From a virus, in IMG/VR virus record IMGVR_UViG_3300020186_000396, positions 36,669 through 100,668 of that record: a stretch of 64,000 nucleotides of DNA; one strand, given 5' to 3'. Position 1 is the first letter of the stretch. The number at the start of each line of letters is the position of its first letter. Both the position numbers and the translations under genes were made by a program. Under the pieces are notes generated by a model. That model saw only the letters and a program-made list of their open reading frames with translations. It ran no database searches and was not told where the DNA came from. This document shows, in pieces, positions 1 to 64,000 of this stretch.

Positions 1-1
1 A

Positions 2-355
2 AAGTATCCGCTCATAACCTTAAAACAAAAACAGTTCCAGTTAAAAAAGCATGGTAATCTAGGAACAGCCTGTACTGTTTTCCATAGAGAACTGCATGAT
101 AAGATTGGTTATTTTATAACTGAATTTGGTTTGTATGGCGAAGAAGACGCCGATTTCTTTTATAGGGCACGCATCGCTGGATTCAAGATGGGCTATCTTT
201 TAGAGATGGGCACGCATTTCGGTGAAGGTGCATTGGATGAGGGTACTTATCGTGCGTTTAAAAGTGAAAACCATCGTAAAAATTTACCCAAATTCAGATC
301 TAATTGTGCGGAATATTCAAGCGGGAAACGACCCATCTACATAAAATTCGGATGA
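2..355 (+). CDS. Glycosyltransferase family 2-like protein, C-terminal part (5' end outside window)
   Basis: The reading frame is open from the left edge to the stop at 353-355, so the N-terminal nucleotide-sugar-binding half is missing. The visible part carries the GT-A family pattern of a Gly-rich stretch followed by GEEDADFFYRARIAGF, which matches the acidic EDxDxxxRxxxxG region of family 2 glycosyltransferases (acceptor and catalytic-base region). The enzyme would move a sugar from a nucleotide donor to an unknown acceptor. RmlA-like and RmlD/UER1-like genes 4 kb downstream could supply the donor. The family call is inferred from this motif and the acceptor cannot be predicted. Confidence 0.7.
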   Translation, partial: KYPLITLKQKQFQLKKHGNLGTACTVFHRELHDKIGYFITEFGLYGEEDADFFYRARIAGFKMGYLLEMGTHFGEGALDEGTYRAFKSENHRKNLPKFRSNCAEYSSGKRPIYIKFG

Positions 356-359
356 CGAG

Positions 360-719
360 TTGCTTAGTTTACAATCACAACAAGCTTTTATGATCGCGCC
401 ACGTTTAACCCCATGGGAAAAGTACAGCGCTCGCGAATGGCGCCGAAGCGTCGTTACCGAATACGGTAACGTACCGCTCGTCCGTTGTTGGGGTCGCAAC
501 AAGCACGGTGTGGCCGAGTGGACCTGGGCAACGTTGACGCCTGGATTTCAGGCTATCCCTCCGGAATATTTCAAATCCAAAGTCTCCAAATTTTTGACGC
601 CGTATCATGTGAAAAACACCGTCTTCGTACGTAAATGTGATGCATTGATTCAAGCCGATGACCTCATGAGAGGTGCCGGGCTTTTGTTATTAAAAAATAA
701 ACACTTAGCATTCCTATGA
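360..719 (+). CDS. Hypothetical protein, 119 aa
   Basis: I do not recognise this protein. It lies 4 nt after the glycosyltransferase and its stop overlaps the next start as ATGA, which supports translation. The frame opens with a TTG at 360. An ATG at 390 (MIAPRLTPWEKYS) is an alternative start giving 109 aa. The sequence is rich in Trp and basic residues, has no signal peptide or membrane segment, and ends in a Leu-rich stretch followed by KNKHLAFL. Confidence 0.55.
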   Translation: MLSLQSQQAFMIAPRLTPWEKYSAREWRRSVVTEYGNVPLVRCWGRNKHGVAEWTWATLTPGFQAIPPEYFKSKVSKFLTPYHVKNTVFVRKCDALIQADDLMRGAGLLLLKNKHLAFL

Positions 720-1168
720 AATTAACTTTGGACTTGGTACCATCTTCGTCTTGGTTTAATAATGTACGCGCAGTTGTAACTGTACAGCAGTGGGATACTT
801 TAAGACATAAAGTCTATTCAAAAGCTGCTAGTGTTTGTGAAATTTGCGGTGGTGTTGGTAGAAATCATCCAGTTGAATGCCATGAAATTTGGCATTACGA
901 TGACGTTAAATTAATCCAGCGTCTAACTGGTATGATTGCTTTATGTCCCAATTGTCACATGGTAAAACATTTCGGCCTTGCTCAGATTCAAAATCGGGAA
1001 GCCCAAGCACTTAGACATTTAATGCGTGTTAATAACATTACACGCACTGAAGCCGAAGCTCATATAAATGACGCCTTTCAAATTTGGCAAAACCGAAGTT
1101 CCAAATCTTGGACATTAGATATTCTTCATTTAGAAGAGTATGGAATTGATATTAAAACATTACGATGA
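716..1168 (+). CDS. HNH-type treble-clef zinc protein (possible endonuclease), 150 aa
   Basis: The central part holds CEICGG near residue 41, a CHEIWHY segment near residue 59, and CPNCHMVKH near residue 81. Two CxxC knuckles around His residues are the layout of HNH/treble-clef nucleases, which nick or cut DNA with a single metal ion. The C-terminal 60 residues are helical and have no known domain to my eye. Such genes are common in phages as free-standing homing endonucleases or as host-type DNA-processing enzymes. Its tight ATGA coupling to the gene upstream argues for a resident gene rather than a recent insertion. Confidence 0.7.
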   Translation: MKLTLDLVPSSSWFNNVRAVVTVQQWDTLRHKVYSKAASVCEICGGVGRNHPVECHEIWHYDDVKLIQRLTGMIALCPNCHMVKHFGLAQIQNREAQALRHLMRVNNITRTEAEAHINDAFQIWQNRSSKSWTLDILHLEEYGIDIKTLR

Positions 1169-1180
1169 TATACTCTACGT

Positions 1181-1969
1181 ATGGCCATTCATACCTTAAA
1201 AGATAGAATCAACAGCTATCGCGATGCTTGCTCTCAGAAGCTTTTGCGTCGATTGCCTGTTGTCATCAACGTGAATGGTAGGGGTTTCCGCAGAGTTACG
1301 TCAATGATTGAGAAACCGTTCTCTGCCGATTTGGCAAACGTGATGTGCGCAACAGCTGTCAAACTCTGCCACGAGATTGATGGCGCTGTGTTTGCTTATA
1401 CGTTCAATGATGACATCACAATCATTACTAGAAACGATCAGTCTTATGAAACGCAACCGTGGTTTCAGAATGATGTACAAAAAATTGTATCGGCCGCGTC
1501 ATCTATTGCAACGCTTGAATTTAGCAATGCAGCCAAAGAAGTGGGTCTTGGCTCGCTTGCTGAAGCTATGTTCACCTCTCATGCGTTTACAGTTCCGTCG
1601 CTCACCGAGGCAATCAATGTGCTGATTGCCAAGCAACAGTTGGCGTCTCAATCGGCTCTTAACTTTTCTGTATTCTATGAGTTGACAGAAAAGTACGGTG
1701 ATGATGCGATTGAGATTTTGCAAAACAGAACGCCAGATGACAAAGAAGAACTTCTTGAAGAGTGTGGAAGAAGCTTCAGTGCATACCCGGCTCCATTCAG
1801 ACGAGGAGTGGCGTGTTATCGCTCACCTACTCTGGTAAACTCAAAAGATGGTGGCATTATCAAAAACAAATGGGTAATCGATCCTGATCTTCCGCTGTTT
1901 TCTAAAGACCAGGCCTTTCTTACAAATATATTTAAAACCGGCTCTGACATCATCAGAGCTGGACACTAA
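1181..1969 (+). CDS. Thg1-like protein (tRNA-His guanylyltransferase family, 3'-5' polymerase), 262 aa
   Basis: The N-terminal half matches the Thg1/TLP family. It has VINVNGRGF near residues 28-36 (family RIDGRxF), an alternating segment through AYTFNDDITI near 72-81 (family SDExSF), and then TQPWF...VQKIVSAASSIAT. Family members add nucleotides in the 3'-5' direction to tRNA 5' ends, either G-1 of tRNA-His or as repair. The first metal-binding Asp of the DGR motif is Asn32 here, while Asp77 and Asp78 of the second motif remain, so activity may be altered. The start is the ATG at 1181, preceded by ATATACTCTACGT. The gene converges on the lysozyme-like gene, and the two stops overlap. Confidence 0.75.
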   Translation: MAIHTLKDRINSYRDACSQKLLRRLPVVINVNGRGFRRVTSMIEKPFSADLANVMCATAVKLCHEIDGAVFAYTFNDDITIITRNDQSYETQPWFQNDVQKIVSAASSIATLEFSNAAKEVGLGSLAEAMFTSHAFTVPSLTEAINVLIAKQQLASQSALNFSVFYELTEKYGDDAIEILQNRTPDDKEELLEECGRSFSAYPAPFRRGVACYRSPTLVNSKDGGIIKNKWVIDPDLPLFSKDQAFLTNIFKTGSDIIRAGH

Positions 1970-2697
1970 GGCTTCTTCTTCATAAAAAAACTTAGCAGCA
2001 TCATGAGGAAGTTGTAAAGCTGACCCACCATTCCTTGCTGAATAGGTCCGTCATCTACCTCGCCAAGCTCGCGCGGTTCAAATTCTACGAAGGAATGAAC
2101 AATTGGCATGTCCAACGGGGCTTCGAATTCAACGTGGTCGTCAGTAAAGTTTTCGGCAGTTACATTAGCTAGTGCTTGTTCGAATAGTGTTACCTTCATA
2201 AAAGCATCTGAATATGCGGTCACGGCGCGCGTATAATCGGCTTCAGGGGCAGTGTAATACCCTTGTTGTCTCAGGAGCTTAGAGAATCCAGAAGGGCTTC
2301 CTGCCTCAACCTGGGCCCAAGCAATGGTGTACCGTTTGTTACGAAGTAAATTAAAATGGTGTTCAACGCCTAAGTCAAGGGTCGGGAAAGATCGAAACCA
2401 TGAACCTGGATTTTCTGATTTTAGCTCTACTCGCTTACCGTTGATAATCTCCCACACGCCATTGAGTGCGCAGTACTCGATGATTTGACCTGCAACATCT
2501 GCCGCCTTGGAATTACCTATGTTATTGTTCCAACAATAGGTTCCTTGACCAGTTTCAATTGACCATTGGGCAAAGATAATAGATATTTGTTTCTTGTTCG
2601 GGTAGGCGTCGTACGATTCCTTCCAAGCATGAATCATAGCTTCTACAAAATCTAGTTTAGTAAATGTTGATCTAACCGTAGGAACTCTTTTAAGCAT
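1966..2697 (-). CDS. Lysozyme-like peptidoglycan hydrolase with hydrophobic C-terminal tail, 243 aa
   Basis: The motif FAQWSIETGQG, followed by WNNNIGNSKA, resembles the catalytic region of FlgJ-type glucosaminidases and lysozyme-fold hydrolases. In that family the Glu cleaves the glycan backbone and the Asn-rich stretch follows it. I chose the ATG at 2697 (MLKRVPTVRST) because a longer frame would run into the divergent + strand gene at 2722. After an acidic linker the protein ends in a roughly 12-residue hydrophobic stretch and a basic tail (KKKP), a possible membrane anchor. It could be the endolysin or a virion hydrolase. It is one of five minus-strand genes seen in the window. Confidence 0.55.
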   Translation of the reverse strand: MLKRVPTVRSTFTKLDFVEAMIHAWKESYDAYPNKKQISIIFAQWSIETGQGTYCWNNNIGNSKAADVAGQIIEYCALNGVWEIINGKRVELKSENPGSWFRSFPTLDLGVEHHFNLLRNKRYTIAWAQVEAGSPSGFSKLLRQQGYYTAPEADYTRAVTAYSDAFMKVTLFEQALANVTAENFTDDHVEFEAPLDMPIVHSFVEFEPRELGEVDDGPIQQGMVGQLYNFLMMLLSFFMKKKP

Positions 2698-2721
2698 ATC
2701 AATGGTGATATAACAAAGACG

Positions 2722-3327
2722 ATGGAAGAGAAAAGCATAATAAGAATTGAAGACCAGATTCAGTTTGCGTTTGAAAATTTCGGTGATTTCCCGCCTGAAC
2801 AACAAAAAAAACTAATAGAAATTGTTCAAACTAAATTCAAAGTGGAGCAAATGAGCTGGCAGCTACGCGAGCCCGTGTTCTACGGTTTTGTTGCTTACTC
2901 TCTTCCGGTTGAGAACTACCCAATCAGGACAATGGTTACTTCTTTGCTTTCTGAAGATCTATTTGGAAGACATTTAAAAGAGAACATTAACGAAGCAAAA
3001 ATAGCTTTATTGCAAAACTTTACTACGCTTATGAAATTCTATACCGGTGCTTCTGATATGAAATGGCAAAAGAATTTTGCCTTTCTTGATACAAGATTAG
3101 GCAACGCGTTAATCAACGCGCATTTAACTGATATCAAAAAAGAGTTACAAAACAGATATTGTTCTGATTATCGCCTTGATGGCTCAATCAGGCAGGTACT
3201 AGACCTATACCATGTTACAGGTTTAAAACTTGGAGATTTGGTTTTAACATTCAAATCCAGACCTAAACAGTTGGAACTTATTACAAAAGTTGTGCCAGAG
3301 GCTGCTAAATACGTCACCATGATCTAG
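2722..3327 (+). CDS. Hypothetical protein, 201 aa
   Basis: I do not recognise this protein. It is predicted to be mostly helical and mixed-charge, with no signal peptide or membrane segment. The ATG at 2722 lies 24 bp from the divergent hydrolase start, so both promoters would have to fit between or inside the genes. The 3' end is followed by a 41-bp gap and then the tRNA gene. No clear function follows from the neighbours. Confidence 0.7.
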   Translation: MEEKSIIRIEDQIQFAFENFGDFPPEQQKKLIEIVQTKFKVEQMSWQLREPVFYGFVAYSLPVENYPIRTMVTSLLSEDLFGRHLKENINEAKIALLQNFTTLMKFYTGASDMKWQKNFAFLDTRLGNALINAHLTDIKKELQNRYCSDYRLDGSIRQVLDLYHVTGLKLGDLVLTFKSRPKQLELITKVVPEAAKYVTMI

Positions 3328-3368
3328 TTGCCGATGGTGCTAAGAAGCTATACAGTACAGTAACACAT

Positions 3369-3442
3369 GCGCTCGTAGCCTAATGGATAAGGCCCCAAAC
3401 TTCTAATTTGGTTTTTTGCAGGTTCGAGCCCTGCCGAGCGCG
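3369..3442 (+). tRNA. tRNA-Arg(UCU)
   Basis: A full cloverleaf can be folded. The acceptor stem is 3369-3375 with 3435-3441 (GCGCTCG/CGAGCGC). The D stem is GCCT/AGGC. The anticodon stem is CCAAA/TTTGG with loop CTTCTAA, which gives anticodon UCU. The T stem is GCAGG/CCTGC with loop TTCGAGC, and the discriminator is G. The variable loop is six T residues. No CCA is encoded, so the 3' end depends on a CCA-adding enzyme; a related nucleotidyltransferase is encoded at 55489. It decodes AGA. Confidence 0.95.
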
Positions 3443-3475
3443 CTATATCGATACGATTTCGGACGGTTAAAAGCG

Positions 3476-3492
3476 AGCGGTTATATACCGCT
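3476..3492. promoter_or_regulatory. Palindrome AGCGGT-TATAT-ACCGCT immediately before a start codon
   Basis: A perfect 6-bp inverted repeat around TATAT ends two bases before the ATG at 3495. It occupies the place where a ribosome binding site would be and could act as an operator, a promoter element or a translation-blocking hairpin. The role is inferred. Confidence 0.4.
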
Positions 3493-3494
3493 TT

Positions 3495-4058
3495 ATGAAG
3501 ATTCGCAATTTACTTCCGTTTTTATTTCCACTCGTTCTCCTGTCTTCCGGATGCTCTCCGTCGAAGGTAGTCACCCCGCCAGTTGCGGCCCCGATACCGG
3601 CAGCAAGTCCGGTTAAACCTGCATTTGTTCCACCAACTGGCTGGAAAACTGTTAGCGGTAAAGGTTTTGCTTTTGCTGTTCCAAAAACAGTTAGCGAGGT
3701 CAAAGGCGCACCAGGCGAAGAGTTTGCTAAGTTTGCTGCCAAATCTGAGGATAATAATTTTCTATTGGGATTTGATTACAAAGATAATATCAAAACAGTT
3801 AATCGAATGTCAAAGCAGATTATGGAATCTTTAGCTGATATCGATGCTGAGGTTCAACAAATCAAACAGGTAGAGGTGGACGAATATGATGGAGCAGTGT
3901 TTCTAGCCGTGCACGGCAACCATGTGTTTATGGTATATGTTTTTGTTAAAGATCAAATAGGGTATCAAATTTCATGCGGCACTCCGGATAAATCTGAAGC
4001 TCAGAAAATGGTCGATGCCTGTGAGGCCATCGTCGATACTTTCAAATTTACTAAATGA
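3495..4058 (+). CDS. Secreted lipoprotein, 187 aa
   Basis: The N-terminus is a lipoprotein signal peptide: basic MKIRN, a hydrophobic core, and the lipobox LSSGC with the lipidated Cys near residue 20. A Pro/Ala/Val-rich linker of about 30 residues follows. The mature domain of about 140 residues starts near GWKTVSGKGFAFAVP and looks like a mixed alpha/beta protein. It would be processed by signal peptidase II and anchored in a host membrane. A role in superinfection exclusion or as a lysis-associated lipoprotein is possible but not shown. Its stop overlaps the next start as ATGA. Confidence 0.75.
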   Translation: MKIRNLLPFLFPLVLLSSGCSPSKVVTPPVAAPIPAASPVKPAFVPPTGWKTVSGKGFAFAVPKTVSEVKGAPGEEFAKFAAKSEDNNFLLGFDYKDNIKTVNRMSKQIMESLADIDAEVQQIKQVEVDEYDGAVFLAVHGNHVFMVYVFVKDQIGYQISCGTPDKSEAQKMVDACEAIVDTFKFTK

Positions 4059-4789
4059 AAATTCGGCAAGGTATTTTACTAGCGGCAGGAACAGGTTCAC
4101 GCCTGCACCCATTAACGCTAACAATGAACAAACATATGATTCCGGTCTACGACCGTCATATGATAGAGTACCCTATCGAAACGCTTCGTCAGCTTGGTTG
4201 TGAGACAGTCACGATCGTTATAGGCGGGGACCAAATAGGATTTGGTCAAATCGTATCCTTCCTAAAGGATGGCGAACAATTTGGAATGAAATTCAATTAT
4301 GTTTATCAGATGAAGCCTTCTGGTATTGCTCAGGCCATTAATCTTTGCGAGGACTACATTAAAGATGATAAGTTCGCAGTCATTCTTGGCGACAACATAT
4401 ATGAAAAGAAAATCAACTTCACCAATCCTAAGCCTGGCGCTCAGATCGTTTTGTGTCAGCACCCAGAGATCAATCGCTTTGGAGTCGCTTCTATTTTAAA
4501 CGGCTCGATCGTTAACATTGTGGAAAAGCCACAAATTATTGATGAAACGTTAGATAATTTTGCAATCACTGGCCTTTACATATTTGATCAAAACTACTTT
4601 TCTTTTTATCCTCAGTTGAAACCATCATCTAGAGGTGAATATGAAATAACGGACATGATGAAAATTTACCATCGAGACAAAGACCTTTACTATACAATAA
4701 GTAATGGGTGGTGGTCTGATACCGGTACATTTGAATCTATACAGTCAGTTAGCAATAGAATCAGAGAAAAAATCATTTTAGCCAAATGA
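4055..4789 (+). CDS. RmlA-like sugar-1-phosphate nucleotidyltransferase, 244 aa
   Basis: The N-terminus GILLAAGTGSRLHPLT is the nucleotidyltransferase signature (GxGTRLxPLT), followed by NKHMIPVYDRHMIEYPIE. The segment FAVILGDNI near residue 110 supplies the metal-binding Asp, and VEKP and GLYIF...EYEITD are further RmlA family landmarks. The protein makes an NDP-sugar (typically dTDP-glucose) from a sugar-1-phosphate. At 244 aa it is shorter than the bacterial RmlA of about 290 aa and lacks the C-terminal dimer helices. With the next gene it forms a two-gene nucleotide-sugar unit. The sugar specificity is not determined. Confidence 0.85.
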   Translation: MKIRQGILLAAGTGSRLHPLTLTMNKHMIPVYDRHMIEYPIETLRQLGCETVTIVIGGDQIGFGQIVSFLKDGEQFGMKFNYVYQMKPSGIAQAINLCEDYIKDDKFAVILGDNIYEKKINFTNPKPGAQIVLCQHPEINRFGVASILNGSIVNIVEKPQIIDETLDNFAITGLYIFDQNYFSFYPQLKPSSRGEYEITDMMKIYHRDKDLYYTISNGWWSDTGTFESIQSVSNRIREKIILAK

Positions 4790-4816
4790 TTTGAACTGGA
4801 TCGATATACGATATGT

Positions 4817-5692
4817 ATGCGAACAGTTGTCATAGGAAAAGGTTTCATTGAGTCTCATATAAGTGCATCTGACTTTGGGCAGCGGCCGGGGTACAAAGCT
4901 TGCGACTATAGATTCGAGCCCTCTAAAGAGAGCATCGAACGCTTCATAGATAAAGCCAAGCCTGACGTAGTCATCAACTGTTTAGGTAAAACAGGACGAC
5001 CTAACGTCGACTGGTGTGAGACTCATAAGGATGATACGATGATCGCGAATGTGACGATCCCGACGCTTTTAGCTGAGGTCACGCATCGTCACGGAATACA
5101 GCTCGTCCATATCGGTTCGGGTTGTATTTTTTACGGACTGTCTCCTAACGCAGGAGACCCAATGGACCGAGACTTTAGAGGCGATCCTGGCTGGAAAGAA
5201 ACTGATTTTGCAAATTCTAAATCTTATTATTCGAAATCAAAATATTCGTGTGATTTAGCAATCTCGGATTTTGATAACGTTTGCATTTTGCGCATCAGGA
5301 TGCCAGTCTCTGCTAGTTTCGTACCACGCAATTATATCACTAAAATATTAGGGTACTCCTCTATTATTGGAGCTTCAAACTCCGTTACATTTATGGATGA
5401 TTTCGTCAAAGCTGCGGCGTGGACGATTGACAAGTCGAAACGAGGGGTTTACCATGTTACCAACCCAGATCCCGTTACTCCGATGGATTTCCTGTCGGAA
5501 TACCAGAAGTACGTACCTGGGCACACATATAGCGTGATTAATGAGAAGCAGCTCGATGCGCTCACTATAGCCCCAAGGTCTAATTGTATAATTGATAGCT
5601 CAAAAATCATCGGTGAAGGTTTACGACTATCATCCTCAAAAGATCTAATTGAGGATTACATGAAACGTTTCGTTACATCAATGGAGCATTAA
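4817..5692 (+). CDS. UER1/RmlD-like NAD(P)-dependent sugar nucleotide epimerase-reductase, 291 aa
   Basis: This is a short-chain dehydrogenase/reductase-type sugar nucleotide enzyme. The stretch TGRPNVDWCE near residues 59-68 followed by IGSGCIF is diagnostic of the dTDP/UDP-4-keto-rhamnose 3,5-epimerase/4-reductase group (plant UER1 and RHM C-terminal half, mimivirus L780). The YxxxK catalytic pair is in YYSKSKY near residue 138. The Gly-rich NAD motif is unusual (VIGKGFIESHI rather than GxxGxxG), so cofactor binding may differ. With the RmlA-like gene it could make a rhamnose-like donor for glycosylating virion or surface structures. Upstream lies the motif ATATAC, 8 nt before ATG. Confidence 0.8.
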   Translation: MRTVVIGKGFIESHISASDFGQRPGYKACDYRFEPSKESIERFIDKAKPDVVINCLGKTGRPNVDWCETHKDDTMIANVTIPTLLAEVTHRHGIQLVHIGSGCIFYGLSPNAGDPMDRDFRGDPGWKETDFANSKSYYSKSKYSCDLAISDFDNVCILRIRMPVSASFVPRNYITKILGYSSIIGASNSVTFMDDFVKAAAWTIDKSKRGVYHVTNPDPVTPMDFLSEYQKYVPGHTYSVINEKQLDALTIAPRSNCIIDSSKIIGEGLRLSSSKDLIEDYMKRFVTSMEH

Positions 5693-5971
5693 ATGGCTAG
5701 CGAAAAGCTCTCTATACCTCTTACTGCAACGCAGGACCGCAATGGTAAAAAGTATTACATGGGACGCGTTCAATTTCCGGGGACACTGAATCTCCGACGT
5801 GGTGCCGTGTTCTGGGTGTTCACCAGTGAGTCAGGTCAGGAAGAAATCCAGATCGGTGTCATGGACAAGAAGAAGGACAAAGAGCGTCAAGCCAAACGCT
5901 TAGAGAGAGAAGCTGTCTCGGGTGAATCTGCGCCAGATGTCTCTAGACGTGGTAACCAAGGTAATTACTAA
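5693..5971 (+). CDS. Hypothetical protein, 92 aa
   Basis: Not recognised. The ATG directly follows the stop of the sugar reductase, and its own stop shares one base with the next start (TAATG). The N-terminal 55 residues look like a small beta-rich domain; the C-terminal 35 are highly charged (KKKDKERQAKRLERE) and probably disordered. Gene packing is the main support for its being real. Confidence 0.65.
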   Translation: MASEKLSIPLTATQDRNGKKYYMGRVQFPGTLNLRRGAVFWVFTSESGQEEIQIGVMDKKKDKERQAKRLEREAVSGESAPDVSRRGNQGNY

Positions 5972-6294
5972 TGAAACATTTCGAAAACTTATGGGATGAC
6001 GCCGAAAAAATAAAAGGTCCGTCTGATCGAGATGAAATTTCGGCTAAAATCAAAAAGTTACTTGATACTTACACTGGTATACATAGAAGCGGTGGAGGTA
6101 CTCATATCGGCTACCCTGTTGGCTTCACAGAAGCTGCTAAACAGAAAGCAATGGGCGACATATTGTTTCTGCTTGCAAACCTATCTGCAATGGACACGAT
6201 AGACGTCTACAAAGCCTTATCAGAGGCAATTGAACGCGCCGATATTAGATCTCTAGGTGTTCCTGATGAAAAACATAAAAGTATTGATTCTTAG
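5971..6294 (+). CDS. Hypothetical protein, 107 aa
   Basis: Not recognised. The sequence is helical, with a Gly-rich loop (HRSGGGTHIGYPVG) near residues 38-51. The start codon overlaps the preceding stop, and the 3' end overlaps the exported protease gene by 29 nt. No membrane segment or signal peptide is visible. Confidence 0.65.
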   Translation: MKHFENLWDDAEKIKGPSDRDEISAKIKKLLDTYTGIHRSGGGTHIGYPVGFTEAAKQKAMGDILFLLANLSAMDTIDVYKALSEAIERADIRSLGVPDEKHKSIDS

Positions 6295-6958
6295 CGCTAT
6301 TTATTCTGCTGTCATGACTTTTGGCCACGAGGCCATCGCAAACCCACCAATTGCGTTACCGCTGGCTTCCGAGAAGCTAGGTAAACCTATTCAGCTGTCA
6401 GGGTGCCCTGGTTTGCGCGTTGTGGAGTGGCGAGCCAGTCAAGAGTGGTCGTACACGTCGCAGAGTGACGATGGCGTAAAGGTTATGGAGAAAGCGTGCC
6501 AAACCACATTGGTGCGCTATCCAGAATTTCTGCGTTCTAAAAAATTAGAATTCAAACAGGAATCATTCTCTGTCGATATGGCTCTTATTCCAGCCAACAC
6601 TATTGGTGATGGTAAAGAGTCACGAAACATGAATGACGTTAACGGTCGATTTCAAATCGTACAGCCTAATTGCTGTTCGTGGGGAATTTATGATTCCCAA
6701 TTATCGTTCCTATTTCTTCGTAATGACCCCATCTCAATTCATGGTGGGAAGAGCGTTACGAACAAGTATTTCGTCAGAACGTTCTTTCACGAGTTGGGGC
6801 ACGTGCTGAATCACAAGTGGCACGTCAAAGAACGTTATTTTCCTAACAATCCGTCAGAGGACGAGAAGCTCGTTGAAGAGTGGGTTTCGTACCTTGGGAT
6901 TACGTTCGCCACCGAATCTTCATCTGAAGATTGGATGATGAAAAAACGTAGCCAATGA
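6266..6958 (+). CDS. Exported zinc metalloprotease-like protein with HELGH motif, 230 aa
   Basis: The N-terminus MKNIKVLILSAIYSAVMTFG...AIA is a classical Sec signal peptide with a likely cleavage after Ala-Ile-Ala near residue 26. H175-E-L-G-H179 is an HExxH zinc-binding catalytic motif inside FFHELGHVLNH. Glu residues in the following EDEKLVEEWVSYLG helix could supply a third ligand, as in gluzincins. It would act in the periplasm or outside the cell. I chose the ATG at 6266 rather than the in-frame GTG at 6257 because the signal peptide begins there. The substrate is unknown; degradation of an envelope protein or help with lysis are options. Confidence 0.65.
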   Translation: MKNIKVLILSAIYSAVMTFGHEAIANPPIALPLASEKLGKPIQLSGCPGLRVVEWRASQEWSYTSQSDDGVKVMEKACQTTLVRYPEFLRSKKLEFKQESFSVDMALIPANTIGDGKESRNMNDVNGRFQIVQPNCCSWGIYDSQLSFLFLRNDPISIHGGKSVTNKYFVRTFFHELGHVLNHKWHVKERYFPNNPSEDEKLVEEWVSYLGITFATESSSEDWMMKKRSQ

Positions 6959-7107
6959 AACATTACGCTAAACGGAATCGGCACATTTGTTATAACATGC
7001 GTTACAACAGTTACACGGCTTGGGTCGCTTATCAAACGGCGGAAGAACACCAGCCAGTGGGCACTTATGTTGGTTTGTACCGCTGCTTCCGCAGCGGCAA
7101 ACATTAG
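6955..7107 (+). CDS. Small hypothetical protein, 50 aa
   Basis: The frame starts with an ATG that overlaps the protease stop as ATGA. It encodes a basic, Tyr- and His-rich peptide beginning MKHYAKRNRHICYN and ending LYRCFRSGKH. Only two Cys are present, so a zinc site is not certain. It stops 27 nt before the first IS200/IS605-type fragment. Coupled translation is the main argument that it is real. Confidence 0.5.
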   Translation: MKHYAKRNRHICYNMRYNSYTAWVAYQTAEEHQPVGTYVGLYRCFRSGKH

Positions 7108-7134
7108 CTACATCGAGTAGCTTTTTGGTTTTAT

Positions 7135-7326
7135 TTTTCTCCAAAAAGAATACCCCTCCCCTTACGAGATAGAGTTTATAATTGCGATGCCTGCGGCATC
7201 GCCATCGATAGAGATATTAATGCAGCAATAAATGTTAGAAGGCTCGGTACGAGCCTTGCGATATCCGGAGAAATAAATTCGCCGGATACTTTCAGAAGCC
7301 TCGCCCTTTAGGGCGAGGTAGTTCAC
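7135..7326 (+). mobile_element. IS200/IS605-type element remnant, copy A (left end plus TnpB 3' end and right end)
   Basis: This is a 192-bp fragment. The left part (TTCTCCAAAAAGAATACCCC) is shared with copies B, C and E. The right part encodes the C-terminus of TnpB and ends in the palindrome CCTCGCCC-TTTA-GGGCGAGG and the sequence TAGTTCAC shared with B, D and E. It follows TTAT (7131-7134). In IS605-type elements such right ends also form the scaffold of the TnpB guide RNA, with the flank just beyond the end acting as guide. No TnpA or complete TnpB is present here. Confidence 0.8.
7180..7311 (+). pseudogene. tnpB: TnpB C-terminal remnant (second half of zinc finger and tail)
   Basis: The frame reads NCDACGIAIDRDINAAINVR and continues through a GTSLAISGE tail to a TAG at 7309-7311. 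This is the family signature of TnpB/OrfB: the second CxxC of the zinc ribbon followed by the RuvC-III DRDxNAAxN motif. The rest of the roughly 400-residue protein is deleted. What remains overlaps the region that in intact elements is transcribed as guide-RNA scaffold. Confidence 0.85.
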
Positions 7327-7775
7327 TTTTCTTCATGCAACGTTCGTTTTAGATGGTAACAGGCGCTTTCGCGATTGTTTGCGATGCCCATGATCATATC
7401 ATCCAGACCGTCTGTCATTTCTTTTTCATGTTCTTCTTTGAGAATACTGAAGAAATTTTTAGAATACGCCAAGAATTTTTCTTCTAAAGCTAGCGATTTG
7501 GAAACGATATTATCGTCATCATCCATTGAGGTAAGTACCTGATATTGTAATTCTATTTGTGCTTTCGTATCAAGGCACTCATCTCCGAATAGGCTTACGA
7601 ACTTTTCTGACGCTTCATCTGCATCGTGTTCAGCTGATTTGTACAGCTTCTCAAACATTAAATGTAGTGCGTAGAAATTTGGGCCTGATGCAATCCAATG
7701 ATGCTGCTGATGTAAAAAATACAACGCCCTGAGATACGAAACATAAATACCAATAGATTTATTGAGTTTTTCCAT
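7323..7775 (-). CDS. Dps/ferritin-like protein, 150 aa
   Basis: The N-terminal helices carry the Dps family pattern. LHQQHHWIASGPNFYALHLMF matches HWxxxGxxFxxLHxxF, and the following HDADEASEKF corresponds to the DxxAE iron-site region. Dps proteins form 12-mers that store iron and shield DNA from oxidants. Several ferroxidase ligands appear kept (His, Asp, Glu), but I cannot confirm the full site. The stop codon lies inside the right end of IS-type copy A, so the extreme C-terminus was set by that insertion. It is the second gene of a two-gene minus-strand operon with a TAATG junction. Confidence 0.7.
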   Translation of the reverse strand: MEKLNKSIGIYVSYLRALYFLHQQHHWIASGPNFYALHLMFEKLYKSAEHDADEASEKFVSLFGDECLDTKAQIELQYQVLTSMDDDDNIVSKSLALEEKFLAYSKNFFSILKEEHEKEMTDGLDDMIMGIANNRESACYHLKRTLHEEK

Positions 7776-8401
7776 TATAGCTCGCCATTCAAAAATTCTT
7801 CTACACCGCGCTCATTTACATTCAGTATTATTGGCTTGTCTTGATGCCCAACCAGACAGCAATGTTGATTGTATTTAATCGTGTCGGAGTAATTTTCTGA
7901 GCTGATTACGAATCCGAATCTGCCGTTGTACTCCGCTGCCCAGTTTATATCATCTCGTTCGTGAGCTAGCGTAATTTCAGTTTTTTGTTTTTCCCAATTT
8001 TTAATGGTGGGTAAAACCGCTCCACCAACGATTGTGTATTTGGTCATCGCAGAAAATGTAACGGTTGCTGAAATGTATTTTTCTTTCAGCCATTGAATCG
8101 TTTCAAATGCTTCTGGATTGAAACCACAAGCATCGGCGTACATCAAATCTTTGTACGAATACACATACACATATTTTTCGGAAAGCGTTCTAGCTAATGC
8201 AGTTTTCAACTGCATATCAGCGGTGCTTCCGGTTCTGGCCATCCCGCCGAGTAATATGCAAAGATCATGCTCTTTGGTGTTTTCTAACACATAATCCGGA
8301 TCGTTAAAGAATCCGGTTACAACTGACATCTTTCCATTAAGCTTATTGACATCGAATGACTTCATAAAGCATTGATGCTTTAAATATTCATCTATCGACA
8401 C
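7775..8401 (-). CDS. Hypothetical protein, 208 aa
   Basis: Not recognised. It begins MSIDEYLKHQCFMKSFD and contains a Gly-rich LCILLGGMARTGSTAD segment near residue 48 that could be a nucleotide- or phosphate-binding loop but does not fit a Walker A motif. No signal peptide is visible. It is co-transcribed with the Dps-like gene, and its promoter must lie in the non-coding gap beyond 8401. Confidence 0.65.
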   Translation of the reverse strand: MSIDEYLKHQCFMKSFDVNKLNGKMSVVTGFFNDPDYVLENTKEHDLCILLGGMARTGSTADMQLKTALARTLSEKYVYVYSYKDLMYADACGFNPEAFETIQWLKEKYISATVTFSAMTKYTIVGGAVLPTIKNWEKQKTEITLAHERDDINWAAEYNGRFGFVISSENYSDTIKYNQHCCLVGHQDKPIILNVNERGVEEFLNGEL

Positions 8402-8658
8402 CGACGATGTCTGAGGTTTTTTCCTAAAAGCTTTAGGTCCAAACCCGGCGTCCGGTAGCCTAGTAGGCCTGTTGAGATTTTGCAGGGCCGTTTACGGCGG
8501 ATTAAAGCGGTGTTTCAAACAAGACCATCACGTAGCCCGTTGGTTTCTAAATGCAATGAACCGACGATGTTATTGTGAAAGTCGAGATCGACATCAGGAT
8601 CGATTCGGTTTACAACACTCGACATTTATCCTGAAAACCTATAGGAAAGATATACAGG

Positions 8659-8688
8659 AGAGAGATCTCTCTGATATAAGAGATCTCT
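8659..8688. repeat. Tandem palindromes AGAGAGATCTCTCT and AGAGATCTCT
   Basis: Positions 8659-8672 form a perfect 14-bp palindrome and 8679-8688 a perfect 10-bp palindrome of the same AGATCT core, six bases apart. They look like paired binding sites for a dimeric regulator or the arms of a folded RNA. Confidence 0.6.
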
Positions 8689-8713
8689 GAGATCCTCTCT
8701 CTGTACCTCTCTC

Positions 8714-8741
8714 GCTTTCTCTTTCGTACCTCAGAGAAAGC
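8714..8741 (+). ncRNA. Stem-loop of a candidate structured RNA
   Basis: GCTTTCTCT pairs perfectly with AGAGAAAGC across a 10-nt loop. It lies 13 bp before the terminator hairpin, a spacing seen in small RNAs with a 3' terminator. No RNA family is recognised. Confidence 0.35.
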
Positions 8742-8753
8742 TCCGCGATTTCG

Positions 8754-8779
8754 CCCCGCCCTGTCGGGGTTTTCTTTTT
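8754..8779 (+). terminator. Rho-independent terminator
   Basis: CCCCG pairs with CGGGG across a CCCTGT loop, followed by TTTTCTTTTT. It ends transcription arriving from the structured gap before the HU-like gene. Confidence 0.7.
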
Positions 8780-8852
8780 GGCGTTTAATGCCTTTCAACC
8801 ATTTTGTCGAGATCGTCACCGACAACACATAAAATCTTTTCGAGAGCTAACT

Positions 8853-9164
8853 GTGAAATCGATCAATTTTGGAAACAATCGTGAAGATCTTGCCCGACTC
8901 ATTGCGAAACACTTTCCAATTCAGATTAAAAGCATCGACTCGATTGTTACCAGGATTCATGAGCAATATCCTACCGTTGACCGTTCAGTGATCTCGACTG
9001 TGGTGGCTTCATTTTTTACCGTGCTACGCACAGAACTTTTGGACGGAAAGCTTATTAACTTCGTTAAGTATTTGCCCTCGATGGGCATTTTCGTTTACGA
9101 AAGAAACAATGCTTTGGTTATAAAACCGAAACTTAAAACTCCCGAATCGCTGAAGGCAAAATGA
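8853..9164 (+). CDS. Small HU/IHF-like protein, 103 aa
   Basis: The segment SVISTVVASFFTVLRTELLDGKLINF...LPSMGIFVYER has the HU/IHF helix-helix-strand pattern, in which helices are followed by a G(I/K)F turn. It lacks a clear Pro-tipped DNA-clamping arm. I chose the GTG at 8853 (preceded by CGAGAG) over the in-frame TTG at 8778, which sits inside the terminator. It opens an operon of closely overlapping genes. The HU assignment is tentative; the gene at 10616 is a clearer family member. Confidence 0.5.
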   Translation: MKSINFGNNREDLARLIAKHFPIQIKSIDSIVTRIHEQYPTVDRSVISTVVASFFTVLRTELLDGKLINFVKYLPSMGIFVYERNNALVIKPKLKTPESLKAK

Positions 9165-9508
9165 AAGAATTAGAACTCGATCTAATCGACGATATTGAAG
9201 ACGACCTTAACGACGATCTCGGCGACGATACGGAAGAACCTGATCTGTTAGAAAACAACGTTGATTTCACTGCGGAGTTACAGGATACGTTTTCAACGAA
9301 TCTTTGTGACGTCATTATAACGTTTCGATATCTTGGTGTGTTTAAAGCCCGAGCAATTGCGTGCATGAAAGAACTCGCGCAACGTCGGGCAAATGGCGAT
9401 ACGTTTGAATTTGAGGAATACATTCAGACTCAGATGAAAACGATGCCGAATATAAACGCCGCCATTCCGAAATATTCTTTGCCGCTTAGCGGATTGTTTA
9501 AGAAATGA
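9161..9508 (+). CDS. Hypothetical acidic protein, 115 aa
   Basis: Not recognised. The first 35 residues are mostly Asp, Glu and Leu (DLIDDIEDDLNDDLGDD) and probably unstructured or DNA-mimicking. The rest is a helical domain with a basic C-terminus. Start and stop both overlap their neighbours as ATGA. Confidence 0.65.
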   Translation: MKELELDLIDDIEDDLNDDLGDDTEEPDLLENNVDFTAELQDTFSTNLCDVIITFRYLGVFKARAIACMKELAQRRANGDTFEFEEYIQTQMKTMPNINAAIPKYSLPLSGLFKK

Positions 9509-9996
9509 ATCAACTTCAAGTCGAAATCATTCGACGCGTATTTCATGATTTTGGAATATCGATCGTCAATGCTAAACCGATTCACGATTTGGTGATGAAC
9601 GACGAAACTCTTTGCAAGTTTACATTGCCGCTGGAGGTAGACGGAACTCCTACTCAAAAACTTATATGGTCCGCGCAGTTAGAGGTTGCGGGCACTTTGG
9701 TGCGAGTCATAATGTCAGATGTGTCAGATGACGACTTTTGTGAGATTGTTCTTGCATTGTCTGCGACAGACCTGCCACTATATGGGATTCGACTTTCCAA
9801 CGATCCGGAAGATGAAGGCATCTTTAGTGTGCGGGCGGGGAATGAATGGGTTCCGGTAACGATTGGGATTCAGGCTAGCGTACTGAGCGGAATCGAAGGG
9901 CTCGACTCAATCGCAATGAATTGGAAGCCCTGCGAAAACACAGAAGATTTACACGAAGCACTTATAAGTTTAATGAACGAGGGAGATGCGGAATGA
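9505..9996 (+). CDS. Hypothetical protein, 163 aa
   Basis: Not recognised. It has a mixed alpha/beta composition and is acidic, with no signal peptide or zinc motif. It overlaps both neighbours by ATGA, so it belongs to the 8853-13524 operon. Confidence 0.65.
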   Translation: MNQLQVEIIRRVFHDFGISIVNAKPIHDLVMNDETLCKFTLPLEVDGTPTQKLIWSAQLEVAGTLVRVIMSDVSDDDFCEIVLALSATDLPLYGIRLSNDPEDEGIFSVRAGNEWVPVTIGIQASVLSGIEGLDSIAMNWKPCENTEDLHEALISLMNEGDAE

Positions 9997-10451
9997 GGGG
10001 AAAAAGCGTTGATATTGATTTCATTTCCGTCTTCGTTGAAGAATGTGTTGCCAAAGAGATGGCAACTCCCTCAGATATTGCTTCTGAGGCCAAGATTCGA
10101 ATCAACAACATTGATCACGAGATTCGACGTATCGAGACGCTTAAGAACGAGCGCTCTAAACTGGTCGACGTGGTCAACAGCTTCGATTCTGTTGATGAGG
10201 AAGCTGAGGACGAAAACAGCGTGTTTGCCACCGATGACTGCCTCTCAGACGACTTCACCAACCAGATTGCCAAATACATCGGCGCGAACCTAGCGGGCGT
10301 TTCGATCAAGCAGATCCTCCTTCAGTTCGGCGGAGACTCTCTGAAAGAGCAGATCTTTTTCTCCGTCAAGAAGCTGGCCGAGAGCGGGCTGACTGTTAGG
10401 AACACAGATCGGAATTTCGTTCCTGGTCCTAAATGGAAGATGTCCGCGTAG
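9993..10451 (+). CDS. Hypothetical protein with coiled coil and possible winged-helix end, 152 aa
   Basis: I chose the ATG at 9993, which overlaps the previous stop as ATGA, over an upstream in-frame ATG at 9921. Residues about 30-60 form a charged helix. Residues about 95-150 (NLAGVSIKQILLQF...VKKLAESGLTVRN) have the helix-turn-helix-then-wing rhythm of winged-helix DNA-binding domains. The function is unknown. Confidence 0.6.
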   Translation: MRGKSVDIDFISVFVEECVAKEMATPSDIASEAKIRINNIDHEIRRIETLKNERSKLVDVVNSFDSVDEEAEDENSVFATDDCLSDDFTNQIAKYIGANLAGVSIKQILLQFGGDSLKEQIFFSVKKLAESGLTVRNTDRNFVPGPKWKMSA

Positions 10452-10458
10452 ACGGTAT

Positions 10459-10632
10459 ATGTTACGTATGCTTCCAGATAATATTGACGAACAGATAGCG
10501 AAGTTACGTAAACGCAGAAGCGAGCTTGTTAAACAGATTTGGGATATTGAGAGCGATATCATTTGTTTGAGAGAAATTAAGCTGAAGCACGCAGAAGTCG
10601 AACGACTCAAAGGCGATGTCGAGCAAAAATAA
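10459..10632 (+). CDS. Small coiled-coil protein, 57 aa
   Basis: The frame MLRMLPDNIDEQIAKLRKRR and onward is an almost continuous charged helix with heptad-like Leu/Ile spacing, and it ends with DVEQK. A second ATG at 10468 is preceded by TATATGTTACGT, the motif seen before several other starts, and may be the true start (54 aa). Its 3' end overlaps the HU-like gene by 17 nt. Confidence 0.55.
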   Translation: MLRMLPDNIDEQIAKLRKRRSELVKQIWDIESDIICLREIKLKHAEVERLKGDVEQK

Positions 10633-10957
10633 AGCCTATGCCAAACTTATTAAACGTTTAGTAAGTATTGATAAGGATAAGTTTTGCCGAATGCTTGCTG
10701 CTAAAACTAATGTACCGTTTGATCATGTGTATGCGATTGTGAATCTATTGCTGGACGAAATGCAGAGAGAGTTTAGGAACGCACATTCTGTGAATGTTGT
10801 TAACTTTGGTAAATTCGAACTGATTCAACAGAAACCTAAAAAGATACTAAATATCAATACTGGTGCTCACCAAGTTGTCGAGCGCACGAAGCGATTGAAG
10901 TTTGTACTAGATCGCGCTCTTTCTTCTTTTATTTCTAAATTCGTAGATATGGAGTGA
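10616..10957 (+). CDS. HU/IHF family DNA-binding protein, 113 aa
   Basis: Residues about 20-105 fit the HU/IHF fold: two helices, then VNVVNFGKFELIQQKPKKIL with the NFGKFE turn, an arm region with NTGAHQVV in place of the usual NPxTGE, and a final helix after the KFVLDRAL strand. Such proteins bend and compact DNA. The canonical Pro at the arm tip is not evident, so intercalation may differ. It sits in the operon with the DksA-like and ClpP genes. Confidence 0.75.
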   Translation: MSSKNKAYAKLIKRLVSIDKDKFCRMLAAKTNVPFDHVYAIVNLLLDEMQREFRNAHSVNVVNFGKFELIQQKPKKILNINTGAHQVVERTKRLKFVLDRALSSFISKFVDME

Positions 10958-10959
10958 AC

Positions 10960-11391
10960 ATGGGACGTCGCGGACCTCGTCAAGTAGTTTTTGTTTGTAG
11001 CGCTGTTCTGAATAACAAGCTCGTCAGTGAAATGATTGAGCAGGAGACCTCAGATGAGGCGACAAAGCGTTTTGTTGCTAAGCACAACAGTAACCCCGAA
11101 TCGGTATTAGGACCATTCTATCGCAAGCGTACTGGCGTTCTATTGAACAATCAGGCTCAGGTTCGTTTTACAGGGAAGTCTCGCACTGCCGTATTTAACG
11201 AATGGTATGTAAAAGCGATGATTTTGGAGCTTCCGGAAGATTGCGTCTGGGTTTTCTTTGATGCCCGCGTTGACGGTAAGAAGCAGCCGAAACCGCAGTC
11301 TTTCATTATGAAAACTGAGGAAATCACCTTCCTTACTCAGGATGAGGAACTTAAATATAAAGCGATGATTACCGGACAAGTTTCCGTCTAA
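10960..11391 (+). CDS. Hypothetical protein, 143 aa
   Basis: Not recognised. I chose the ATG at 10960 because GGAG lies 5-8 nt upstream; an in-frame GTG at 10954 is possible. The sequence is basic at the N-terminus (MGRRGPRQVVFV) and contains beta-rich segments such as CVWVFFDARVDGKKQP. Its stop overlaps the next start (TAATG). Confidence 0.65.
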   Translation: MGRRGPRQVVFVCSAVLNNKLVSEMIEQETSDEATKRFVAKHNSNPESVLGPFYRKRTGVLLNNQAQVRFTGKSRTAVFNEWYVKAMILELPEDCVWVFFDARVDGKKQPKPQSFIMKTEEITFLTQDEELKYKAMITGQVSV

Positions 11392-11756
11392 TGGAAGATA
11401 TTATGAATAAAACCTTACTTAAAAAAGCGGAATCAATTCTTGAGGATCGCAAAACAAAGATTCTGTCCAAAACAAACATCAGTCTCGATATAGATATTGA
11501 AGGTGATGAGACAGACGAGATTCAGGGTAAAAATATTGCGTTGGTAAACAATCATATTCTTACACGAGATAAAGAGCGATTACACAAGATTGAAAGGGCG
11601 CTTACAAAGATCAAGGGCGGCACATTTGGAGATTGTGAAGACTGCGAAGAACCAATTGAGGAAAAAAGGCTTTTAGCCAATCCTGAATTTAGTATTTGTA
11701 TCTCTTGCGCATCCATGATCGAATTGAGAGCCAAGAGGTCAAGAGGGCATAATTGA
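11391..11756 (+). CDS. DksA/TraR-type zinc finger protein, 121 aa
   Basis: The C-terminal half carries the family signature: GTFGDCEDCEEPIEEKRLLA followed by NPEFSICISCA, giving a four-Cys zinc finger (CxxC...CxxC). DksA-like proteins enter the secondary channel of RNA polymerase and change initiation. The N-terminal coiled coil, with its DxxDA tip, is short and poorly conserved, so activity on polymerase is inferred from family alone. Phage-encoded members such as TraR can work without ppGpp. It directly precedes the ClpP pair. Confidence 0.85.
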   Translation: MEDIMNKTLLKKAESILEDRKTKILSKTNISLDIDIEGDETDEIQGKNIALVNNHILTRDKERLHKIERALTKIKGGTFGDCEDCEEPIEEKRLLANPEFSICISCASMIELRAKRSRGHN

Positions 11757-12337
11757 ACACGGTCATAACTGAAAAAACAGCTACTGGAGATATTTCATAC
11801 GATGTATTTTCAAAGTTAACGAACGACCGAATTATATTCCTATCGGATTATATTGATGATGAGGTTGCTACAGATATTGTAGCGACCTTGTTGTATTTGG
11901 ATAGCGTAGATCATACTGCCCAAATATCTATTTATCTTAATTCTGAAGGTGGCGATATTAGAAGTGTTTTCATGGTTTACGATGTTATCCAACTTTTGCG
12001 AGCACCAATTCAGACCATCTGTTTAGGTTCTGCTACGTTTGCGTCTGCAATCATTCTAGCTGCCGGTACTAAGGGCCTGCGTAGTGCTACAAAAAGTTCT
12101 GTCATATGCGTTAGTCAATTATCTTCTGACGGAGTAACGTACGGTGATATGACTGGAATCAGAATATCTTTCGAGCAGATGAAGAAAGATAATAAGAAAT
12201 TGATTGATATCATAGCTAAGCTTACCGGCAAAACCGCTGCTAAGGTCACTAAAGACTGTGAACGAAAATTATTTATGACTCCATTGCAAGCCAAAAAATA
12301 CGGTATCATCGACCGTGTGTTGGAATGGAATAAATGA
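11753..12337 (+). CDS. ClpP-like protein lacking the catalytic triad, 194 aa
   Basis: The fold is clearly ClpP: NDRIIFLSDYIDDEVATDIV, IYLNSEGGDIRS, and APIQTICLGSATFASAIILA. Compared with ClpP and with the next gene, the nucleophile Ser is Phe96, the His is Ser121 and the Asp is Lys172. It should therefore be inactive, like cyanobacterial and plastid ClpR subunits. It probably assembles with the active paralogue encoded immediately downstream. The start is a TTG at 11753 that overlaps the DksA stop, with AGAGGG upstream. The dead-subunit role is an inference. Confidence 0.85.
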   Translation: MNTVITEKTATGDISYDVFSKLTNDRIIFLSDYIDDEVATDIVATLLYLDSVDHTAQISIYLNSEGGDIRSVFMVYDVIQLLRAPIQTICLGSATFASAIILAAGTKGLRSATKSSVICVSQLSSDGVTYGDMTGIRISFEQMKKDNKKLIDIIAKLTGKTAAKVTKDCERKLFMTPLQAKKYGIIDRVLEWNK

Positions 12338-12930
12338 TTAAAAAACCGATAAAGAAAATGCAAGACCTAGAAGGGCTGAACTCATCATCTAGAAATCTAG
12401 AAATCTATTCAAGGTTAGCTAAGGATCGAATTATATTTCTAACAGAGGATGTTACAAAAGAAACAGGAAGTTCTCTTTCAGCTTTGCTTTTGTATTATGA
12501 CTCAGAGAATCACGATAAAGATATAAAAATTTACATCAACTGCAATGGTGGTGATGCTACAGCTTTATCTAATATCTATGACGTCATGCAAATGATAACT
12601 GCACCTATACAAACCGTATGTCTTGGTAAAGCTTATTCGGCTGCTGCTATTTTGCTTGCAGCTGGCGCTCCAGGTAAAAGGTTTGCCACGAAGCATTCTG
12701 ATATTATGATTCACGGAATACAAGCTCAGTTTCCGTTTACCGATAATGCAGATAAGATCGATTCAGAAATCGAAATGAAGATGCTTCAAGATCATAACGA
12801 TATGATTATGAAGATCCTTGCCAAGCATACAAAGAAAACGTTCAAGCAGGTTGCTAAGGACTGTGAACGAGATTTGTACATGGATGCCAAAGAGGCATTT
12901 GATTATGGGATGATCGACGGTGTGTTATGA
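12334..12930 (+). CDS. clpP: ClpP-like serine protease with intact triad, 198 aa
   Basis: This is a ClpP-family peptidase with Ser102 in LGKAYSAAAILLAAG, His127 in DIMIHG and Asp180 in CERDLYM, all at canonical positions. IKIYINCNGGDATA is the oxyanion/substrate-strand region. It would form the proteolytic barrel fed by a Clp ATPase; no ClpX or ClpA is seen in this window, so a host or distant phage unfoldase is expected. It overlaps its inactive paralogue by ATGA, which suggests stoichiometric synthesis of a mixed complex. Capsid maturation or degradation of host proteins are possible roles. Confidence 0.9.
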   Translation: MIKKPIKKMQDLEGLNSSSRNLEIYSRLAKDRIIFLTEDVTKETGSSLSALLLYYDSENHDKDIKIYINCNGGDATALSNIYDVMQMITAPIQTVCLGKAYSAAAILLAAGAPGKRFATKHSDIMIHGIQAQFPFTDNADKIDSEIEMKMLQDHNDMIMKILAKHTKKTFKQVAKDCERDLYMDAKEAFDYGMIDGVL

Positions 12931-13286
12931 ACGATGATGAAAGTAGACAAGCAAAAGTTATAAACGTTTTACGGTCTCAGTTAGATCAAATGACCGAAAA
13001 ATATAACAATGAGCGCCTTCGTGCTCTTCGGGCCGATAAGCATCTTAATGATGTCGATCGTATTGCACTGAGAGCGGAGCGACTTCTTCAGAGTTACGCT
13101 TGGTGTAAGCTTGCCAAGAAGCAAACTCCAGATAAGGCTTATTCAAATAGAGAGCCAAGAACGTACGATCAAGAACAGGCTGACGCTTTAGCTAAAAAGA
13201 TTCATGTAGTAATTTCCCATCGTTCAGATGTAGTAGACGAGGAGGGAAATGATGTTTGGTTGGGATCACGTACTAAAAGCCGTTGA
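12927..13286 (+). CDS. Hypothetical protein, 119 aa
   Basis: Not recognised. The N-terminal 70 residues form a long charged helix (coiled-coil-like); the C-terminus is polar. It overlaps the ClpP gene by ATGA and the next gene by 38 nt, so it is part of the same operon. Confidence 0.65.
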   Translation: MNDDESRQAKVINVLRSQLDQMTEKYNNERLRALRADKHLNDVDRIALRAERLLQSYAWCKLAKKQTPDKAYSNREPRTYDQEQADALAKKIHVVISHRSDVVDEEGNDVWLGSRTKSR

Positions 13287-13524
13287 TTTTGTTTTACGTC
13301 GAAAAACTATACTAATACCGATTACTATCGAAGACACCGATAGTGCTGCCGAAATAGTTTCTGCTAAAACCATTCTAATGGCAAGACCCGATGAATCACT
13401 TTCTTCTGCTGCTAAAAGAAACGTTGATGAAATTATACGCTTGGATCGCGAGGTCCGACAAATGCGATACGAAATTTTTGAACTCAAAAGAACCAGAACG
13501 AAGAAGAATAAGATCGGTCGCTGA
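13249..13524 (+). CDS. Hypothetical protein, 91 aa
   Basis: Not recognised. A strong Shine-Dalgarno sequence (GAGGAGGG, ending at 13246) lies before tandem ATG codons at 13249 and 13252. The C-terminal 35 residues form a basic coiled-coil-like helix (LDREVRQMRYEIFELKR). It is the last gene of the operon that begins at 8853. Confidence 0.65.
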   Translation: MMFGWDHVLKAVDFVLRRKTILIPITIEDTDSAAEIVSAKTILMARPDESLSSAAKRNVDEIIRLDREVRQMRYEIFELKRTRTKKNKIGR

Positions 13525-13611
13525 TCCTTATCGTTCGGCTATGCCGGTTCATAATGACGCACAACATTATTGTACTGTTATGTAGAGGTTAATCATCACG
13601 AACCTGCGCCG

Positions 13612-13713
13612 ATGTTCAATAAGTTGTATTCGCCGTGCCCGTATGGCGCGCCTCGCCCAGGCCCGTTGTGTATCGAGTGTTATCATTCTCCAAAAAGAAT
13701 ACCCTCCCTTTAG
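13612..13713 (+). CDS. Small CPYG...CIEC peptide, interrupted by IS-type copy B
   Basis: The frame MFNKLYSPCPYGAPRPGPLC continues with IEC and runs into the left end of the IS-type element, which supplies the last ten codons and the stop. The CP-Y...CxxC arrangement resembles a small zinc ribbon. It is either a complete small gene extended by the insertion or a gene cut short by it. Evidence for expression is weak. Confidence 0.35.
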   Translation: MFNKLYSPCPYGAPRPGPLCIECYHSPKRIPSL

Positions 13714-13852
13714 GGGGATGAATTTTTGTTCAGAAAAATATAATGCGTTATATAGAGTAGCAATGGGGCTCGGGACGAGCCTTGCGATATCCGGCGAAAT
13801 AAATTCGCCGGATACTTTCAGAAGCCTTGCCCTTTAGGGCGAGGTAGTTCAC
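13684..13852 (+). mobile_element. IS200/IS605-type internally deleted element, copy B
   Basis: This 169-bp copy follows TTAT at 13680-13683. It joins the left end (CATTCTCCAAAAAGAATACC and a CCCT-rich palindrome) directly to the last 25 or so codons of TnpB (frame GLGTSLAISGE) and the right-end palindrome ending GTTCAC. A perfect 10-bp hairpin ATCCGGCGAA/TTCGCCGGAT lies inside. It is nearly identical to copy E at 52767, so both are miniature elements derived from the same deletion. Confidence 0.85.
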
Positions 13853-13875
13853 AGACGCTATCAATAAACTATAAT
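13848..13875 (+). promoter_or_regulatory. Candidate sigma-70-type promoter formed at the element's right end
   Basis: TTCACA (13848-13853, five of six matches to TTGACA) is separated by 16 bp from a perfect TATAAT (13870-13875). Five bases of the -35 come from the end of the IS-type element. The ATG of the next gene is at 13883, so the transcript would be nearly leaderless. This is inferred from sequence only. Confidence 0.5.
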
Positions 13876-13882
13876 AGTATTG

Positions 13883-15229
13883 ATGCCGCCTCCAACTAAA
13901 AAGCGCCCAAGAAAGCCAAATAAGAACAAGGATATTGAGGCTCTCCTTCAATTGAAGGATAGAACAAATGTTCAAACATCGATGTTCATCTGGGATCTTA
14001 TTGCTCTGAAGAAGGGTTTGAATGGTCGCGGTGACGTAGATCATCGCCTTCCACCATCACGAATTCATCAAAAACTGGATGCCAGCATTACCAGCCTCAT
14101 CAGCAAGCTCACTGGTCAGTATAGAGATCTCGCGCAAAATTCTTTACAAATTGTAAAACAGCAAGAGCAGCTGGCGGACACACTTTCTAAGAAAAAATCT
14201 GAGAAAAATAAAAACCAGACAGAGCCTCAAGCAGCTCCAGTGTCTACTCCGGCGGGCCCATCTTCTATGTTCGGTAATTTGGCTCCGGAACAAAAATCCG
14301 CGTCCGAGAACGTTGAATTTGTTACCGAGGCGACCAATCCATTTTCTCGTAGTTGGTACCGCATGAAGGCGCCTTTTACTTCATCGCCAGGTGCGCGTTT
14401 ACTTGAAGGTATTCTTTTTCGCCTTCTTGACCTGAAAAATGAAACGGAAGAGATGCAAGACGCCTGCGTCTCTACCAGCGCAAACGATGTTAATCGCCTG
14501 GTACAATCCAAAGAAAATTTCAATTATCATTTAGCTGCCGTTAACAAACAATATCTTCAGTATGCTAAAGAAACTGGGCAAACACCAAGCGGCGAAAATT
14601 TAGGCAACGAGTACGGGGCTATTCAATCTAAGTTTGACAATTACATGGCAGAGTTCCTGATTGCAAACTCTATAGCTGGTATCAGCGGCTCGTTCAAGCA
14701 TAGGTTTAAAGAGTTAGCAACCGTTTTTAAGAGTTCTCAAAATGATACTGATAGAAACGATATCCTCCAAAAAATGGATATCGTATACAAACAGCTTATA
14801 GCTTACATTAGATCTGAATTTCAGCTCAGTGTAAATAAGCCTTGGTCGACCATTAAAGAAGTTTACAGTTTAGGCCCAGTACCAATTCCTAAAGATATGG
14901 GAATGGCTAGTGATCCGGTATTAACTGGAAACGAAGATCAACTACAAACTCTTGCACATAATATTTTAAGTCGTCTTTTGAAAAAGAAAAGAATGGAACT
15001 TCCATTCTCTGACGCGAACGCTGGTATAAGATTGAAAGTTTTTCAGGTGCTAACAACTACAAGAAAATTGATCATTGACGTGATGAATAAGATTGAAAAG
15101 GGAGAACCAGAAACGCTTGGAAATTATATTCAACAGTTGAAATCCAAGAACGACGAGATAACCCGTTTAGTGACTACTCTTGCGGAATCAGTATCAAAAA
15201 TTAATGTAAAAGAAAAGAAGAAAAAATGA
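13883..15229 (+). CDS. Hypothetical protein, 448 aa
   Basis: Not recognised. The N-terminus is basic and Pro-rich (MPPPTKKRPRKPNKNK). Residues about 60-100 are helical, about 95-130 are a low-complexity Ala/Pro/Gln linker, and the remaining 310 residues are largely helical. The C-terminus is a Lys tail. The basic ends suggest DNA or virion association. I chose the ATG at 13883 over the adjacent in-frame TTG at 13880. It overlaps the next gene by ATGA. Confidence 0.7.
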   Translation: MPPPTKKRPRKPNKNKDIEALLQLKDRTNVQTSMFIWDLIALKKGLNGRGDVDHRLPPSRIHQKLDASITSLISKLTGQYRDLAQNSLQIVKQQEQLADTLSKKKSEKNKNQTEPQAAPVSTPAGPSSMFGNLAPEQKSASENVEFVTEATNPFSRSWYRMKAPFTSSPGARLLEGILFRLLDLKNETEEMQDACVSTSANDVNRLVQSKENFNYHLAAVNKQYLQYAKETGQTPSGENLGNEYGAIQSKFDNYMAEFLIANSIAGISGSFKHRFKELATVFKSSQNDTDRNDILQKMDIVYKQLIAYIRSEFQLSVNKPWSTIKEVYSLGPVPIPKDMGMASDPVLTGNEDQLQTLAHNILSRLLKKKRMELPFSDANAGIRLKVFQVLTTTRKLIIDVMNKIEKGEPETLGNYIQQLKSKNDEITRLVTTLAESVSKINVKEKKKK

Positions 15230-15417
15230 TTCTATCGCAGGATCCATTAGTTCTAAGGTCACGATTCATAGCGTCACTTCCTAATGATCCTGATATGAGA
15301 TTAAAGTTCAATGACAAACTCATCACTGTGTTTGTTACTAGTCAAGAAAAGGCTAAATTGATACCATCTATTTTTGATAATTTCGTAGTTAGAGTAATTT
15401 GCATATTAGGCCACTGA
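15226..15417 (+). CDS. Hypothetical protein, 63 aa
   Basis: Not recognised. It is a small, compact alpha/beta protein with start and stop both overlapping neighbouring genes as ATGA or TGATG. It may be a small partner of the DUF192 protein that follows. Confidence 0.6.
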   Translation: MILSQDPLVLRSRFIASLPNDPDMRLKFNDKLITVFVTSQEKAKLIPSIFDNFVVRVICILGH

Positions 15418-15806
15418 TGAATTTACTTGTTATCGGAGAACGAACATTTCCAACTATACTTGCTATCACACCGATGGAACAAGCTCAAGGGTTAATGTAT
15501 GTTAAAGCTAATCCTCCGATCATGTCGTTTGTATATGATGAACCAGAAATGAATAAGATCTGGATGAAGAATACCTTTGTTCCTCTTGATGTCATCTTCT
15601 GTAGGGCCGGTAAGATCGTTGCAATCTCCAGAGGAGAACCGCACTCTGAGGATCTGTTCGGTCCCGACTATCCAACGGATCTGATAGTAGAGATGCCTGA
15701 AGGAAGTGTGGAAAAGTACGATATCTGCATCGGAAACGACGTAAGACTTAAGTACGACGTCGCTAGTTTCGGCAAAAAGCTGTCCGCAAGATATCTATTG
15801 ACGTAG
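15417..15806 (+). CDS. DUF192 family protein, 129 aa
   Basis: The family pattern is visible: MEQAQGLMYVKANPPIMSFV, then IWMKNTFVPLDVIFCRAGKI and VAISRGEP, matching ERxxGLM...WMKNTxxPLDIIFxD. DUF192 proteins are small beta-barrels with no settled function, often secreted in bacteria. This one has no signal peptide. The ATG at 15417 overlaps the previous stop. An upstream in-frame start would overlap the small gene further. Confidence 0.8.
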   Translation: MNLLVIGERTFPTILAITPMEQAQGLMYVKANPPIMSFVYDEPEMNKIWMKNTFVPLDVIFCRAGKIVAISRGEPHSEDLFGPDYPTDLIVEMPEGSVEKYDICIGNDVRLKYDVASFGKKLSARYLLT

Positions 15807-15864
15807 CAAATTCTTTGAACTTCTTAGGGGTTGCGTGAAGTCAGATAGCTGTTAGGTTAGAGTC

Positions 15865-16917
15865 ATGCTCGATAGCGACTCCCTGATTGAAGCGGTCTCC
15901 AAAAACACTCCCGAGATTGAGGTCCTTAATCGCATTCTCTTCGGTTTAAAGATCCGCGCTAAGTGTACGGCTTATCGCCGCTGCCGCAACATCGACCTAT
16001 ATGACATCGTTCTTGGTGATGGCGCCCGAGTGCGTCAGATTGAGCGCTTCACACAGGAGATCGGTCTTAGCCTTCGTGCCAAGGCTCCGCCGATCGTTCG
16101 CCTCCTCCTTCAGGAGGGTATCGTTCGTCTTCAGGTGATCGCGACCGAGCCTGAGATCGTCGACTTTTGTGCTCGACGCAATGCGCTGCCTATGCCGAAG
16201 GCGTCTCTTCCATTCTATCTTGGAGAGACGCTCGACGACGGACCGCTTTGGCTCGACGTGCATACAGCACCGCACATTTTAGTTGCTGGAACTTCCGGTT
16301 CGGGCAAGAGCACGATCCTGCATTCTATCATCGGTAATGCGTTGTCGAATGATAACGTAGACATCTATCTGATGGATACGAAGAACATCGAATTCTCTTC
16401 GTACGCTGATCTCGAACGATATAACATCAATATCGATACGACGTATCAGGAGTGCCTGGAAACTCTCCAGAAGGTGTACCTCCAGATGGAGGAGACGTAC
16501 GTGATGATGCGCGTGAACGGATTGCCTAGCAATTACTTTGCCAATGCAAACTGTAAACATTCGTACAAGTTAATTGTGATTGATGAATTTGCTGATTTAA
16601 TCATGCAGGATAACAACGACGAGCTTCACGATTTGGTTTGCAAGATTGCTCAGAAAGGCCGCGCCGCTGGAATTCATTTTGTGCTTGCTACACAACGTCC
16701 TTCTGTCGAGATCCTGCGTGGTACAATCAAAGCTAACTTCCCCACTCGCATTTCCTGCCGAGTTGCGTCTCGCGTAGATTCCAATGTTATTATCGACAGC
16801 CCCCAAGCTCACGCTCTACTTGGCAAAGGTGATGCGCTGATTAAGTCAGCTACGCATGACCTTGTTAGATTTCAGGCGGCGTACGCGACTGCCGAAGCAA
16901 ATATCGAGAACACATGA
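15865..16917 (+). CDS. FtsK/SpoIIIE-like DNA translocase ATPase, 350 aa
   Basis: Residues about 136-150 contain HILVAGTSGSGKST (Walker A). A Walker B stretch YKLIVIDEFADLI lies near 235, followed by the FtsK-type GRAAGIHFVLATQRPS region and IKANFPTRISCRVASRVDS. That order is typical of the FtsK motor domain, which pumps double-stranded DNA. It lacks the membrane segments and gamma domain of bacterial FtsK. It is separate from the terminase at 58222, so it may serve DNA segregation, nucleoid-like compartment transport or conjugation-like transfer rather than packaging. Confidence 0.85.
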   Translation: MLDSDSLIEAVSKNTPEIEVLNRILFGLKIRAKCTAYRRCRNIDLYDIVLGDGARVRQIERFTQEIGLSLRAKAPPIVRLLLQEGIVRLQVIATEPEIVDFCARRNALPMPKASLPFYLGETLDDGPLWLDVHTAPHILVAGTSGSGKSTILHSIIGNALSNDNVDIYLMDTKNIEFSSYADLERYNINIDTTYQECLETLQKVYLQMEETYVMMRVNGLPSNYFANANCKHSYKLIVIDEFADLIMQDNNDELHDLVCKIAQKGRAAGIHFVLATQRPSVEILRGTIKANFPTRISCRVASRVDSNVIIDSPQAHALLGKGDALIKSATHDLVRFQAAYATAEANIENT

Positions 16918-18383
16918 AAGATGTAGTCGAAAAACTAAAAGCCAAAGGTAATTTAGTAAATTACAATGATATCGACGCGGTCATTGTTCGTTTTCTAGAA
17001 GTTAGAAGCGATACCGTTTCTTTTTTCTGTCGTAAAGCTTACAATGATGTGAATCCTGTTTCCCTTGCGGCATTCAAGGAGGTTCTCAAAGAGGACCTCC
17101 GTAATGCTCTCATTTCGTTTATCAACGCAGGCCATGGCATTACGCCGGATGGCGTGCGCAGCTATTTGTCGCTGTGCGTCAAAAGCGCCGCGACCAAGGC
17201 AGCTTCCGAAAACAAACGGACAATTCACATTTGTCCGGGATGTAAATACCTTGGGCGAACTCAATCGGTTGAATACAGAGATAAGTTTTTCATCTGCCAT
17301 ACTTGCCAATCGGATTTGGTATCTGGTGAAGACAAACAACGTCTGAATATGTACAAGACGTTTTCGGTTCATTCCAAAAAGGGATACCGATGTTTGGATT
17401 GCGATCGGTTTATTCCGCAATCGCAAGAAGGCATCACTGTTGTTACATGCCCGTATCCCGATTGTATCTACACTGGAAAAAGCTCTGAACTTGAGCCGAT
17501 GAGGCATCCTTCTATCAAGGGATCTGCTGATTCGATGGAATCGCTTTGTCTTGATTCTCCAGCGATGGGCGGAGGTCAGGACAACTCCTCGATCATGAAG
17601 GACTTGTTAACCGACTCTGGCGCCCGCTCTGGCTCACGCGGCGAACGAATGGGCCAGACTTACGCGCTGAAAGACAGCGTTGTAAGCAGCTCTATGCAGG
17701 TGAAAGAAGATATTCAAACTCAGATGAATATCCTTCTCAAAACGATCGCCGATCAGAAGAGCGCTCTTGCGTATCGTAGTAATGACTCGACTCTTCTTCT
17801 GAAGACACTGATGTACAACGCGTACGAAAACATCATTGCGGCTAACCCCGAAGAGATGATTGCGTATCTCGTGCATGAGAACCGCAATGGTGGTTTTCAG
17901 CATAAGATTTTTCAAGAATTCATCAGCCTGCTCGACAAGAGTTTACCGTTCAAATTCGTTAAGAACGGAAAGCATTTCGAAATCAAGACGTTACTTGATC
18001 CGAGCCTATGTATTTTCCCGGGTGAAAGCGTTTTCACTACGGAGGTTACGAACGAAGCGATCATAGAAAACAAAACTGAAGAGCTATACGTGGGAGCCAG
18101 AAAGGGTTTCTACTGCAAGTCGTATTACATTGGTAAGCTGCTTGATGTAAAGATCGCCGCTACCGATGAAGATGTGACGAAGCACGTTAAAGAATACACA
18201 TTCTTTCGCATTATGTTGAACAAGGGTGCCGTTCCGACAGGAACCAGCGTTCGTGTCCGGCATTTACGCGTTCCTCCGCACTATCAGATGGGTGGGATGG
18301 TTCACCTCAATCGTATTCGGCGCAACATCGTTGACAAGGTTTTCCTGACTCTGAACGGCAAGAAGAGGGAGCCGAAGCGATGA
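16914..18383 (+). CDS. Multi-zinc-ribbon protein of unknown function, 489 aa
   Basis: Residues about 103-185 hold two zinc ribbons (CPGCKYLG...CHTC and CLDC...CPYPDC). A Gly/Ser-rich linker follows, then a C-terminal region of about 230 residues with helical and beta segments. Zinc ribbons of this kind occur in late transcription factors and in replication or packaging accessories. Its start overlaps the FtsK-like gene by ATGA, suggesting a partner role for that ATPase. No catalytic motif is recognised. Confidence 0.7.
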   Translation: MKDVVEKLKAKGNLVNYNDIDAVIVRFLEVRSDTVSFFCRKAYNDVNPVSLAAFKEVLKEDLRNALISFINAGHGITPDGVRSYLSLCVKSAATKAASENKRTIHICPGCKYLGRTQSVEYRDKFFICHTCQSDLVSGEDKQRLNMYKTFSVHSKKGYRCLDCDRFIPQSQEGITVVTCPYPDCIYTGKSSELEPMRHPSIKGSADSMESLCLDSPAMGGGQDNSSIMKDLLTDSGARSGSRGERMGQTYALKDSVVSSSMQVKEDIQTQMNILLKTIADQKSALAYRSNDSTLLLKTLMYNAYENIIAANPEEMIAYLVHENRNGGFQHKIFQEFISLLDKSLPFKFVKNGKHFEIKTLLDPSLCIFPGESVFTTEVTNEAIIENKTEELYVGARKGFYCKSYYIGKLLDVKIAATDEDVTKHVKEYTFFRIMLNKGAVPTGTSVRVRHLRVPPHYQMGGMVHLNRIRRNIVDKVFLTLNGKKREPKR

Positions 18384-18610
18384 GCGCATTTACGAATGAA
18401 CTTCTGAAAAAAGCAAACCTCGAACTAGCTAAGCTAAAAGATGTTTTAGCAGACCACGGTATTAATCATTGCTTTTGCGGAGAGTATGAAAAATCTAGTG
18501 AACTCGATGAGGATGGTGAACCGGAACGCAGCGAGTTTGATAGAGGTTGGGTAAAGTATTTCCATCCAAAATGCTATAAAGCTAATGGCGGTATTAAACC
18601 TAAAGATTGA
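18380..18610 (+). CDS. Small Cys/His protein, 76 aa
   Basis: An N-terminal helix is followed by HCFCGEYEK and, after an acidic loop, FHPKCYK, a likely single zinc site made of CxC and HxxC. The start overlaps the zinc-ribbon gene by ATGA. Its last 37 bases overlap the convergent minus-strand gene. The function is not known. Confidence 0.65.
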   Translation: MSAFTNELLKKANLELAKLKDVLADHGINHCFCGEYEKSSELDEDGEPERSEFDRGWVKYFHPKCYKANGGIKPKD

Positions 18611-19005
18611 GGTGCCATTGCCGTTTTAGTTTGTGTTACGAGATACTGGTAATTATCTGACAGTTCCTCAAACAGTCGCCATTTGCGACTGATGAGTGTG
18701 TAGCATCGATAATAAGAAGATCTCGCTAACGTGTGATAATAGTCTTCAGACGCCCCATTCAGGGAGGCGGGGAACATGCTTTCTGAAAAGAAAAGCCAGT
18801 CCCCTATGTTCTGGAAGCCCGAGAAGTCCTGACGCTCCCTCGCTTCGGCGTAGAGGAGCGTCACGCTTTCTTGTGAAAAGTCAAACTCGGCAGACGTGTA
18901 TCTTTTAAAGATGCTCGTAATATAGGCTTTCGTGTCGTTCTGGCACGAAACGGTCTCTAGTTTTTGGTTAAGAAAGTCTAATAGATTTATTTTTGTAATG
19001 AGCAT
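18574..19005 (-). CDS. Hypothetical protein, 143 aa
   Basis: Not recognised. It is a soluble helical protein (MLITKINLLDFLNQKLETVS) rich in aromatic residues in the middle (EDYYHTLARSSYYRCYTLIS). It runs opposite to its neighbours and is divergent from topoisomerase, with an 84-bp AT-rich intergenic region that must hold both promoters. Confidence 0.6.
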   Translation of the reverse strand: MLITKINLLDFLNQKLETVSCQNDTKAYITSIFKRYTSAEFDFSQESVTLLYAEARERQDFSGFQNIGDWLFFSESMFPASLNGASEDYYHTLARSSYYRCYTLISRKWRLFEELSDNYQYLVTQTKTAMAPQSLGLIPPLAL

Positions 19006-19089
19006 GGCGTAAGTTGTCGAGTAGGAAATTGTGGGAGCCAGCTTTATCGTTCGACATTAATATACATTAATAATGCAAGGACCAACGCT

Positions 19090-20829
19090 ATGAAAACTTT
19101 AGTAATTGTGGAATCGCCAGCAAAAGGTAAAACGATTTCCAAATACCTCGGCCCTGATTATACAGTCATCGCTTGTTATGGTCACGTCGTTGACCTTGCT
19201 AAAGGTGGGAAGTTCGGTATCGGTGTAGATTTACTAAATAATCTAGCTCCTCGATACATGATTATGGATGATAAGAAAGAAGTTTTCGACAAGATCGTTA
19301 ACGCTAGTGAGACATGCGATCAGATTTATCTCGCATCCGACCCTGATCGTGAAGGTGAAGCTATTGCTCAGCATTTGTTCACGCGTTTGGCGTCGACTGG
19401 AAAACCAATTAAGCGTATTGCATTCCATGAAATAACAAAGACCGAAATCCTTAAAGCCGTTGCAGCGCCACGTGACATCGATTTGAAATTGTTTAAGGCA
19501 CAGCAGGCTCGCCGCATTCTTGATCGCCTCGTTGGATTTATGGTGTCGCCATTTTTGATGAACGTGTTCGGTCAGACCATGTCAGCCGGGCGAGTTCAAT
19601 CAGTAGCGGTTCGCATGATTGCCGATCGTGAAATCGCAATAAAGAATTTCGTGCCGGTTGAGTTTTGGAATGTATTTGCAGACCTGACCACACCAGCTGG
19701 CGAAAAGATGCGCGTCAAGTATGCCACGGCATTAGGTAACAAGGCCGATACCGATGCGGTCCTGGCAAAGCTTACAGGGCATCCGTTTGTGGTCAGCGCT
19801 GTCATTCGCAAGCCTAAGAAGGAAAGTCCACCGCCACCGCTGACAACCCTAATGATGCAACAGATCATGTCTAAGAAACATGGGTTCAGCGCCGAACAAA
19901 CGATGCAGGCTGCACAAGCGTGTTATGAAAGCGGGTATACGACTTACATTAGAACCGACTCTGTTAGACTCGGCGACGATGCTGTAAAATCCATTCGACA
20001 ATACATCAAAACAACCGGATACTCGCTACCAGCCAAGGCTATAGTTTATGAGTGCAAGACTACCGCCGCTGACAGCCATGAAGCTATTCGTTGTACGAAC
20101 GTCAACACTGATCCGGCAACGTGCATGCTTACCGGTAACGATAAAATTCTGTACGACGTAATCTGGAGATATTCCGTGGCTTGCCAAATGGAACAGGCCG
20201 TGTTCGATACGATGGAAGTACAAGTTACTTGTAATGGCGAACTGTTTAAGATTACTGGTAAAACACTTTCTACTAAAGGATTTTTCGAAGTCCTAGGCCT
20301 TCCTCCGAAGGATAAGTTCGATATTCCTAACCTTAATAAAGGCGATTCATTTACCTTGAATAAGGTCGTGCCAGAACAAAAAGCAACTCAGCATCCGCCT
20401 CGTTTTACAGAAGCTAACTTGATCAAAGAGCTTGATGCAAGACAGATCGGCCGCTCATCTACGATGGCAACTATTCTGAAAAACATCAACGCTCGCAATT
20501 ACGTTGTCAAGAATGGTAATACGTATCATCCGACCGACCTAGGACTTCAAGTAACGGCAATGCTAAACAAATCGTTTGGATTTGTTAATTTTGATTACTC
20601 AGCCGCTATGGAAGCTAATCTTGATAAGATTGCGGCCGGTGAAGCCGATTACGATACTGTTATGACTGAGTTCTTTTCTTTATTCTCTAAAGAATTGAAG
20701 TCAGCAATAAACGGCGAGAATAAGATATGTTGTGAACGGTGTAATGGAATAATGGTAGAGCGTGATGGTTCTCGCGGTAAATTCCTATCATGTGCAGGTT
20801 GCAGAAACAGTCAGAACATTGCGGCGTGA
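19090..20829 (+). CDS. topA: DNA topoisomerase I (type IA), 579 aa
   Basis: The TOPRIM domain starts LVIVESPAKGKTISKYLG and has DPDREGEAIAQHL. The strand-passage domain holds FHEITKTEI and the catalytic Tyr286 in GYTTYIRTDS. The family landmarks SAGRVQSVAVRMI and LIKELDARQIGRSSTMATIL follow. Only one C-terminal zinc ribbon is present (CERCNGIM...CAGC), against three to five in E. coli TopA, so the enzyme is a shortened form. It relaxes negative supercoils by single-strand passage. The start at 19090 follows an AAGGA sequence. Confidence 0.95.
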   Translation: MKTLVIVESPAKGKTISKYLGPDYTVIACYGHVVDLAKGGKFGIGVDLLNNLAPRYMIMDDKKEVFDKIVNASETCDQIYLASDPDREGEAIAQHLFTRLASTGKPIKRIAFHEITKTEILKAVAAPRDIDLKLFKAQQARRILDRLVGFMVSPFLMNVFGQTMSAGRVQSVAVRMIADREIAIKNFVPVEFWNVFADLTTPAGEKMRVKYATALGNKADTDAVLAKLTGHPFVVSAVIRKPKKESPPPPLTTLMMQQIMSKKHGFSAEQTMQAAQACYESGYTTYIRTDSVRLGDDAVKSIRQYIKTTGYSLPAKAIVYECKTTAADSHEAIRCTNVNTDPATCMLTGNDKILYDVIWRYSVACQMEQAVFDTMEVQVTCNGELFKITGKTLSTKGFFEVLGLPPKDKFDIPNLNKGDSFTLNKVVPEQKATQHPPRFTEANLIKELDARQIGRSSTMATILKNINARNYVVKNGNTYHPTDLGLQVTAMLNKSFGFVNFDYSAAMEANLDKIAAGEADYDTVMTEFFSLFSKELKSAINGENKICCERCNGIMVERDGSRGKFLSCAGCRNSQNIAA

Positions 20830-20864
20830 CGATATAGATCATCCTGTAAGGATGGGTATGTAAG

Positions 20865-21491
20865 ATGAGTAATATTCGTATGAAAAAGCCCACTATGGAA
20901 GAGCTAGATAAACAGGAGAGTTTAACGCCTGAACGGCTAAAAAGCCTAACTAGTACCGCTGTAGTGGCAGTACGCGTCGCCGGTCCATTTTCTGCGGAGG
21001 TAACTCCGCAACCTAAGTCAGGAATCGCTGCATTAGTAAACTGGACGCATGATAATTTTGCGTATACGTACCTTCAACACGTTGATAAAAATATCAAGCT
21101 GATCAATAACAGAATTGTTATTGATGGGCAGTTTATGCACTTCTGTGATATCAAGAAATTAAAAGTAGAATGTATTCATACAGATGCTCTTATCTCTTGG
21201 CGGTCAGAAACTGGTGTTGAAAAATTCCTAGCTCAGGGTGTTTTTAAAATTTCAGCTAAAGGCTTTTCTTTCTTACATGGAGCACTGTTTAATAACGGAG
21301 TTCAGACAGAAGAAGAAGAAGTGTTTCATTTCGTCATTGTTAATGAACGTGACATGTATAAGTATTTGAAATTACGAAACGATTTTGACAGCTGGATAAA
21401 GGAGAGAGAGGGACTTCAGGAGAAGTCTGCTAATGGGAGCATGAGGAAGATTGCAGGTCTAGATCGTTACGCCGCAAAAATAAAAAAATAG
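20865..21491 (+). CDS. Hypothetical protein, 208 aa
   Basis: Not recognised. The ORF begins MSNIRMKKPTMEELDKQESL and has an alpha/beta core followed by a charged C-terminal helix. The 35-bp upstream gap contains GATATAGATCA, which recurs before the bS21-like gene, so these two genes may share a promoter type. Confidence 0.65.
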   Translation: MSNIRMKKPTMEELDKQESLTPERLKSLTSTAVVAVRVAGPFSAEVTPQPKSGIAALVNWTHDNFAYTYLQHVDKNIKLINNRIVIDGQFMHFCDIKKLKVECIHTDALISWRSETGVEKFLAQGVFKISAKGFSFLHGALFNNGVQTEEEEVFHFVIVNERDMYKYLKLRNDFDSWIKEREGLQEKSANGSMRKIAGLDRYAAKIKK

Positions 21492-21549
21492 CGGCTGATA
21501 TAGATCAGTGTGGGTGCTCATTGAGCATTGAACGAGGTTATTGTTACGT

Positions 21550-21912
21550 ATGAAAAATAATAATAGGCAAAACGGCAGAAACAACAAATATAACCCGAAG
21601 GGAGGTGAAATTATTGCGAACTCGTCACGCAGCTATCCGACAGACGCTGTCCAAGCAATCCCGTTAGAGGTAACGGTATACAACAACTTTGACAAAGCGT
21701 TTAGAGCTTTTCGTGCTCTTGTCCAGAAAGAGAGGATTCTTTCTCTCTACAAGGAGAAGCAGTCGTTCGAGAAGCGTTCGGATAAACGCCGCAGGAAGCG
21801 CAATGAAATGCGCCGTAAGATGTTTGAGATCGAAATGAAACAAAACCGCCCGGCCGAAGAGCGAAAGCCCCGTAAGCGTGACGGTGAGACAGAAGAAGAA
21901 ACGGTAAGATAA
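21550..21912 (+). CDS. rpsU: Ribosomal protein bS21 homologue with N- and C-terminal extensions, 120 aa
   Basis: The middle of the protein (residues about 37-95) fits bS21: PLEVTVYNNFDKAFRAFRAL, then an EKRSDKRRRKRNEMRRKMFE basic helix. This is the family pattern of V-V--NE--DKALR-FKR followed by YEKPSxKRKRKxxxAxRR. bS21 sits on the 30S platform near the anti-Shine-Dalgarno sequence and influences initiation. The first 35 residues, rich in Asn and Gly, and an acidic tail are not in the bacterial protein. It should replace or compete with the host protein on 30S subunits. A near-perfect Shine-Dalgarno sequence lies inside the gene. Confidence 0.8.
   Translation: MKNNNRQNGRNNKYNPKGGEIIANSSRSYPTDAVQAIPLEVTVYNNFDKAFRAFRALVQKERILSLYKEKQSFEKRSDKRRRKRNEMRRKMFEIEMKQNRPAEERKPRKRDGETEEETVR
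21598..21608 (+). promoter_or_regulatory. Internal Shine-Dalgarno-like sequence AAGGGAGGTGA
   Basis: This is close to the complement of the 16S rRNA 3' end (AAGGAGGTGA with one extra G). It lies 48 bases inside the bS21-like gene, just before in-frame ATT codons at 21610 and 21613. It may mark an internal start or a site for self-control by bS21. Confidence 0.45.
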
Positions 21913-21913
21913 T

Positions 21914-22402
21914 ATGGTTCAGCGCGTCAGAAATCCAAATCGAAATTTACCACGGCCTCAAGTTCCGTATATCCCGGAATACCGTCGCCATGGCGTGCGC
22001 CCTGTGCCGATTGATGAGCAAGGGCGTGTCGACGAAGAACAATTGGAATATGACGATGAGCCTGCCTCGTTCCGAGGCGGGCTCCCGCTGAGCGTTGGTG
22101 ATCATAATGAAGCATCTTTTTTGGTTGATGGAAATAATGAATCTGAGTACGAAGTACCAGAGCCGGTCCCTCAGCGCCAACGTGGACCTAGACAATCTCA
22201 TTCACGAAATTCTCCAAAGACACCGGGCCAAATAGCCCCAGGTGAATATCTTTTACTAGTGAACGGACAAGTCGTCGGTTCTGGTTCAGAAGAACACGTG
22301 AAGAAAGCCGTTACATCTCTGATTTATAATCAATCGCTGAATCCTAGTGACATGATTGTATTGAAGCGCATGGAGGTTGATTTTGGTGTCACCCTCAAAT
22401 AA
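21914..22402 (+). CDS. Hypothetical protein with disordered N-terminus, 162 aa
   Basis: Not recognised. The first 105 residues are rich in Pro, Arg and Glu (NPNRNLPRPQVPYIPEYRR) and probably disordered. The last 55 (GEYLLLVNGQVVGSGSEEHV) form a small folded domain that looks like a sensor or tail module. It starts one base after the bS21 stop and so is probably co-expressed. Confidence 0.65.
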   Translation: MVQRVRNPNRNLPRPQVPYIPEYRRHGVRPVPIDEQGRVDEEQLEYDDEPASFRGGLPLSVGDHNEASFLVDGNNESEYEVPEPVPQRQRGPRQSHSRNSPKTPGQIAPGEYLLLVNGQVVGSGSEEHVKKAVTSLIYNQSLNPSDMIVLKRMEVDFGVTLK

Positions 22403-23045
22403 TTGTATCTGCGCAAACGATCCTAATCAAGGTATGGTTGAGGGCTGCCCTCAGCACGACCCGCCAGCAGTTCCTACTCGTAAAGCTTCTGACGTTATAT
22501 TGTCAATCGAGCGTCGATTCGACGTTCTGCTGCAAACAGCGACTAATTCGGACAACAATACCAAACTTCTTCTTGGTAGAATGAATCGGATTTGCTCGTT
22601 ATTGGAAAGCATTGATACCCAATTAAAGTTGGGTAACGGAGCAGAGCCAGAACCTGAAATAGATCATCTTTCATATCTTCCAGAAATCGAAGTAGAAACG
22701 TCTCCTAAGGGTTATCGCCGAACAGCCAGGCCAGAGACATATTCTGATGAAAAGTCAGCTAGGGTCATACCAACCCAACAGAAGATATTTGATCCGAGCG
22801 GTAAGTCTGTGTATATGGCAGAAGTTGAAATTTTCAATGCCGCAGATCGCTCTTTAGTAACAAAGTTGCGATCTACTGCTGGGGGTAAATGGCAATTACC
22901 GTTAGCTCCAGGCGATTATATTGTTACGATTTTGAAACGTCCAAACGGGACTCGTAATAAGATGACTTATTCGAATAATTTTTCCGTAAAAGAAACGGAC
23001 GGACCTATAGAACTAGAGTCAGCCAAATTAGAGCTTGAAAAATGA
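22386..23045 (+). CDS. Hypothetical protein with C-terminal Ig/CNA-B-like domain, 219 aa
   Basis: GGAGG at 22372-22376 sits 9 nt before the GTG at 22386; an in-frame TTG at 22383 is also possible. The N-terminus has a Cys pair (CICANDP...CPQH). The last 85 residues (AEVEIFNAADRSLVTKL...GKWQLPLAPGDYIVTIL) follow the carboxypeptidase-regulatory or CNA-B-like beta-sandwich pattern common in virion decoration and adhesion proteins. A structural role is inferred. Confidence 0.6.
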   Translation: MSPSNNCICANDPNQGMVEGCPQHDPPAVPTRKASDVILSIERRFDVLLQTATNSDNNTKLLLGRMNRICSLLESIDTQLKLGNGAEPEPEIDHLSYLPEIEVETSPKGYRRTARPETYSDEKSARVIPTQQKIFDPSGKSVYMAEVEIFNAADRSLVTKLRSTAGGKWQLPLAPGDYIVTILKRPNGTRNKMTYSNNFSVKETDGPIELESAKLELEK

Positions 23046-23371
23046 CAGACGGTTACGGCTCTAGGGAATTATTGGATTTAGTTATTGAGCAAACGAAAAT
23101 TGTTCAGAGACTGTCTGATATTAATGAAGAGATTAGTAATTTGCCAAAGATTCCTAAAGACATGGGATCATGGATGGACTCTCTCCCCGATTTGGATGCT
23201 CCAGCTAGTGAACGATTCAAAATTACGGATTTGAAAAAGCTTACTAAGCTGACCAAAGAATATAATAAGTTAAAGCTCAAGGAAGAAAGCAATACTACAA
23301 AGCTGCGTTTGGCCCTCATAGATAACGCGCTGCTTACGACAAACGAGTGCCTTAAGGATAAAGATGTCTAA
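23042..23371 (+). CDS. Hypothetical helical protein, 109 aa
   Basis: Not recognised. It is mostly charged helices with a Pro-containing hinge (NLPKIPKDMGSWMDSLPDL). The start overlaps the previous stop as ATGA and the end overlaps the methyltransferase gene by 8 nt. Confidence 0.65.
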   Translation: MTDGYGSRELLDLVIEQTKIVQRLSDINEEISNLPKIPKDMGSWMDSLPDLDAPASERFKITDLKKLTKLTKEYNKLKLKEESNTTKLRLALIDNALLTTNECLKDKDV

Positions 23372-24068
23372 GTTTCAAGTTATAGTTGCGGACTGTCCGT
23401 GGGAATTAAATGATTCGTTGACGATGTCAACGACCCCACGAGGGGCATCTTCTAATTATCCATTGCTAGATACCACGGAACTTTGCAAGCTTAGAGTTAA
23501 AGATTTATCTGATCCTAGTGGGTGCGTTTTAGTTTTGTGGTCTCTCGGCTCGATGCTGGAAGATGCAATGAAGGTTATGAAGTCGTGGGGTTTTACGCAG
23601 AAACAAATTTTTGTTTGGGTAAAGACCAAGAAACAGCCGCTTCAAAGTTTGAAAAAGAATTTGCGAAAAAGCAAAAAGCTTACCGGTGCTGAAGTTATCA
23701 GTAATGTTCAAAAAGAAATAGACGCATTCAATGTAAATGACGTGCTGGCCTTTGGGATGGGTCGCCTATTTAGACAGACACACGAGATATGTTTAATCGG
23801 TATCAACTCGACTAAGATTTACAAATCATTAAAGAACAAGTCGCAACGATCGGTAGCGTTTCATCCAAGTACAAAGCATTCGAAAAAGCCGGAAGATCTT
23901 CAAGACTATCTTGAAACGATGTTTCCAAATACAACGAAGCTAGAAATGTTTGGACGTAGATTGCGCCCTAACTGGACCGTTGTAGGTAATGAAGTATGCA
24001 AGGGCGAGGATATAAGAGATTCTATAGAAAGACTCATAAAATCTAATGTACCAGGCGTTACTACTTAA
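23364..24068 (+). CDS. MT-A70-like N6-adenine methyltransferase, 234 aa
   Basis: The N-terminus VIVADCPWELND matches the MT-A70 catalytic motif, with DCPW in place of the usual DPPW at residues 10-13. Family landmarks follow: a CVLVLWSLGSML strand, GFTQKQIFVWVK, a HEICLIG strand and RSVAFHPSTKHSKKPEDLQD near the end. Such enzymes place a methyl group on N6 of adenine in DNA or RNA using S-adenosylmethionine. Phage members often protect DNA from restriction. The gene overlaps an HNH endonuclease gene by 23 nt. Confidence 0.85.
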   Translation: MSKFQVIVADCPWELNDSLTMSTTPRGASSNYPLLDTTELCKLRVKDLSDPSGCVLVLWSLGSMLEDAMKVMKSWGFTQKQIFVWVKTKKQPLQSLKKNLRKSKKLTGAEVISNVQKEIDAFNVNDVLAFGMGRLFRQTHEICLIGINSTKIYKSLKNKSQRSVAFHPSTKHSKKPEDLQDYLETMFPNTTKLEMFGRRLRPNWTVVGNEVCKGEDIRDSIERLIKSNVPGVTT

Positions 24069-24555
24069 TCTAAACTATCAAGTTTTAGAAATCATTCCTG
24101 AACGAAGAGCTATTAAACTTTATATCAAAGATAAGGTGGAAGTTTTGTCTGTTTGGGATGACCAATATAGTTATTTATCTTCAAAGACTAACTATCCAGC
24201 AGTGTTGCGTTTACGTTATCTTATAAAACGTCCAATCAAAGAACTTGCGTTCAGTCGTTATGCCGTGTTCCGAAGAGACAGTTACATATGTCAGTATTGT
24301 GAAACTGGATTGACTTTACGCGATATTACGATCGATCACATTACCCCGCGTACCGCAGGGGGAAAAACTACCTTTATAAATTGTGTTGCATCTTGCTATC
24401 CGTGCAATAACAAGAAAGGTGGTCGAACGCCAGAACAGGCAGGAATGAAACTTCGTCAGAAACCATTCGTACCTACTTCTAATGTTCAGGGAGCGGATAG
24501 TTTTAACCAAACATTATGGCATGACTCTTGGCAGTTTTATCTTCAAAACCGCTAA
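24046..24555 (+). CDS. HNH endonuclease, 169 aa
   Basis: This matches the bacterial HNH family that begins ALLLNLNYQVLEIIPERRAI. It has CQYCETG near residue 82, the catalytic ITIDHITPRTAGG near 94, and CYPCNNKKGGRTPEQAGM for the second CxxC and N-K. It cuts or nicks double-stranded DNA; the target is unknown. Overlap with the upstream methyltransferase makes co-expression likely, so the pair could act as a modification and cleavage unit, although many phages carry such HNH genes alone. Confidence 0.85.
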   Translation: MYQALLLNLNYQVLEIIPERRAIKLYIKDKVEVLSVWDDQYSYLSSKTNYPAVLRLRYLIKRPIKELAFSRYAVFRRDSYICQYCETGLTLRDITIDHITPRTAGGKTTFINCVASCYPCNNKKGGRTPEQAGMKLRQKPFVPTSNVQGADSFNQTLWHDSWQFYLQNR

Positions 24556-24561
24556 TAGTTT

Positions 24562-24598
24562 GCTATATAAGATCTAGTCGTAATTGACTGCGAAGGAG
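24562..24598 (+). promoter_or_regulatory. Candidate promoter and strong ribosome binding site
   Basis: TATATAAG near 24564-24571 is a -10-like sequence, and AAGGAG at 24593-24598 lies 9 nt before the ATG of the Lys/Ala-rich peptide gene. Together with the terminator downstream this makes a self-contained transcription unit. Confidence 0.45.
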
Positions 24599-24607
24599 AT
24601 GATTCAC

Positions 24608-24694
24608 ATGGCGAGTAAAAAGAAACCAGCGAAGAAGCCAGCGAAGGCACCTGCAAAGGCACCTAAGAAGGCTCCCGCTAAGAAAAAGAAGTAA
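24608..24694 (+). CDS. Histone H1-like Lys/Ala/Pro peptide, 28 aa
   Basis: The whole product is MASKKKPAKKPAKAPAKAPK followed by eight more residues of the same kind: about half Lys, the rest Ala and Pro. This is the composition of the H1/Hc1-like tails of bacterial and chlamydial nucleoid proteins, which bind DNA or RNA by charge. It has a strong AAGGAG ribosome site and its own terminator, so it is probably abundant. A role in condensing phage DNA or binding RNA is inferred. It is too short for routine gene callers. Confidence 0.75.
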   Translation: MASKKKPAKKPAKAPAKAPKKAPAKKKK

Positions 24695-24715
24695 GTTCGC
24701 AGGAACAAACTTAAG

Positions 24716-24745
24716 AAAAACGCGGCGTAAGCCGCGTTTTTCGTT
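24716..24745 (+). terminator. Rho-independent terminator with GTAA tetraloop
   Basis: AAAAACGCGGC pairs with GCCGCGTTTTT around GTAA, followed by CGTTT. It closes the Lys/Ala-peptide unit. The same tetraloop is used at 45355. Confidence 0.9.
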
Positions 24746-24785
24746 TGGAGAATGAAATGTTTAATGATCCTGATCGATTGATTAT

Positions 24786-24832
24786 CATTCTCCAAAAAGA
24801 ATACCCCTCCCTTTAGGGAAGGGATGAATGTT
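24786..24832 (+). mobile_element. IS200/IS605-type left-end fragment, copy C
   Basis: CATTCTCCAAAAAGAATACC followed by a CCCTCCC/GGGAAGGG near-palindrome matches the left end of copies B and E and follows TTAT at 24782-24785. The right end is absent here. The 12-mer TTTGGAGAATGA at 24744-24755 is the exact reverse complement of the start of this fragment (24785-24796). Confidence 0.75.
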
Positions 24833-24860
24833 TAATTCGTGCTGGTGTGGCTGGAAACAA

Positions 24861-25010
24861 TCAGAATAACTCGATTATTATGACGCCACGCTCTTCTTTT
24901 TCTTCAATCTTTGGTGCGAATGATGGAGGTGGTTGCGGTAGGTCAATGTAAAGTGGGAGTGGTTCTGGCTGAACTTCTTTAACTTTAGGTTTGATCCAAA
25001 ATGGTAGCAT
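24861..25010 (-). CDS. Small Pro-rich hypothetical protein, 49 aa
   Basis: The minus-strand frame begins MLPFWIKPKVKEVQPEPLPL, continues with a Pro-rich stretch, and ends in EEKEERGVIIIELF. GGAGG lies 5 nt before the ATG, which supports translation. Function unknown. It is divergent from the zinc-ribbon gene at 25046. Confidence 0.5.
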   Translation of the reverse strand: MLPFWIKPKVKEVQPEPLPLYIDLPQPPPSFAPKIEEKEERGVIIIELF

Positions 25011-25045
25011 CGTAGCCTCCTATAGGTATTAGATAATATTGATTT

Positions 25046-25249
25046 ATGTTGTGCAAATCTTGTGAAAAACTAGGATTCAGAGAACGTCAATTGCCATGCA
25101 AAATGTGCAAAGGAACTGTGCAGTTCAACCTCTATAAGGTATGTGCTCAATGTTCGGAGCGCAAGAAGATTTGTGCCGTGTGTTTGAAAAAGATGACGAG
25201 AGCCCTAATACCCTCAGACCCAAATGGGTGCCCAAGTTGTGGTGGGTGA
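25046..25249 (+). CDS. Small zinc-ribbon protein, 67 aa
   Basis: Eight or more Cys are arranged in CxxC pairs: CKSCEKLG, CKMCKG, CAQC, CAVC and CPSCGG. This predicts two or more zinc ribbons in 67 residues, as in small RNA- or DNA-binding adaptors. The upstream AATATTGATTT is AT-rich and may be the promoter. No further function is recognised. Confidence 0.7.
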   Translation: MLCKSCEKLGFRERQLPCKMCKGTVQFNLYKVCAQCSERKKICAVCLKKMTRALIPSDPNGCPSCGG

Positions 25250-25262
25250 TATATTGGATTAG

Positions 25263-25781
25263 ATGCTGATAACAAACGACGAGAATGCTCTACGCGTTGA
25301 TTGTACTGATGTTCAGCCAGAAGAGCTGGCATCAATCAAAGAGGCGTTAGAACGCGAACTGGAGCGATGTGAACGACTCGGAAGGCCAGGCGTCGGGTTA
25401 GCTGCACCGCAGATCGGGATCGCTAAAAAAATGGCTATCGTTAGAGTCGGTAACGTATCAATAGATCTAGTGAATGCCAGGATTGTGAACGGTTACGATC
25501 CACAGACGTTTACCGATGAAGGGTGTCTATCTTTTCCTGGTCGTGTGGAAAATACAACTAGGTTTCAGGAAATACACGTTTCTAACAATTTAGTTTATCC
25601 TGAAGGGTTTGTAGCGACGGGATTGATTGCGGTTGTGTGTCAACACGAATTGGATCATTTGAATTCTAAACTGTTTTTTGACTATGCAATTCCGAAGAAG
25701 CCAAAGGTTGAAAAGGTAGGCCCCAACGAGCAATGCCCTTGTAAATCGGGCCGTAAATACAAGAAATGTTGTGCGAGGTAA
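25263..25781 (+). CDS. def: Peptide deformylase with C-terminal SEC-C zinc motif, 172 aa
   Basis: All three deformylase motifs are present: GVGLAAPQIG near residues 43-52, E86-G-C-L-S90, and Q127-H-E-L-D-H132. The metal ligands are therefore intact, and the protein should remove N-formyl groups from nascent chains. Residues about 155-172 (GPNEQCPCKSGRKYKKCC) are a SEC-C motif, known from SecA and other proteins where it can bind the ribosome or partner proteins. The fusion is unusual for bacterial deformylases and may tether the enzyme to ribosomes. Upstream ATATAT lies 9 nt before the ATG. Confidence 0.9.
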   Translation: MLITNDENALRVDCTDVQPEELASIKEALERELERCERLGRPGVGLAAPQIGIAKKMAIVRVGNVSIDLVNARIVNGYDPQTFTDEGCLSFPGRVENTTRFQEIHVSNNLVYPEGFVATGLIAVVCQHELDHLNSKLFFDYAIPKKPKVEKVGPNEQCPCKSGRKYKKCCAR

Positions 25782-25792
25782 TATGAAAAAAA

Positions 25793-26002
25793 ATGGGTGG
25801 CGACGCAACTAACCTTCTAATCGTAGAACTTACACTTCGTATATCGGCTATTAAATCTCTTATGGTAAAGAAGGGTATTTTTACTGAATCTGAATTCGAT
25901 GCCGAGATTGATGAAATACAACTAAAAATTAAGGACATGTTTACTGGCTCTGAAAGCCTCACGTCGGAGTTTCCGACCAAAAACAAACCACCATCTAACT
26001 GA
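25793..26002 (+). CDS. Hypothetical protein, 69 aa
   Basis: Not recognised. It starts at the ATG in AAAAATGGGTGGCG, begins with a hydrophobic helix, and ends with a polar tail. Its stop overlaps the next start by one base. Expression is inferred from packing only. Confidence 0.55.
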   Translation: MGGDATNLLIVELTLRISAIKSLMVKKGIFTESEFDAEIDEIQLKIKDMFTGSESLTSEFPTKNKPPSN

Positions 26003-26346
26003 TGATATCTATACTGGACGAATTAGATCTAAGGGATGTGCCTAACAATCACGTATTGTATTTTTATGCTAACTGGGTTCCTAAATCTATAGCTGGTCAT
26101 ATGCACCGTATGGCGGCAAAGGCAGAAGAATTTGGAGTTCCGGTCTATGCAATAGATGTTGAAGCATTCAAATCACAGGTTAAAAAGAACGATGTTATAC
26201 GCGTCCCTACGCTTCTATTTTTTGTTGACGGATCTCTATCAAAGAAAATAGAAGGTTATATATTAACAGCAACGTACAAAGCTGTATTACGAGAATTGTA
26301 CAAAAAAGAAATTGAAGGATTAGATGAAAAAAGAAGAAGCAGTTAA
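26002..26346 (+). CDS. Thioredoxin-fold protein lacking the CxxC active site, 114 aa
   Basis: The pattern VLYFYANWVPKSIAGHM followed by YAIDVEAF and VIRVPTLLFFVDG reproduces the thioredoxin order: beta strand, W-C-x-x-C loop, second strand, cis-Pro. The CGPC site is replaced by VPKS, so it cannot do dithiol exchange. Non-redox thioredoxins act as binding partners, for example as processivity factors for phage polymerases. The role here is open. It overlaps the next gene by 23 nt. Confidence 0.65.
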   Translation: MISILDELDLRDVPNNHVLYFYANWVPKSIAGHMHRMAAKAEEFGVPVYAIDVEAFKSQVKKNDVIRVPTLLFFVDGSLSKKIEGYILTATYKAVLRELYKKEIEGLDEKRRSS

Positions 26347-26587
26347 GCAGCCGCCGAGTGTAAGTGACCAAATTTGGGCAGAAATTCGAGGAGTTGAAGC
26401 ACCAATGTATGCGCTTCCAGCTAAAACAGTTGAGACGTTTTGTACCCGTCTTGATGTAGAGCCTTCTAAGGTGTATCTGAAACTTAATGCCCCAGCATTA
26501 CTTCCAATGCTAGAGCAACTTTTTGCCAACAAGTACGATATTCAAATGGGAAAAATGTACTGCGAAATTTCACGCAAAGAGGAATAA
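26324..26587 (+). CDS. Hypothetical protein, 87 aa
   Basis: Not recognised. It is a small mixed alpha/beta protein (MKKEEAVKQPPSVSDQIWAE). Its 5' end lies inside the thioredoxin-fold gene in another frame, and the next gene starts 1 nt after its stop. Confidence 0.6.
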   Translation: MKKEEAVKQPPSVSDQIWAEIRGVEAPMYALPAKTVETFCTRLDVEPSKVYLKLNAPALLPMLEQLFANKYDIQMGKMYCEISRKEE

Positions 26588-26588
26588 G

Positions 26589-27089
26589 ATGGCGATTAAG
26601 CCTAAGCCGAAAACTCCGGCACCATTTGGTGACGACGAGGACGATATTGAAGACGAGCCAAGTACTAATCGGATAAAAATTAAAGGTAAAGAAGTACAAA
26701 GCCCTTTACGTCAGTCTCAAGAATTTCAGGGAGCCGCCGCTGAGGCGCATGAGCGTTCTATGGAATACAAAAATCGAGCCTATACATTGGGTAAGAATTT
26801 CATAGAATTGATTACGGATAAGACGCTCATCGAGAATAAAGGCTCGATTGCTCTGCATGCAGAGAATCAAGTTGTAAGCGACTTGGCTAAACTTGCCATC
26901 GATATGAACAACGATGAAACCCAGGATGAGGGAATGGGCTCGATCGGGCTGCTGGTCTTGATGTTTAAGACAGCACTTTCACAAAGAAACAGGATAAATG
27001 CGTTAGAGTATAAACTCCAAAAGCTGGAGAAAAATCCCTCAAGTGTACAGAGTCGAGATCCAGAAGTTGTAACTTCTCCTCAGAAATGA
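26589..27089 (+). CDS. Hypothetical protein, 166 aa
   Basis: Not recognised. I chose the ATG at 26589, with AGAGG upstream, over a longer frame overlapping the previous gene. The N-terminus is basic and Pro-rich (MAIKPKPKTPAPF) followed by an acidic patch, and the remainder is helical. Location next to the primase zinc-domain gene suggests a replication accessory, without proof. Confidence 0.6.
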   Translation: MAIKPKPKTPAPFGDDEDDIEDEPSTNRIKIKGKEVQSPLRQSQEFQGAAAEAHERSMEYKNRAYTLGKNFIELITDKTLIENKGSIALHAENQVVSDLAKLAIDMNNDETQDEGMGSIGLLVLMFKTALSQRNRINALEYKLQKLEKNPSSVQSRDPEVVTSPQK

Positions 27090-27099
27090 TTCTTTCGAT

Positions 27100-27270
27100 A
27101 TGAAGACCGTAACGCGCGAGCAAGTTTTGGTTCTTCTGACTGAAGAATTGGAAAAATGGAACGAGTACTCAACACTATGCAGCCACTTCCTGATAGCACC
27201 GGATCCGATAGCGGCAGCCAGACACCGGGGGAAGGTGGAGGTTTTTCGGACCCTACTGGGCGAAAAGTAG
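27100..27270 (+). CDS. Small helical hypothetical protein, 56 aa
   Basis: The frame MKTVTREQVLVLLTEELEKW and onward reads as two amphipathic helices and ends in LLGEK. Its last 115 bases overlap the start of the primase zinc-domain frame. If both are translated, the region is dual-coding; otherwise the primase starts later than the ATG given for it. Confidence 0.45.
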   Translation: MKTVTREQVLVLLTEELEKWNEYSTLCSHFLIAPDPIAAARHRGKVEVFRTLLGEK

Positions 27271-27785
27271 ATCTTCGCAGTCTGATCAATCAGGCTAACT
27301 CAATACCGATTTCTACAATCGTTACTTCGTATGGGCAGCGTGTTGACGACTATAATCGTCGCATTCGCTGCCCGTTTCATTCTGGCGGAAATGAACGCAC
27401 GCCTTCTCTGTGGATCTACCCTGATACAAATACTTTTCATTGTTTTGGTTGTAAAGCTGGCGGTCGTCCTGTGGACTGGATCGCTCGGCATGAAGTAATG
27501 AATAAGGTCGATGCCGCACTTCATATCATAGAGAGATGGGGTGCACATATAAATACCACGCAAGAAACTGCGGAAATTAAAGGCGCCGGGTACGATAAAG
27601 CAATATTTGATTTTTCTAACTGTGTACGAATGTTTATTCGTAAACATGAAGCTTCTGTTGAAGCTATTACTTACGTTGAAAAACTTTGTTTTTCATTCGA
27701 CAAGATGAACCATAAGTATCATCTTAATCATGATGGCCTTGTCGCATTGATTGATAAAATAAAGAAGCGACTGGAGATTTATTGA
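27156..27785 (+). CDS. CHC2-type primase zinc-binding domain protein, 209 aa
   Basis: CPFH (C72, H75) and CFGC (C96, C99) inside RIRCPFHSGG...FHCFGCKAGG form the CHC2 zinc ribbon found at the N-terminus of DnaG primases, which reads the template start site. No TOPRIM catalytic domain follows; the matching half is encoded at 47927. The first 30 residues are low-complexity (Ser, Gly, Pro), overlap the small gene at 27100 and may not be translated; the ATG at 27177 is an alternative start. The C-terminus is helical and unassigned. Confidence 0.8.
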   Translation: MERVLNTMQPLPDSTGSDSGSQTPGEGGGFSDPTGRKVDLRSLINQANSIPISTIVTSYGQRVDDYNRRIRCPFHSGGNERTPSLWIYPDTNTFHCFGCKAGGRPVDWIARHEVMNKVDAALHIIERWGAHINTTQETAEIKGAGYDKAIFDFSNCVRMFIRKHEASVEAITYVEKLCFSFDKMNHKYHLNHDGLVALIDKIKKRLEIY

Positions 27786-28982
27786 ATGCCAGCAACTATT
27801 ATTCTTGGGGATGTGCATCTTGGAAAAGGTTTATCTGTAGGAAAGACGAGCGTTGGTTCAGGGCTAAATAGCCGAGTCAATGATCAACTAGCTTTACTTG
27901 ATTGGACCCTCGATCAAGCGATCGATAACGCTGCTAAACGAATCATCGTTACTGGAGATATTTTCGAAGATCCTAAGCCACACCCAACATTGATTAAGCT
28001 ATTCGTTTCTTGGTTGAAGAAATGTCAAGCTTACAGTGTAGATGTGCTACTAATTTATGGCAATCACGATATTTTGCGGAGCGGTCAATTTTCAAGCTCA
28101 GTTCTAGATATCATAGCTGAAGCCGAGATTGATAATGTGTATGTATACAGTTCGATCGATACTGTATATTGTGATGGCGTGTGTTTTACACTTCTACCAT
28201 TCCGCGATCGGCGTTCGTTTAATCTTGAAAAACATGATGAAGCAGTAGAGATTTTAAGGAATAAACTAGTGTTCGAAGCGGCGGACATTCCTTGTGAATA
28301 CAAAAAAGTATTGATTGGCCACTTAGCAATAGACGGGTCGATCTATGTAGGGGATGAAATAGACGATGCATCCAACGAGATTTTCTGCCCAGTATCGATG
28401 TTCAAAGATTACGATTATGTTTGGATGGGACACGTTCATAAACCACAGGTTCTTTCCGAAAGCGGCCCGCGTGTAGCTCACATCGGAAGTATGGACCGAT
28501 CTGATGTTGGTGAATCAGATCACAAGAAGATTATCGTTTTATTCGACCCTGATATGGCTGGTCATTTTAAGGAAATTGAACTTCCGGTAAGACCACTTGA
28601 ACGTATAACGATCAAGGTCCCGGCAGATACGACCGATACTACTGCTTTCGTTTTAAAGGCTATTCAAGACGAAAAGATCAATCTGAAGAACGGTATAGTA
28701 AAGCTGGAAGTACAGCTACTAGCTCAAGACCTTCACTCAGTTGATAGAAAAAGTATCGAGGCTTTCCTACAAACTGAAGGTGTCTTTCATGTCGCTGCGT
28801 TCAGTGAGACTAAGAAGATTTCACTTCTGAAAAAGAAAGATGACTCAATGAGCAGAGTCATGAACGAGTCACTTGCAATTCGTGAGTGGAGCAAGAAATT
28901 CGTTGAAGAAAAAAATAGAGATAAATTCGTAGCCTTAGCGGAACAGATTCGCGCAGAGCTGAATTCGGATGATAAATCATGA
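27786..28982 (+). CDS. sbcD: SbcD/Mre11-like nuclease subunit (T4 gp47 type), 398 aa
   Basis: The calcineurin-like phosphoesterase motifs appear in order: GDVHLGKG near residue 8, VTGDIFE near 56, YGNHD near 84, GHLAIDG near 180 and MGHVHKP near 217. These bind two metal ions for DNA end processing. The protein pairs with the Rad50/SbcC-like product of the next gene. The complex resects broken or covered DNA ends to start recombination-dependent replication. The two genes overlap by ATGA. Confidence 0.9.
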   Translation: MPATIILGDVHLGKGLSVGKTSVGSGLNSRVNDQLALLDWTLDQAIDNAAKRIIVTGDIFEDPKPHPTLIKLFVSWLKKCQAYSVDVLLIYGNHDILRSGQFSSSVLDIIAEAEIDNVYVYSSIDTVYCDGVCFTLLPFRDRRSFNLEKHDEAVEILRNKLVFEAADIPCEYKKVLIGHLAIDGSIYVGDEIDDASNEIFCPVSMFKDYDYVWMGHVHKPQVLSESGPRVAHIGSMDRSDVGESDHKKIIVLFDPDMAGHFKEIELPVRPLERITIKVPADTTDTTAFVLKAIQDEKINLKNGIVKLEVQLLAQDLHSVDRKSIEAFLQTEGVFHVAAFSETKKISLLKKKDDSMSRVMNESLAIREWSKKFVEEKNRDKFVALAEQIRAELNSDDKS

Positions 28983-31138
28983 CACCAATACAACTGATTC
29001 TCAAAAACTTTACGTGTCACGTAAAGTCAATAATTGATTTTACACAATTTTCCTCTGCCGTAATCATTGGTCAGGGTGAGAACAATACTCGTCGCTCTAA
29101 CGGAGTAGGAAAGAGTAAAATTTTCACTGGAATAAATTACGCTCTGTTCAACCAGTCTTCGTTCAATAACATTGAGAATGTTATTCGCGATGCCGCTGAT
29201 AAATGTAAGGTTACGTTTACATTTGAAACTAACGGAGCAATCTATAAAGTAGAACGCTCCCGAGGTAGAAAGGCCAACTCGGCAGACGTTCGTTTGTACA
29301 AAAAGAACGATTTGAATTGGGAAGACCTTACCGAACGAACACCATCCGGAACCGAACGAGCACTGCTCAAGATTGTAAATCTGAATTACAAGACGTTCAC
29401 TAATTCTGTGCATTTTGGACAGGGCGATTTGACAGGACTAGCCCTCTTAACAGCTGGTGATAGAAAAGCTCTGCTTAAAGAAGCCCTTCAGCTTCATGTA
29501 TACTCGGCCCTTGAAAAGGTTACTAAGAAGCATCTTACGACTTTTACACAGGATATTTCCAAAACAAAGGCAGTGCTATCTACGTTCGAAGGTATCGAGG
29601 CACGTATATTTTCATTGAATGAAGAACTAAAGAATACTAACAACGAAGTGTTCGTTGCTGAGGCGAATTTAACCACAGATCAACAAGAAATTGATGTTTG
29701 TGATGCCAAGCTTCTTTCAATACTTGAAAGAGATAAGGTATTGAAATCTGAGTACGACACTATTAATCAAAAGGTGTCTGAACTAACGGCCGTGACAACC
29801 GGGTTGGTGACGAGCAAAGCGCAGTCATCGTCTATCAGGGCTGATCTAAAGAACGAGTTTTTGAAGAAGAAGCAAGATCTAATCACGTCTCATAATCAAC
29901 TCAAAACTCACCTCGATAAGGAGGTTCCCAATACCGATTCTCTTCAAACAGAACAGGACTCGGTATCTAAGGACATCTTAGAGAAGACCTCATCTATTAA
30001 GGCGCTTCAAGCTAAGATAAAAGAGAAGAATACGCCGTTGCCGGACGGACCGCAGTGCGACCAGTGCCTTCAAACAATTTCCGAAGAACATAGAGACACG
30101 TGCAAGGCCAAACTTGAAGACCAAATATCTACATGGCAAAAGAGTATAATTAATCTAAATACGGAAGTACAATTTCTAAACGATAGACTTAAAGTTATCG
30201 TTCTTCAGATAAAAATAGGTGAACAGCATTTTAGAGATTTAGCAACGTTCCAGCGTGAAGTAACTACTAAAGAAAAAGAACTTGATGTTATCAAGGATAA
30301 ATATCAGTCGTTTGACAAGAAATTTAAAGAGTTTGATGACCAGGTTAAAGAGAAAGAAACTGAGCTTGAACTTTGGAAATCGTCACATGCTGTTTTTATG
30401 TCAGAGAAATATGCTGAGTACAACGCTCTTTCATCACAAGTTACTGATGTTCAAAAGGAACGCGGCAAAGCGCTACTTAGCCTTAAAGTAAAGCAAGAAG
30501 TACTAGCTAAAGGCAAACTAACTTGCGGAGTACTACAGGATCGTCTGGCCAAGTGCGACGAAGAATTAGTTAAACGAGACGAGCACAGTAAGAAGCTTCT
30601 AAAGACTGAAGACGATTTCAATTTGCACGTCGCGGTAGCTCAGGCTTTCGGCTCCAAAGGAATACCAGCGCTCATCATCCATAACATGCTTGATGATTTA
30701 CAAATCCATGCCAATAATATCATTGCCCAAATCAGACCAGGTCTTCAACTTGAATTCGAAATAGATAAAGAAAACAAGAAGGGTGAACAATCTGATACGC
30801 TTGATATTAAGTACACTTTAAATAGTCGAGAACGAGAATTCGATCAACTCTCTGGCGCTCAGAAATTGGTCGTTACCCTAGGTCTAAGATTGGGCCTTTC
30901 TCTAGTGATCCAAAAAAGTTTTGGAATCGATATTAAATTCTTGTTACTAGACGAAGTTGATGCCGCATTAGATGAAGAAAGTCTTGATGCCTTTATAGAC
31001 CTAATAAGGGTAATTGAAAAAGATTTTAAAGTTCTTGTTATAACTCATAAAAACAATCTGAAAGACAAATTCAGTCACGCGATATTAGTTGAACAAGACC
31101 AAAACATGAACTCAACTGCTAAAGTAATGGATATGTAA
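28979..31138 (+). CDS. sbcC: SbcC/Rad50-like ATPase (T4 gp46 type), 719 aa
   Basis: The N-terminal P-loop reads RRSNGVGKSKIFTGIN. Long coiled-coil arms flank a zinc hook with C360-DQ-C363. The C-terminal lobe holds the signature LSGAQKL and the Walker B FLLLDEVDAALDEE. At 719 aa it is shorter than E. coli SbcC and close to phage gp46 forms. It binds the upstream nuclease and uses ATP to open and load DNA ends. Together they are the only double-strand-end resection machine seen in this window. Confidence 0.92.
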   Translation: MTPIQLILKNFTCHVKSIIDFTQFSSAVIIGQGENNTRRSNGVGKSKIFTGINYALFNQSSFNNIENVIRDAADKCKVTFTFETNGAIYKVERSRGRKANSADVRLYKKNDLNWEDLTERTPSGTERALLKIVNLNYKTFTNSVHFGQGDLTGLALLTAGDRKALLKEALQLHVYSALEKVTKKHLTTFTQDISKTKAVLSTFEGIEARIFSLNEELKNTNNEVFVAEANLTTDQQEIDVCDAKLLSILERDKVLKSEYDTINQKVSELTAVTTGLVTSKAQSSSIRADLKNEFLKKKQDLITSHNQLKTHLDKEVPNTDSLQTEQDSVSKDILEKTSSIKALQAKIKEKNTPLPDGPQCDQCLQTISEEHRDTCKAKLEDQISTWQKSIINLNTEVQFLNDRLKVIVLQIKIGEQHFRDLATFQREVTTKEKELDVIKDKYQSFDKKFKEFDDQVKEKETELELWKSSHAVFMSEKYAEYNALSSQVTDVQKERGKALLSLKVKQEVLAKGKLTCGVLQDRLAKCDEELVKRDEHSKKLLKTEDDFNLHVAVAQAFGSKGIPALIIHNMLDDLQIHANNIIAQIRPGLQLEFEIDKENKKGEQSDTLDIKYTLNSREREFDQLSGAQKLVVTLGLRLGLSLVIQKSFGIDIKFLLLDEVDAALDEESLDAFIDLIRVIEKDFKVLVITHKNNLKDKFSHAILVEQDQNMNSTAKVMDM

Positions 31139-31773
31139 TGTTGGAAAAACTAGATTTTGGTAATTGTTTCAATATAGCAATAAGCGGTAAGGCTAATTCT
31201 GGAAAAAATACTGTCTTTAAGATTTTAGTAGAAGAGCTTGGTCTTGTTGACAGCGTTGTTAAGGATATTGCTTTTGCAGATCCTATCAAAGAGGGGCTGT
31301 TGAAGCTGTACCCTCGCGCTCGCCGAGATTATCTTTTTGGACCTTCCAAATTACGTGCTGAAATTATACCTGGAACAACCGTTACATATCGGCAGGTTCT
31401 TTGCGATCTGGGTGCCCAAGCTCGTAAATATGACGAGGATCACTGGGTAAAAATACTGATTGATGAGGTGCATGGGCTACAGAGTTGTAGTGAAAAATTC
31501 CCCCAGCCGCTGCAAACTAAAGCAATGGTAGTGACAGATCTTAGATTTCCAAATGAGTTTACAGCTCTTAGAGAACAGGGATTTTATGTCATACGGGTGA
31601 AAAGAGAAGAACAGTTGAATTTAACCGACATAAGCGAGACTAGTCAGGACGCCTTGACGGATGAAGTATTCAACTCAGTATTAAAGAATAACGGTACATT
31701 AGATGAGTTAAGGCTAAAGTGTAAAGCTATAGCTACCCATCTTAAGGAAATCAAATGTCGTTCATTGGGTTAA
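31138..31773 (+). CDS. Deoxynucleoside monophosphate kinase, T4 gp1-like, 211 aa
   Basis: The P-loop FNIAISGKANSGKNTVFKIL near residues 12-31 is followed by FADPIKEGL and a DLRFPNEF segment near 139, the pattern of phage dNMP kinases. The enzyme phosphorylates dTMP, dGMP or modified dCMP to the diphosphate and so supplies the replicase. It shares the ATG/TAATG junction with the SbcC gene. The exact substrate range is unknown. Confidence 0.75.
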   Translation: MLEKLDFGNCFNIAISGKANSGKNTVFKILVEELGLVDSVVKDIAFADPIKEGLLKLYPRARRDYLFGPSKLRAEIIPGTTVTYRQVLCDLGAQARKYDEDHWVKILIDEVHGLQSCSEKFPQPLQTKAMVVTDLRFPNEFTALREQGFYVIRVKREEQLNLTDISETSQDALTDEVFNSVLKNNGTLDELRLKCKAIATHLKEIKCRSLG

Positions 31774-32315
31774 AAATACCACACGAATGTGCACGGTTAC
31801 TTGGTTCAATTGAAGTTAGTGGAGAGCGGATACCTTTAGACCAGATGCATGTAACTCTGGTTTACATCGGAGATAATACTCCGATAACAACAATCGCTAA
31901 GGCGATTACAGCTACGTACAGGATAACTCAGAATAGAACGCCATTCACAATGAAGGTTAGTCGTATAAAATCTTTTCCGCATAATGGAAGAGGCTGTCCA
32001 GTAGTTGCAAAAATTACATGCCAGGATCTACTAGATTTTCATGATGAGATTTTAACTTCGCTGGACAAGGCTGGAATTGAGTATTCTAAATATTACCCAG
32101 AATATAAACCGCATGTAACACTAGCTATGGCGCCGGAGCCGATCAGCGCTTTGATATTGGAAAACCCAATCGAGTGGGCCGCGCACGAGGCCACACTTTG
32201 GGGTGGAGATACTGGAGACGATCGTATCAGCGCAACATTTCCATTCGTTGTTGGGCGTACAAAAGAATCTTGTAGAGCTTCCAAGTTAATAAAGAGGCCT
32301 AATCATTCTAGATAG
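31755..32315 (+). CDS. 2H phosphoesterase / LigT-like RNA 2'-3' cyclic phosphodiesterase, 186 aa
   Basis: Two HxT motifs are visible: HVTLVYIG near residue 34 and HVTLAMAP near residue 116. They are the paired catalytic histidines of the 2H superfamily. Members hydrolyse 2'-3' cyclic ends of RNA, process tRNA fragments, or cleave cyclic-nucleotide signals such as CBASS second messengers. In a phage either tRNA repair or anti-defence is plausible. It overlaps the dNMP kinase gene by 19 nt. Confidence 0.75.
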   Translation: MSFIGLKIPHECARLLGSIEVSGERIPLDQMHVTLVYIGDNTPITTIAKAITATYRITQNRTPFTMKVSRIKSFPHNGRGCPVVAKITCQDLLDFHDEILTSLDKAGIEYSKYYPEYKPHVTLAMAPEPISALILENPIEWAAHEATLWGGDTGDDRISATFPFVVGRTKESCRASKLIKRPNHSR

Positions 32316-32342
32316 AACAGCATATCATCTCATATATGTGAG

Positions 32343-32660
32343 ATGTCAGGTAACATCAAGCGAGATTTGGTAGTAAAGTACACGTCGGTAGGACGAGATA
32401 AGTTCTACCGATTTTTGCTATCGTCTGCAATTTTCAAGATGGTTTCGTACCTCGAAACGAAAGACAAATCGATTCAGATGCCAGACGTTGAATTGATGGA
32501 ATTGTATGACAAATTTCTTCTATATTACCGCCGTGAAAACGAGGAAGTGTATTTTGAAATAGCTAAACTGTGCAGAAAAGCGGCACATAAAGTGTATAGG
32601 GCATTATTACGGCAGAAGTTAGTAGAGAAGAATTCTAAATTCTTAAACCTAATTGAGTAA
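32343..32660 (+). CDS. Hypothetical protein, 105 aa
   Basis: Not recognised. It is a helical, basic soluble protein (MSGNIKRDLVVKYTSVGRDK). The upstream sequence CATATATGTGAG precedes the ATG by a few bases and matches the ATATA motif seen at other starts. Only 3 nt separate it from the next gene. Confidence 0.65.
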   Translation: MSGNIKRDLVVKYTSVGRDKFYRFLLSSAIFKMVSYLETKDKSIQMPDVELMELYDKFLLYYRRENEEVYFEIAKLCRKAAHKVYRALLRQKLVEKNSKFLNLIE

Positions 32661-32663
32661 TAT

Positions 32664-33653
32664 ATGGCAGTCATAAGCTTAACAATAACCGAATCAGCCG
32701 AGCAAATCGTATCCGGAATACCAGTAACGATATCGTTTTCCACTAACGTTCCGGCTACAATTTTTTATGTTCTTGATGGTTCAGTTCCGACGACTGCGTC
32801 GGAGGTTTATGTCACGACCATTATTTTATCAACAGCTTTACCAAGCCCTCGGCTGCGAGTATTTGCAACCAACGGAACAGATTCGTCTGCCATCATCGAG
32901 AAAGATTATGGACCGAACGTAACCAGGTCTCGTTTGCCTCACGCATCCGTGACTGGATTAAATATAAATGCTACTCATTCGCTAGGCCCATTTGGAACTA
33001 ACAGCACTGCCACGTCAACTGCTAAGTTTACAAATCCTGCTGACGCAGGAATTACGGTACTGGCTCCGGATTTAACTACATATTCATCTGGTCATGTCGA
33101 TGCTGATGGTTACGGCGCGGCTCTTATCAATGAACCAACGGTATTAAATTATCACATCATTCAAACAGATTTTAATTCTGGAGGTCATCGTGGACCAGGC
33201 ATCGGAACGATAGTTCCGGTTACGACACTTCCAGAACGGAACAATGACGTTCCTCAGGAATCAAATCGCGCCAATAAGTTATTCAATCCTAGAGCGATGG
33301 TCATTTTCCAAGATGCATCCACAGAAGATACGTCCGCTCCACCTCAGTTGAATCGAGAATATTTCTCGATGGAAATTCCCGAGAAGGAAAAAGATGCCAC
33401 GCTTCTTTCGAACTGCGGACCAGATACGGCCACCGCAACTGGTTCTTTTCTAAGAGCTTATCATAATCCGCGTGATAACACCATTACGTATTATTATAGA
33501 GATAGCGCAACTAATCGTTGGCTTATTTCTAAACAGCCATATCAGCTACGAGACCCAAATATTGCGAATTTATCCAATATGGTTTTTGGCCGAGAGCAGG
33601 GCCAGGGATTTGTATTCCGATGGGTTCCTTTCTCAAGAAGAGTGCTAACGTGA
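32664..33653 (+). CDS. Probable virion protein with chitobiase C-terminal-like domain, 329 aa
   Basis: Residues about 15-60 contain TIFYVLDGSVPTTASEVYVT, the IxYTLDGSxPTxxSxxY pattern of the Chb/Hex C-terminal (CHB_HEX_C) beta-sandwich. The remaining 270 residues are Ser/Thr/Asn-rich with Gly turns and end in a beta-rich segment (FVFRWVPFSRRVLT). Such domains decorate tail fibres, head fibres and surface proteins, so a virion surface role is inferred. It sits outside the main structural block. The IS-type right end starts 4 nt after the stop. Confidence 0.6.
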   Translation: MAVISLTITESAEQIVSGIPVTISFSTNVPATIFYVLDGSVPTTASEVYVTTIILSTALPSPRLRVFATNGTDSSAIIEKDYGPNVTRSRLPHASVTGLNINATHSLGPFGTNSTATSTAKFTNPADAGITVLAPDLTTYSSGHVDADGYGAALINEPTVLNYHIIQTDFNSGGHRGPGIGTIVPVTTLPERNNDVPQESNRANKLFNPRAMVIFQDASTEDTSAPPQLNREYFSMEIPEKEKDATLLSNCGPDTATATGSFLRAYHNPRDNTITYYYRDSATNRWLISKQPYQLRDPNIANLSNMVFGREQGQGFVFRWVPFSRRVLT

Positions 33654-33656
33654 ACT

Positions 33657-33685
33657 GCCTCGCCCTTTAGGGCGAGGTAGTTCAC
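33657..33685 (+). mobile_element. IS200/IS605-type right-end fragment, copy D
   Basis: GCCTCGCCC-TTTA-GGGCGAGG followed by TAGTTCAC is identical to the right end of copies A and E. No left end or TnpB coding sequence remains. An HNH endonuclease remnant follows directly. Confidence 0.8.
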
Positions 33686-33749
33686 CAAGCTTGCCTAGAG
33701 TCAAAGCCTCTAACAAAAGAATATTTTACTCAAGGTAAAAATAGAGATA

Positions 33750-34079
33750 AGTATTTCTGCAAACATTAGGCAATGTATCAAAAAAGAATTACGAGCCATT
33801 TGCAATTTTCCTTCCGTATACAATTCAAGAGCTGAAAAAGCACTTAGAAGATCAATTTGAATCGTGGATGAATTGGGACAACTATGGAACGTATATGATA
33901 AATAGTTGGGACGACAAAGATTCGTCGAGTTGGACTTGGCAGATTGATCACATTATTCCGCATAGCAATTTGTTCACAGCTCAATGAGCGATAGCGAATT
34001 CAAAAATTGTTGGGCGCTAAATAATTTAAGACCGTATTCAGCCAAGCAAAACGTAATAGACGGAAACAGAAGTACATGA
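33750..34079 (+). pseudogene. HNH endonuclease remnant 1 (frameshifted)
   Basis: The frame reading YEPFAIFLPYTIQELKKHLE and then GTYMINSWDD...WTWQIDHIIPHS matches phage HNH endonucleases, with the WQIDHI motif intact. It is broken by a stop at 33985-33987. The 3' part (MSDSEFKNCWALNNLRPYSA) continues in a different frame, and the 5' end is also scrambled. The stop of this second part overlaps the RecB-like start as ATGA. No intact start is visible, so it is a decayed copy. Confidence 0.75.
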
Positions 34080-34867
34080 CCGAAGAAAACAAAGACCTTA
34101 GATTATCAGTTAGCAAAACGAAAACATTCGCAGATTGTAAGAAGAAGTTCAAGTATAACTACATTGAGCGTCTTCCCAAAAAAGAATGGGATTTCCATAT
34201 TTATGGAAAGTTTGTGCATCGTGTTCTTGAACTATACCACCTTCATTATTTGAAGGGCGGAACCTCTGAGCGTCACATATCAATGATGGATGCATTCAAA
34301 GAGTCTTGTGTAGAATTCAAGGGCAAGATGACCCCGGAACAAAGAGTAGAGGCTAAGCTAGCTTGTTCTGCTTATTTGAAAAAGTTATCTGAGGAACCAC
34401 TGGATCAGGTTCCGAATATAACCGGAGTCGAAAAGGAATTCAGTATCAACATAGCAGATAAGATCTGTTTGTTAGGCGTCATCGACCGCGTACAAATAGA
34501 CGCTGATGGTGTGCCTCATGTCTGTGACTACAAGACTACGAAGAACAAGAAGTATCTAAAAAATGATTGGTTCCAGTTATTGACGTACGCATACGTTATG
34601 TACATGCAGGATCCTACTATTACTAAAGTTCGTGGATCATACATTCTGATACGACACGGATTTGAATACATTACGGCAACGTTTGATCTTCCTCAAATTT
34701 TAGCCATCAAAGACAAATTCCTTAAGTATGCAGAAGACATGGAAGCAGAAAAGCTTTTCCGAGCCAATCCAACGCCACTTTGTAAATACTGTGACTTCCT
34801 AGAAAATTGTGATGAAGGACGCCAGTTTACTCAGAGAGATACTTATTTCGGTAAAACGTCCTGGTGA
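34076..34867 (+). CDS. RecB/Cas4-like PD-(D/E)XK nuclease with probable Fe-S cluster, 263 aa
   Basis: Motifs occur in order: LSVSKTKTFADCKKKFKYNY at the N-terminus (first cluster Cys), GKFVHRVLELYH, GVIDRVQID near residue 140, the catalytic CDYKTTK near 153, QLLTYAYVMY, and CKYCDFLENC at the C-terminus. The Cys in ADC together with the last three resembles the 4Fe-4S cluster of Cas4 and AddB nucleases. It probably degrades DNA ends exonucleolytically, in recombination or host DNA breakdown. The neighbours (trigger factor, HNH remnant) give no further hint. Confidence 0.85.
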   Translation: MTEENKDLRLSVSKTKTFADCKKKFKYNYIERLPKKEWDFHIYGKFVHRVLELYHLHYLKGGTSERHISMMDAFKESCVEFKGKMTPEQRVEAKLACSAYLKKLSEEPLDQVPNITGVEKEFSINIADKICLLGVIDRVQIDADGVPHVCDYKTTKNKKYLKNDWFQLLTYAYVMYMQDPTITKVRGSYILIRHGFEYITATFDLPQILAIKDKFLKYAEDMEAEKLFRANPTPLCKYCDFLENCDEGRQFTQRDTYFGKTSW

Positions 34868-34922
34868 GTTGTCGATATATGGTTTGCGTTACTAGAAGTA
34901 GTTCTACTACGGAGTAAGAAAA

Positions 34923-36224
34923 ATGAATTTTGAAGTCAAAGAATTAGAATATTGTCGCGTCTCAGTTCATGCCGAGATCGAATCAGACCGCATCAATGAA
35001 AAACGCATTGAAGTAATCTCTGAGTTTAAGAAACTTCCGGTGCCAGGTTTTCGTCCAGGTCGAGCATCTCTTGATGCAATTAAGCACAAGTACAAGGCAC
35101 AAATTGAAGCGCGACTTCGCGAAGCTCTTGCAGAAGATGCATTCCACGGAGCTTTGAACGAGAAGGGCCTTCGCCCGTTGGGAAACCCAGAATTTTCGTC
35201 TGTGACGCTTGGTAAGCGTCAGATGATTGTCCTGGAATCTACCTCAGTACCAAACAACGAAGATGTATTTACTTGTGACTTCGTATTGAATACGAAACCT
35301 GAAATTACGTTGACCGAGTATAGGGATTTTTCTTTACCAAAGCCATCCGCTGGAATCGGTGTAAGTGAATTTGCCGAAAGCATTCTTCAAGATTTACGTG
35401 AACGCAACGGAGATACCGTGCCGTTTGGAGATGACGATTTTATTTCGAATGGTGATTCAGCAATTATCGATTATACCGGAACGATCGATTGTCTGGTTCG
35501 TCCAGAACTAACGGCAAAGAAAGAGGTAATCACAATCGGAAGTTCTCCATTCCCTCAGTTTGATGAAAACCTTTTGGGAATGAAACTAGGTGATGTAAGG
35601 CAATTTGATATCGTCGCCCCTGAGAAAGCCGCGAAAGAATATATTGGAAAGACAATATCGTTCAACGTTTCTTTGGCGATGGGTTCAAAGAAAAATCCAG
35701 CTCCATTGGATGACGAGCTTGCAAAGCGCATGAGTTTCGAGAATCTCGAAGCATTGCGGACGCACGTAAATACCGTCGCCGCTGCTCGTGTAGATAAGCA
35801 TGAGAAGGCCGCCCTCGCTCAGCAGGTGGCAGCTCGTCTAGTTGAGAAGCATGAATTTAAGATTCCTACGTGGATCACTACGGCGGAAGCTCAGATGAAC
35901 GCGAAGCGTGCCAAGCTTACCTGGGATGAGCTTACAGACGAACGTAAAGAAGAGATTATCGCAACGGCAGATAAAAGCGTGAGGCTTTCACTTGTTCTTG
36001 AAAAGATCCGGGATAAAGAAGCCGAGGCGCAATTGTCTGATGAAGAACTTGAGTTTCATCTTCAACAAGAATTGGTGAAGATTTCAAAAGCCACATCTCA
36101 GGAAGATGTCGACAGGATGCTTCAGCAGCTGACTCAGAGCGGAATGCTACCGATATTGGTAGGCAAAATTCGTGATGAATATACTTTGAGTTTTCTAGTG
36201 AAAACTTGCACAGTTGTTGAATAA
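34923..36224 (+). CDS. tig: Trigger factor, ribosome-associated chaperone/prolyl isomerase, 433 aa
   Basis: The N-terminal ribosome-docking loop is PVPGFRPGRA near residues 38-47 (family GFRxGKxP). The FKBP-like domain lies near 170-250 (SAIIDYTGTI...GMKLGDVRQFDI), and the C-terminal helical arms make up the rest. Full length equals E. coli Tig (432 aa), so no domain is missing. It binds near uL23 at the exit tunnel and shields nascent chains. Trigger factor genes are unusual in phages. The ATG at 34923 has GGAG 9 nt upstream. Confidence 0.9.
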   Translation: MNFEVKELEYCRVSVHAEIESDRINEKRIEVISEFKKLPVPGFRPGRASLDAIKHKYKAQIEARLREALAEDAFHGALNEKGLRPLGNPEFSSVTLGKRQMIVLESTSVPNNEDVFTCDFVLNTKPEITLTEYRDFSLPKPSAGIGVSEFAESILQDLRERNGDTVPFGDDDFISNGDSAIIDYTGTIDCLVRPELTAKKEVITIGSSPFPQFDENLLGMKLGDVRQFDIVAPEKAAKEYIGKTISFNVSLAMGSKKNPAPLDDELAKRMSFENLEALRTHVNTVAAARVDKHEKAALAQQVAARLVEKHEFKIPTWITTAEAQMNAKRAKLTWDELTDERKEEIIATADKSVRLSLVLEKIRDKEAEAQLSDEELEFHLQQELVKISKATSQEDVDRMLQQLTQSGMLPILVGKIRDEYTLSFLVKTCTVVE

Positions 36225-36236
36225 GGAAGAAATAAC

Positions 36237-36527
36237 ATGAGCGACGAAAAGGGTTTTCCGAAGAAGCATGAGAAGTGGCTCCCGACCGGATTTTCGGAAG
36301 GCATCGAGTCTATGGATACTGAAGAGATCAAGTCCAAGATCTATGAGTGTCAGGCTCATTCATATGAAATCGATAAGGCGAAGGATGCAGATGAAAAGCT
36401 CAACGCGGCTCGCGAGACCGTAAAGGAGTTTTCTGCACCGTACACGGAAGCCCAAAAGACCGAGACTGCAAAAGCAAAATATTGCTTTTATGTTCTTGAA
36501 GGACGCGGTGTAAAAATTACACCATAA
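36237..36527 (+). CDS. Hypothetical protein, 96 aa
   Basis: Not recognised. It is a charged, mostly helical protein (MSDEKGFPKKHEKWLPTGF) with AAGGAAG 6-12 nt before the start. It lies 12 nt after trigger factor and so is probably co-transcribed with it. Confidence 0.65.
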   Translation: MSDEKGFPKKHEKWLPTGFSEGIESMDTEEIKSKIYECQAHSYEIDKAKDADEKLNAARETVKEFSAPYTEAQKTETAKAKYCFYVLEGRGVKITP

Positions 36528-36530
36528 GAA

Positions 36531-36836
36531 ATGTCAGCTTTTAATAAAGCCCGAGTCCCGAGTTGTTGCGGCAGTTTTGCGACTGTCTACGAACTGAATT
36601 TCCCGCTCAAGCGAGAACAGGTCGAACAATTCAAGGACGCGGGTTTTGTTATTTCTAAAGCTTTTTTTGCAGCCGGAATGCTATACGCAGAGAACGATAA
36701 GCTAGTTGCAATCGGAACGTTCGGCAAGAACAAGATTGATTTGAAATGTAAAGTGCCGAAGTGTGATACGGTGTCGACGGACCTAGATGCAGTTCTCACT
36801 AGGATTCATGCCCTTAGACAAAAGCGACCTACGTAA
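36531..36836 (+). CDS. Hypothetical protein, 101 aa
   Basis: Not recognised. It opens MSAFNKARVPSCCGSFATVY and has a Cys pair at the start and another Cys pair later (KCKVPKC), with alternating strands and a helix between. The last 29 bases overlap the peptidase gene. A zinc site is possible but unsupported. Confidence 0.6.
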   Translation: MSAFNKARVPSCCGSFATVYELNFPLKREQVEQFKDAGFVISKAFFAAGMLYAENDKLVAIGTFGKNKIDLKCKVPKCDTVSTDLDAVLTRIHALRQKRPT

Positions 36837-37416
36837 GCTTAAGCAAAACAACATAGACTATAATTTAATCGTGACCTGTTATCACGAAGCTGGACATATT
36901 GTTTTAGCTATGCGTAACTCTATTTTACCAAAAGCATGTCAAGTCATGCAAGGTAAACGTATAATTGCTAATACGACTCTTGTTTATTTTAACAAGATAA
37001 AGAAACCGGCATTACGTAAAAACATAATGCTTGGAACAGCTAAAACCTATGCAGCAGGAATAGCTGCTGAAGAAATTTTTTTCGATAAAATCGTAGGTAA
37101 ACGTTTACCTGTAAATCTTCGTGAGGGCTGGTCATCAGATCGGTACTTACTTCAAAAAATACTAACTTCATTAGAAAAACGCACACACGCGCGCGCCCGG
37201 CTGCGTGAAAAAATTCATAAACTTGCGCGTCAACAAGTAATTGAGGATTGGCATATTGTCACTAATTTAGCGCATGCCTTATATGATAAGAAAGCGTTGA
37301 GCTATAAACAAATTTCAGACGTTGTTATAAGATCAGTGCCGAGCGCATCTAGAATAGATATGCGCAATTATCTTCGGCAACTAGAACAAGCTTACATCCC
37401 CAAGACTCTACCATAA
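36808..37416 (+). CDS. FtsH-type M41 peptidase domain protein, 202 aa
   Basis: CYHEAGHIVLAM near residues 24-35 is the M41 zinc motif (HEAGH) of FtsH, followed by LGTAKTYAAGIAAEEIFF, matching the FtsH G-x-AAEE helix, and GWSSDRYLLQKIL with the third-ligand Asp region. The AAA+ ATPase and membrane segments of FtsH are absent, so this is a stand-alone protease domain. I chose the ATG at 36808 (MPLDKSD) over the overlapping one at 36787. It may work on unfolded proteins or with another ATPase. Confidence 0.75.
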   Translation: MPLDKSDLRKLKQNNIDYNLIVTCYHEAGHIVLAMRNSILPKACQVMQGKRIIANTTLVYFNKIKKPALRKNIMLGTAKTYAAGIAAEEIFFDKIVGKRLPVNLREGWSSDRYLLQKILTSLEKRTHARARLREKIHKLARQQVIEDWHIVTNLAHALYDKKALSYKQISDVVIRSVPSASRIDMRNYLRQLEQAYIPKTLP

Positions 37417-37449
37417 GTCGCCAGGGTTGCTGCAAAACAGGAGACTTTC

Positions 37450-40400
37450 ATGAGTAATTACGTATCGCTGCATAATCATACCTTTTTTTCCCTTCTCGAT
37501 TCTTTACTTTCACCCAAAGACCTCTTCGCCAAAGCGAAAGAGCTTGGCCAATCAGCAGTAGCAATTACTGATCACGGCACACTGGCAAACGCTTGGGATG
37601 CGCTCAAAGCGGCCAAAGAAGTCGGTATCAAATACATCGCAGGTTGCGAATGCTACTTCGTAAACGACGTAGCCAAGAAAGACGAAAAAGTACGTCACGT
37701 TATTCTTCTAGCAAAGAATGCTATTGGATATCGTAACCTATTGTTGTTAAACCGACACGGTTTCGACAACTCTTTGTTTTTTGCTAAGCGCGTTTACCCG
37801 CTTATTGATTGGAATCTATTGCGGACTCATTCGGAAGGTATCATCTGCCTTACGGCGTGTGGTCAGGGTATAGTCAGTCAGCTCTTAAACAATAAGAAGT
37901 TTCAAGAAGCGGAAGAGACTGTACAAAAGCTGAAGGAGATCTTCGGAGAAGATCTGGGACTTGAGATCCAACCAAACAATCTAAAACGATATGCCTCCGC
38001 TTACAATGACAGTATAGAACAATACTTTACAAATTTTCACACCATTCGTTTAGCTAAAAAAATGGGTGTTCGTATCGTTCCGACATCTAACGCACATTAT
38101 CTATGTAAGGATGACGCTAGCACGCACGACGTGCTTTTAGCCATCGGAGCTGGTCAGTCGACATACTCAAATGCTCGCATCAAGTATGATGTTCCTGAGT
38201 TCTATTTGCATTCTGAACAAGAGGTACGAGAGTTTTTTGAACGCACCAACACAGCAGAGGAAGTTGATGAGTGGATTAAAAACACCACACACTTCGCAAG
38301 CCAGTGTGAAGATCCAATTTGGATCGATCCAAAATTCTCCAATCCAACCGGCAAAGAGTTGCCGATTTTTCCAGTAAAGTCAGAACCTGAGTACGATCAA
38401 TTTATAACATGGTTGAATCAGCCGGAAAATGATAAACTAAAATTACTAGATCCTGACCAGTCCTATTTGCGATATCTTTGTTTTAAAGACGCAGATAGTA
38501 GAATGCCTCAGGACGCTCGAAAAGAGGAATACTTGGCCCGCCTTCAAGAAGAACTTGAAGTTATTGAGTATCATGGATTCTCTAGTTACATGCTTATCGT
38601 AGCTGACTACATTCGCTGGGCACGTAAGAACAATATCCTTGTAGGATATGGTCGTGGCTCGGTAGGAGGATCTCTCATTGCTTATCTTCTAGATATTCAT
38701 CGAGCTGACCCGATTCAGTATAAACTCATTTTCGCACGCTTCCACAACAAAGAGAAGACAAGTTTTCCTGACATAGATACCGATTTTGCGCCATCTGGAC
38801 GCAATCTAGTTCAAGATTATGTACGTCAAAAGTATGGAGCAGATCATGTTGCGCACGTTTCAAATGTCAATACGATCACACCAAAGGTCTATGCCAGAGA
38901 TATTTCTCGCGCATGTGAACTTGGTGGTTCAAGAGCAACGGCCGTGGATGTCGGAAACACAGTAGCTGATACACTTCCGGCAGATATCAAGAGTATCGAG
39001 AAGGCTTTACAAGAAGCTCCGTTGTTTGTGGAGTACACGAAGCGCTACCCTCAGTTTATTAAGTACCAGGACATATGTGGCAAGTACCGCGCATGGTCTA
39101 CTCATGCTGGTGGTCTCGTTATCTCAAATCGACCGTTGGCTGGTCTCATCCCTTTACGTAAGGATAAGGACGGAGCCGTAGCAATCGAGTACGATAAGGA
39201 TCGCGCAGAAGAAAATGGTCTTGTCAAGATGGACATGCTTGGACTCGAAACACTTGACATTATCAAAGACACATTTGAAATCATCAAGGCTCAAGGTAAA
39301 GCCGCACCACCTGATTTGATGACGGTTCCGCTCGATGACCAGGCAACCTACGACCTATTATCTCGCGGAGATACATTCTGTGTTTTCCAACTAGGTACAT
39401 CTAGCGGTACGATCGATCTTTGCAAGAAGGTCAAGCCAAAGAACATCGAAGACATCAGTGCCATCAACTCATTGGCACGGCCTTCCGCTCGTGACATTCG
39501 AGAAGACTTCATTAAAACAAAAGAAGGCCAGAAGCCTGTAAACATCCTTCATCCTTCATTGAATCGAGCGTTTGGCGGAACGTACGGATTCGGACTTTAT
39601 GAAGAGTGCCTTATGTATCTTGCACAGGACGTTGCAGGGTGGAGCCTTCATGAATCTGACCGACTTCGTAAGCTCACGAAGGAAAAGGGAAAGAATCCCA
39701 AGAAGGCCGCACAGTGGCGTAAAGACTTTATTGCAGATGCGATGAAGAACAAGCAGATACCTGAAAATATTGCCACCAGAATCTGGGACGAGGTTGTAGA
39801 TAAGTTTCAAGGTTACGGTTTCAACCTATCTCACTCTATTTTGTATTCAATGATGTCGTACTATACGGCGTATTTAAAGGCACACTATCCGGTTGAATTT
39901 TTGATGGCGAATCTCAAATCTGAAATTCAGTCAAACGTAAAGTCTGCTAAGAACGACATCGAAAAAATAAAGTCAGAAATCAAAAAACACAACGTCAAAA
40001 TTCTGCCGCCAGATATCAATCGTTCTTCGTACAGCTACACACTTCTAAATTCTGGAATGTTGATCACTGGATTTGAAGCATTAAAGTTCGTCGGAGAAGA
40101 AGCTATTAGCGATCTAGTATCTAAGCGGCCATTTAAAGATTTTACCGATCTGATGGTGCGTTGCGATTCTAAAGCTTTGAGGTCCAGCACCATTCAAGCC
40201 TTGGCCGCAACTGGATGCCTCGATGGTTTTGGGCTGACTAGAAAGCAAATCTACCTTTACTGCTCTGATTTCAGAAAGAAGCTTCAGTCATGGTCTAAGA
40301 AACACGATCCTGCCAAGGAAACGTTTAATTACCCGTGGCTTGAAGAAACAGATTGGCTCATTAGTGAGAAATACGCACTGGAGAAGATGTACCTTGGCGA

Positions 40401-40980
40401 GGCCTTTATTTGTAGCAAGAGACAGGGTTATGCACCATTTTTCAACGATTCCAATCAAGTTTTCGTTAGCTACGTGAGAAACTGCATCGAAAAGAAGCCG
40501 CTTCCATCTATGCGAGTGGAGGTCAAGAGTATTTTTGAATTCAAAGTGAAAAAGGAAGGTTCAAAATCGTTTGGTCAGGAAATGGCCAAGTTGACCGTAG
40601 AAGATGCCAATGGAGATCAATGTTCCTTGACGGTTTTTCCGGAAAAATACCGTCTCGTAAAAGAACGTATGAAGGGCCTATCTAAAGGGAAACACAAACT
40701 GGAAGAGGGTATTTGCATTCATTTTTCAGGGGTTACCAACTTCTACGAAGATGAAACAGGGATCCTATTGGATAATTTTTACAACTATGCGGCTCCTCCT
40801 GCCGTACCAGCAGACCTGAAGGCCAAGAAGGTGTCGTTACGTGCCGCCAAAGGGTCGAAAACAGCCCCGAAGCCGGAGGCTGAAAAGAACGAACATTTTG
40901 AAGATTTAGAAGATGAAATGTTTGACGAAGGCCTAATAGAATTCAATGATAAGGACGAAGATAACGACTACGACGATTAG
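37450..40980 (+). CDS. dnaE: DNA polymerase III alpha subunit, DnaE-like replicase, 1176 aa
   Basis: The PHP domain begins YVSLHNHTFFSLLDSLLSPK (HxH motif). Polymerase motifs include GYGRGSVGGS near residue 400, the catalytic pair in PDIDTDF near 440-446, and the third Asp in VKMDMLGLE near 594. Length and order match bacterial DnaE (about 1160 aa), with an OB-fold C-terminus and an acidic tail. It copies DNA 5'-3' and would need a clamp and loader, which are not seen in this window. Phages more often use family A or B polymerases, so this is a bacterial-type acquisition. AGGAG precedes the ATG. Confidence 0.95.
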   Translation: MSNYVSLHNHTFFSLLDSLLSPKDLFAKAKELGQSAVAITDHGTLANAWDALKAAKEVGIKYIAGCECYFVNDVAKKDEKVRHVILLAKNAIGYRNLLLLNRHGFDNSLFFAKRVYPLIDWNLLRTHSEGIICLTACGQGIVSQLLNNKKFQEAEETVQKLKEIFGEDLGLEIQPNNLKRYASAYNDSIEQYFTNFHTIRLAKKMGVRIVPTSNAHYLCKDDASTHDVLLAIGAGQSTYSNARIKYDVPEFYLHSEQEVREFFERTNTAEEVDEWIKNTTHFASQCEDPIWIDPKFSNPTGKELPIFPVKSEPEYDQFITWLNQPENDKLKLLDPDQSYLRYLCFKDADSRMPQDARKEEYLARLQEELEVIEYHGFSSYMLIVADYIRWARKNNILVGYGRGSVGGSLIAYLLDIHRADPIQYKLIFARFHNKEKTSFPDIDTDFAPSGRNLVQDYVRQKYGADHVAHVSNVNTITPKVYARDISRACELGGSRATAVDVGNTVADTLPADIKSIEKALQEAPLFVEYTKRYPQFIKYQDICGKYRAWSTHAGGLVISNRPLAGLIPLRKDKDGAVAIEYDKDRAEENGLVKMDMLGLETLDIIKDTFEIIKAQGKAAPPDLMTVPLDDQATYDLLSRGDTFCVFQLGTSSGTIDLCKKVKPKNIEDISAINSLARPSARDIREDFIKTKEGQKPVNILHPSLNRAFGGTYGFGLYEECLMYLAQDVAGWSLHESDRLRKLTKEKGKNPKKAAQWRKDFIADAMKNKQIPENIATRIWDEVVDKFQGYGFNLSHSILYSMMSYYTAYLKAHYPVEFLMANLKSEIQSNVKSAKNDIEKIKSEIKKHNVKILPPDINRSSYSYTLLNSGMLITGFEALKFVGEEAISDLVSKRPFKDFTDLMVRCDSKALRSSTIQALAATGCLDGFGLTRKQIYLYCSDFRKKLQSWSKKHDPAKETFNYPWLEETDWLISEKYALEKMYLGEAFICSKRQGYAPFFNDSNQVFVSYVRNCIEKKPLPSMRVEVKSIFEFKVKKEGSKSFGQEMAKLTVEDANGDQCSLTVFPEKYRLVKERMKGLSKGKHKLEEGICIHFSGVTNFYEDETGILLDNFYNYAAPPAVPADLKAKKVSLRAAKGSKTAPKPEAEKNEHFEDLEDEMFDEGLIEFNDKDEDNDYDD

Positions 40981-41000
40981 TATACGCTACTAGTGAACTA

Positions 41001-41209
41001 CGTGGATGAATTGGTTAAATTTTTTTTTTGGGGGGGGTATATAATTCAGCAACGTGGAATGATGATGATTGTAAAACGTGGAGTTGGCAAATCGATCACA
41101 TCATGCCACAGATGAAGTTGTTATATGACTAAAAGTTGGGGGCTAGAAAATCTGAGACCTCGCAGTTCAAAAGAAAACATAATACACGGCGCAAATTTAA
41201 GGAATAGAA
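41001..41209 (+). pseudogene. HNH endonuclease remnant 2 (frameshifted, with homopolymer run)
   Basis: The segment YNSATWNDDDCKTWSWQIDH gives the HNH core, nearly the same as remnant 1 (WTWQIDHI). It is followed by a stop and then LENLRPRSSKEN in a shifted frame. A run of T10 and G8 (41020-41037) replaces the codons expected before the core. The remnant runs directly into the next gene. It is decayed and not expected to make protein. Confidence 0.7.
41020..41037 (+). repeat. Homopolymer tract T10G8
   Basis: Ten T and eight G bases in a row, the longest homopolymer pair I noticed in the window, inside an HNH remnant. It may be a slippage site, a decay product or a sequencing artefact. Confidence 0.8.
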
Positions 41210-41794
41210 ATGAAATGTAATAGTTGTGCAGCTGATATCCCGCCTCAGTGGGTTCATAGTATAAACACCAATACTTGTCCCGGCTGCGGTAGCGAGTTAA
41301 TGGATACCAAGGCTCAGAACATCTTAGCAGAAGTTCGTGAGGCCATGAACCAAATGCCTGCCAATCCTGAAGGGTTAGCAGGTTGGTTGCTATCTAATTA
41401 CAAATTAACAAAGGTAGGCGCCGCCGAACCTAGTGATTTTCATCAGCGAGTTAGTGGTCCAGATGATTCAGGATCTACTCGTCAGCCAGGACAACCTAAA
41501 GCAGCTACACCAGACGAAGGGACTCTTCTTTTCCAGAAGTTTCTCAAGCGTACTGGCGTCAAGATGCCGGATGTCGGAGCTTTGAAAAAGACTGCCAGAA
41601 CTACAGCCATAATGGATATCGATAACGATATTGATGACATGGATGATTCAGGAGATGTCGAAATAGAAGGTAATGAACTTCCATTTACAATGCCTGGGAC
41701 TGCGGCTGGCGATCCTCATGCTGCTATGAAGGCAAAACAAAAGGGAGCCCGTAACGCGATTCTTTCAGGTGCAGGTGGATTCAGGAGAAGCTAA
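41210..41794 (+). CDS. Zinc-ribbon protein with disordered tail, 194 aa
   Basis: The N-terminus MKCNSCAADIPPQWVHSINT, followed by CPGCGSELM, forms a rubredoxin-like zinc ribbon. Residues about 25-80 are helical, and the rest is acidic and Gly/Ala-rich. It starts directly after the HNH remnant and precedes the recombination gene cluster. No enzymatic motif is visible. Confidence 0.65.
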   Translation: MKCNSCAADIPPQWVHSINTNTCPGCGSELMDTKAQNILAEVREAMNQMPANPEGLAGWLLSNYKLTKVGAAEPSDFHQRVSGPDDSGSTRQPGQPKAATPDEGTLLFQKFLKRTGVKMPDVGALKKTARTTAIMDIDNDIDDMDDSGDVEIEGNELPFTMPGTAAGDPHAAMKAKQKGARNAILSGAGGFRRS

Positions 41795-42117
41795 TGTTTA
41801 AGGTCATAGATTATAAGAAGATTGACCTTACAGAAGATGAATGGGGAATGTATCAAAACATTTGCCGCTCCTATGACCGCCCCAATTCAAAAGGTGAAGA
41901 TCTGTTCAAAGATTTATTTGAAACGGATGAGGATGGAATCATTATATTTTTGAAACCGCCATCGAAGGTATTTACTTCTATGGAAGTGTTTTTGTTTATC
42001 ATGAGCATCATGCAACACCAGCATTTACGGCGTATGGAAAAGAGAATAGACGACAGCATCCAAAAAATGGAAAAGCTGGCAACATCTAATTCGTGCCGTT
42101 GTCGAGAGACTGAATAG
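41794..42117 (+). CDS. Hypothetical protein, 107 aa
   Basis: Not recognised. It begins MFKVIDYKKIDLTEDEWGMY, and a segment near residues 60-75 (FTSMEVFLFIMSIM) is hydrophobic, possibly a membrane-proximal helix. The tail has a CRC motif. Its start overlaps the previous stop by one base. Confidence 0.6.
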   Translation: MFKVIDYKKIDLTEDEWGMYQNICRSYDRPNSKGEDLFKDLFETDEDGIIIFLKPPSKVFTSMEVFLFIMSIMQHQHLRRMEKRIDDSIQKMEKLATSNSCRCRETE

Positions 42118-42135
42118 TACATACTCAATATCCGT

Positions 42136-42696
42136 ATGGATAATACGGAAGCAAAAGTTGAAGACATGTCCTTGAACGGACCGGAGGAAACTCCAGATCC
42201 ACCAAAGATTACATTGGGCTCGATCATAGGTTCAAACCCTGTAGAAGAATTCAAAAAGTTCAATATGACCGAGGTACAATATGTACTGTCGAAGCTAAGT
42301 TTCGATCAGGTGATTGATGAGCAATCTGCGCTCGCATTAGCACAGCAAAGTCTTAATGCAGCTGATATATTAATAGAGTTCATAGCAAAGCTGACGAAGT
42401 CAGTATCGATCCTTGACAGCAAAGTTACTAATCTAAAAAACAAGGTCGCCCTTGCGTATAAGACCAGCGATGGTCGTACGACTGCCGAAATGAAGAAACA
42501 GGCAGGAGAGAGCGACCCTGGCGTTCTATTATTGCAAGAGCAGTTAGCGGAAGCTAAAGGAGCAAAAGTAGCGGTAGAGTATAAGTACGAAGTGGTCGTG
42601 AAAGCTCACCACCATTTTAAAGACCTGGCAGGCGGACATAGGAAGTTACATACGAACTCTCTGACGATTCAACCAAAAGAAACTGGATGGGGTTGA
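42136..42696 (+). CDS. Helical protein adjacent to RecA-like gene (possible recombination mediator), 186 aa
   Basis: The first 40 residues are acidic and Pro-rich; the remaining 145 form long charged helices (KNKVALAYKTSDGRTTAEMK) ending in a His-rich patch (KAHHHFKDLAGGHRK). In T4, UvsY, a small helical protein, loads UvsX onto gp32-coated DNA. Position immediately before the UvsX-like gene and this helical make-up would suit such a role, but I see no diagnostic motif. Treat the function as unknown. Confidence 0.6.
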   Translation: MDNTEAKVEDMSLNGPEETPDPPKITLGSIIGSNPVEEFKKFNMTEVQYVLSKLSFDQVIDEQSALALAQQSLNAADILIEFIAKLTKSVSILDSKVTNLKNKVALAYKTSDGRTTAEMKKQAGESDPGVLLLQEQLAEAKGAKVAVEYKYEVVVKAHHHFKDLAGGHRKLHTNSLTIQPKETGWG

Positions 42697-42737
42697 TTCT
42701 AGAGTTCTCACAACAAAGAAAATAATAAGGGTAAAAT

Positions 42738-43841
42738 ATGGCAAAAGAAGATACATTTTTTGATAGTTGGGCGAAGGCGGAAGAAGGACTTGAGATTGGT
42801 ACTGCTGATGAGATTGAGGCTGCGGTTGATATAATTTCAACGGGTAGCCCAGGACTCGATGACATTTTATTTTGTGGTGGTATTCCGTGTGGTCGTTTAG
42901 TCCAGTATTATGGACCGGCGGGCTCTGGAAAAACTATGATGTCGATGATTGCTATCGCTGAGGCTCAACGCAAGAGCCCAACTGCCAAGCAGTTATTTCT
43001 AGACGCTGAAGGTACATTTAGACCTGACTGGGCACAGAAGCTTGGAGTTGATTTAAAGCGTGTTATGCACGTTGCCGGACCTTCTGCTTCGAATGGAAGA
43101 AAAATCTTCGAGCTAATGCTTGGAGTTCCAAAGAAAGACAAAAAGAATCTTCCAGACGGTAAGTCTAAGGAGGGATTTTTCGATAAGGTTGCATCTGGGG
43201 ATCTGGATTTCAATCTTGTCGTTTTAGACTCACTCGGAGCAATTATTCCTCCTATGGAAGATACTGCCGAAGTTGGTAAACAAAACATGGCTTTGCTTTC
43301 TAGATTCTTAAGCACTGAGCTTAAGAAGGTCGCTTCAGAAGCGCAGAAGTCAAACGTTCCGGTAATATTCATCAATCACGTACGAGATGTAATGGATCCG
43401 TTCGCTGGTGGTAGTGGATACACGTTCGCTGGTGGAAATCAGCTGCGCCACTCGATGAGCGTCAACATTTTTTTCCAGCCTATGACGAAAAAGGAACTCG
43501 TCATTTTTGACGAAAATGAAAATAAAATTGGTCACACATTAAAAGCAAAAATAGAAAAAAATAAATTTGGACCTTGGCCTCGTGACTGTTTGTTCCGCGT
43601 AAAGTTCGACAACGGTGTTGTTGATCAAGAAGGTGAATGGTTTGATCTGGCAATACAGTACGGAATCATACAAAGACCAACTAATTCAACGTACACGATG
43701 AATGATTGGAAATGGGTTGGCCGTGAGAAAGCCATTACAGTTATCCAAGAGGGTAAGAACAACGAACTCGAAGTAATTAAAGCTGCGGTGATAAAAGCTC
43801 GCCAGGAAAAAGTCGAGAGCCGCGTTACCGTCAAGTCATAA
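42738..43841 (+). CDS. RecA/UvsX-like recombinase, 367 aa
   Basis: The RecA core is clear: STGSPGLDDILFCGGIPCGR at residue 34 onward, Walker A YYGPAGSGKTMM near 57-68, LFLDAEGTFRPDWAQKLGVD, Walker B FNLVVLDSLGAIIPP near 158-171, and a QNMALLSRFLSTEL segment with the FINHVRD strand. GGNQLRHSMSVNIFFQ covers the L2-like and C-terminal beta region. It polymerises on single-stranded DNA and carries out strand exchange. SSB, Mre11/Rad50-like, RuvC and primase genes nearby fit recombination-dependent replication. Confidence 0.92.
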   Translation: MAKEDTFFDSWAKAEEGLEIGTADEIEAAVDIISTGSPGLDDILFCGGIPCGRLVQYYGPAGSGKTMMSMIAIAEAQRKSPTAKQLFLDAEGTFRPDWAQKLGVDLKRVMHVAGPSASNGRKIFELMLGVPKKDKKNLPDGKSKEGFFDKVASGDLDFNLVVLDSLGAIIPPMEDTAEVGKQNMALLSRFLSTELKKVASEAQKSNVPVIFINHVRDVMDPFAGGSGYTFAGGNQLRHSMSVNIFFQPMTKKELVIFDENENKIGHTLKAKIEKNKFGPWPRDCLFRVKFDNGVVDQEGEWFDLAIQYGIIQRPTNSTYTMNDWKWVGREKAITVIQEGKNNELEVIKAAVIKARQEKVESRVTVKS

Positions 43842-43846
43842 GTTTT

Positions 43847-44158
43847 ATGAGCAAAGAAGACATTACACTAACCCCGGCAGGGTCGGTGGGCGATATTAAA
43901 ACAGCAGGAAAACCGATCTATCTAGTGATAGTTGAGGAAGGCCTGAAAACAAAAACACTAGCCTATTATCTTTGCCAGAAGCTCGATAAACAAGAAAACT
44001 GTGTCGAGTTCCGCGGCCTGTTATTTACAGGAGCAAGCAACCTACTCGATACGTCGGATCCTCAATCACTTTTTAATCCGGCAAAAGTACAGGAACTAAC
44101 ATTCCCTTGGCATCGAGTAGTTCAAATAAAAAACCTCTCATTCAAAGCTACTAAATAG
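43847..44158 (+). CDS. Hypothetical protein, 103 aa
   Basis: Not recognised. It is a small alpha/beta protein (KPIYLVIVEEGLKTKTLAYY) five nt after the recombinase, so likely in the same transcript. No motif is seen. Confidence 0.65.
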   Translation: MSKEDITLTPAGSVGDIKTAGKPIYLVIVEEGLKTKTLAYYLCQKLDKQENCVEFRGLLFTGASNLLDTSDPQSLFNPAKVQELTFPWHRVVQIKNLSFKATK

Positions 44159-44169
44159 GAGATTCAAAA

Positions 44170-44547
44170 ATGGCAACTCGTAACGTAAAGCGCCCCACAC
44201 GGCGCACAGTTCGTGCAGTAAATGTAACTCGTAAGACCGTACGACCGGGTCGTACACCGGTTCGTGGATCAGTATCGGCAGATATTGATACAGCAATCCT
44301 TGACGGGGTTGTGCGTCTGTCCAACCGCGCTGTTGGTAAGACTCCATGGAGCGGTTCTATGACGGAACTTGAAGTCGCTCTTCGGAAGATAATTCGTCGT
44401 TCAGTTTCAAACTGGCCGCAGAACCCGCGTGCCATGCGCGCAAGCCTTGACCGCGTTGTTACCAAGCTTCGTCGTCTCGGAGTCAAGACTCGTTTTGGTC
44501 GTACCAGCGATCATAGTCGTAAACGTTTTGTCGAGTTTACTAGATAA
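44170..44547 (+). CDS. Strongly basic hypothetical protein, 125 aa
   Basis: The first 45 residues are almost all Arg, Lys, Thr and Val (NVKRPTRRTVRAVNVTRKTV), followed by a helical part with many Arg. AGGAG lies 9-13 nt before the ATG. The charge suggests nucleic-acid binding, perhaps as a DNA-packaging or replication accessory. The family is not recognised. Confidence 0.65.
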   Translation: MATRNVKRPTRRTVRAVNVTRKTVRPGRTPVRGSVSADIDTAILDGVVRLSNRAVGKTPWSGSMTELEVALRKIIRRSVSNWPQNPRAMRASLDRVVTKLRRLGVKTRFGRTSDHSRKRFVEFTR

Positions 44548-44629
44548 ATAATCTGTCGAAAGACATCTTAATACACTTAATGTAAGTCAATCTAACTTAA
44601 TACCTTCAATCAGTTGTTCGGAGTTTATA

Positions 44630-45331
44630 ATGCAAAAATATGGCGAAGTGTCCTGGGGCGAAGTCCCTTCTGAGAGTATGCCAACCCGCGAAAATCGTGA
44701 CTCGTTTCTCCGTTTAGAGAAGGGACCGAACGTTCTTCGTATCATAACTTCTCCTTTCCAGTATACGGTTCACCGTTACAAGAGAGAGAATGATCCTGGT
44801 TTTGGCCAGCGTGTAATGTGTTCTATGGCGAATGGTGGCTGTGCGCTTTGTGCGCTCGGCGATAAGCCCAAGCGTCGTTGGCTGTTAGGCGTAATCGATC
44901 GCAAGTCGAAGAGCTTCAAGATCCTTGATATTGGTATCTCGGTCTTTAAGTCAATTCAAGGCCTCACTCGTGATGACGAATGGGGAGAGCCAATCAAGTA
45001 CGACGTCGATATCAAAGTCGACCCGAACGGTGGGGCTGCTAACTATTACGGTGTAATGCCGAAGATCCCGAAGCCACTCAGTGCAGATGATATTCAGATA
45101 AAGGATATGGTTGATGCTGAGGAGCTGAAGCGTCGTTGCCTTCCTCCAACACCTGACAAGGTGCAGGAGCGTCTCGACAAGATCCTCAACGGTACGCCAG
45201 CGCGGCCAGAAAGTGTTTCGGCACCGGCTCCTCGCCAAGTACAAGCTGTACAACCGGTAGTGGCTAACACAACGGTGGATATGTCTTCGGAAGAAGATGA
45301 AGATCTATCGTTCCCTAAGTACGGCTCCTGA
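44630..45331 (+). CDS. gp32-like single-stranded DNA-binding protein, 233 aa
   Basis: The pattern SFLRLEKGPNVLRIITSPFQ followed by YTVHRYK, then a C/C...CALCALGDKPKRRWLLGVIDR segment, fits the zinc-containing OB-fold of phage SSB proteins. The C-terminus is acidic (SSEEDEDLSFPKYGS), as in SSBs that recruit partners through the tail. It would coat single strands during replication and recombination with the UvsX-like protein upstream. The terminator at 45355 closes this operon. Confidence 0.75.
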   Translation: MQKYGEVSWGEVPSESMPTRENRDSFLRLEKGPNVLRIITSPFQYTVHRYKRENDPGFGQRVMCSMANGGCALCALGDKPKRRWLLGVIDRKSKSFKILDIGISVFKSIQGLTRDDEWGEPIKYDVDIKVDPNGGAANYYGVMPKIPKPLSADDIQIKDMVDAEELKRRCLPPTPDKVQERLDKILNGTPARPESVSAPAPRQVQAVQPVVANTTVDMSSEEDEDLSFPKYGS

Positions 45332-45354
45332 TACTAGTGTAAGTAATTGAGCGA

Positions 45355-45387
45355 ATGGGCCTGGTGTAAACCAGGCCCATTTTCTTT
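45355..45387 (+). terminator. Rho-independent terminator with GTAA tetraloop
   Basis: ATGGGCCTGGT pairs perfectly over 11 bp with ACCAGGCCCAT around GTAA, followed by TTTCTTT. It ends the recombinase-SSB transcript. Confidence 0.9.
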
Positions 45388-45415
45388 ATGCAGGTGAAGC
45401 GATATATGATTGTTT

Positions 45416-46030
45416 ATGTCGCGTATTATTATTGGTATTGACGTTTCGAGTTCAACTATAGGTTGGGGTGTTTTAGAGAAAGACGGTGATGATATACGAT
45501 TCATAGATGCCGGATTTATCAAACCTAACAAAACTACAAAGAAACCTAAAAAACTTACTAAGAAGGCAGCGGCAGCTAAGAAACCTTCCAAAAAGCCGGT
45601 CATTACAACTTCAATATTTAATAGTTTGCATCAGGTAAAAGCGGACATTTCCGATTTACTTAAAAAGTATAAACCTGATGAGATTGCTATCGAAGATTTG
45701 GTAATGTTCATGCCGAAGAAAAGTACCGCCAGAACTATTATAACGCTAGCTATCTATAATAGAACTGTAGGGCTGCTTTGCTACGAGGCACTAAGTAAGG
45801 AACCATCTCTTTACAATGTAATGAGTATTCGGCATAGATTAAAACTAGATAAACAGTTTCCGGCTAAAGAAGATATGCCAGCTCTTATAGAACAAAGACT
45901 TACGATTCAATTTCCATGGGTCACTAAAACGGTAAAGAAAAAGGGCGTTCAAACGATAATAATGTGCGAAGAAAGCTATGACGTCGCAGACGGTATAGCA
46001 GTCGCGTTATATCACGCATTGACCACATGA
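45416..46030 (+). CDS. RuvC-like Holliday junction resolvase with Lys-rich insertion, 204 aa
   Basis: The RuvC fold is shown by IIGIDVSSSTIGWGVL (first catalytic Asp), IAIEDLVMF (Glu), and the last acidic pair in YDVADGIAVALYHAL. Between the first two strands, residues about 36-62 are a Lys-rich insertion (NKTTKKPKKLTKKAAAAKKP) absent from bacterial RuvC, which may bind DNA. I chose the ATG at 45416. It resolves four-way junctions. An ATATAT motif lies 9 nt upstream, and the gene overlaps DnaJ by ATGA. Confidence 0.8.
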   Translation: MSRIIIGIDVSSSTIGWGVLEKDGDDIRFIDAGFIKPNKTTKKPKKLTKKAAAAKKPSKKPVITTSIFNSLHQVKADISDLLKKYKPDEIAIEDLVMFMPKKSTARTIITLAIYNRTVGLLCYEALSKEPSLYNVMSIRHRLKLDKQFPAKEDMPALIEQRLTIQFPWVTKTVKKKGVQTIIMCEESYDVADGIAVALYHALTT

Positions 46031-47004
46031 AACGTACAGAGGCCCTTAAGATACTTGGTTTGCCAGATACCGCCACCGATGAGGAGGCGAAGAAAAAGTT
46101 TCGTGAATTAAGTAGGTTGTATCACCCGGACATTAACAAGGAACCAGGAAACGAAGAGCATTTTAAGAAAATTTCTTCAGCTTTCACGGCTATCCAAAAT
46201 CCAGAGCCAGAGCCGGAACAGCCTCAACATCATGATTTTCATACCTCTATTAATCTAGAGGATATGCTTAGAAATTTTCAAAGCGGTATACACTTTGGAG
46301 TTCGGCCAAGCAGACCTGTTAAACAAGTAAAAATAACGGTACCGATTTCTTTTGATGAATCGATCAAGGGGTGTCAAAAAGAAGTTACGATAGATCGAGA
46401 TGAAGCCTGCTCATCGTGCAGAGGAATTGGAGCTACATTTATACCGAAATCAACACCATGCCCGACATGTAATGATAAAGGTAAAATTGAAACTCAACAA
46501 GGAAACACTAAATTCATTAGAGCGTGCCCTAACTGTCTTGGTCACAATAAAATTAAAATAGATTGTAAAGCGTGTAATGGTAAGGCTGTAAAGTCTGCAA
46601 CAAGAGTTTGTAAGATTGAAATCCCAGAAGGTGTCGTTACAGGTAATTTGCTACGCTTGTCCAGAATGGGAAATTTTGTTCCATCAGGAATGGGTTCTAA
46701 TTACTTAGATGCATTCGTAGAATTAAACGTAACGCCAAGAAAGAATATGTCTTTGGTTGGCAATGACGTTGTATCGACCATTGAGGTGACGCTGCTGGAT
46801 TGTCTTCAAGGAGTAAAACGCAAGGAGCAAACCGTTTATGGCGAAGTAGAGGTACAGATCCCACCGAACACCAAGAACAAAGACGAGGTGTTGATCACCG
46901 GACACGGCGTGCGTTCTGCAAATGGAAATCATAAATTCACCATATTCACAAAATATCCGGACACGAACAAACTCGTAGAATTTCTAAAGAAGCTGGAGAA
47001 CTGA
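46027..47004 (+). CDS. dnaJ: DnaJ (Hsp40) chaperone, 325 aa
   Basis: The J domain has YHPDIN near residue 32 with the HPD tripeptide. There is no long Gly/Phe linker. The zinc finger has four CxxC-type repeats (CSSCRGIGA, CPTCNDKG, CPNCLGHN, CKACNGK) in residues about 125-200, then the beta-rich substrate domain. It is a class I DnaJ that stimulates host DnaK. Phage-encoded DnaJ suggests remodelling of replication complexes or help in virion folding. It overlaps RuvC and the next gene. Confidence 0.92.
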   Translation: MKRTEALKILGLPDTATDEEAKKKFRELSRLYHPDINKEPGNEEHFKKISSAFTAIQNPEPEPEQPQHHDFHTSINLEDMLRNFQSGIHFGVRPSRPVKQVKITVPISFDESIKGCQKEVTIDRDEACSSCRGIGATFIPKSTPCPTCNDKGKIETQQGNTKFIRACPNCLGHNKIKIDCKACNGKAVKSATRVCKIEIPEGVVTGNLLRLSRMGNFVPSGMGSNYLDAFVELNVTPRKNMSLVGNDVVSTIEVTLLDCLQGVKRKEQTVYGEVEVQIPPNTKNKDEVLITGHGVRSANGNHKFTIFTKYPDTNKLVEFLKKLEN

Positions 47005-47330
47005 TGCCATTTCAAACGTTTTGTGACAACGTAGGTTGTAAAAAAGAACAAACGCCATTGCTCGACGTCGATACAAATAAAGTTGTTTGCGGAGAATGCA
47101 ATCGACCAATATCGACAATCACTGATTTTGCCAAAAGACAAATGAAATCTTTAGGGCAGATAGTGCGTAAAAAGAAAACACAATCAGCTTACGTCGTTAA
47201 ATGCCCAAAGTGTTCCGTGGAAAATACACCTAAGATATCAGGTGACGAGTTGGTGTGCGCCTCATGCTCTTCTAAGTTGAATCTTAGCAAAACCTTCGAG
47301 CGATTAGTTCGAGGTGCAATCAAAGGATAA
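47004..47330 (+). CDS. Zinc-ribbon protein, 108 aa
   Basis: Two Cys clusters are visible: C-x4-C...CGECNRP at the N-terminus and CPKC...CASCSSKLN at the C-terminus, about 45 residues apart, each a likely zinc ribbon. A basic linker (RQMKSLGQIVRKKKTQS) joins them. It overlaps DnaJ by one base. No function is recognised; an adaptor or transcription role would fit the shape. Confidence 0.65.
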   Translation: MPFQTFCDNVGCKKEQTPLLDVDTNKVVCGECNRPISTITDFAKRQMKSLGQIVRKKKTQSAYVVKCPKCSVENTPKISGDELVCASCSSKLNLSKTFERLVRGAIKG

Positions 47331-47333
47331 TTT

Positions 47334-47927
47334 ATGGAAATAATTCCAGTAACGGAAAAGCTAACAAAGTTTGTAGCTTCTCAGGCGCCACGTTTCGATC
47401 TGGGTGGGTATTCAAACCTGAAAAAGGCAGACTTAGGAAAGTCTTCTAGACTTGGTTTCCAGTATACTGGATTGTACGGAGAGTCTGCTTGGTATATTTA
47501 TCGATATGCCTCATTGAGAAAGTTAAAGGATTTGCTTGATTACAAATTCGATAATTACACCAAGACAGGCAAAGGCGATGGCGGCGAGGACGACAATCTT
47601 CGATTTGAAGGGCATGATCGTTTAGTAGATATCAAATCATCGCACATAACCGATTTTTCACAAGTCAGGTCTCTTAATTTAGTTATACCGCCTCGTGAGC
47701 TTCACGAGAACATGATCTACGTAGCAGCCTACACACTCGGTACAGATAAGACGAATCGTGAAAAGGTTGACCAAGTAATATTGGCTGGTTGGTGTCTTAA
47801 TGAAGAAGTCACTGACCGTTGGGGTTACGATCCGGCAAAATACGCAGTGCAGGTCAATAAACTGCACCCAATGCATGAACTCAACAAGGCTCTCGGCCGC
47901 TCTGGCGAATACATTGAAGCTCCCTGA
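47334..47927 (+). CDS. Possible PD-(D/E)XK nuclease-like protein, 197 aa
   Basis: The stretch GGEDDNLRFEG...DRLVDIKSSHI near residues 80-105 resembles the D-x(n)-(D/E)xK pattern of restriction-endonuclease folds, with Lys in DIKS as catalytic Lys. The Tyr-rich region before it and the helical C-terminus are not assigned. It lies between DnaJ/zinc ribbon and the primase TOPRIM gene, so a role in DNA replication or host DNA cleavage is plausible. The call rests on one motif. Confidence 0.5.
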   Translation: MEIIPVTEKLTKFVASQAPRFDLGGYSNLKKADLGKSSRLGFQYTGLYGESAWYIYRYASLRKLKDLLDYKFDNYTKTGKGDGGEDDNLRFEGHDRLVDIKSSHITDFSQVRSLNLVIPPRELHENMIYVAAYTLGTDKTNREKVDQVILAGWCLNEEVTDRWGYDPAKYAVQVNKLHPMHELNKALGRSGEYIEAP

Positions 47928-48676
47928 TGAAAGATTTCGATCTAGTTATTGGCGCGTGTCAAAAGCTACTCAATGATTTTCCAGGGGCTTTTGAGGCAAG
48001 GAAATACCTTGATAGTCGCTCTACACGAGCAGTTCAATGTAAATTCAATTTAGGGTTTCACCCTAGTGCTAACGATTACGATTCTTTATTATCTATACTA
48101 GATGAGCATGTTTTGCTGCGCGCTCGGTTACGGTATGAGCATGCTGGAGCCTATCAGCGTGTTAAGACGAACACGTTTGAACATCATAACATAGTTTTGC
48201 CGTATCGAGACGTATACGGAAACATTGCCGCAATTGTGGGCAGAACATTGTTGTCTGATGAAGATATGCAGCTGAAGGAAATAGGAAAGTACAAGAACAC
48301 TTCTTTTGAGAAGAAAAATCATTTGTTCGGTTTGTACGAGGGTAAGGCTGAAATTATCAAGCGTGATTGTGTGTGTATAGTAGAGGGACAGTTTGATGTT
48401 ATCACGGCTCACGCGTCCGGAATTGAAAATGTAGTGGCGTTAGGTTGTTCCAGTTTGACGATGACGCAACTTGCTTTAGTGAAAAGATACACTGACAATA
48501 TTTATTTATTGCTCGATAATGACGAAGCCGGAAGAATCGGTATGGAGAAAATCATGAAGAAGTTCTCCAGCGAAGCGAACCTGAAACCAATGAAAATACC
48601 CGATGGCTACAAAGATTTAGACGATCTTTTACGGGATCTCAAATGGATGGGTTTCGACGATTTGATTAATCTATAA
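47927..48676 (+). CDS. DnaG-type primase TOPRIM/catalytic domain, 249 aa
   Basis: The N-terminal half resembles the DnaG catalytic core start (FPGAFEARKYLDSRSTRAVQ). The TOPRIM motifs are CIVEGQFDVITA near residues 150-161 (Glu) and LLLDNDEAGRIG near 194-205 (DxD), followed by KIPDGYKDLDDLL. There is no zinc domain; that part is encoded at 27156. The protein would make RNA primers together with it, so the primase is split between two loci 20 kb apart. Confidence 0.85.
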   Translation: MKDFDLVIGACQKLLNDFPGAFEARKYLDSRSTRAVQCKFNLGFHPSANDYDSLLSILDEHVLLRARLRYEHAGAYQRVKTNTFEHHNIVLPYRDVYGNIAAIVGRTLLSDEDMQLKEIGKYKNTSFEKKNHLFGLYEGKAEIIKRDCVCIVEGQFDVITAHASGIENVVALGCSSLTMTQLALVKRYTDNIYLLLDNDEAGRIGMEKIMKKFSSEANLKPMKIPDGYKDLDDLLRDLKWMGFDDLINL

Positions 48677-48707
48677 TCATTCATTACTAATTTAGTTACG
48701 TTATTTC

Positions 48708-48727
48708 AACTTACGTTATAGTAAGTT
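48708..48727. promoter_or_regulatory. Palindrome AACTTAC-GTTATA-GTAAGTT upstream of sigma-like gene
   Basis: A perfect 7-bp inverted repeat with a 6-bp spacer ends 2 nt before the GTG start at 48730. A related TTACGTTA lies 20 bases upstream. It could be an operator for the product or for a phage regulator, and it overlaps the likely promoter. Confidence 0.5.
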
Positions 48728-48729
48728 AC

Positions 48730-49203
48730 GTGAATAACTTAACCTATAGTAGTGGAGTAGATGTGGAGAAACGCCGGAATAGATCGGACAAATATCAGTA
48801 CATACTTTTAGAGACAGTATGCTCTAATGATATGATGGAGGCTTTTTCAAATGAAGAGAGCATCTATAAACGTCTAAATCCATTTGCTTATAATGAGGGT
48901 ATTATGGAATTAGAAGACCAATTAAAAACTGAATTTTGGCGTATAGTAGAAACTCTTTTAACTCCAAGGCAACGAGAAGTTATACGCCTTTACTCAGATG
49001 GCTACACTCAAATGGAGATTGCCAAGATGCTCGACGTCAACCAATCTAGCATCACAAAAAGCCTCAACGGCAACGTAGATTACAAAAATGGCAAGAAGAT
49101 TTACGGCGGCGCCAAAAAGAAGTTGAATAAGATTATCCAGAACGATATTAAAATTAAGGACATCCTGAAGCGGATTCAGGAGCTTAGGGACGAGGAATAC
49201 TAG
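48730..49203 (+). CDS. Sigma-factor region 4-like HTH protein, 157 aa
   Basis: Residues about 70-110 read TLLTPRQREVIRLYSDGYTQ followed by MEIAKMLDVNQSSITKSL, the sigma-70 region 4 / LuxR-type helix-turn-helix pattern. Regions 2 and 3 are not evident in the N-terminal 70 residues, so it may be a small specialised sigma-like factor or a promoter-binding regulator. The start is a GTG at 48730 in GTTACGTG. The palindrome upstream could be its own target. It is a candidate controller of the ATATA-type promoters. Confidence 0.65.
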   Translation: MNNLTYSSGVDVEKRRNRSDKYQYILLETVCSNDMMEAFSNEESIYKRLNPFAYNEGIMELEDQLKTEFWRIVETLLTPRQREVIRLYSDGYTQMEIAKMLDVNQSSITKSLNGNVDYKNGKKIYGGAKKKLNKIIQNDIKIKDILKRIQELRDEEY

Positions 49204-49305
49204 CCTCAGTCCCTTATTTAATGCGTTTATATATGGATAATATTTTATACTACTATTAGGAACGGCTGTTTTTGGCGCGAGCCCTAACTCCCGGAGAATC
49301 TACAC

Positions 49306-49761
49306 ATGAGCAAATTTACAGTAAATTACGATTCCCTTGACACCCAGATAGGTAAGAAAACCTATAAACTAGCAGATGTACAAGGTCGTATTGAAAAAGT
49401 AGCGTTCGATGTAGTGCGATTTAAGGATGGAGAGCCAGAACAGCTTTGGCAGATTCATAGCGCCGATGATGGCGATTATATCGTTTCTTTGTATGATGAT
49501 GAGTCTCCTAAGAAAGAGGCTGCGTCTTGGTTGGTTGTATTAGGAAAAACTGCTGCTGATGTTCACCTTTTCTATAAGGGAGAGCCGGTCGTCCGTCTCG
49601 CGGCAGCGAAATTAGGCATTCCGGAATCTGAACTTGATCTTGTAAAAAGGTATTTGCCAGGCAAACTGGCCACTAACAAGAAATTGGTGGCTTCGTTCCT
49701 TAAGCAGGCTGATGCCAAAGTACGTGACCAGTTAATCAGAAAATATCCTGAACTAGCATAA
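49306..49761 (+). CDS. Hypothetical protein, 151 aa
   Basis: Not recognised. It is mixed alpha/beta and soluble, with GGAG 8 nt upstream of the ATG. It begins the block of large acidic or helical proteins that leads to the terminase and is probably a virion or assembly protein. Confidence 0.65.
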   Translation: MSKFTVNYDSLDTQIGKKTYKLADVQGRIEKVAFDVVRFKDGEPEQLWQIHSADDGDYIVSLYDDESPKKEAASWLVVLGKTAADVHLFYKGEPVVRLAAAKLGIPESELDLVKRYLPGKLATNKKLVASFLKQADAKVRDQLIRKYPELA

Positions 49762-49786
49762 TTTTGCATCTTAAACAAGGTATGCA

Positions 49787-51406
49787 ATGTCTTTTGAAAA
49801 AATAAACAAAATAGCTTCGTCGGTTTCTCAGTTCTTAACGGACAACGAGAAGATATCAGTACCCATCTTAGCGGTACGTGTACGCAAGGCATTGCAGGAG
49901 TTTCCTGAGGATCAGACCATCGTTGCGATGGCACAGGTTCTTACGCGAATGTCCAGTAATAAATCCTTCATTACACGTGGTGAATTAAAGAAGATGGCTC
50001 AAGGGTTTTATTCAAGGAACACCCGATTTAATGAGATTTTCGCTTCAGAACTTGGTCCTACGTCAGAGTTGGCGTCACCAACATACTACAAGCGTGACGA
50101 AGTAAACGAAGAGGCACTGCAAGATTTTGCTGACCCGGTCCTAGCAAATGCTTTAGCCAGCGCATTCGAAAAGAACCAACCTCTGAAAAACTACTCAGCG
50201 AAGGCAGCATTAGCTTCTGTTCGTAAGGTATCTCAGATGTTCGCAGCTTGCGGCATAGAGTGCAAAGCAACCGTCGCGACCGGCACACCAGACATTATCA
50301 TCATAGAAGCTTCGTTCGAGAGTCCTAAGGGGCAGACGAACGTATTCGTTCCTGTTGAAATTCATGAAAACTCTGTATTGGAGCCATCTGTTTTTGTAAG
50401 CAATCGTGGTTCCGAGGAATTTACGAGTGAAAACGTTGTCAGCTATGCGAAGGGATACGCGGGAAATCGCCTTGTCCTTCGTGCCTCTGACCTACTTGCA
50501 GTAGTTGAAAAGATCAAGACCGGCGGAAAGCAATCTGTCAGCGGTGTTGAGCTAGCTATTACAAAAATGAAGGCAGCAAGTCAGACGCAATCAGATTTCT
50601 TTGCTAACCAAATTACCGGATTGAGCGTAGAAGATACAACTAATACGGTAACCGATGTAGCGCTTCCTAAGCTTCAGGACTCTGAACTCGACACGTTCGC
50701 AGCTAAGTTCGACACTGCTGTTGGACAGGCGAACTTCAAGTTTGGTGAGCGTAAAATGATAAGCGTTCGTTCTTCTGTGGAATTTGCTCTTCGTAGTTGT
50801 GGCATTAAAAGCGCACAACTTGCCGTAGCAGATTGTAATGAAGGCACCGTAACTTTTGCTATTAGCGTAGGTAAAACCGCATTTACAGTTCCGGTCAAGA
50901 TGACAACTGCCAGTCCGGTTGCTGATGTTTTCATTTGCAACGGTCGCGTTCGCGCACTCGATCGATCCAACCTTGAAATGGTAATGGCCAAGCAGGAAAC
51001 AGATTTCCGCGCAGCTGCCGTTGCATCTCCTCTATATAGCGTCAAACCATCTGAGTTGGTCGAAACGGTTCGTACGGCCATGAGCGAGCGTAACCTTGCT
51101 AAAGCAGAAGATGCATTGAATGTACTTGCTAGTTCGGGTGACGTAAAGGCTTACGGTATCGCTCTATCTGCGTACATGACCGGTCTTGGTCATACAAAGG
51201 TAGCAACGGCCTCGGCCAAAGCGGAATGCGCCTGTACCCGAATTATCAGCACTGCAAGCAGCAAACATCCTATTTGCGGACACACAGGTCTTCCCCTACA
51301 CAAGGTCTATCAAGATCCAAACGGCGACTGCCATCCACTTTACCGCAAGGGAATGGATGAGTCTTACGAGGGCGCCGCATTTATGACCAACAAAATATTC
51401 CTTTGA
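49787..51406 (+). CDS. Hypothetical protein with internal duplication and C-terminal Cys/His cluster, 539 aa
   Basis: Not recognised as a family. Two parts of the protein, near residues 145-230 and 325-400, look alike: both have a helix with ACGI or SCGI, a beta-rich stretch ending in VFVPVEI or FTVPVKM, then VFVSNRG or VFICNGR. This suggests a duplicated domain. The last 60 residues have CACTR, CGH and a CHPLYRKGM segment, a probable zinc-binding end. Its size and place suggest a structural or internal virion protein. Confidence 0.65.
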   Translation: MSFEKINKIASSVSQFLTDNEKISVPILAVRVRKALQEFPEDQTIVAMAQVLTRMSSNKSFITRGELKKMAQGFYSRNTRFNEIFASELGPTSELASPTYYKRDEVNEEALQDFADPVLANALASAFEKNQPLKNYSAKAALASVRKVSQMFAACGIECKATVATGTPDIIIIEASFESPKGQTNVFVPVEIHENSVLEPSVFVSNRGSEEFTSENVVSYAKGYAGNRLVLRASDLLAVVEKIKTGGKQSVSGVELAITKMKAASQTQSDFFANQITGLSVEDTTNTVTDVALPKLQDSELDTFAAKFDTAVGQANFKFGERKMISVRSSVEFALRSCGIKSAQLAVADCNEGTVTFAISVGKTAFTVPVKMTTASPVADVFICNGRVRALDRSNLEMVMAKQETDFRAAAVASPLYSVKPSELVETVRTAMSERNLAKAEDALNVLASSGDVKAYGIALSAYMTGLGHTKVATASAKAECACTRIISTASSKHPICGHTGLPLHKVYQDPNGDCHPLYRKGMDESYEGAAFMTNKIFL

Positions 51407-51421
51407 GAAGGAGTTGGTTCA

Positions 51422-52072
51422 ATGCGGTTAATAGAAGTCGCAAATAGGATTGCGTTAAAGCTAGCAGCTAGTGAGAACGATAACTCTTTCGGAGTTATGA
51501 TTCCTGCTGCTACGGTAACGTTTTTGCGCGATCGTATGGCCAAAACATATAAACTGATGCTTGGAGATGGTGCATATGGCCAGCTCGTTAAGCTGTATGG
51601 CCCGTCATTGCCTGACCTGGCCGAAGCTGAAGATATGATGATTGCATTGGTCAATGCAATTGATGACCTTGATTTAAAGGATATTTTCAAAAGCGGTACA
51701 GCTATTGTACAGAGTTTAACTCGTATCAGGTCCAATTTGTATAATAGTATTCCTCATCAAGAAATGGCCAAGAAGGTTGACACTCTTCTGAAGCGTATCT
51801 CTGACCATATTTGGAAAGACACAAAACGTATTGTTTCTTGTACTGAGCTTAAGGGAACTCCGTATTATACTTGGAATGCTGGCCCAGGGGGCAATCCAAC
51901 AAAGCCAGTCCCGGCTAAACCTAAGAGCCCGGATCGCCTTGAACGTGAAAGGATATTGGATCCGAGTGCAGATCAGATCGCTGCTGACGCATTTAATAGG
52001 CATAAAGAGAAAGAAAACTATGTCCCTACTTTCGATGAGTATGAGACAAATCCAGATAAGGACATGACATGA
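51422..52072 (+). CDS. Hypothetical protein, 216 aa
   Basis: Not recognised. The first 140 residues are helical (MRLIEVANRIALKLAASEND); the last 70 are Pro-rich and charged, possibly a flexible linker. AAGGAG lies 9 nt before the ATG. It overlaps the next gene by ATGA. Confidence 0.65.
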   Translation: MRLIEVANRIALKLAASENDNSFGVMIPAATVTFLRDRMAKTYKLMLGDGAYGQLVKLYGPSLPDLAEAEDMMIALVNAIDDLDLKDIFKSGTAIVQSLTRIRSNLYNSIPHQEMAKKVDTLLKRISDHIWKDTKRIVSCTELKGTPYYTWNAGPGGNPTKPVPAKPKSPDRLERERILDPSADQIAADAFNRHKEKENYVPTFDEYETNPDKDMT

Positions 52073-52761
52073 ACATCTCTGAAATACTTAAAGCATTTGC
52101 TGAAGAGCTTGAAAACCCTGATAACATTGCACTGCGCAACGCAGAGGAGGATGACACGCTTGATATCGTTGCCACCGCCTGCTTGCAAGCCGCAACAATT
52201 TTTCGGGAAGCTGCCAGCAAAACAGCTGATCCATCAGTAATTACAACAGAACGCCTAGAAGAAATGGCTGCGCTCGCGGCCGAGTTCGACGCATCTGGCG
52301 ATGAACTGCTTCAAAAGCAAGCATCCGTCCTGGATGAAATTCTGCTTACCATTGCCGCGCCTAAAGGAGTAAAGGCATTATCAACACGCTATGAAGACGA
52401 GAAGATCGAAGCACTGAAAAAAGAATATGCTAAGACAAAGGAAGCTCTTGATGAAAACATCAAGGTGAGCGATGCACGTAAAGACATTGAAAAGTCTGAT
52501 TCGTACAAAGAATATCGTCCTCTAGAAGCAGCACTTAGTACACGGTACTGTCCCGATCATCCTGGAGTTCCTACTGCCCGTGTTGGTGAGCATGAATTTC
52601 AGTGTGCTTTAGACCAGAAGACATTTAATTTTGAGACCGGATACCGAACTTCTAAGGGTAATTCTGTTCCTGGTGGACGAGTAGAGTCACAGCCTATTCA
52701 CAATGAGCCCCACTCAATGTTCGATACGCGCGAGTCCCGCCTCGCATCTGGAGATAAGTAA
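52069..52761 (+). CDS. Hypothetical helical protein with zinc-like motif, 230 aa
   Basis: Not recognised. Long helices (residues about 5-150, Ala/Glu-rich) are followed by YCPDHPGVP...CALDQKTF, a single C-H-C cluster, and a polar tail. It may be a scaffold or internal head protein. IS-type copy E follows directly. Confidence 0.65.
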   Translation: MNISEILKAFAEELENPDNIALRNAEEDDTLDIVATACLQAATIFREAASKTADPSVITTERLEEMAALAAEFDASGDELLQKQASVLDEILLTIAAPKGVKALSTRYEDEKIEALKKEYAKTKEALDENIKVSDARKDIEKSDSYKEYRPLEAALSTRYCPDHPGVPTARVGEHEFQCALDQKTFNFETGYRTSKGNSVPGGRVESQPIHNEPHSMFDTRESRLASGDK

Positions 52762-52766
52762 GTTAT

Positions 52767-52941
52767 CATTCTCCAAAAAGAATACCCCTCCCTTTAGGGA
52801 GGGGATGAATTTTTGTTCCAGAAAAATATAATGCGTTATATAATAGTAACAATGGGGCTCGGGACGAGCCTTGCGATATCCGGCGAAATAAATTCGCCGG
52901 ATTCTTTCAGAAGCCTCGCCCTTTAGGGCGAGGTAGTTCAC
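52767..52941 (+). mobile_element. IS200/IS605-type internally deleted element, copy E
   Basis: This 175-bp element follows TTAT (52763-52766), begins CATTCTCCAAAAAGAATACC with a CCCCTCCC/GGGAGGGG hairpin, and is nearly identical to copy B through AAAATATAATGCGTTATATA. It ends with the last 20 or so codons of TnpB (SLAISGEINSP) and the right-end palindrome to GTTCAC. It sits between two + strand genes of the structural block. Confidence 0.9.
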
Positions 52942-52950
52942 ATTGTAGGT

Positions 52951-53700
52951 ATGAATAAAGCTTCACTAAAGAAGTTCTGGGAACACCCAGATAAAGATGA
53001 ACTACTTGCAAAGTTAATTGAAGGCGTAAAGCCTAAAGAAATATATGAGTGGCTTCATGCTAAGTATGTTTCTGATGCCGAGAAGCGCTTTATATTATCA
53101 GAAGATCTACTGAGCGATTTTAAAGATGATCAGTTAGATTTCTATCTAATTATTCGTACCGATGCATTAGCTCTTAAAAGCAATACATCGATTGATAAAG
53201 CCGTTGATGTTCGGCTTAGTCGAAGCAAGAAGTATCGCGAGAAGCTACTAGAGCTAACCGAAAAAGAAGTAGATATCAAACAAATCGTCAGAGGTTTGGT
53301 TGCAAAGATTGAAATAAAGGTCGAGCAAGTATTTGAACAGATTCAGGAAAATAACGATCCTGATGACTTCAAAGACGATCATACATTGATTAAGTGGTTG
53401 ACATTATTAATGGAGGCTGCTGAAAAGTGTAATAAAATGGTTAATGAGGCTCCCGATCATGTCGTACAGCACCAGCATACCATCCAGATAGCTGATCAGC
53501 AGATTAACATTATCATAGACACGATTAAGGATATTCTATCCAAAATCGATTATGAGGCGTCGTTATATTTCATTGAACAGTACAACGAACGCATTGGCGC
53601 GCTTAAAGCGCCAGAAGAATTTAAGCCAGCTCAAACCGAAGTAAGGCTCGCTGAAGCTAAATTACTAAGCGATAGGGTGGCTGAAAAGATTAAAGACTAA
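52951..53700 (+). CDS. Possible terminase small subunit, 249 aa
   Basis: The N-terminus contains LLAKLIEGVKPKEIYEWLHA, an HTH-like turn with G-x-x-x-x-I spacing, and the rest is long charged helices of the type that form ring-shaped small terminase subunits. The family is not identified and the large subunit is 5 kb downstream, so the call is weak. It starts 10 nt after the end of copy E. A different role as a scaffold protein is equally possible. Confidence 0.45.
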   Translation: MNKASLKKFWEHPDKDELLAKLIEGVKPKEIYEWLHAKYVSDAEKRFILSEDLLSDFKDDQLDFYLIIRTDALALKSNTSIDKAVDVRLSRSKKYREKLLELTEKEVDIKQIVRGLVAKIEIKVEQVFEQIQENNDPDDFKDDHTLIKWLTLLMEAAEKCNKMVNEAPDHVVQHQHTIQIADQQINIIIDTIKDILSKIDYEASLYFIEQYNERIGALKAPEEFKPAQTEVRLAEAKLLSDRVAEKIKD

Positions 53701-53724
53701 CCTAATATTCTAGTATTATTTCGA

Positions 53725-55479
53725 ATGACCGATAAAAATGCCTATCCTAATGAGGAAAACTATATTCCACGAACACATCCGTATAACACGGATAAGTGGT
53801 TAGGTGCGCTTCGTGACATAAAGACTCGTTGTAATGCTGGCGTTCAATATGAATCAGCATACGAAATGGCAACTAAAGGTTGGGAAAAGAAAGAATTACG
53901 TGACTTTCTTAGTTGGGTCAGTTTCTATGAAGAACAGGGACACATGAAATATAAGCAAGCGCGCCTCTACGGTTACGAAGGATACTGGCTACCAACCTCG
54001 TCGGTTGCACCTTCGCCAGTGCCAGCTCCGCCTAACCCTAAAGCAGATGAAAATGCTGCTGCCATGGCAAGTGCCGAGACTGCTATCAAGGCAGACGCAG
54101 AAGCCCGCGCGAAGGCTGAGGCGGCCGAAGCAGCTGCTGCCGCCGCAATCGCTTCAGCGGAACGCCAGGAACGACTAAAGGACCATCGCGGGAAGCTGCT
54201 GAGCAGGCTTCGTTCGTTGCGCAAACTCTGGACTGATGAAAAGGGCAAACAACTTGCCGGTCCTAGCTTTGGTAAATTCCTTGATGCTCTAAATGAGATT
54301 GAAAAACATATTCATGGTTTGCATATTTCGAATGCAACGCTTTCAAGCATTATCATTCGACAAGCAAATATTCTAGCCAAAGCCGGAGAGATTAGGGCAT
54401 CTGAAGCGATTCGAAAAATTGCTGACCTTCCAGGTGGAGTTCCGGCCGCCAATCCATCAGCGTCGATTCCAAATGGCGGAGCGCTGGGTAACAACAACCC
54501 ACCGCTGCCCGGAGCAGCTCCTCCAGCCGCAGCGATGCCGGATCCTGAAGATACAGGCGAGCCACCAAATGAAAGCCTATTAAAGTTTTTTAATGGTTTG
54601 AACGGTGAAGATCCGTTTGATGATCACGACACTCAGGATGATGAACTAGATGGCGACGATAATGAAGTGCATGATGCACCAGTTGTCGATCCAGTTGAAA
54701 TCGACGAAACAGATCCCGACGCCGATTTAGAAGTTCGATTGGTTACTGAAGGCCAGGCCGCCCCAACAGCACCAGCTATTCCGAAGCCTGCCCCCGAAGC
54801 AAAGCTTGAAGAGCTGAACACTCCTAAGGAACCGGCGCGTACACCAAAAACAGAAAATGATCCGGCAGGCCTGAAGCCATCAACTGATGGCGTACATCCA
54901 AGCAAGGATTTCGACTCACTTATCGATGCAGCCTTTTCCAATTTGAAAGTTGGTGACATTGTTAAACGTCTTGATGACCTTAGTAGGATTTTCAAGAATC
55001 GCGAAATTGCACGTCAACTTTCGATTGTTGATATGATGATGGATAAACTTGGTTTGTCTTCGTTCTTCCCATCTCTCGCAGAGGCAACACGCTCTGCTCT
55101 TGAATCTAACCAATATTGTTTGGTTCGTATTGACGAAGTTAAGTCTCGTCTGTCCGGCGCGCTCGACACGACCGGCAAGTCACTTCACGACATGGGACAA
55201 GAACACTCGATTGGTAATCAGCAAGGAAAAAGCGATCTTATTGGTGAAGATGATTCGCCAGACGATCCGCTTCTTGATCAGGTTAAGAACAATCTTGATC
55301 AGACTCAAAAGAAAGATAAGCTGCGTAAAGAGCTTCGAAAGAACATTGAGGAAAACGCACTTGTTGAAACTGGTAACAAGCAAAAAGCAGAAATCGCAGA
55401 TATGGGCGATGAACTAGCCGCAGCCAAGATCGTTGCCCCAACAGTCCCAGCAAAACCTCCAGTTCCACCACAAGTTTAA
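53725..55479 (+). CDS. Large low-complexity structural-type protein, 584 aa
   Basis: Not a known family. A folded N-terminal domain (residues about 1-90) is followed by a Pro linker, an Ala-rich coiled coil near 115-150 (AEARAKAEAAEAAAAAAIAS), a helical domain to about 245, a long acidic Pro-rich region, and a helical C-terminus ending in VPAKPPVPPQV. This layout suits a scaffolding or tape-like virion assembly protein. The upstream AATATTCTAGTATT could be a promoter. Confidence 0.65.
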   Translation: MTDKNAYPNEENYIPRTHPYNTDKWLGALRDIKTRCNAGVQYESAYEMATKGWEKKELRDFLSWVSFYEEQGHMKYKQARLYGYEGYWLPTSSVAPSPVPAPPNPKADENAAAMASAETAIKADAEARAKAEAAEAAAAAAIASAERQERLKDHRGKLLSRLRSLRKLWTDEKGKQLAGPSFGKFLDALNEIEKHIHGLHISNATLSSIIIRQANILAKAGEIRASEAIRKIADLPGGVPAANPSASIPNGGALGNNNPPLPGAAPPAAAMPDPEDTGEPPNESLLKFFNGLNGEDPFDDHDTQDDELDGDDNEVHDAPVVDPVEIDETDPDADLEVRLVTEGQAAPTAPAIPKPAPEAKLEELNTPKEPARTPKTENDPAGLKPSTDGVHPSKDFDSLIDAAFSNLKVGDIVKRLDDLSRIFKNREIARQLSIVDMMMDKLGLSSFFPSLAEATRSALESNQYCLVRIDEVKSRLSGALDTTGKSLHDMGQEHSIGNQQGKSDLIGEDDSPDDPLLDQVKNNLDQTQKKDKLRKELRKNIEENALVETGNKQKAEIADMGDELAAAKIVAPTVPAKPPVPPQV

Positions 55480-55488
55480 AGGTGAACG

Positions 55489-56223
55489 ATGAGGTTACCG
55501 GAGCTATTACAGATACTGTACTCAATACATAAGAACCAACCAAACATTGGCGTTCCTTATATTTGTGGCGGTATCCCACGTGACAAGCTTATTGGTAATG
55601 CTAAAAGTAAATATAACGATTTAGATATCACTACCGGAAACGCCTCTGTCCGATTTTTGGCCGAAGAGTTTTCTAATTTGATGGATAAGCAGTTTCAAAT
55701 CAAGAAGAAAGTAGCTCAAGATGGGCACGTCTCGGTAGAACTAGCAAACCTTAAAGTTGATTTTTCGTCAAATTTTATTGTGCCTGGCATCGACGATCTT
55801 CTTAAGGCAAGGGGCCTTGAAAACGTAACCGATCTACAAAGAGAGATGTTTAGCAGAGATTTTACATGCAACTCTCTTTTATTAAATCTCAATCTTAAAG
55901 ATATATTCGACCCTACTCATTTGGGAGTAGAGGATATCGGTAAAAAAATTGTAAAGACTTGTCTAGACCCACAATCAACTTTTGCTCATAACGTTCAGAG
56001 AATACCGAGAGTTTATTATATCTCAGCTAAACTTGGTTTTGAAGTCGATGCAGAAATTATAGACTGGATAAAGAAGAACGGCGCGGTGTTCCGAACTGTT
56101 AAGCCTGAATACAGTCTAGAAAAAATATCAAAAGCTATGGAATACGACCAGGCTCGCACGATTGCTTTATTGGATGCAACGAACGGATGGGAATTCGTAC
56201 CTGGCCTTAAGGCAGGGATTTAA
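55489..56223 (+). CDS. Poly(A) polymerase/CCA-adding-type nucleotidyltransferase head domain, 244 aa
   Basis: YICGGIPRDKLIG near residue 24, then NDLDITTGN with the DxD pair near 40, give the class II nucleotidyltransferase head. LKVDFSSN with the third Asp follows, then REMFSRDFTCNSLLLNLN and DPTHLGVEDI. The protein ends after the neck; the tail domain of bacterial CCA enzymes (about 400 aa) is missing. It could mature the phage tRNA-Arg, which lacks an encoded CCA, or tag RNA. It lies among structural genes. Confidence 0.8.
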   Translation: MRLPELLQILYSIHKNQPNIGVPYICGGIPRDKLIGNAKSKYNDLDITTGNASVRFLAEEFSNLMDKQFQIKKKVAQDGHVSVELANLKVDFSSNFIVPGIDDLLKARGLENVTDLQREMFSRDFTCNSLLLNLNLKDIFDPTHLGVEDIGKKIVKTCLDPQSTFAHNVQRIPRVYYISAKLGFEVDAEIIDWIKKNGAVFRTVKPEYSLEKISKAMEYDQARTIALLDATNGWEFVPGLKAGI

Positions 56224-56224
56224 C

Positions 56225-56473
56225 ATGTCGTTATTGAAAAAATCTTACGCTTTCTTTATACTATGTAACGAATATGCTGAAACTGGTTCTTTAGAGAAAT
56301 ACGCTCAATTATTTGAGAATTACGATTATATAGATATGCCATCTGGCCCCGGAACCTCTGTTTATCGGGACATGACCGATGGTAAAACGACATCTGTATC
56401 TGAGTGGCGTAAGAAGAAACGCAAACAACGTAGAAAGAACCTTAAGAGAATCAGAAACCAAAAAATGCTCTAA
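56225..56473 (+). CDS. Hypothetical basic protein, 82 aa
   Basis: Not recognised. I chose the ATG at 56225, just after the nucleotidyltransferase stop. The N-terminal 40 residues are aromatic-rich and the last 20 are Arg/Lys-rich (KKKRKQRRKNLKRIRNQKML), suited to RNA binding. Being coupled to the CCA-type enzyme, it might help bind tRNA. Confidence 0.6.
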   Translation: MSLLKKSYAFFILCNEYAETGSLEKYAQLFENYDYIDMPSGPGTSVYRDMTDGKTTSVSEWRKKKRKQRRKNLKRIRNQKML

Positions 56474-56527
56474 GAGCTAATATTAAGTTATATTAATTAG
56501 CTGTTACGCCGTTTTAGAGGATAAAAT

Positions 56528-57472
56528 ATGCCATCACCTTTTGAAGTAGAAATTGAAGAATCTGGGCCAGACAGCCAAGAAGTATCTGGCTATGATGAAC
56601 CAAGTTATGTACACATCGACGATGACGTAGTCGCTTATGATGGAGTTCCATCTGAGGCTGTCGTACTCGATGCCCATGACGTAGTAGAGCCACATGAACA
56701 TGGTGGACACGACGAGCATGAAGTATTCGTTGAAGGGGATGAAGAATATCACGATCCAGATCAAGAGTTCGAATTACCATTACTTCCAGGCTGTAAAGAT
56801 GGAGACGATGCCCTAGAGGTATCAGATCAAAACTCAGTAGAGATTGAAGAAGCCCCAAAGAAGGCACCTAAAAATAAGTGGGACATGCCCAATTTTCCTG
56901 GCCTAGAGCAGTGGATGATTGAATTAACTCGTCCAGGCAGTATTCCTTCTTACGGAAGAAATAAGGAAGACCTCCTAAAACTTCGCCTGGCTATTCGTCA
57001 CCTTGAACGGGTCGTTGAAATCTCTTCCAAAGAAGTAGAAAATGATACCGATCAAGTTCTCAACATCGATAAGATTTGTGGAATGATTGGGAAAATCGAA
57101 ACCGCCATCGATGCCATGAAAGAACTTGAGTCTAAGATGACTAATGAAAAGAAGAAGCGTAAAAAGTCAGCATCTCTTGTCGCTGAAGGTCAGAAAGCGG
57201 CTCATGTTGGTGGAATTATAGTAACGGTACCGTTGCTCATTTCCCGTGTAGCCCGTGTATGTATCAATGGCGCTGTTAGCGCCGGTCACGATATTGAAGT
57301 AATTTTTGAGAAACAAGCTAAGCAGTATGATCTTTCGGAGCGTGAATGCGCAGAAGTAATGCAGCTTCTTTCTGATATGGGGTACCCGCTTCGCAGTGAT
57401 CGTGGTTATTTGATTGACGAAAAACGCGATGATGATAAGGCAGCTGACTGGGCCAAAAATTTCAAAGGATAA
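56528..57472 (+). CDS. Hypothetical protein with acidic His-rich N-terminus, 314 aa
   Basis: Not recognised. The first 110 residues are Asp/Glu/His-rich (DAHDVVEPHEHGGHDEHEVF) and probably disordered. Residues about 140-215 are a coiled coil, and the C-terminal 80 (HVGGIIVTVPLLISRVARVC) may be a small folded domain with an Ile/Val-rich helix. A head-assembly or connector role is possible by position. Confidence 0.6.
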   Translation: MPSPFEVEIEESGPDSQEVSGYDEPSYVHIDDDVVAYDGVPSEAVVLDAHDVVEPHEHGGHDEHEVFVEGDEEYHDPDQEFELPLLPGCKDGDDALEVSDQNSVEIEEAPKKAPKNKWDMPNFPGLEQWMIELTRPGSIPSYGRNKEDLLKLRLAIRHLERVVEISSKEVENDTDQVLNIDKICGMIGKIETAIDAMKELESKMTNEKKKRKKSASLVAEGQKAAHVGGIIVTVPLLISRVARVCINGAVSAGHDIEVIFEKQAKQYDLSERECAEVMQLLSDMGYPLRSDRGYLIDEKRDDDKAADWAKNFKG

Positions 57473-57477
57473 AACCA

Positions 57478-58209
57478 ATGAGCAGAGATCGCAAAGGGAG
57501 TTTCTCCCGTGACAATTACACTTCAGATGAACAGGCACCTTCTCAACCAGATTGGTTTAAGGAGTATTCTGCTAATCTTGAAAAGCTAAGCGTTCAGCCT
57601 GCTCGCAAAGATCGGGATATGTTCAATCAGATTTCCGATATCCTTGGAACAAAGTCTCGTTATTCTTCGGTAGAAGAAGCCGTTACAGATATGCATAGTC
57701 GGACAGGTCTCGCTACGTATCTTCAGATGTGTGAAGCAGATAAAGCGGCTGTCATGTCTAATGAAAAATTAGCTTCAGATGAGACGACCGAAGTTACTGA
57801 AACGACAGATGTTCTACCTGAACAGCATGATAGTGAAATAGAAAAGGCTATCGATCCAAATTCTGATGAAAGTCATTTTCCACAACTGTTGAAAGACCAT
57901 CCAGAAATAGGTGAGTTCATCAAAAGTTTCGTTGGACCGAAGGGTCGCAGCGGATACATTCATGTACCCGCAGTTGTTGAGGCGATTCGAATCATGTTTA
58001 GAAATAAAGATTTCAGCTCCGATGAATTGGAAGACAAGCATCTTCGCAAGTTTATTAATGAAGAGATCATTAAAGAAAAAGCTAAACACAAAACCGACAC
58101 TGCAAAAGATAATAAACATTTAGGCGAGCTAGATGCCCCAGGCGATTCATCTTCTTCGAATTATGAAAACAATGACGCGTTTAGTATATTGATGCCCGCC
58201 AAATTATGA
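57478..58209 (+). CDS. Hypothetical protein, 243 aa
   Basis: Not recognised. Charged ends flank a helical core (ISDILGTKSRYSSVEEAVTD). The gene starts 5 nt after the previous stop and ends 12 nt before terminase, so it is probably expressed together with the packaging gene. It could be an accessory of the terminase or portal. Confidence 0.6.
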   Translation: MSRDRKGSFSRDNYTSDEQAPSQPDWFKEYSANLEKLSVQPARKDRDMFNQISDILGTKSRYSSVEEAVTDMHSRTGLATYLQMCEADKAAVMSNEKLASDETTEVTETTDVLPEQHDSEIEKAIDPNSDESHFPQLLKDHPEIGEFIKSFVGPKGRSGYIHVPAVVEAIRIMFRNKDFSSDELEDKHLRKFINEEIIKEKAKHKTDTAKDNKHLGELDAPGDSSSSNYENNDAFSILMPAKL

Positions 58210-58221
58210 AGGCGGTAACGC

Positions 58222-61134
58222 GTGAGTGCAGACTTATTTAATAAACTACGTTCGAATCTGCTTAGCTTAGACCCTGTCTATTTTTGTGAAAACTATCTAA
58301 CGCTTGAAGGAAAGCCGTTCCGTCTAACCAACAATGGCTATAAACCTTTTGCAGATATTTATCGATACATAGCAATCAAGGCACTAGAAAGAGACTCTAA
58401 GCCGGTAGTTATTATCAAGGGCCGCCAGGTCGGAGCCACTACGATGTGCTCGGCTTTGGAAATGTATTTCATGGGTTGTGGATTGTTCGGAAACACCGAC
58501 CGCCCAGCGATGAGAATCATTCACGCGTTCCCTCAATTGGACCTGGCATACGCCTATTCCAAAACCAAACTGAACCCGATGATTTCAGGTGCCCTTGCAC
58601 TTGAGCCAGCGAAAAAGGGACAGAAGTCACGCTCGTATATGCAGGCGTTACTTGATCCTACCAGCCCTGCAAACGACTCTCTTAACTTCAAACAATTCGT
58701 CGGTGGTAATCACCTTTGGATTGAGTCGACCGGAGAAACAGCAGACAGGCTCCGTGGACGTTCGGCAGACGTTATTTTTTATGACGAATGCTTAACGTAC
58801 GACACTTACATTGAAACTGTCGACGGTAAAATTGCGATAGGCAAGCTGGTGCAAAATTACGAGGCGGGCAAGTATGTTCCGCTCATCAAGACGTTTAACG
58901 AACAGCAGGAAAATTTTGAATACAAACAAGTTGTAAACGTATGGAGTAGAGGTGATCGAGACGTTCTACAAATTCAATGTGGAAAAAGAAAAGTTAAGTG
59001 CACGCCAAATCACCCGTTTTTAACGAATGACGGATGGAAACGCGCAGATGAATTGAGCGTCGGTAGTTTAATAAAAACATCTGTAGGCACTGATTTACAT
59101 AATAGAGCGCTAAACGACGACCAGTACCAAGTTGTTTTAGGGTCATTTTTGGGGGACGGGAACGTCTCTTCTTATAAAGACAAGCGTTCACGATTGCGCA
59201 TCATTCACGGAGAATCTCAAAAAGAGTATTGTGAGTGGAAAGCCTCTCTCTTTGGCCGCGATTGTGAAAGACTCGAAGAGAACGGTTTTAGTAAAAAACC
59301 AGCATACAGATTCGCGACGAAGAGTTTTGCGCTGCCGAAATCTTTCCCTAAGTCTAAAACAAACTGCCCGCAGTGGGTTCTTGATGATTTGGATGCACGA
59401 GGCATTGCCGTATGGTTTATGGACGATGGTAACGTAGTAAAAAAGTGGAACTCAGGAGTGGCGACGAGGCTATCTACGTGCTCTTTCGATCTAGATACGC
59501 AAGAGCGTATAGTAAGAAAATTTGCAACGCTAGGTATAGATTCGCATTACGCAAAGTACAACGGGTACACTTACATTCATTTTAATAAGGATGGCTCGAA
59601 TAAGTTATTCGATCTTATAAGTCCGTATATTCATAAATCGATGACATACAAAACGACTAATTCTAGTTGTAGCTATGTATGGAATACATCGTTCAAACAG
59701 TTCGGTTATGAAGTGGTAGATTCGATTTCTTCGATGTCTAAGCCGGAAAATGTTTACGATATTGAAGTAATAGACAATCACAATTTTATTGTAACACCAG
59801 GGCGTAAGAGCAAAAACGTTGGCGGATTAATCACCCATAATTGCCAAGACATTCCGAAACAAGCAATTGGAAACGCATCCAAGATCTTGGCGAAGGCTCG
59901 GTACGGTCGTAACGGAGAAGGCGTTCAAGTATTTTTCGGCACACCAAAGCAGCGTGGTTCCGAATTTTTCGATATGTGGCAGCAGTCATCGCAGCAGTAT
60001 TTCAATCTGCACTGCGAACAATGTGACAAGTACTATCCGCTGTATACGCCAGGTTCTGATCAATGGGAAGAGACTTGGGTTCATACCAATACAGTCCGCT
60101 GTCCATTCTGCAAACACGAGCAAGATAAGGTCCATGCTGCCGAGACTGGTAAGTGGGTCGCAACACGCGATCCCGATGAGTGTCCATTTATCGGATTTCA
60201 TATGAGCCAGTTGTTCATACCGGATTTCACAAAAGAGAAGATCATCTCTGAAAAACCAGAGAACTCATTGGTTAACAGCGAGCGTGCTTATCAAAATGAA
60301 GTTTTAGGAGAGTTCTTCAGCGGCGAAACTGGAATCATGAATCCAGAAGATGTCCGCGAGAAGTGTGGAGACATTGGTCGCAAATTCCGGGCACACATAG
60401 CACCCAATCAAGAACACGGAGTATTCATCGGTGTAGACATTGGACAGAAGAGTGACCTTGAACAGCTGGTCGACTCTAAGAAAAAGAAAGTACAGGGCCA
60501 AAGCTATAGTTGCGCTGTAGTTCTTAGTTTAGTAGGACCGAACCTTCTTCAAATAGAGTTCGCTAGAAAATTCAAGCACAACGACTTCGCTAGCAAGAAG
60601 GCCGAAGTAGAACATTTGATGCGCATGTATAGCGCTAACGTAACGGTATGCGATATCGGATTCTCCAACGATTTTTGTGAATTGATGCACAACGAACACG
60701 GAGAAAAATTCATAGCTTCGAATGCCGTTGCTAGAATTACAGACCATATCAAATACAACAAAGAGGTGTATCCTAAAACAATATACTTCGAACGAGATTA
60801 CTACATCGGCGAACTGTATGACCAAATGAAAAAGGGTCAAATACGATTCCCGTATGGAAGTTACGAGCTTATGAGTTGGCTGGTGCAGCATTGTACAAGC
60901 ATGGAAATCAAACCATCCATTTCTCGAACCGGAGAAGTAACGCCGCACTATGCAAAAGGAAGTCAACCGAACGACGGATTCATGGCACTGTTGAATGCCT
61001 ACATAGCTTATCGCTGGTATCAAACAAAGGGTTTCACAATAAAGAACCCATTACTTTTTAATAATCCGTTTGATAAGCATCGACCAAAGCAGAGGATTCC
61101 AGCGATCTTGGGCGTCGTCGGTAGAATGAAGTAA
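58222..61134 (+). CDS. Terminase large subunit with intein, 970 aa precursor
   Basis: The packaging ATPase motifs are KGRQVGATT (Walker A-like) near residues 67-75 and VIFYDE (Walker B) at 184-189. The nuclease domain begins GVFIGVDIGQKSD near residue 735, with later acidic residues in VCDIGF. An intein (residues 190-540) splits the Walker B DE from CQDIP; splicing gives a mature protein of 619 aa. The enzyme cuts concatemers and pumps DNA into the capsid. The start is a GTG at 58222 with GAAGGCGG upstream. The portal gene lies just downstream. Confidence 0.92.
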   Translation: MSADLFNKLRSNLLSLDPVYFCENYLTLEGKPFRLTNNGYKPFADIYRYIAIKALERDSKPVVIIKGRQVGATTMCSALEMYFMGCGLFGNTDRPAMRIIHAFPQLDLAYAYSKTKLNPMISGALALEPAKKGQKSRSYMQALLDPTSPANDSLNFKQFVGGNHLWIESTGETADRLRGRSADVIFYDECLTYDTYIETVDGKIAIGKLVQNYEAGKYVPLIKTFNEQQENFEYKQVVNVWSRGDRDVLQIQCGKRKVKCTPNHPFLTNDGWKRADELSVGSLIKTSVGTDLHNRALNDDQYQVVLGSFLGDGNVSSYKDKRSRLRIIHGESQKEYCEWKASLFGRDCERLEENGFSKKPAYRFATKSFALPKSFPKSKTNCPQWVLDDLDARGIAVWFMDDGNVVKKWNSGVATRLSTCSFDLDTQERIVRKFATLGIDSHYAKYNGYTYIHFNKDGSNKLFDLISPYIHKSMTYKTTNSSCSYVWNTSFKQFGYEVVDSISSMSKPENVYDIEVIDNHNFIVTPGRKSKNVGGLITHNCQDIPKQAIGNASKILAKARYGRNGEGVQVFFGTPKQRGSEFFDMWQQSSQQYFNLHCEQCDKYYPLYTPGSDQWEETWVHTNTVRCPFCKHEQDKVHAAETGKWVATRDPDECPFIGFHMSQLFIPDFTKEKIISEKPENSLVNSERAYQNEVLGEFFSGETGIMNPEDVREKCGDIGRKFRAHIAPNQEHGVFIGVDIGQKSDLEQLVDSKKKKVQGQSYSCAVVLSLVGPNLLQIEFARKFKHNDFASKKAEVEHLMRMYSANVTVCDIGFSNDFCELMHNEHGEKFIASNAVARITDHIKYNKEVYPKTIYFERDYYIGELYDQMKKGQIRFPYGSYELMSWLVQHCTSMEIKPSISRTGEVTPHYAKGSQPNDGFMALLNAYIAYRWYQTKGFTIKNPLLFNNPFDKHRPKQRIPAILGVVGRMK
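58789..59841 (+). other. Intein with LAGLIDADG-type homing endonuclease inside terminase
   Basis: The element is 351 residues, from Cys1 (CLTYDTYIETVDGKIAIGKL) to the terminal HN before Cys+1 (ITHN then CQDIP). Blocks A and B are present (VKCTPNHPFLT, with the TxxH-type segment). Two DOD endonuclease motifs appear, LGSFLGDGNVSSY and GIAVWFMDDGNV, and blocks F and G (YDIEVIDNHNFIV, GGLITHN). It is inserted directly after the Walker B acidic pair, a site where ATPase function depends on splicing. Confidence 0.95.
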
Positions 61135-61159
61135 TAAAATAGAATTTCTACGAGGTACT

Positions 61160-62362
61160 ATGCTTTCAAAACTTTCTAAAATACACCTGTTAAGGTTGAA
61201 AAGGCTTTTAAAGCAAGCTCGTCAGACTATTAATCCGTCTGCATATTTTAAACAAGCTACTGAGTTCCTTGAATTTTTCAAGCAGTTCACGGCCGCGGCC
61301 AGTCATGAATTCACTGCCGATTTGGTCAAGCTGGCTTCTGAGATGAATAGTTACGTTCAATATTTATCCGCAACGGTTTCGGCATTTGATCAACAAAATT
61401 GGAAAGATGCCCATAACGGATTCACACATAGCAATGCTGACAGCCAAAACATTCTTATGGACATCAATCGACTACATGCCGAAGACTCAGATTTATTTGC
61501 TTTTTCACAAGGCGGACGTGAAGTAAACCTTGCAGACTTCTTAAATAAAATCATTGATGAAGGAAGAACAATAATCTCTGAGAAATTCCAAACATTTTTC
61601 GAGGAGATTGAAAAGGCTAAGAAGCAGAACCCGAACGATTTCACTGAGCGTGAGTTGGGTGATGACGAGCCTGATGAGGAGCTTCTCACCGAGAACGAAC
61701 AAGAACAAGCAGAAATGGCTGAACAGCTTGGGTACGGCGGAGGAATGAGCCAGGACGAGATTGAGACTGATACTCATCAAAAGATAAAAGAGCGACATAT
61801 GAATCGCGTCAAAAGACAAAAGGCCGATCCTCTCAAAGTAACAAGAATGCGCTTTCTTGCTGAACGCAAGAAGAACAATCTTAACTCTGATATGACCGAC
61901 GCTCAGGTTATGGCTGAATACAATCAGTATCTTAAACTGTTTATTCAGGCTTTCAGAGCTGCTAAAGCTAAATGGGATAAGATTTATTACAACACCAAAA
62001 TCAAAGGTCTTCCAGTTTATAATCAAAAACTAGCTCAGAACGCCATTGATCATCAGCGTCGTAAAAATAGTTATTATGGCATTAGTGCTCTAAAGATGAC
62101 CCCAGAGGAACTTAAAATACTTCAAGCGACTTCGCCGGATGAGTATGCCCGCGTAATGCAAAGACGCGCAAATATGGCCAGAATAAAGTCTAATGACATT
62201 CAAATGTTCAATGTAATTGAAAGAGAAGCCGCCACTTATGAAAGAACGAAAGTTCGTACTTTAAATCATAGTAATAAGACAGAAGTCAAAACAAAACGAG
62301 TAATGGATAGAAACGAAAAGAAGTTCGAAGACCTTATGAAGAAGATGCGTTCGCAATTCTAA
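61160..62362 (+). CDS. Hypothetical protein between terminase and portal, 400 aa
   Basis: Not recognised. It is largely helical and charged, with a Lys/Arg-rich N-terminus (LHLLRLKRLLKQ-like), an acidic stretch near 170-205 (DDEPDEELLTENEQEQAEMA) and a basic C-terminus. Proteins in this position often take part in head assembly or in coupling portal and terminase. No motif supports a specific role. Confidence 0.65.
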   Translation: MLSKLSKIHLLRLKRLLKQARQTINPSAYFKQATEFLEFFKQFTAAASHEFTADLVKLASEMNSYVQYLSATVSAFDQQNWKDAHNGFTHSNADSQNILMDINRLHAEDSDLFAFSQGGREVNLADFLNKIIDEGRTIISEKFQTFFEEIEKAKKQNPNDFTERELGDDEPDEELLTENEQEQAEMAEQLGYGGGMSQDEIETDTHQKIKERHMNRVKRQKADPLKVTRMRFLAERKKNNLNSDMTDAQVMAEYNQYLKLFIQAFRAAKAKWDKIYYNTKIKGLPVYNQKLAQNAIDHQRRKNSYYGISALKMTPEELKILQATSPDEYARVMQRRANMARIKSNDIQMFNVIEREAATYERTKVRTLNHSNKTEVKTKRVMDRNEKKFEDLMKKMRSQF

Positions 62363-62385
62363 TAGAATCGGTATATGGAAGATAG

Positions 62386-64000
62386 ATGGCAAACCCTAAA
62401 AACAAGTCTCAAGCTCATATTACAAAGCGCGCCGTACCGCTCGTTTCGTCAACCATGGCAAAACAAGTATCGCAGTACCGCCGCGCTTCGTTAGAGGATG
62501 AGGTTAATGATGGTTTGTTTCGTGATGGTAACGGCCCAATTCCTGGTGGAACATCTAAACACGCACTTACTTCAGCGTCGAACGTAACGTTCTCTTCTAA
62601 GGCTCTTCGCAAGAATGCTACCGTATCCAGCGGGACTACGGGAAGCGGCTCACAATGGCGCGGAGGCTCCGGAGATGCCGCTCGTCAAGGACCAGAGGCT
62701 TACTCACCACTTTGGCTGAATTCCAATACCAGCCTTCCACGAGATAAGAATACAATTAATGCGTGGTGTCGAGCATTCTATGCTTTGAACCCAGTTGTAC
62801 ATAACGCGATCAATCTTCACAGCACTTATCCTATAGCTAAGTTGAACATTAGATGTCCAGATAAACGCGTCGAACAATTCTTCAATGAGATGATTGAAGA
62901 AACCGATTTGATGAACGTATGTGTTCAAATGGCTCAAGAGTTTTGGCTTCTAGGAGAAGCCATTGTATATGGTGAGCTTGATGATCGCAATCTGCGCTGG
63001 GGCCGATTTTTAATTCAGAACCCCGACTACATTGATATCAAACCATCGGTAATGTCAGCTGAGCCTACAATCATGCTTAGACCAGATGCTAATCTCAAAC
63101 GCATCGTTAATTCTAATAGGTCTTCTGACCTTGAGCAAAAGCGCCAGCTCGGTCCACATATCATCGATTACGTAAAACGCGGACAAAACATTCCGCTCGA
63201 TAACTTCTACGTATCGCACCTGTCTCGTAAGATCAATCCGTACGACGTACGTGGAACCGGATTACCAGTAAACATTTTCCGCCAGCTTATGCTTTTTGAT
63301 AAACTTCGAGAATCAAAATTCGCTCAGGCTGACAACATGATTAACCCTTTGACTTTGGTTAAAGTCGGTTCTGCCGATTATAAGCCAGGTCCAGCAGATT
63401 TGGAAACGTGGAGAAATATCTTCGAAGAAGCGCAGTACGATAAGGATTTCAAAATCTTTACCCACGAAGCCGTGACGGTCGAACGAGTTGGTGCTGGTGG
63501 CGGAATATACGATATCTCTGGAGATATTACCCAACTTCTAAAAGAAATATATATCGGATTAATGGTGCCGCAGGTTCTAATGGATGGCGGAGCAGATACG
63601 ACGTACGCAAACGGCGGCGTTGCTCTTGACGTTCTTCGTCAGCGTTACATGCAATTCAGAAATATGATCTCGGCATGGTTGAAGAGAAAGGTCTTCGCGC
63701 CAATATCTAAGCTGAACGATTTCTATACGTGGCACGAAAAAACAAAGCAACTGATCGTTCCTGAGGTTGACTGGAACCACATGTCTTTGTTCGACGCCGG
63801 AGATTACATTCAAAAGCTTGCAGAAATGACGCAAGACCCAGCCGCGAAGCGCGTTTCGCTACAAACGTTGTACCGTTCTCTTGGATTGGAATACGAAGAA
63901 GAAGTTCGTAAGATGCGCCGTGAAGATATTCAAACAACCATTCGTGAAAAAGAATTGGCAAGTCTTAAGCAGATGCCACTCAACGAGCTTCGTACAATCA
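62386..64000 (+). CDS. Portal protein, N-terminal part (3' end outside window)
   Basis: The frame is open from the ATG at 62386 to the right edge. After a Ser/Gly-rich N-terminus of about 100 residues comes NPVVHNAINLHSTYPIAKL, FWLLGEAIVYGELDD, and later FYVSHLSRKINPYDVRGTG and LLKEIYIGLMVPQVLMDGGA. These follow the order of phage portal cores: wing domain, stem, crown. The portal ring joins head and tail and is the docking site for the terminase encoded upstream. TATATGGAAGATAG precedes the ATG. At least 538 residues are present. Confidence 0.8.
   Translation, partial: MANPKNKSQAHITKRAVPLVSSTMAKQVSQYRRASLEDEVNDGLFRDGNGPIPGGTSKHALTSASNVTFSSKALRKNATVSSGTTGSGSQWRGGSGDAARQGPEAYSPLWLNSNTSLPRDKNTINAWCRAFYALNPVVHNAINLHSTYPIAKLNIRCPDKRVEQFFNEMIEETDLMNVCVQMAQEFWLLGEAIVYGELDDRNLRWGRFLIQNPDYIDIKPSVMSAEPTIMLRPDANLKRIVNSNRSSDLEQKRQLGPHIIDYVKRGQNIPLDNFYVSHLSRKINPYDVRGTGLPVNIFRQLMLFDKLRESKFAQADNMINPLTLVKVGSADYKPGPADLETWRNIFEEAQYDKDFKIFTHEAVTVERVGAGGGIYDISGDITQLLKEIYIGLMVPQVLMDGGADTTYANGGVALDVLRQRYMQFRNMISAWLKRKVFAPISKLNDFYTWHEKTKQLIVPEVDWNHMSLFDAGDYIQKLAEMTQDPAAKRVSLQTLYRSLGLEYEEEVRKMRREDIQTTIREKELASLKQMPLNELRTI

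Follow-up and report, generated by a model that had tools for sequence, protein, structure and literature searches.

Two overlapping ClpP genes in a phage, the first (R) without any of the three catalytic residues and the second (P) with all of them, probably encode the two kinds of subunit of a single hetero-oligomeric Clp peptidase made by the phage, a reading based on sequence comparisons to which we give a probability of about 0.68. The genes lie in a linear virus record of 100,668 bp (IMG/VR entry IMGVR_UViG_3300020186_000396, here G000), of which bases 36,669 to 100,668 form the window analysed, a stretch of 64,000 nucleotides; coordinates below are those of the window. The window also encodes a terminase large subunit, a DnaE-type polymerase, a UvsX-like recombinase, SbcC/SbcD, a topoisomerase, an FtsK-like ATPase and trigger factor, and this gene content identifies the virus as a phage. 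Pairs of dead and live ClpP subunits have been described for cyanobacteria, plastids and apicoplasts, and the phage pair would be an independent viral instance. Relatives with a single ClpP gene at the same locus make the purpose of a dead Clp subunit testable, and with it the splitting of a homomeric machine into two specialised subunits. The pair further suggests that the chamber of the peptidase comes from the giant phage and the motor does not, which would be a defined means of taking control of host proteolysis.

Tandem ClpP genes and their operon

The genes of the locus are listed with their Pfam matches and, for the neighbours, their occurrence among relatives.

10616–10957 (+), HU-like DNA-binding protein gene (PF00216, E=3.4e-13; 18/19 relatives)
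11391–11756 (+), DksA/TraR-type zinc-finger gene, directly 5′ of R (PF01258, E=2.5e-10)
11753–12337 (+), R, dead ClpP paralogue, 194 aa, TTG start (PF00574, E=6.9e-50)
12334–12337 (+), ATGA overlap of R stop and P start, seen in the sequence; probable translational coupling
12334–12930 (+), P, live ClpP paralogue, 198 aa, ATG start (PF00574, E=2.2e-55)
15399–15806 (+), DUF192 gene, downstream neighbour (PF02643; 19/19 relatives)
15865–16917 (+), FtsK/SpoIIIE-like ATPase gene, downstream neighbour (PF01580, E=4.5e-32; 18/19 relatives)
19090–20829 (+), type IA topoisomerase gene, downstream neighbour (PF01131, E=3e-105; 18/19 relatives)

The preliminary description had placed a tandem ClpP pair with an ATGA overlap at 11753–12930, and both open reading frames are present there. 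R and P match the Pfam CLP_protease family (PF00574; ClpP peptidase family, MEROPS S14) over nearly the entire length of the domain, with E-values showing that the resemblance to ClpP is not due to chance; the identity between the two proteins is 41%. At the positions aligned with Ser97, His122 and Asp171 of E. coli ClpP (mature numbering), R carries Phe96, Ser121 and Lys172 and P carries Ser102, His127 and Asp180; the absence of the triad from R and its presence in P, as first described, are thus read directly in the alignment. AlphaFold2 models of R (mean pLDDT 85.3) and P (87.0) both have the ClpP fold, again as described, and the PDB structures closest to them are ClpP chains (TM 0.93 for R and 0.83 for P). 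R therefore retains the fold with all three catalytic residues gone, and is a ClpR in the sense of a ClpP homologue without the triad.

The gene order of the operon is HU-DksA-R-P-DUF192-FtsK-topoisomerase; FtsK/SpoIIIE-like ATPases belong to a DNA-translocase family and are not Clp ATPases. The stop codon of the DksA-like gene overlaps the TTG start of R (TTGA, 11753–11756), and this gene lies upstream of the pair in all 19 relatives compared and is also found in relatives with a single ClpP. The distance from the R stop to the P start is mostly between -4 and +13 (30 relatives). R starts with TTG in the window and in 26 of 30 distinct relatives, the others having GTG (two) or ATG (two), and P starts with ATG in the window and in all 30. 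The conserved weak start of R, behind a purine-rich stretch resembling a ribosome-binding site, could tune the stoichiometry of R to P.

Conservation and origin of the pair

Relatives were collected from IMG/VR in scans with P alone, with an R alignment and with a P alignment, yielding 38 contigs. In 37 of these, a dead ClpP gene stands immediately before a live one, and the order never varies. Contigs with the pair range up to 481 kb, and include others of 447, 452 and 473 kb; the window record, too, probably represents part of a genome several hundred kb long. In every one of the 37 the triad is absent from R, and P has Ser, His and either Asp or Glu. R of the relatives has Asp, Asn, Lys, Phe or Tyr at the Ser position, Ser, Thr, Gly, Asn or Asp at the His position, and mostly Arg or Lys, never the acid, at the Asp position. 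No R without an adjacent P was found in the contigs from these scans. The catalytic acid of P is Glu and not Asp in 9 of 30 distinct P sequences (including L034, L038, L040–L043, L046 and L049), and R of the window lacks Glu98, which the other 30 R sequences have.

Close R pairs gave dN/dS values of 0.05–0.22 where dS could be estimated, with P in a similar range, and 27 columns are invariant across 21 R sequences. For the preliminary description, a pseudogene in the place of R in related phages would have counted against its reading; the opposite was seen, an intact and constrained tandem of dead R and live P in 37 further contigs. Covariation was compared among eight operon genes of 17 phages, with the other six genes regressed out for each pair. 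The partial correlation of R and P distances was 0.67, the highest of the 28 operon gene pairs, a ranking to which no significance test was applied. This value fits physical association of R and P and is not proof of it, as paralogues in one operon share constraint.

When GTDB genomes were scanned with the R alignment, nothing but ordinary ClpPs came up, none of them more than 42% identical. The 87 that were read, from 80 bacterial loci, comprised 81 SHD and six SHN sequences, and none lacked Ser or His; a bacterial source of R was rejected on these grounds. No close relative was found in deposited phage genomes, where the best match was 46% identical.

In the phylogeny, R sequences form one clade and P sequences another (SH-aLRT 99 and 99), with broadly mirrored branching. 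Together with two syntenic single-copy ClpPs they form a clade (support 100) that excludes the ClpPs of cells and of other phages. The single-copy genes come from relatives G026 and G027, each of which has one ClpP with Ser and His present (the acid being Asp or Asn) between the DksA-like and DUF192 genes; the DnaE of G026 is 51% identical to that of the window. These two sequences branch outside R and P, and not inside P, and support for R and P as sisters is only 88–89. The single ClpP of G026 and G027 likely represents the state before duplication. The simplest reading of the tree would be one phage ClpP, a tandem duplication and a later loss of catalysis in R; secondary loss of R from the single-copy phages is less likely. 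The preliminary description had likened the pair to the ClpR/ClpP complexes of cyanobacteria and plastids. The likeness holds for the working principle; descent from cyanobacterial ClpR finds no support in our tree, which contains no ClpR sequences and in which R groups with phage P and the single-copy phage ClpPs. This grouping suggests that the viral dead/live pair is of independent origin and, as it appears, not derived from cyanobacterial or plastid ClpR. No ClpR-named structure was present among the best 60 PDB matches.

Proposed division of gate and catalysis, and probable source of the unfoldase

The N-terminal segment of canonical ClpP forms the axial gate. Cellular ClpPs share E8, T10, G13 and D18 in this segment (E. 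coli mature numbering). R of the window has kept it (LNTVITEKTATGDISYDV), and among 30 R sequences E8 is present in 30, T10 in 28, G13 in 29 and D18 in 29. P has almost entirely lost E8 and G13, and its start is variable and often His-rich. R begins directly at the mature ClpP N-terminus, and P has a variable N-terminal extension. In the AlphaFold2 model of R the segment forms an N-terminal hairpin (strands 4–9 and 12–17), at a pLDDT there of only about 60; in that of P, residues 1–15 are disordered and followed by a helix, with no hairpin. The single ClpP of G027 has both the gate segment and the catalytic Ser and His. Since R keeps the gate and P keeps catalysis, each duplicate has kept what the other has lost. 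Altered gating, proposed for the pair from the outset, is strengthened because the canonical gate segment is kept in R only.

Two further regions of the ClpP surface were compared. In the ring-ring handle motif, GG..GQA, G130 is present in 87 of 87 cellular ClpPs, and R and P carry two different conserved replacements; divergence of this kind would be expected for a chamber in which an R ring contacts a P ring. The cleft at which unfoldases dock has partly changed, Tyr62 of R being replaced by Phe in 27 of 30 sequences and Phe82 by Met or Leu in both R and P, which makes docking of a host ATPase uncertain. With both subunits partly altered, the cleft does not indicate which ring meets the ATPase.

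The preliminary description had seen no Clp ATPase near the pair. A search for Clp-type ATPases (PF07724) found none anywhere in the 100,668-bp record, and the observation extends to nearly all relatives. In 25 of these no clear Clp ATPase was found, PF07724 giving only weak matches of 18–30 bits; the matches were rejected as Clp ATPases, being mostly a conserved MoxR-like AAA protein of about 373 aa and not ClpX, ClpA or ClpC. This protein was not found in G000. PF10431 had no match in 14 of 15 records. The same PF07724 search finds strong Clp ATPases in other huge phages, showing that it works; the contigs are possibly incomplete, and a phage ATPase could lie outside the sequenced part. Among seven further records, one (G031, L252 1971–4214) has the sole clear example, a ClpA/ClpB-like ATPase of 748 aa with two AAA domains, in which no obvious docking tripeptide of the IGF/IGL type was found. 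The MoxR-like protein of another relative (G006, L059 142–2319) carries an intein-like insert at Walker A, giving a frame of 726 aa as against about 373 aa elsewhere.

Because a Clp ATPase is missing from nearly all these phages, a host unfoldase is the most likely motor, and probably powers the R/P chamber; this is the weakest link of the proposal. The record encodes a chaperone together with R and P but no Clp unfoldase: a trigger factor gene with N- and C-terminal domains lies at 34923–36224 (+), and Trigger_N was found in 13 of 13 relatives tested.

The sequence comparisons strongly support a tandem duplication of one phage ClpP gene that held a constant place in the operon; R then lost its three catalytic residues and kept the N-terminal gate segment, and P kept Ser-His-Asp/Glu and lost the gate segment. 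Both copies have remained under strong purifying selection and have always been inherited together. In line with the mixed phage protease of the preliminary description, we propose that the products assemble into one chamber, in the simplest case a heptameric ring of R stacked on one of P, although mixed rings are possible. R would supply the entrance gate and the side facing the unfoldase, P the cutting sites, and the non-canonical handle motifs of both would favour R–P over R–R or P–P stacking. With less confidence, we suggest that a host unfoldase (ClpX, ClpA or ClpC) feeds the chamber, since Clp-type ATPase genes are all but absent from these phages, and that host proteolysis is diverted in this way during infection. 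The full proposal, that a gated non-catalytic R ring which arose by tandem duplication and complementary loss recruits the host unfoldase and redirects host ATP-dependent proteolysis to substrates chosen by the phage, is plausible but tentative.

Alternative readings and related systems

Retention of the gate segment in an R that starts at the mature N-terminus could also mean that R is a decoy or poison, entering host ClpP rings or occupying host ClpX or ClpA through that segment, with P acting as a separate peptidase. Such a role would suit phages without a Clp ATPase of their own, and R looks like an ordinary bacterial ClpP in profile searches. We consider it unlikely: R is never found without P beside it and covaries most with P, its handle motif, the would-be contact with a host ring, has diverged, and P lacks the gate that R would complement.

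Somewhat less probable still is a function in head maturation, with P as a prohead protease that processes proteins of the capsid or scaffold and R as its partner in a structural or scaffolding capacity. ClpP-fold head-maturation proteases (PHROG phrog_94, 133 and 1684) have the same fold and detectable profile similarity, P matches profiles of this annotation (phrog_94, E=1.3e-29), and a search of 11 records for an S78 prohead protease gave no match; the search for S77 (T4-type, PF03420) was made without a positive control and carries no weight. Nonetheless P matches cellular ClpP (PF00574, 2e-55) much more strongly than it does the profiles of head proteases, and the pair is placed in the HU-to-topoisomerase operon about 46 kb from the terminase gene (58222), not beside portal or terminase. 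In relative G025 the portal gene adjoins the terminase gene, far from the pair, and the operon content places the pair next to neither portal nor major capsid genes. The gate segment of R would have no clear use inside a capsid.

R and P could in principle be two independent homo-oligomers, R being a structural or binding protein unrelated to proteolysis by P. The sequence data alone do not show contact between R and P, and ClpR and ClpP of Plasmodium falciparum form separate homoheptamers whose complex is hard to isolate (PMC7966870). The strict pairing and order of the genes, their near-zero spacing, the top covariation within the operon and the complementary losses make this reading very improbable. 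That R is merely a decaying pseudogene copy of P, as the loss of all three catalytic residues might suggest, is ruled out by its full-length intact frame in 38 contigs, its low dN/dS and its 27 invariant columns.

Taken as two subunits of one peptidase, R and P would have their closest functional counterparts among known systems in the ClpP/ClpR cores that cyanobacteria, plastids and apicoplasts possess. In the cyanobacterial ClpP3/ClpR and plastid ClpP/ClpR cores a triad-less ClpP homologue is paired with catalytic subunits (PMC7966870). The common feature would be a mixed core of dead and live subunits. The phage differs in encoding no ClpC-type partner, in that the gate segment is missing from the live subunit and not from the dead one, and in the grouping of R with other phage ClpPs (in the tree without ClpR sequences). 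The P. falciparum apicoplast has one dead ClpR, which lacks a prodomain, and one live ClpP, which is processed (PMC7966870). The start of phage R at the mature N-terminus and the variable N-terminal extension of phage P resemble this arrangement, which belongs to a eukaryotic organelle of another lineage with its own ClpC and not to a phage operon.

Bacterial ClpP1/ClpP2 hetero-tetradecamers, in which two paralogues have distinct roles, occur in Mycobacterium tuberculosis, Pseudomonas aeruginosa and Chlamydia. They share with the phage pair the presence of two ClpP paralogues, and M. tuberculosis ClpP1P2 chains are the best fold match of both models; as they top the R and P lists alike, the ranking of nearest structures was set aside as a discriminator. 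The sampled actinobacterial pairs (for example L197 and L234) differ from the phage pair in keeping Ser and His in both copies.

Other jumbo and huge phages (Lak phages, Atu_ph07, LR756502 and others) also encode ClpP, in some genomes in two or three copies. Their clear copies keep the triad, lie far apart and fall on other branches of the tree, and these named genomes also encode a Clp-type ATPase, in contrast to the window record and nearly all its relatives. A dead/live tandem was sought in LR756502, LR745206, LR756504, Phosso and EJP2; each has up to three ClpPs, the clear ones have an intact triad and none is in tandem. The 634–642 kb phages LR756502, LR745206 and LR756504 contain two or three dispersed intact ClpPs and a Clp-type ATPase (L004–L006, L016–L018, L021 and L022). 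A review of jumbo phages mentions ClpP, ClpS, ClpA and ClpX (PMC7824862), and no description of a phage ClpP/ClpR dead/live pair was found in the open-access literature searched.

Two other genes of the window were recorded. A tRNA nucleotidyltransferase-like gene is located at 55489–56223 (+). The terminase large subunit gene at 58222–61134 (+) contains an intein-like insert with a match to LAGLIDADG homing endonucleases at residues ~299–479; in most relatives the terminase large subunit is uninterrupted and 625–634 aa long.
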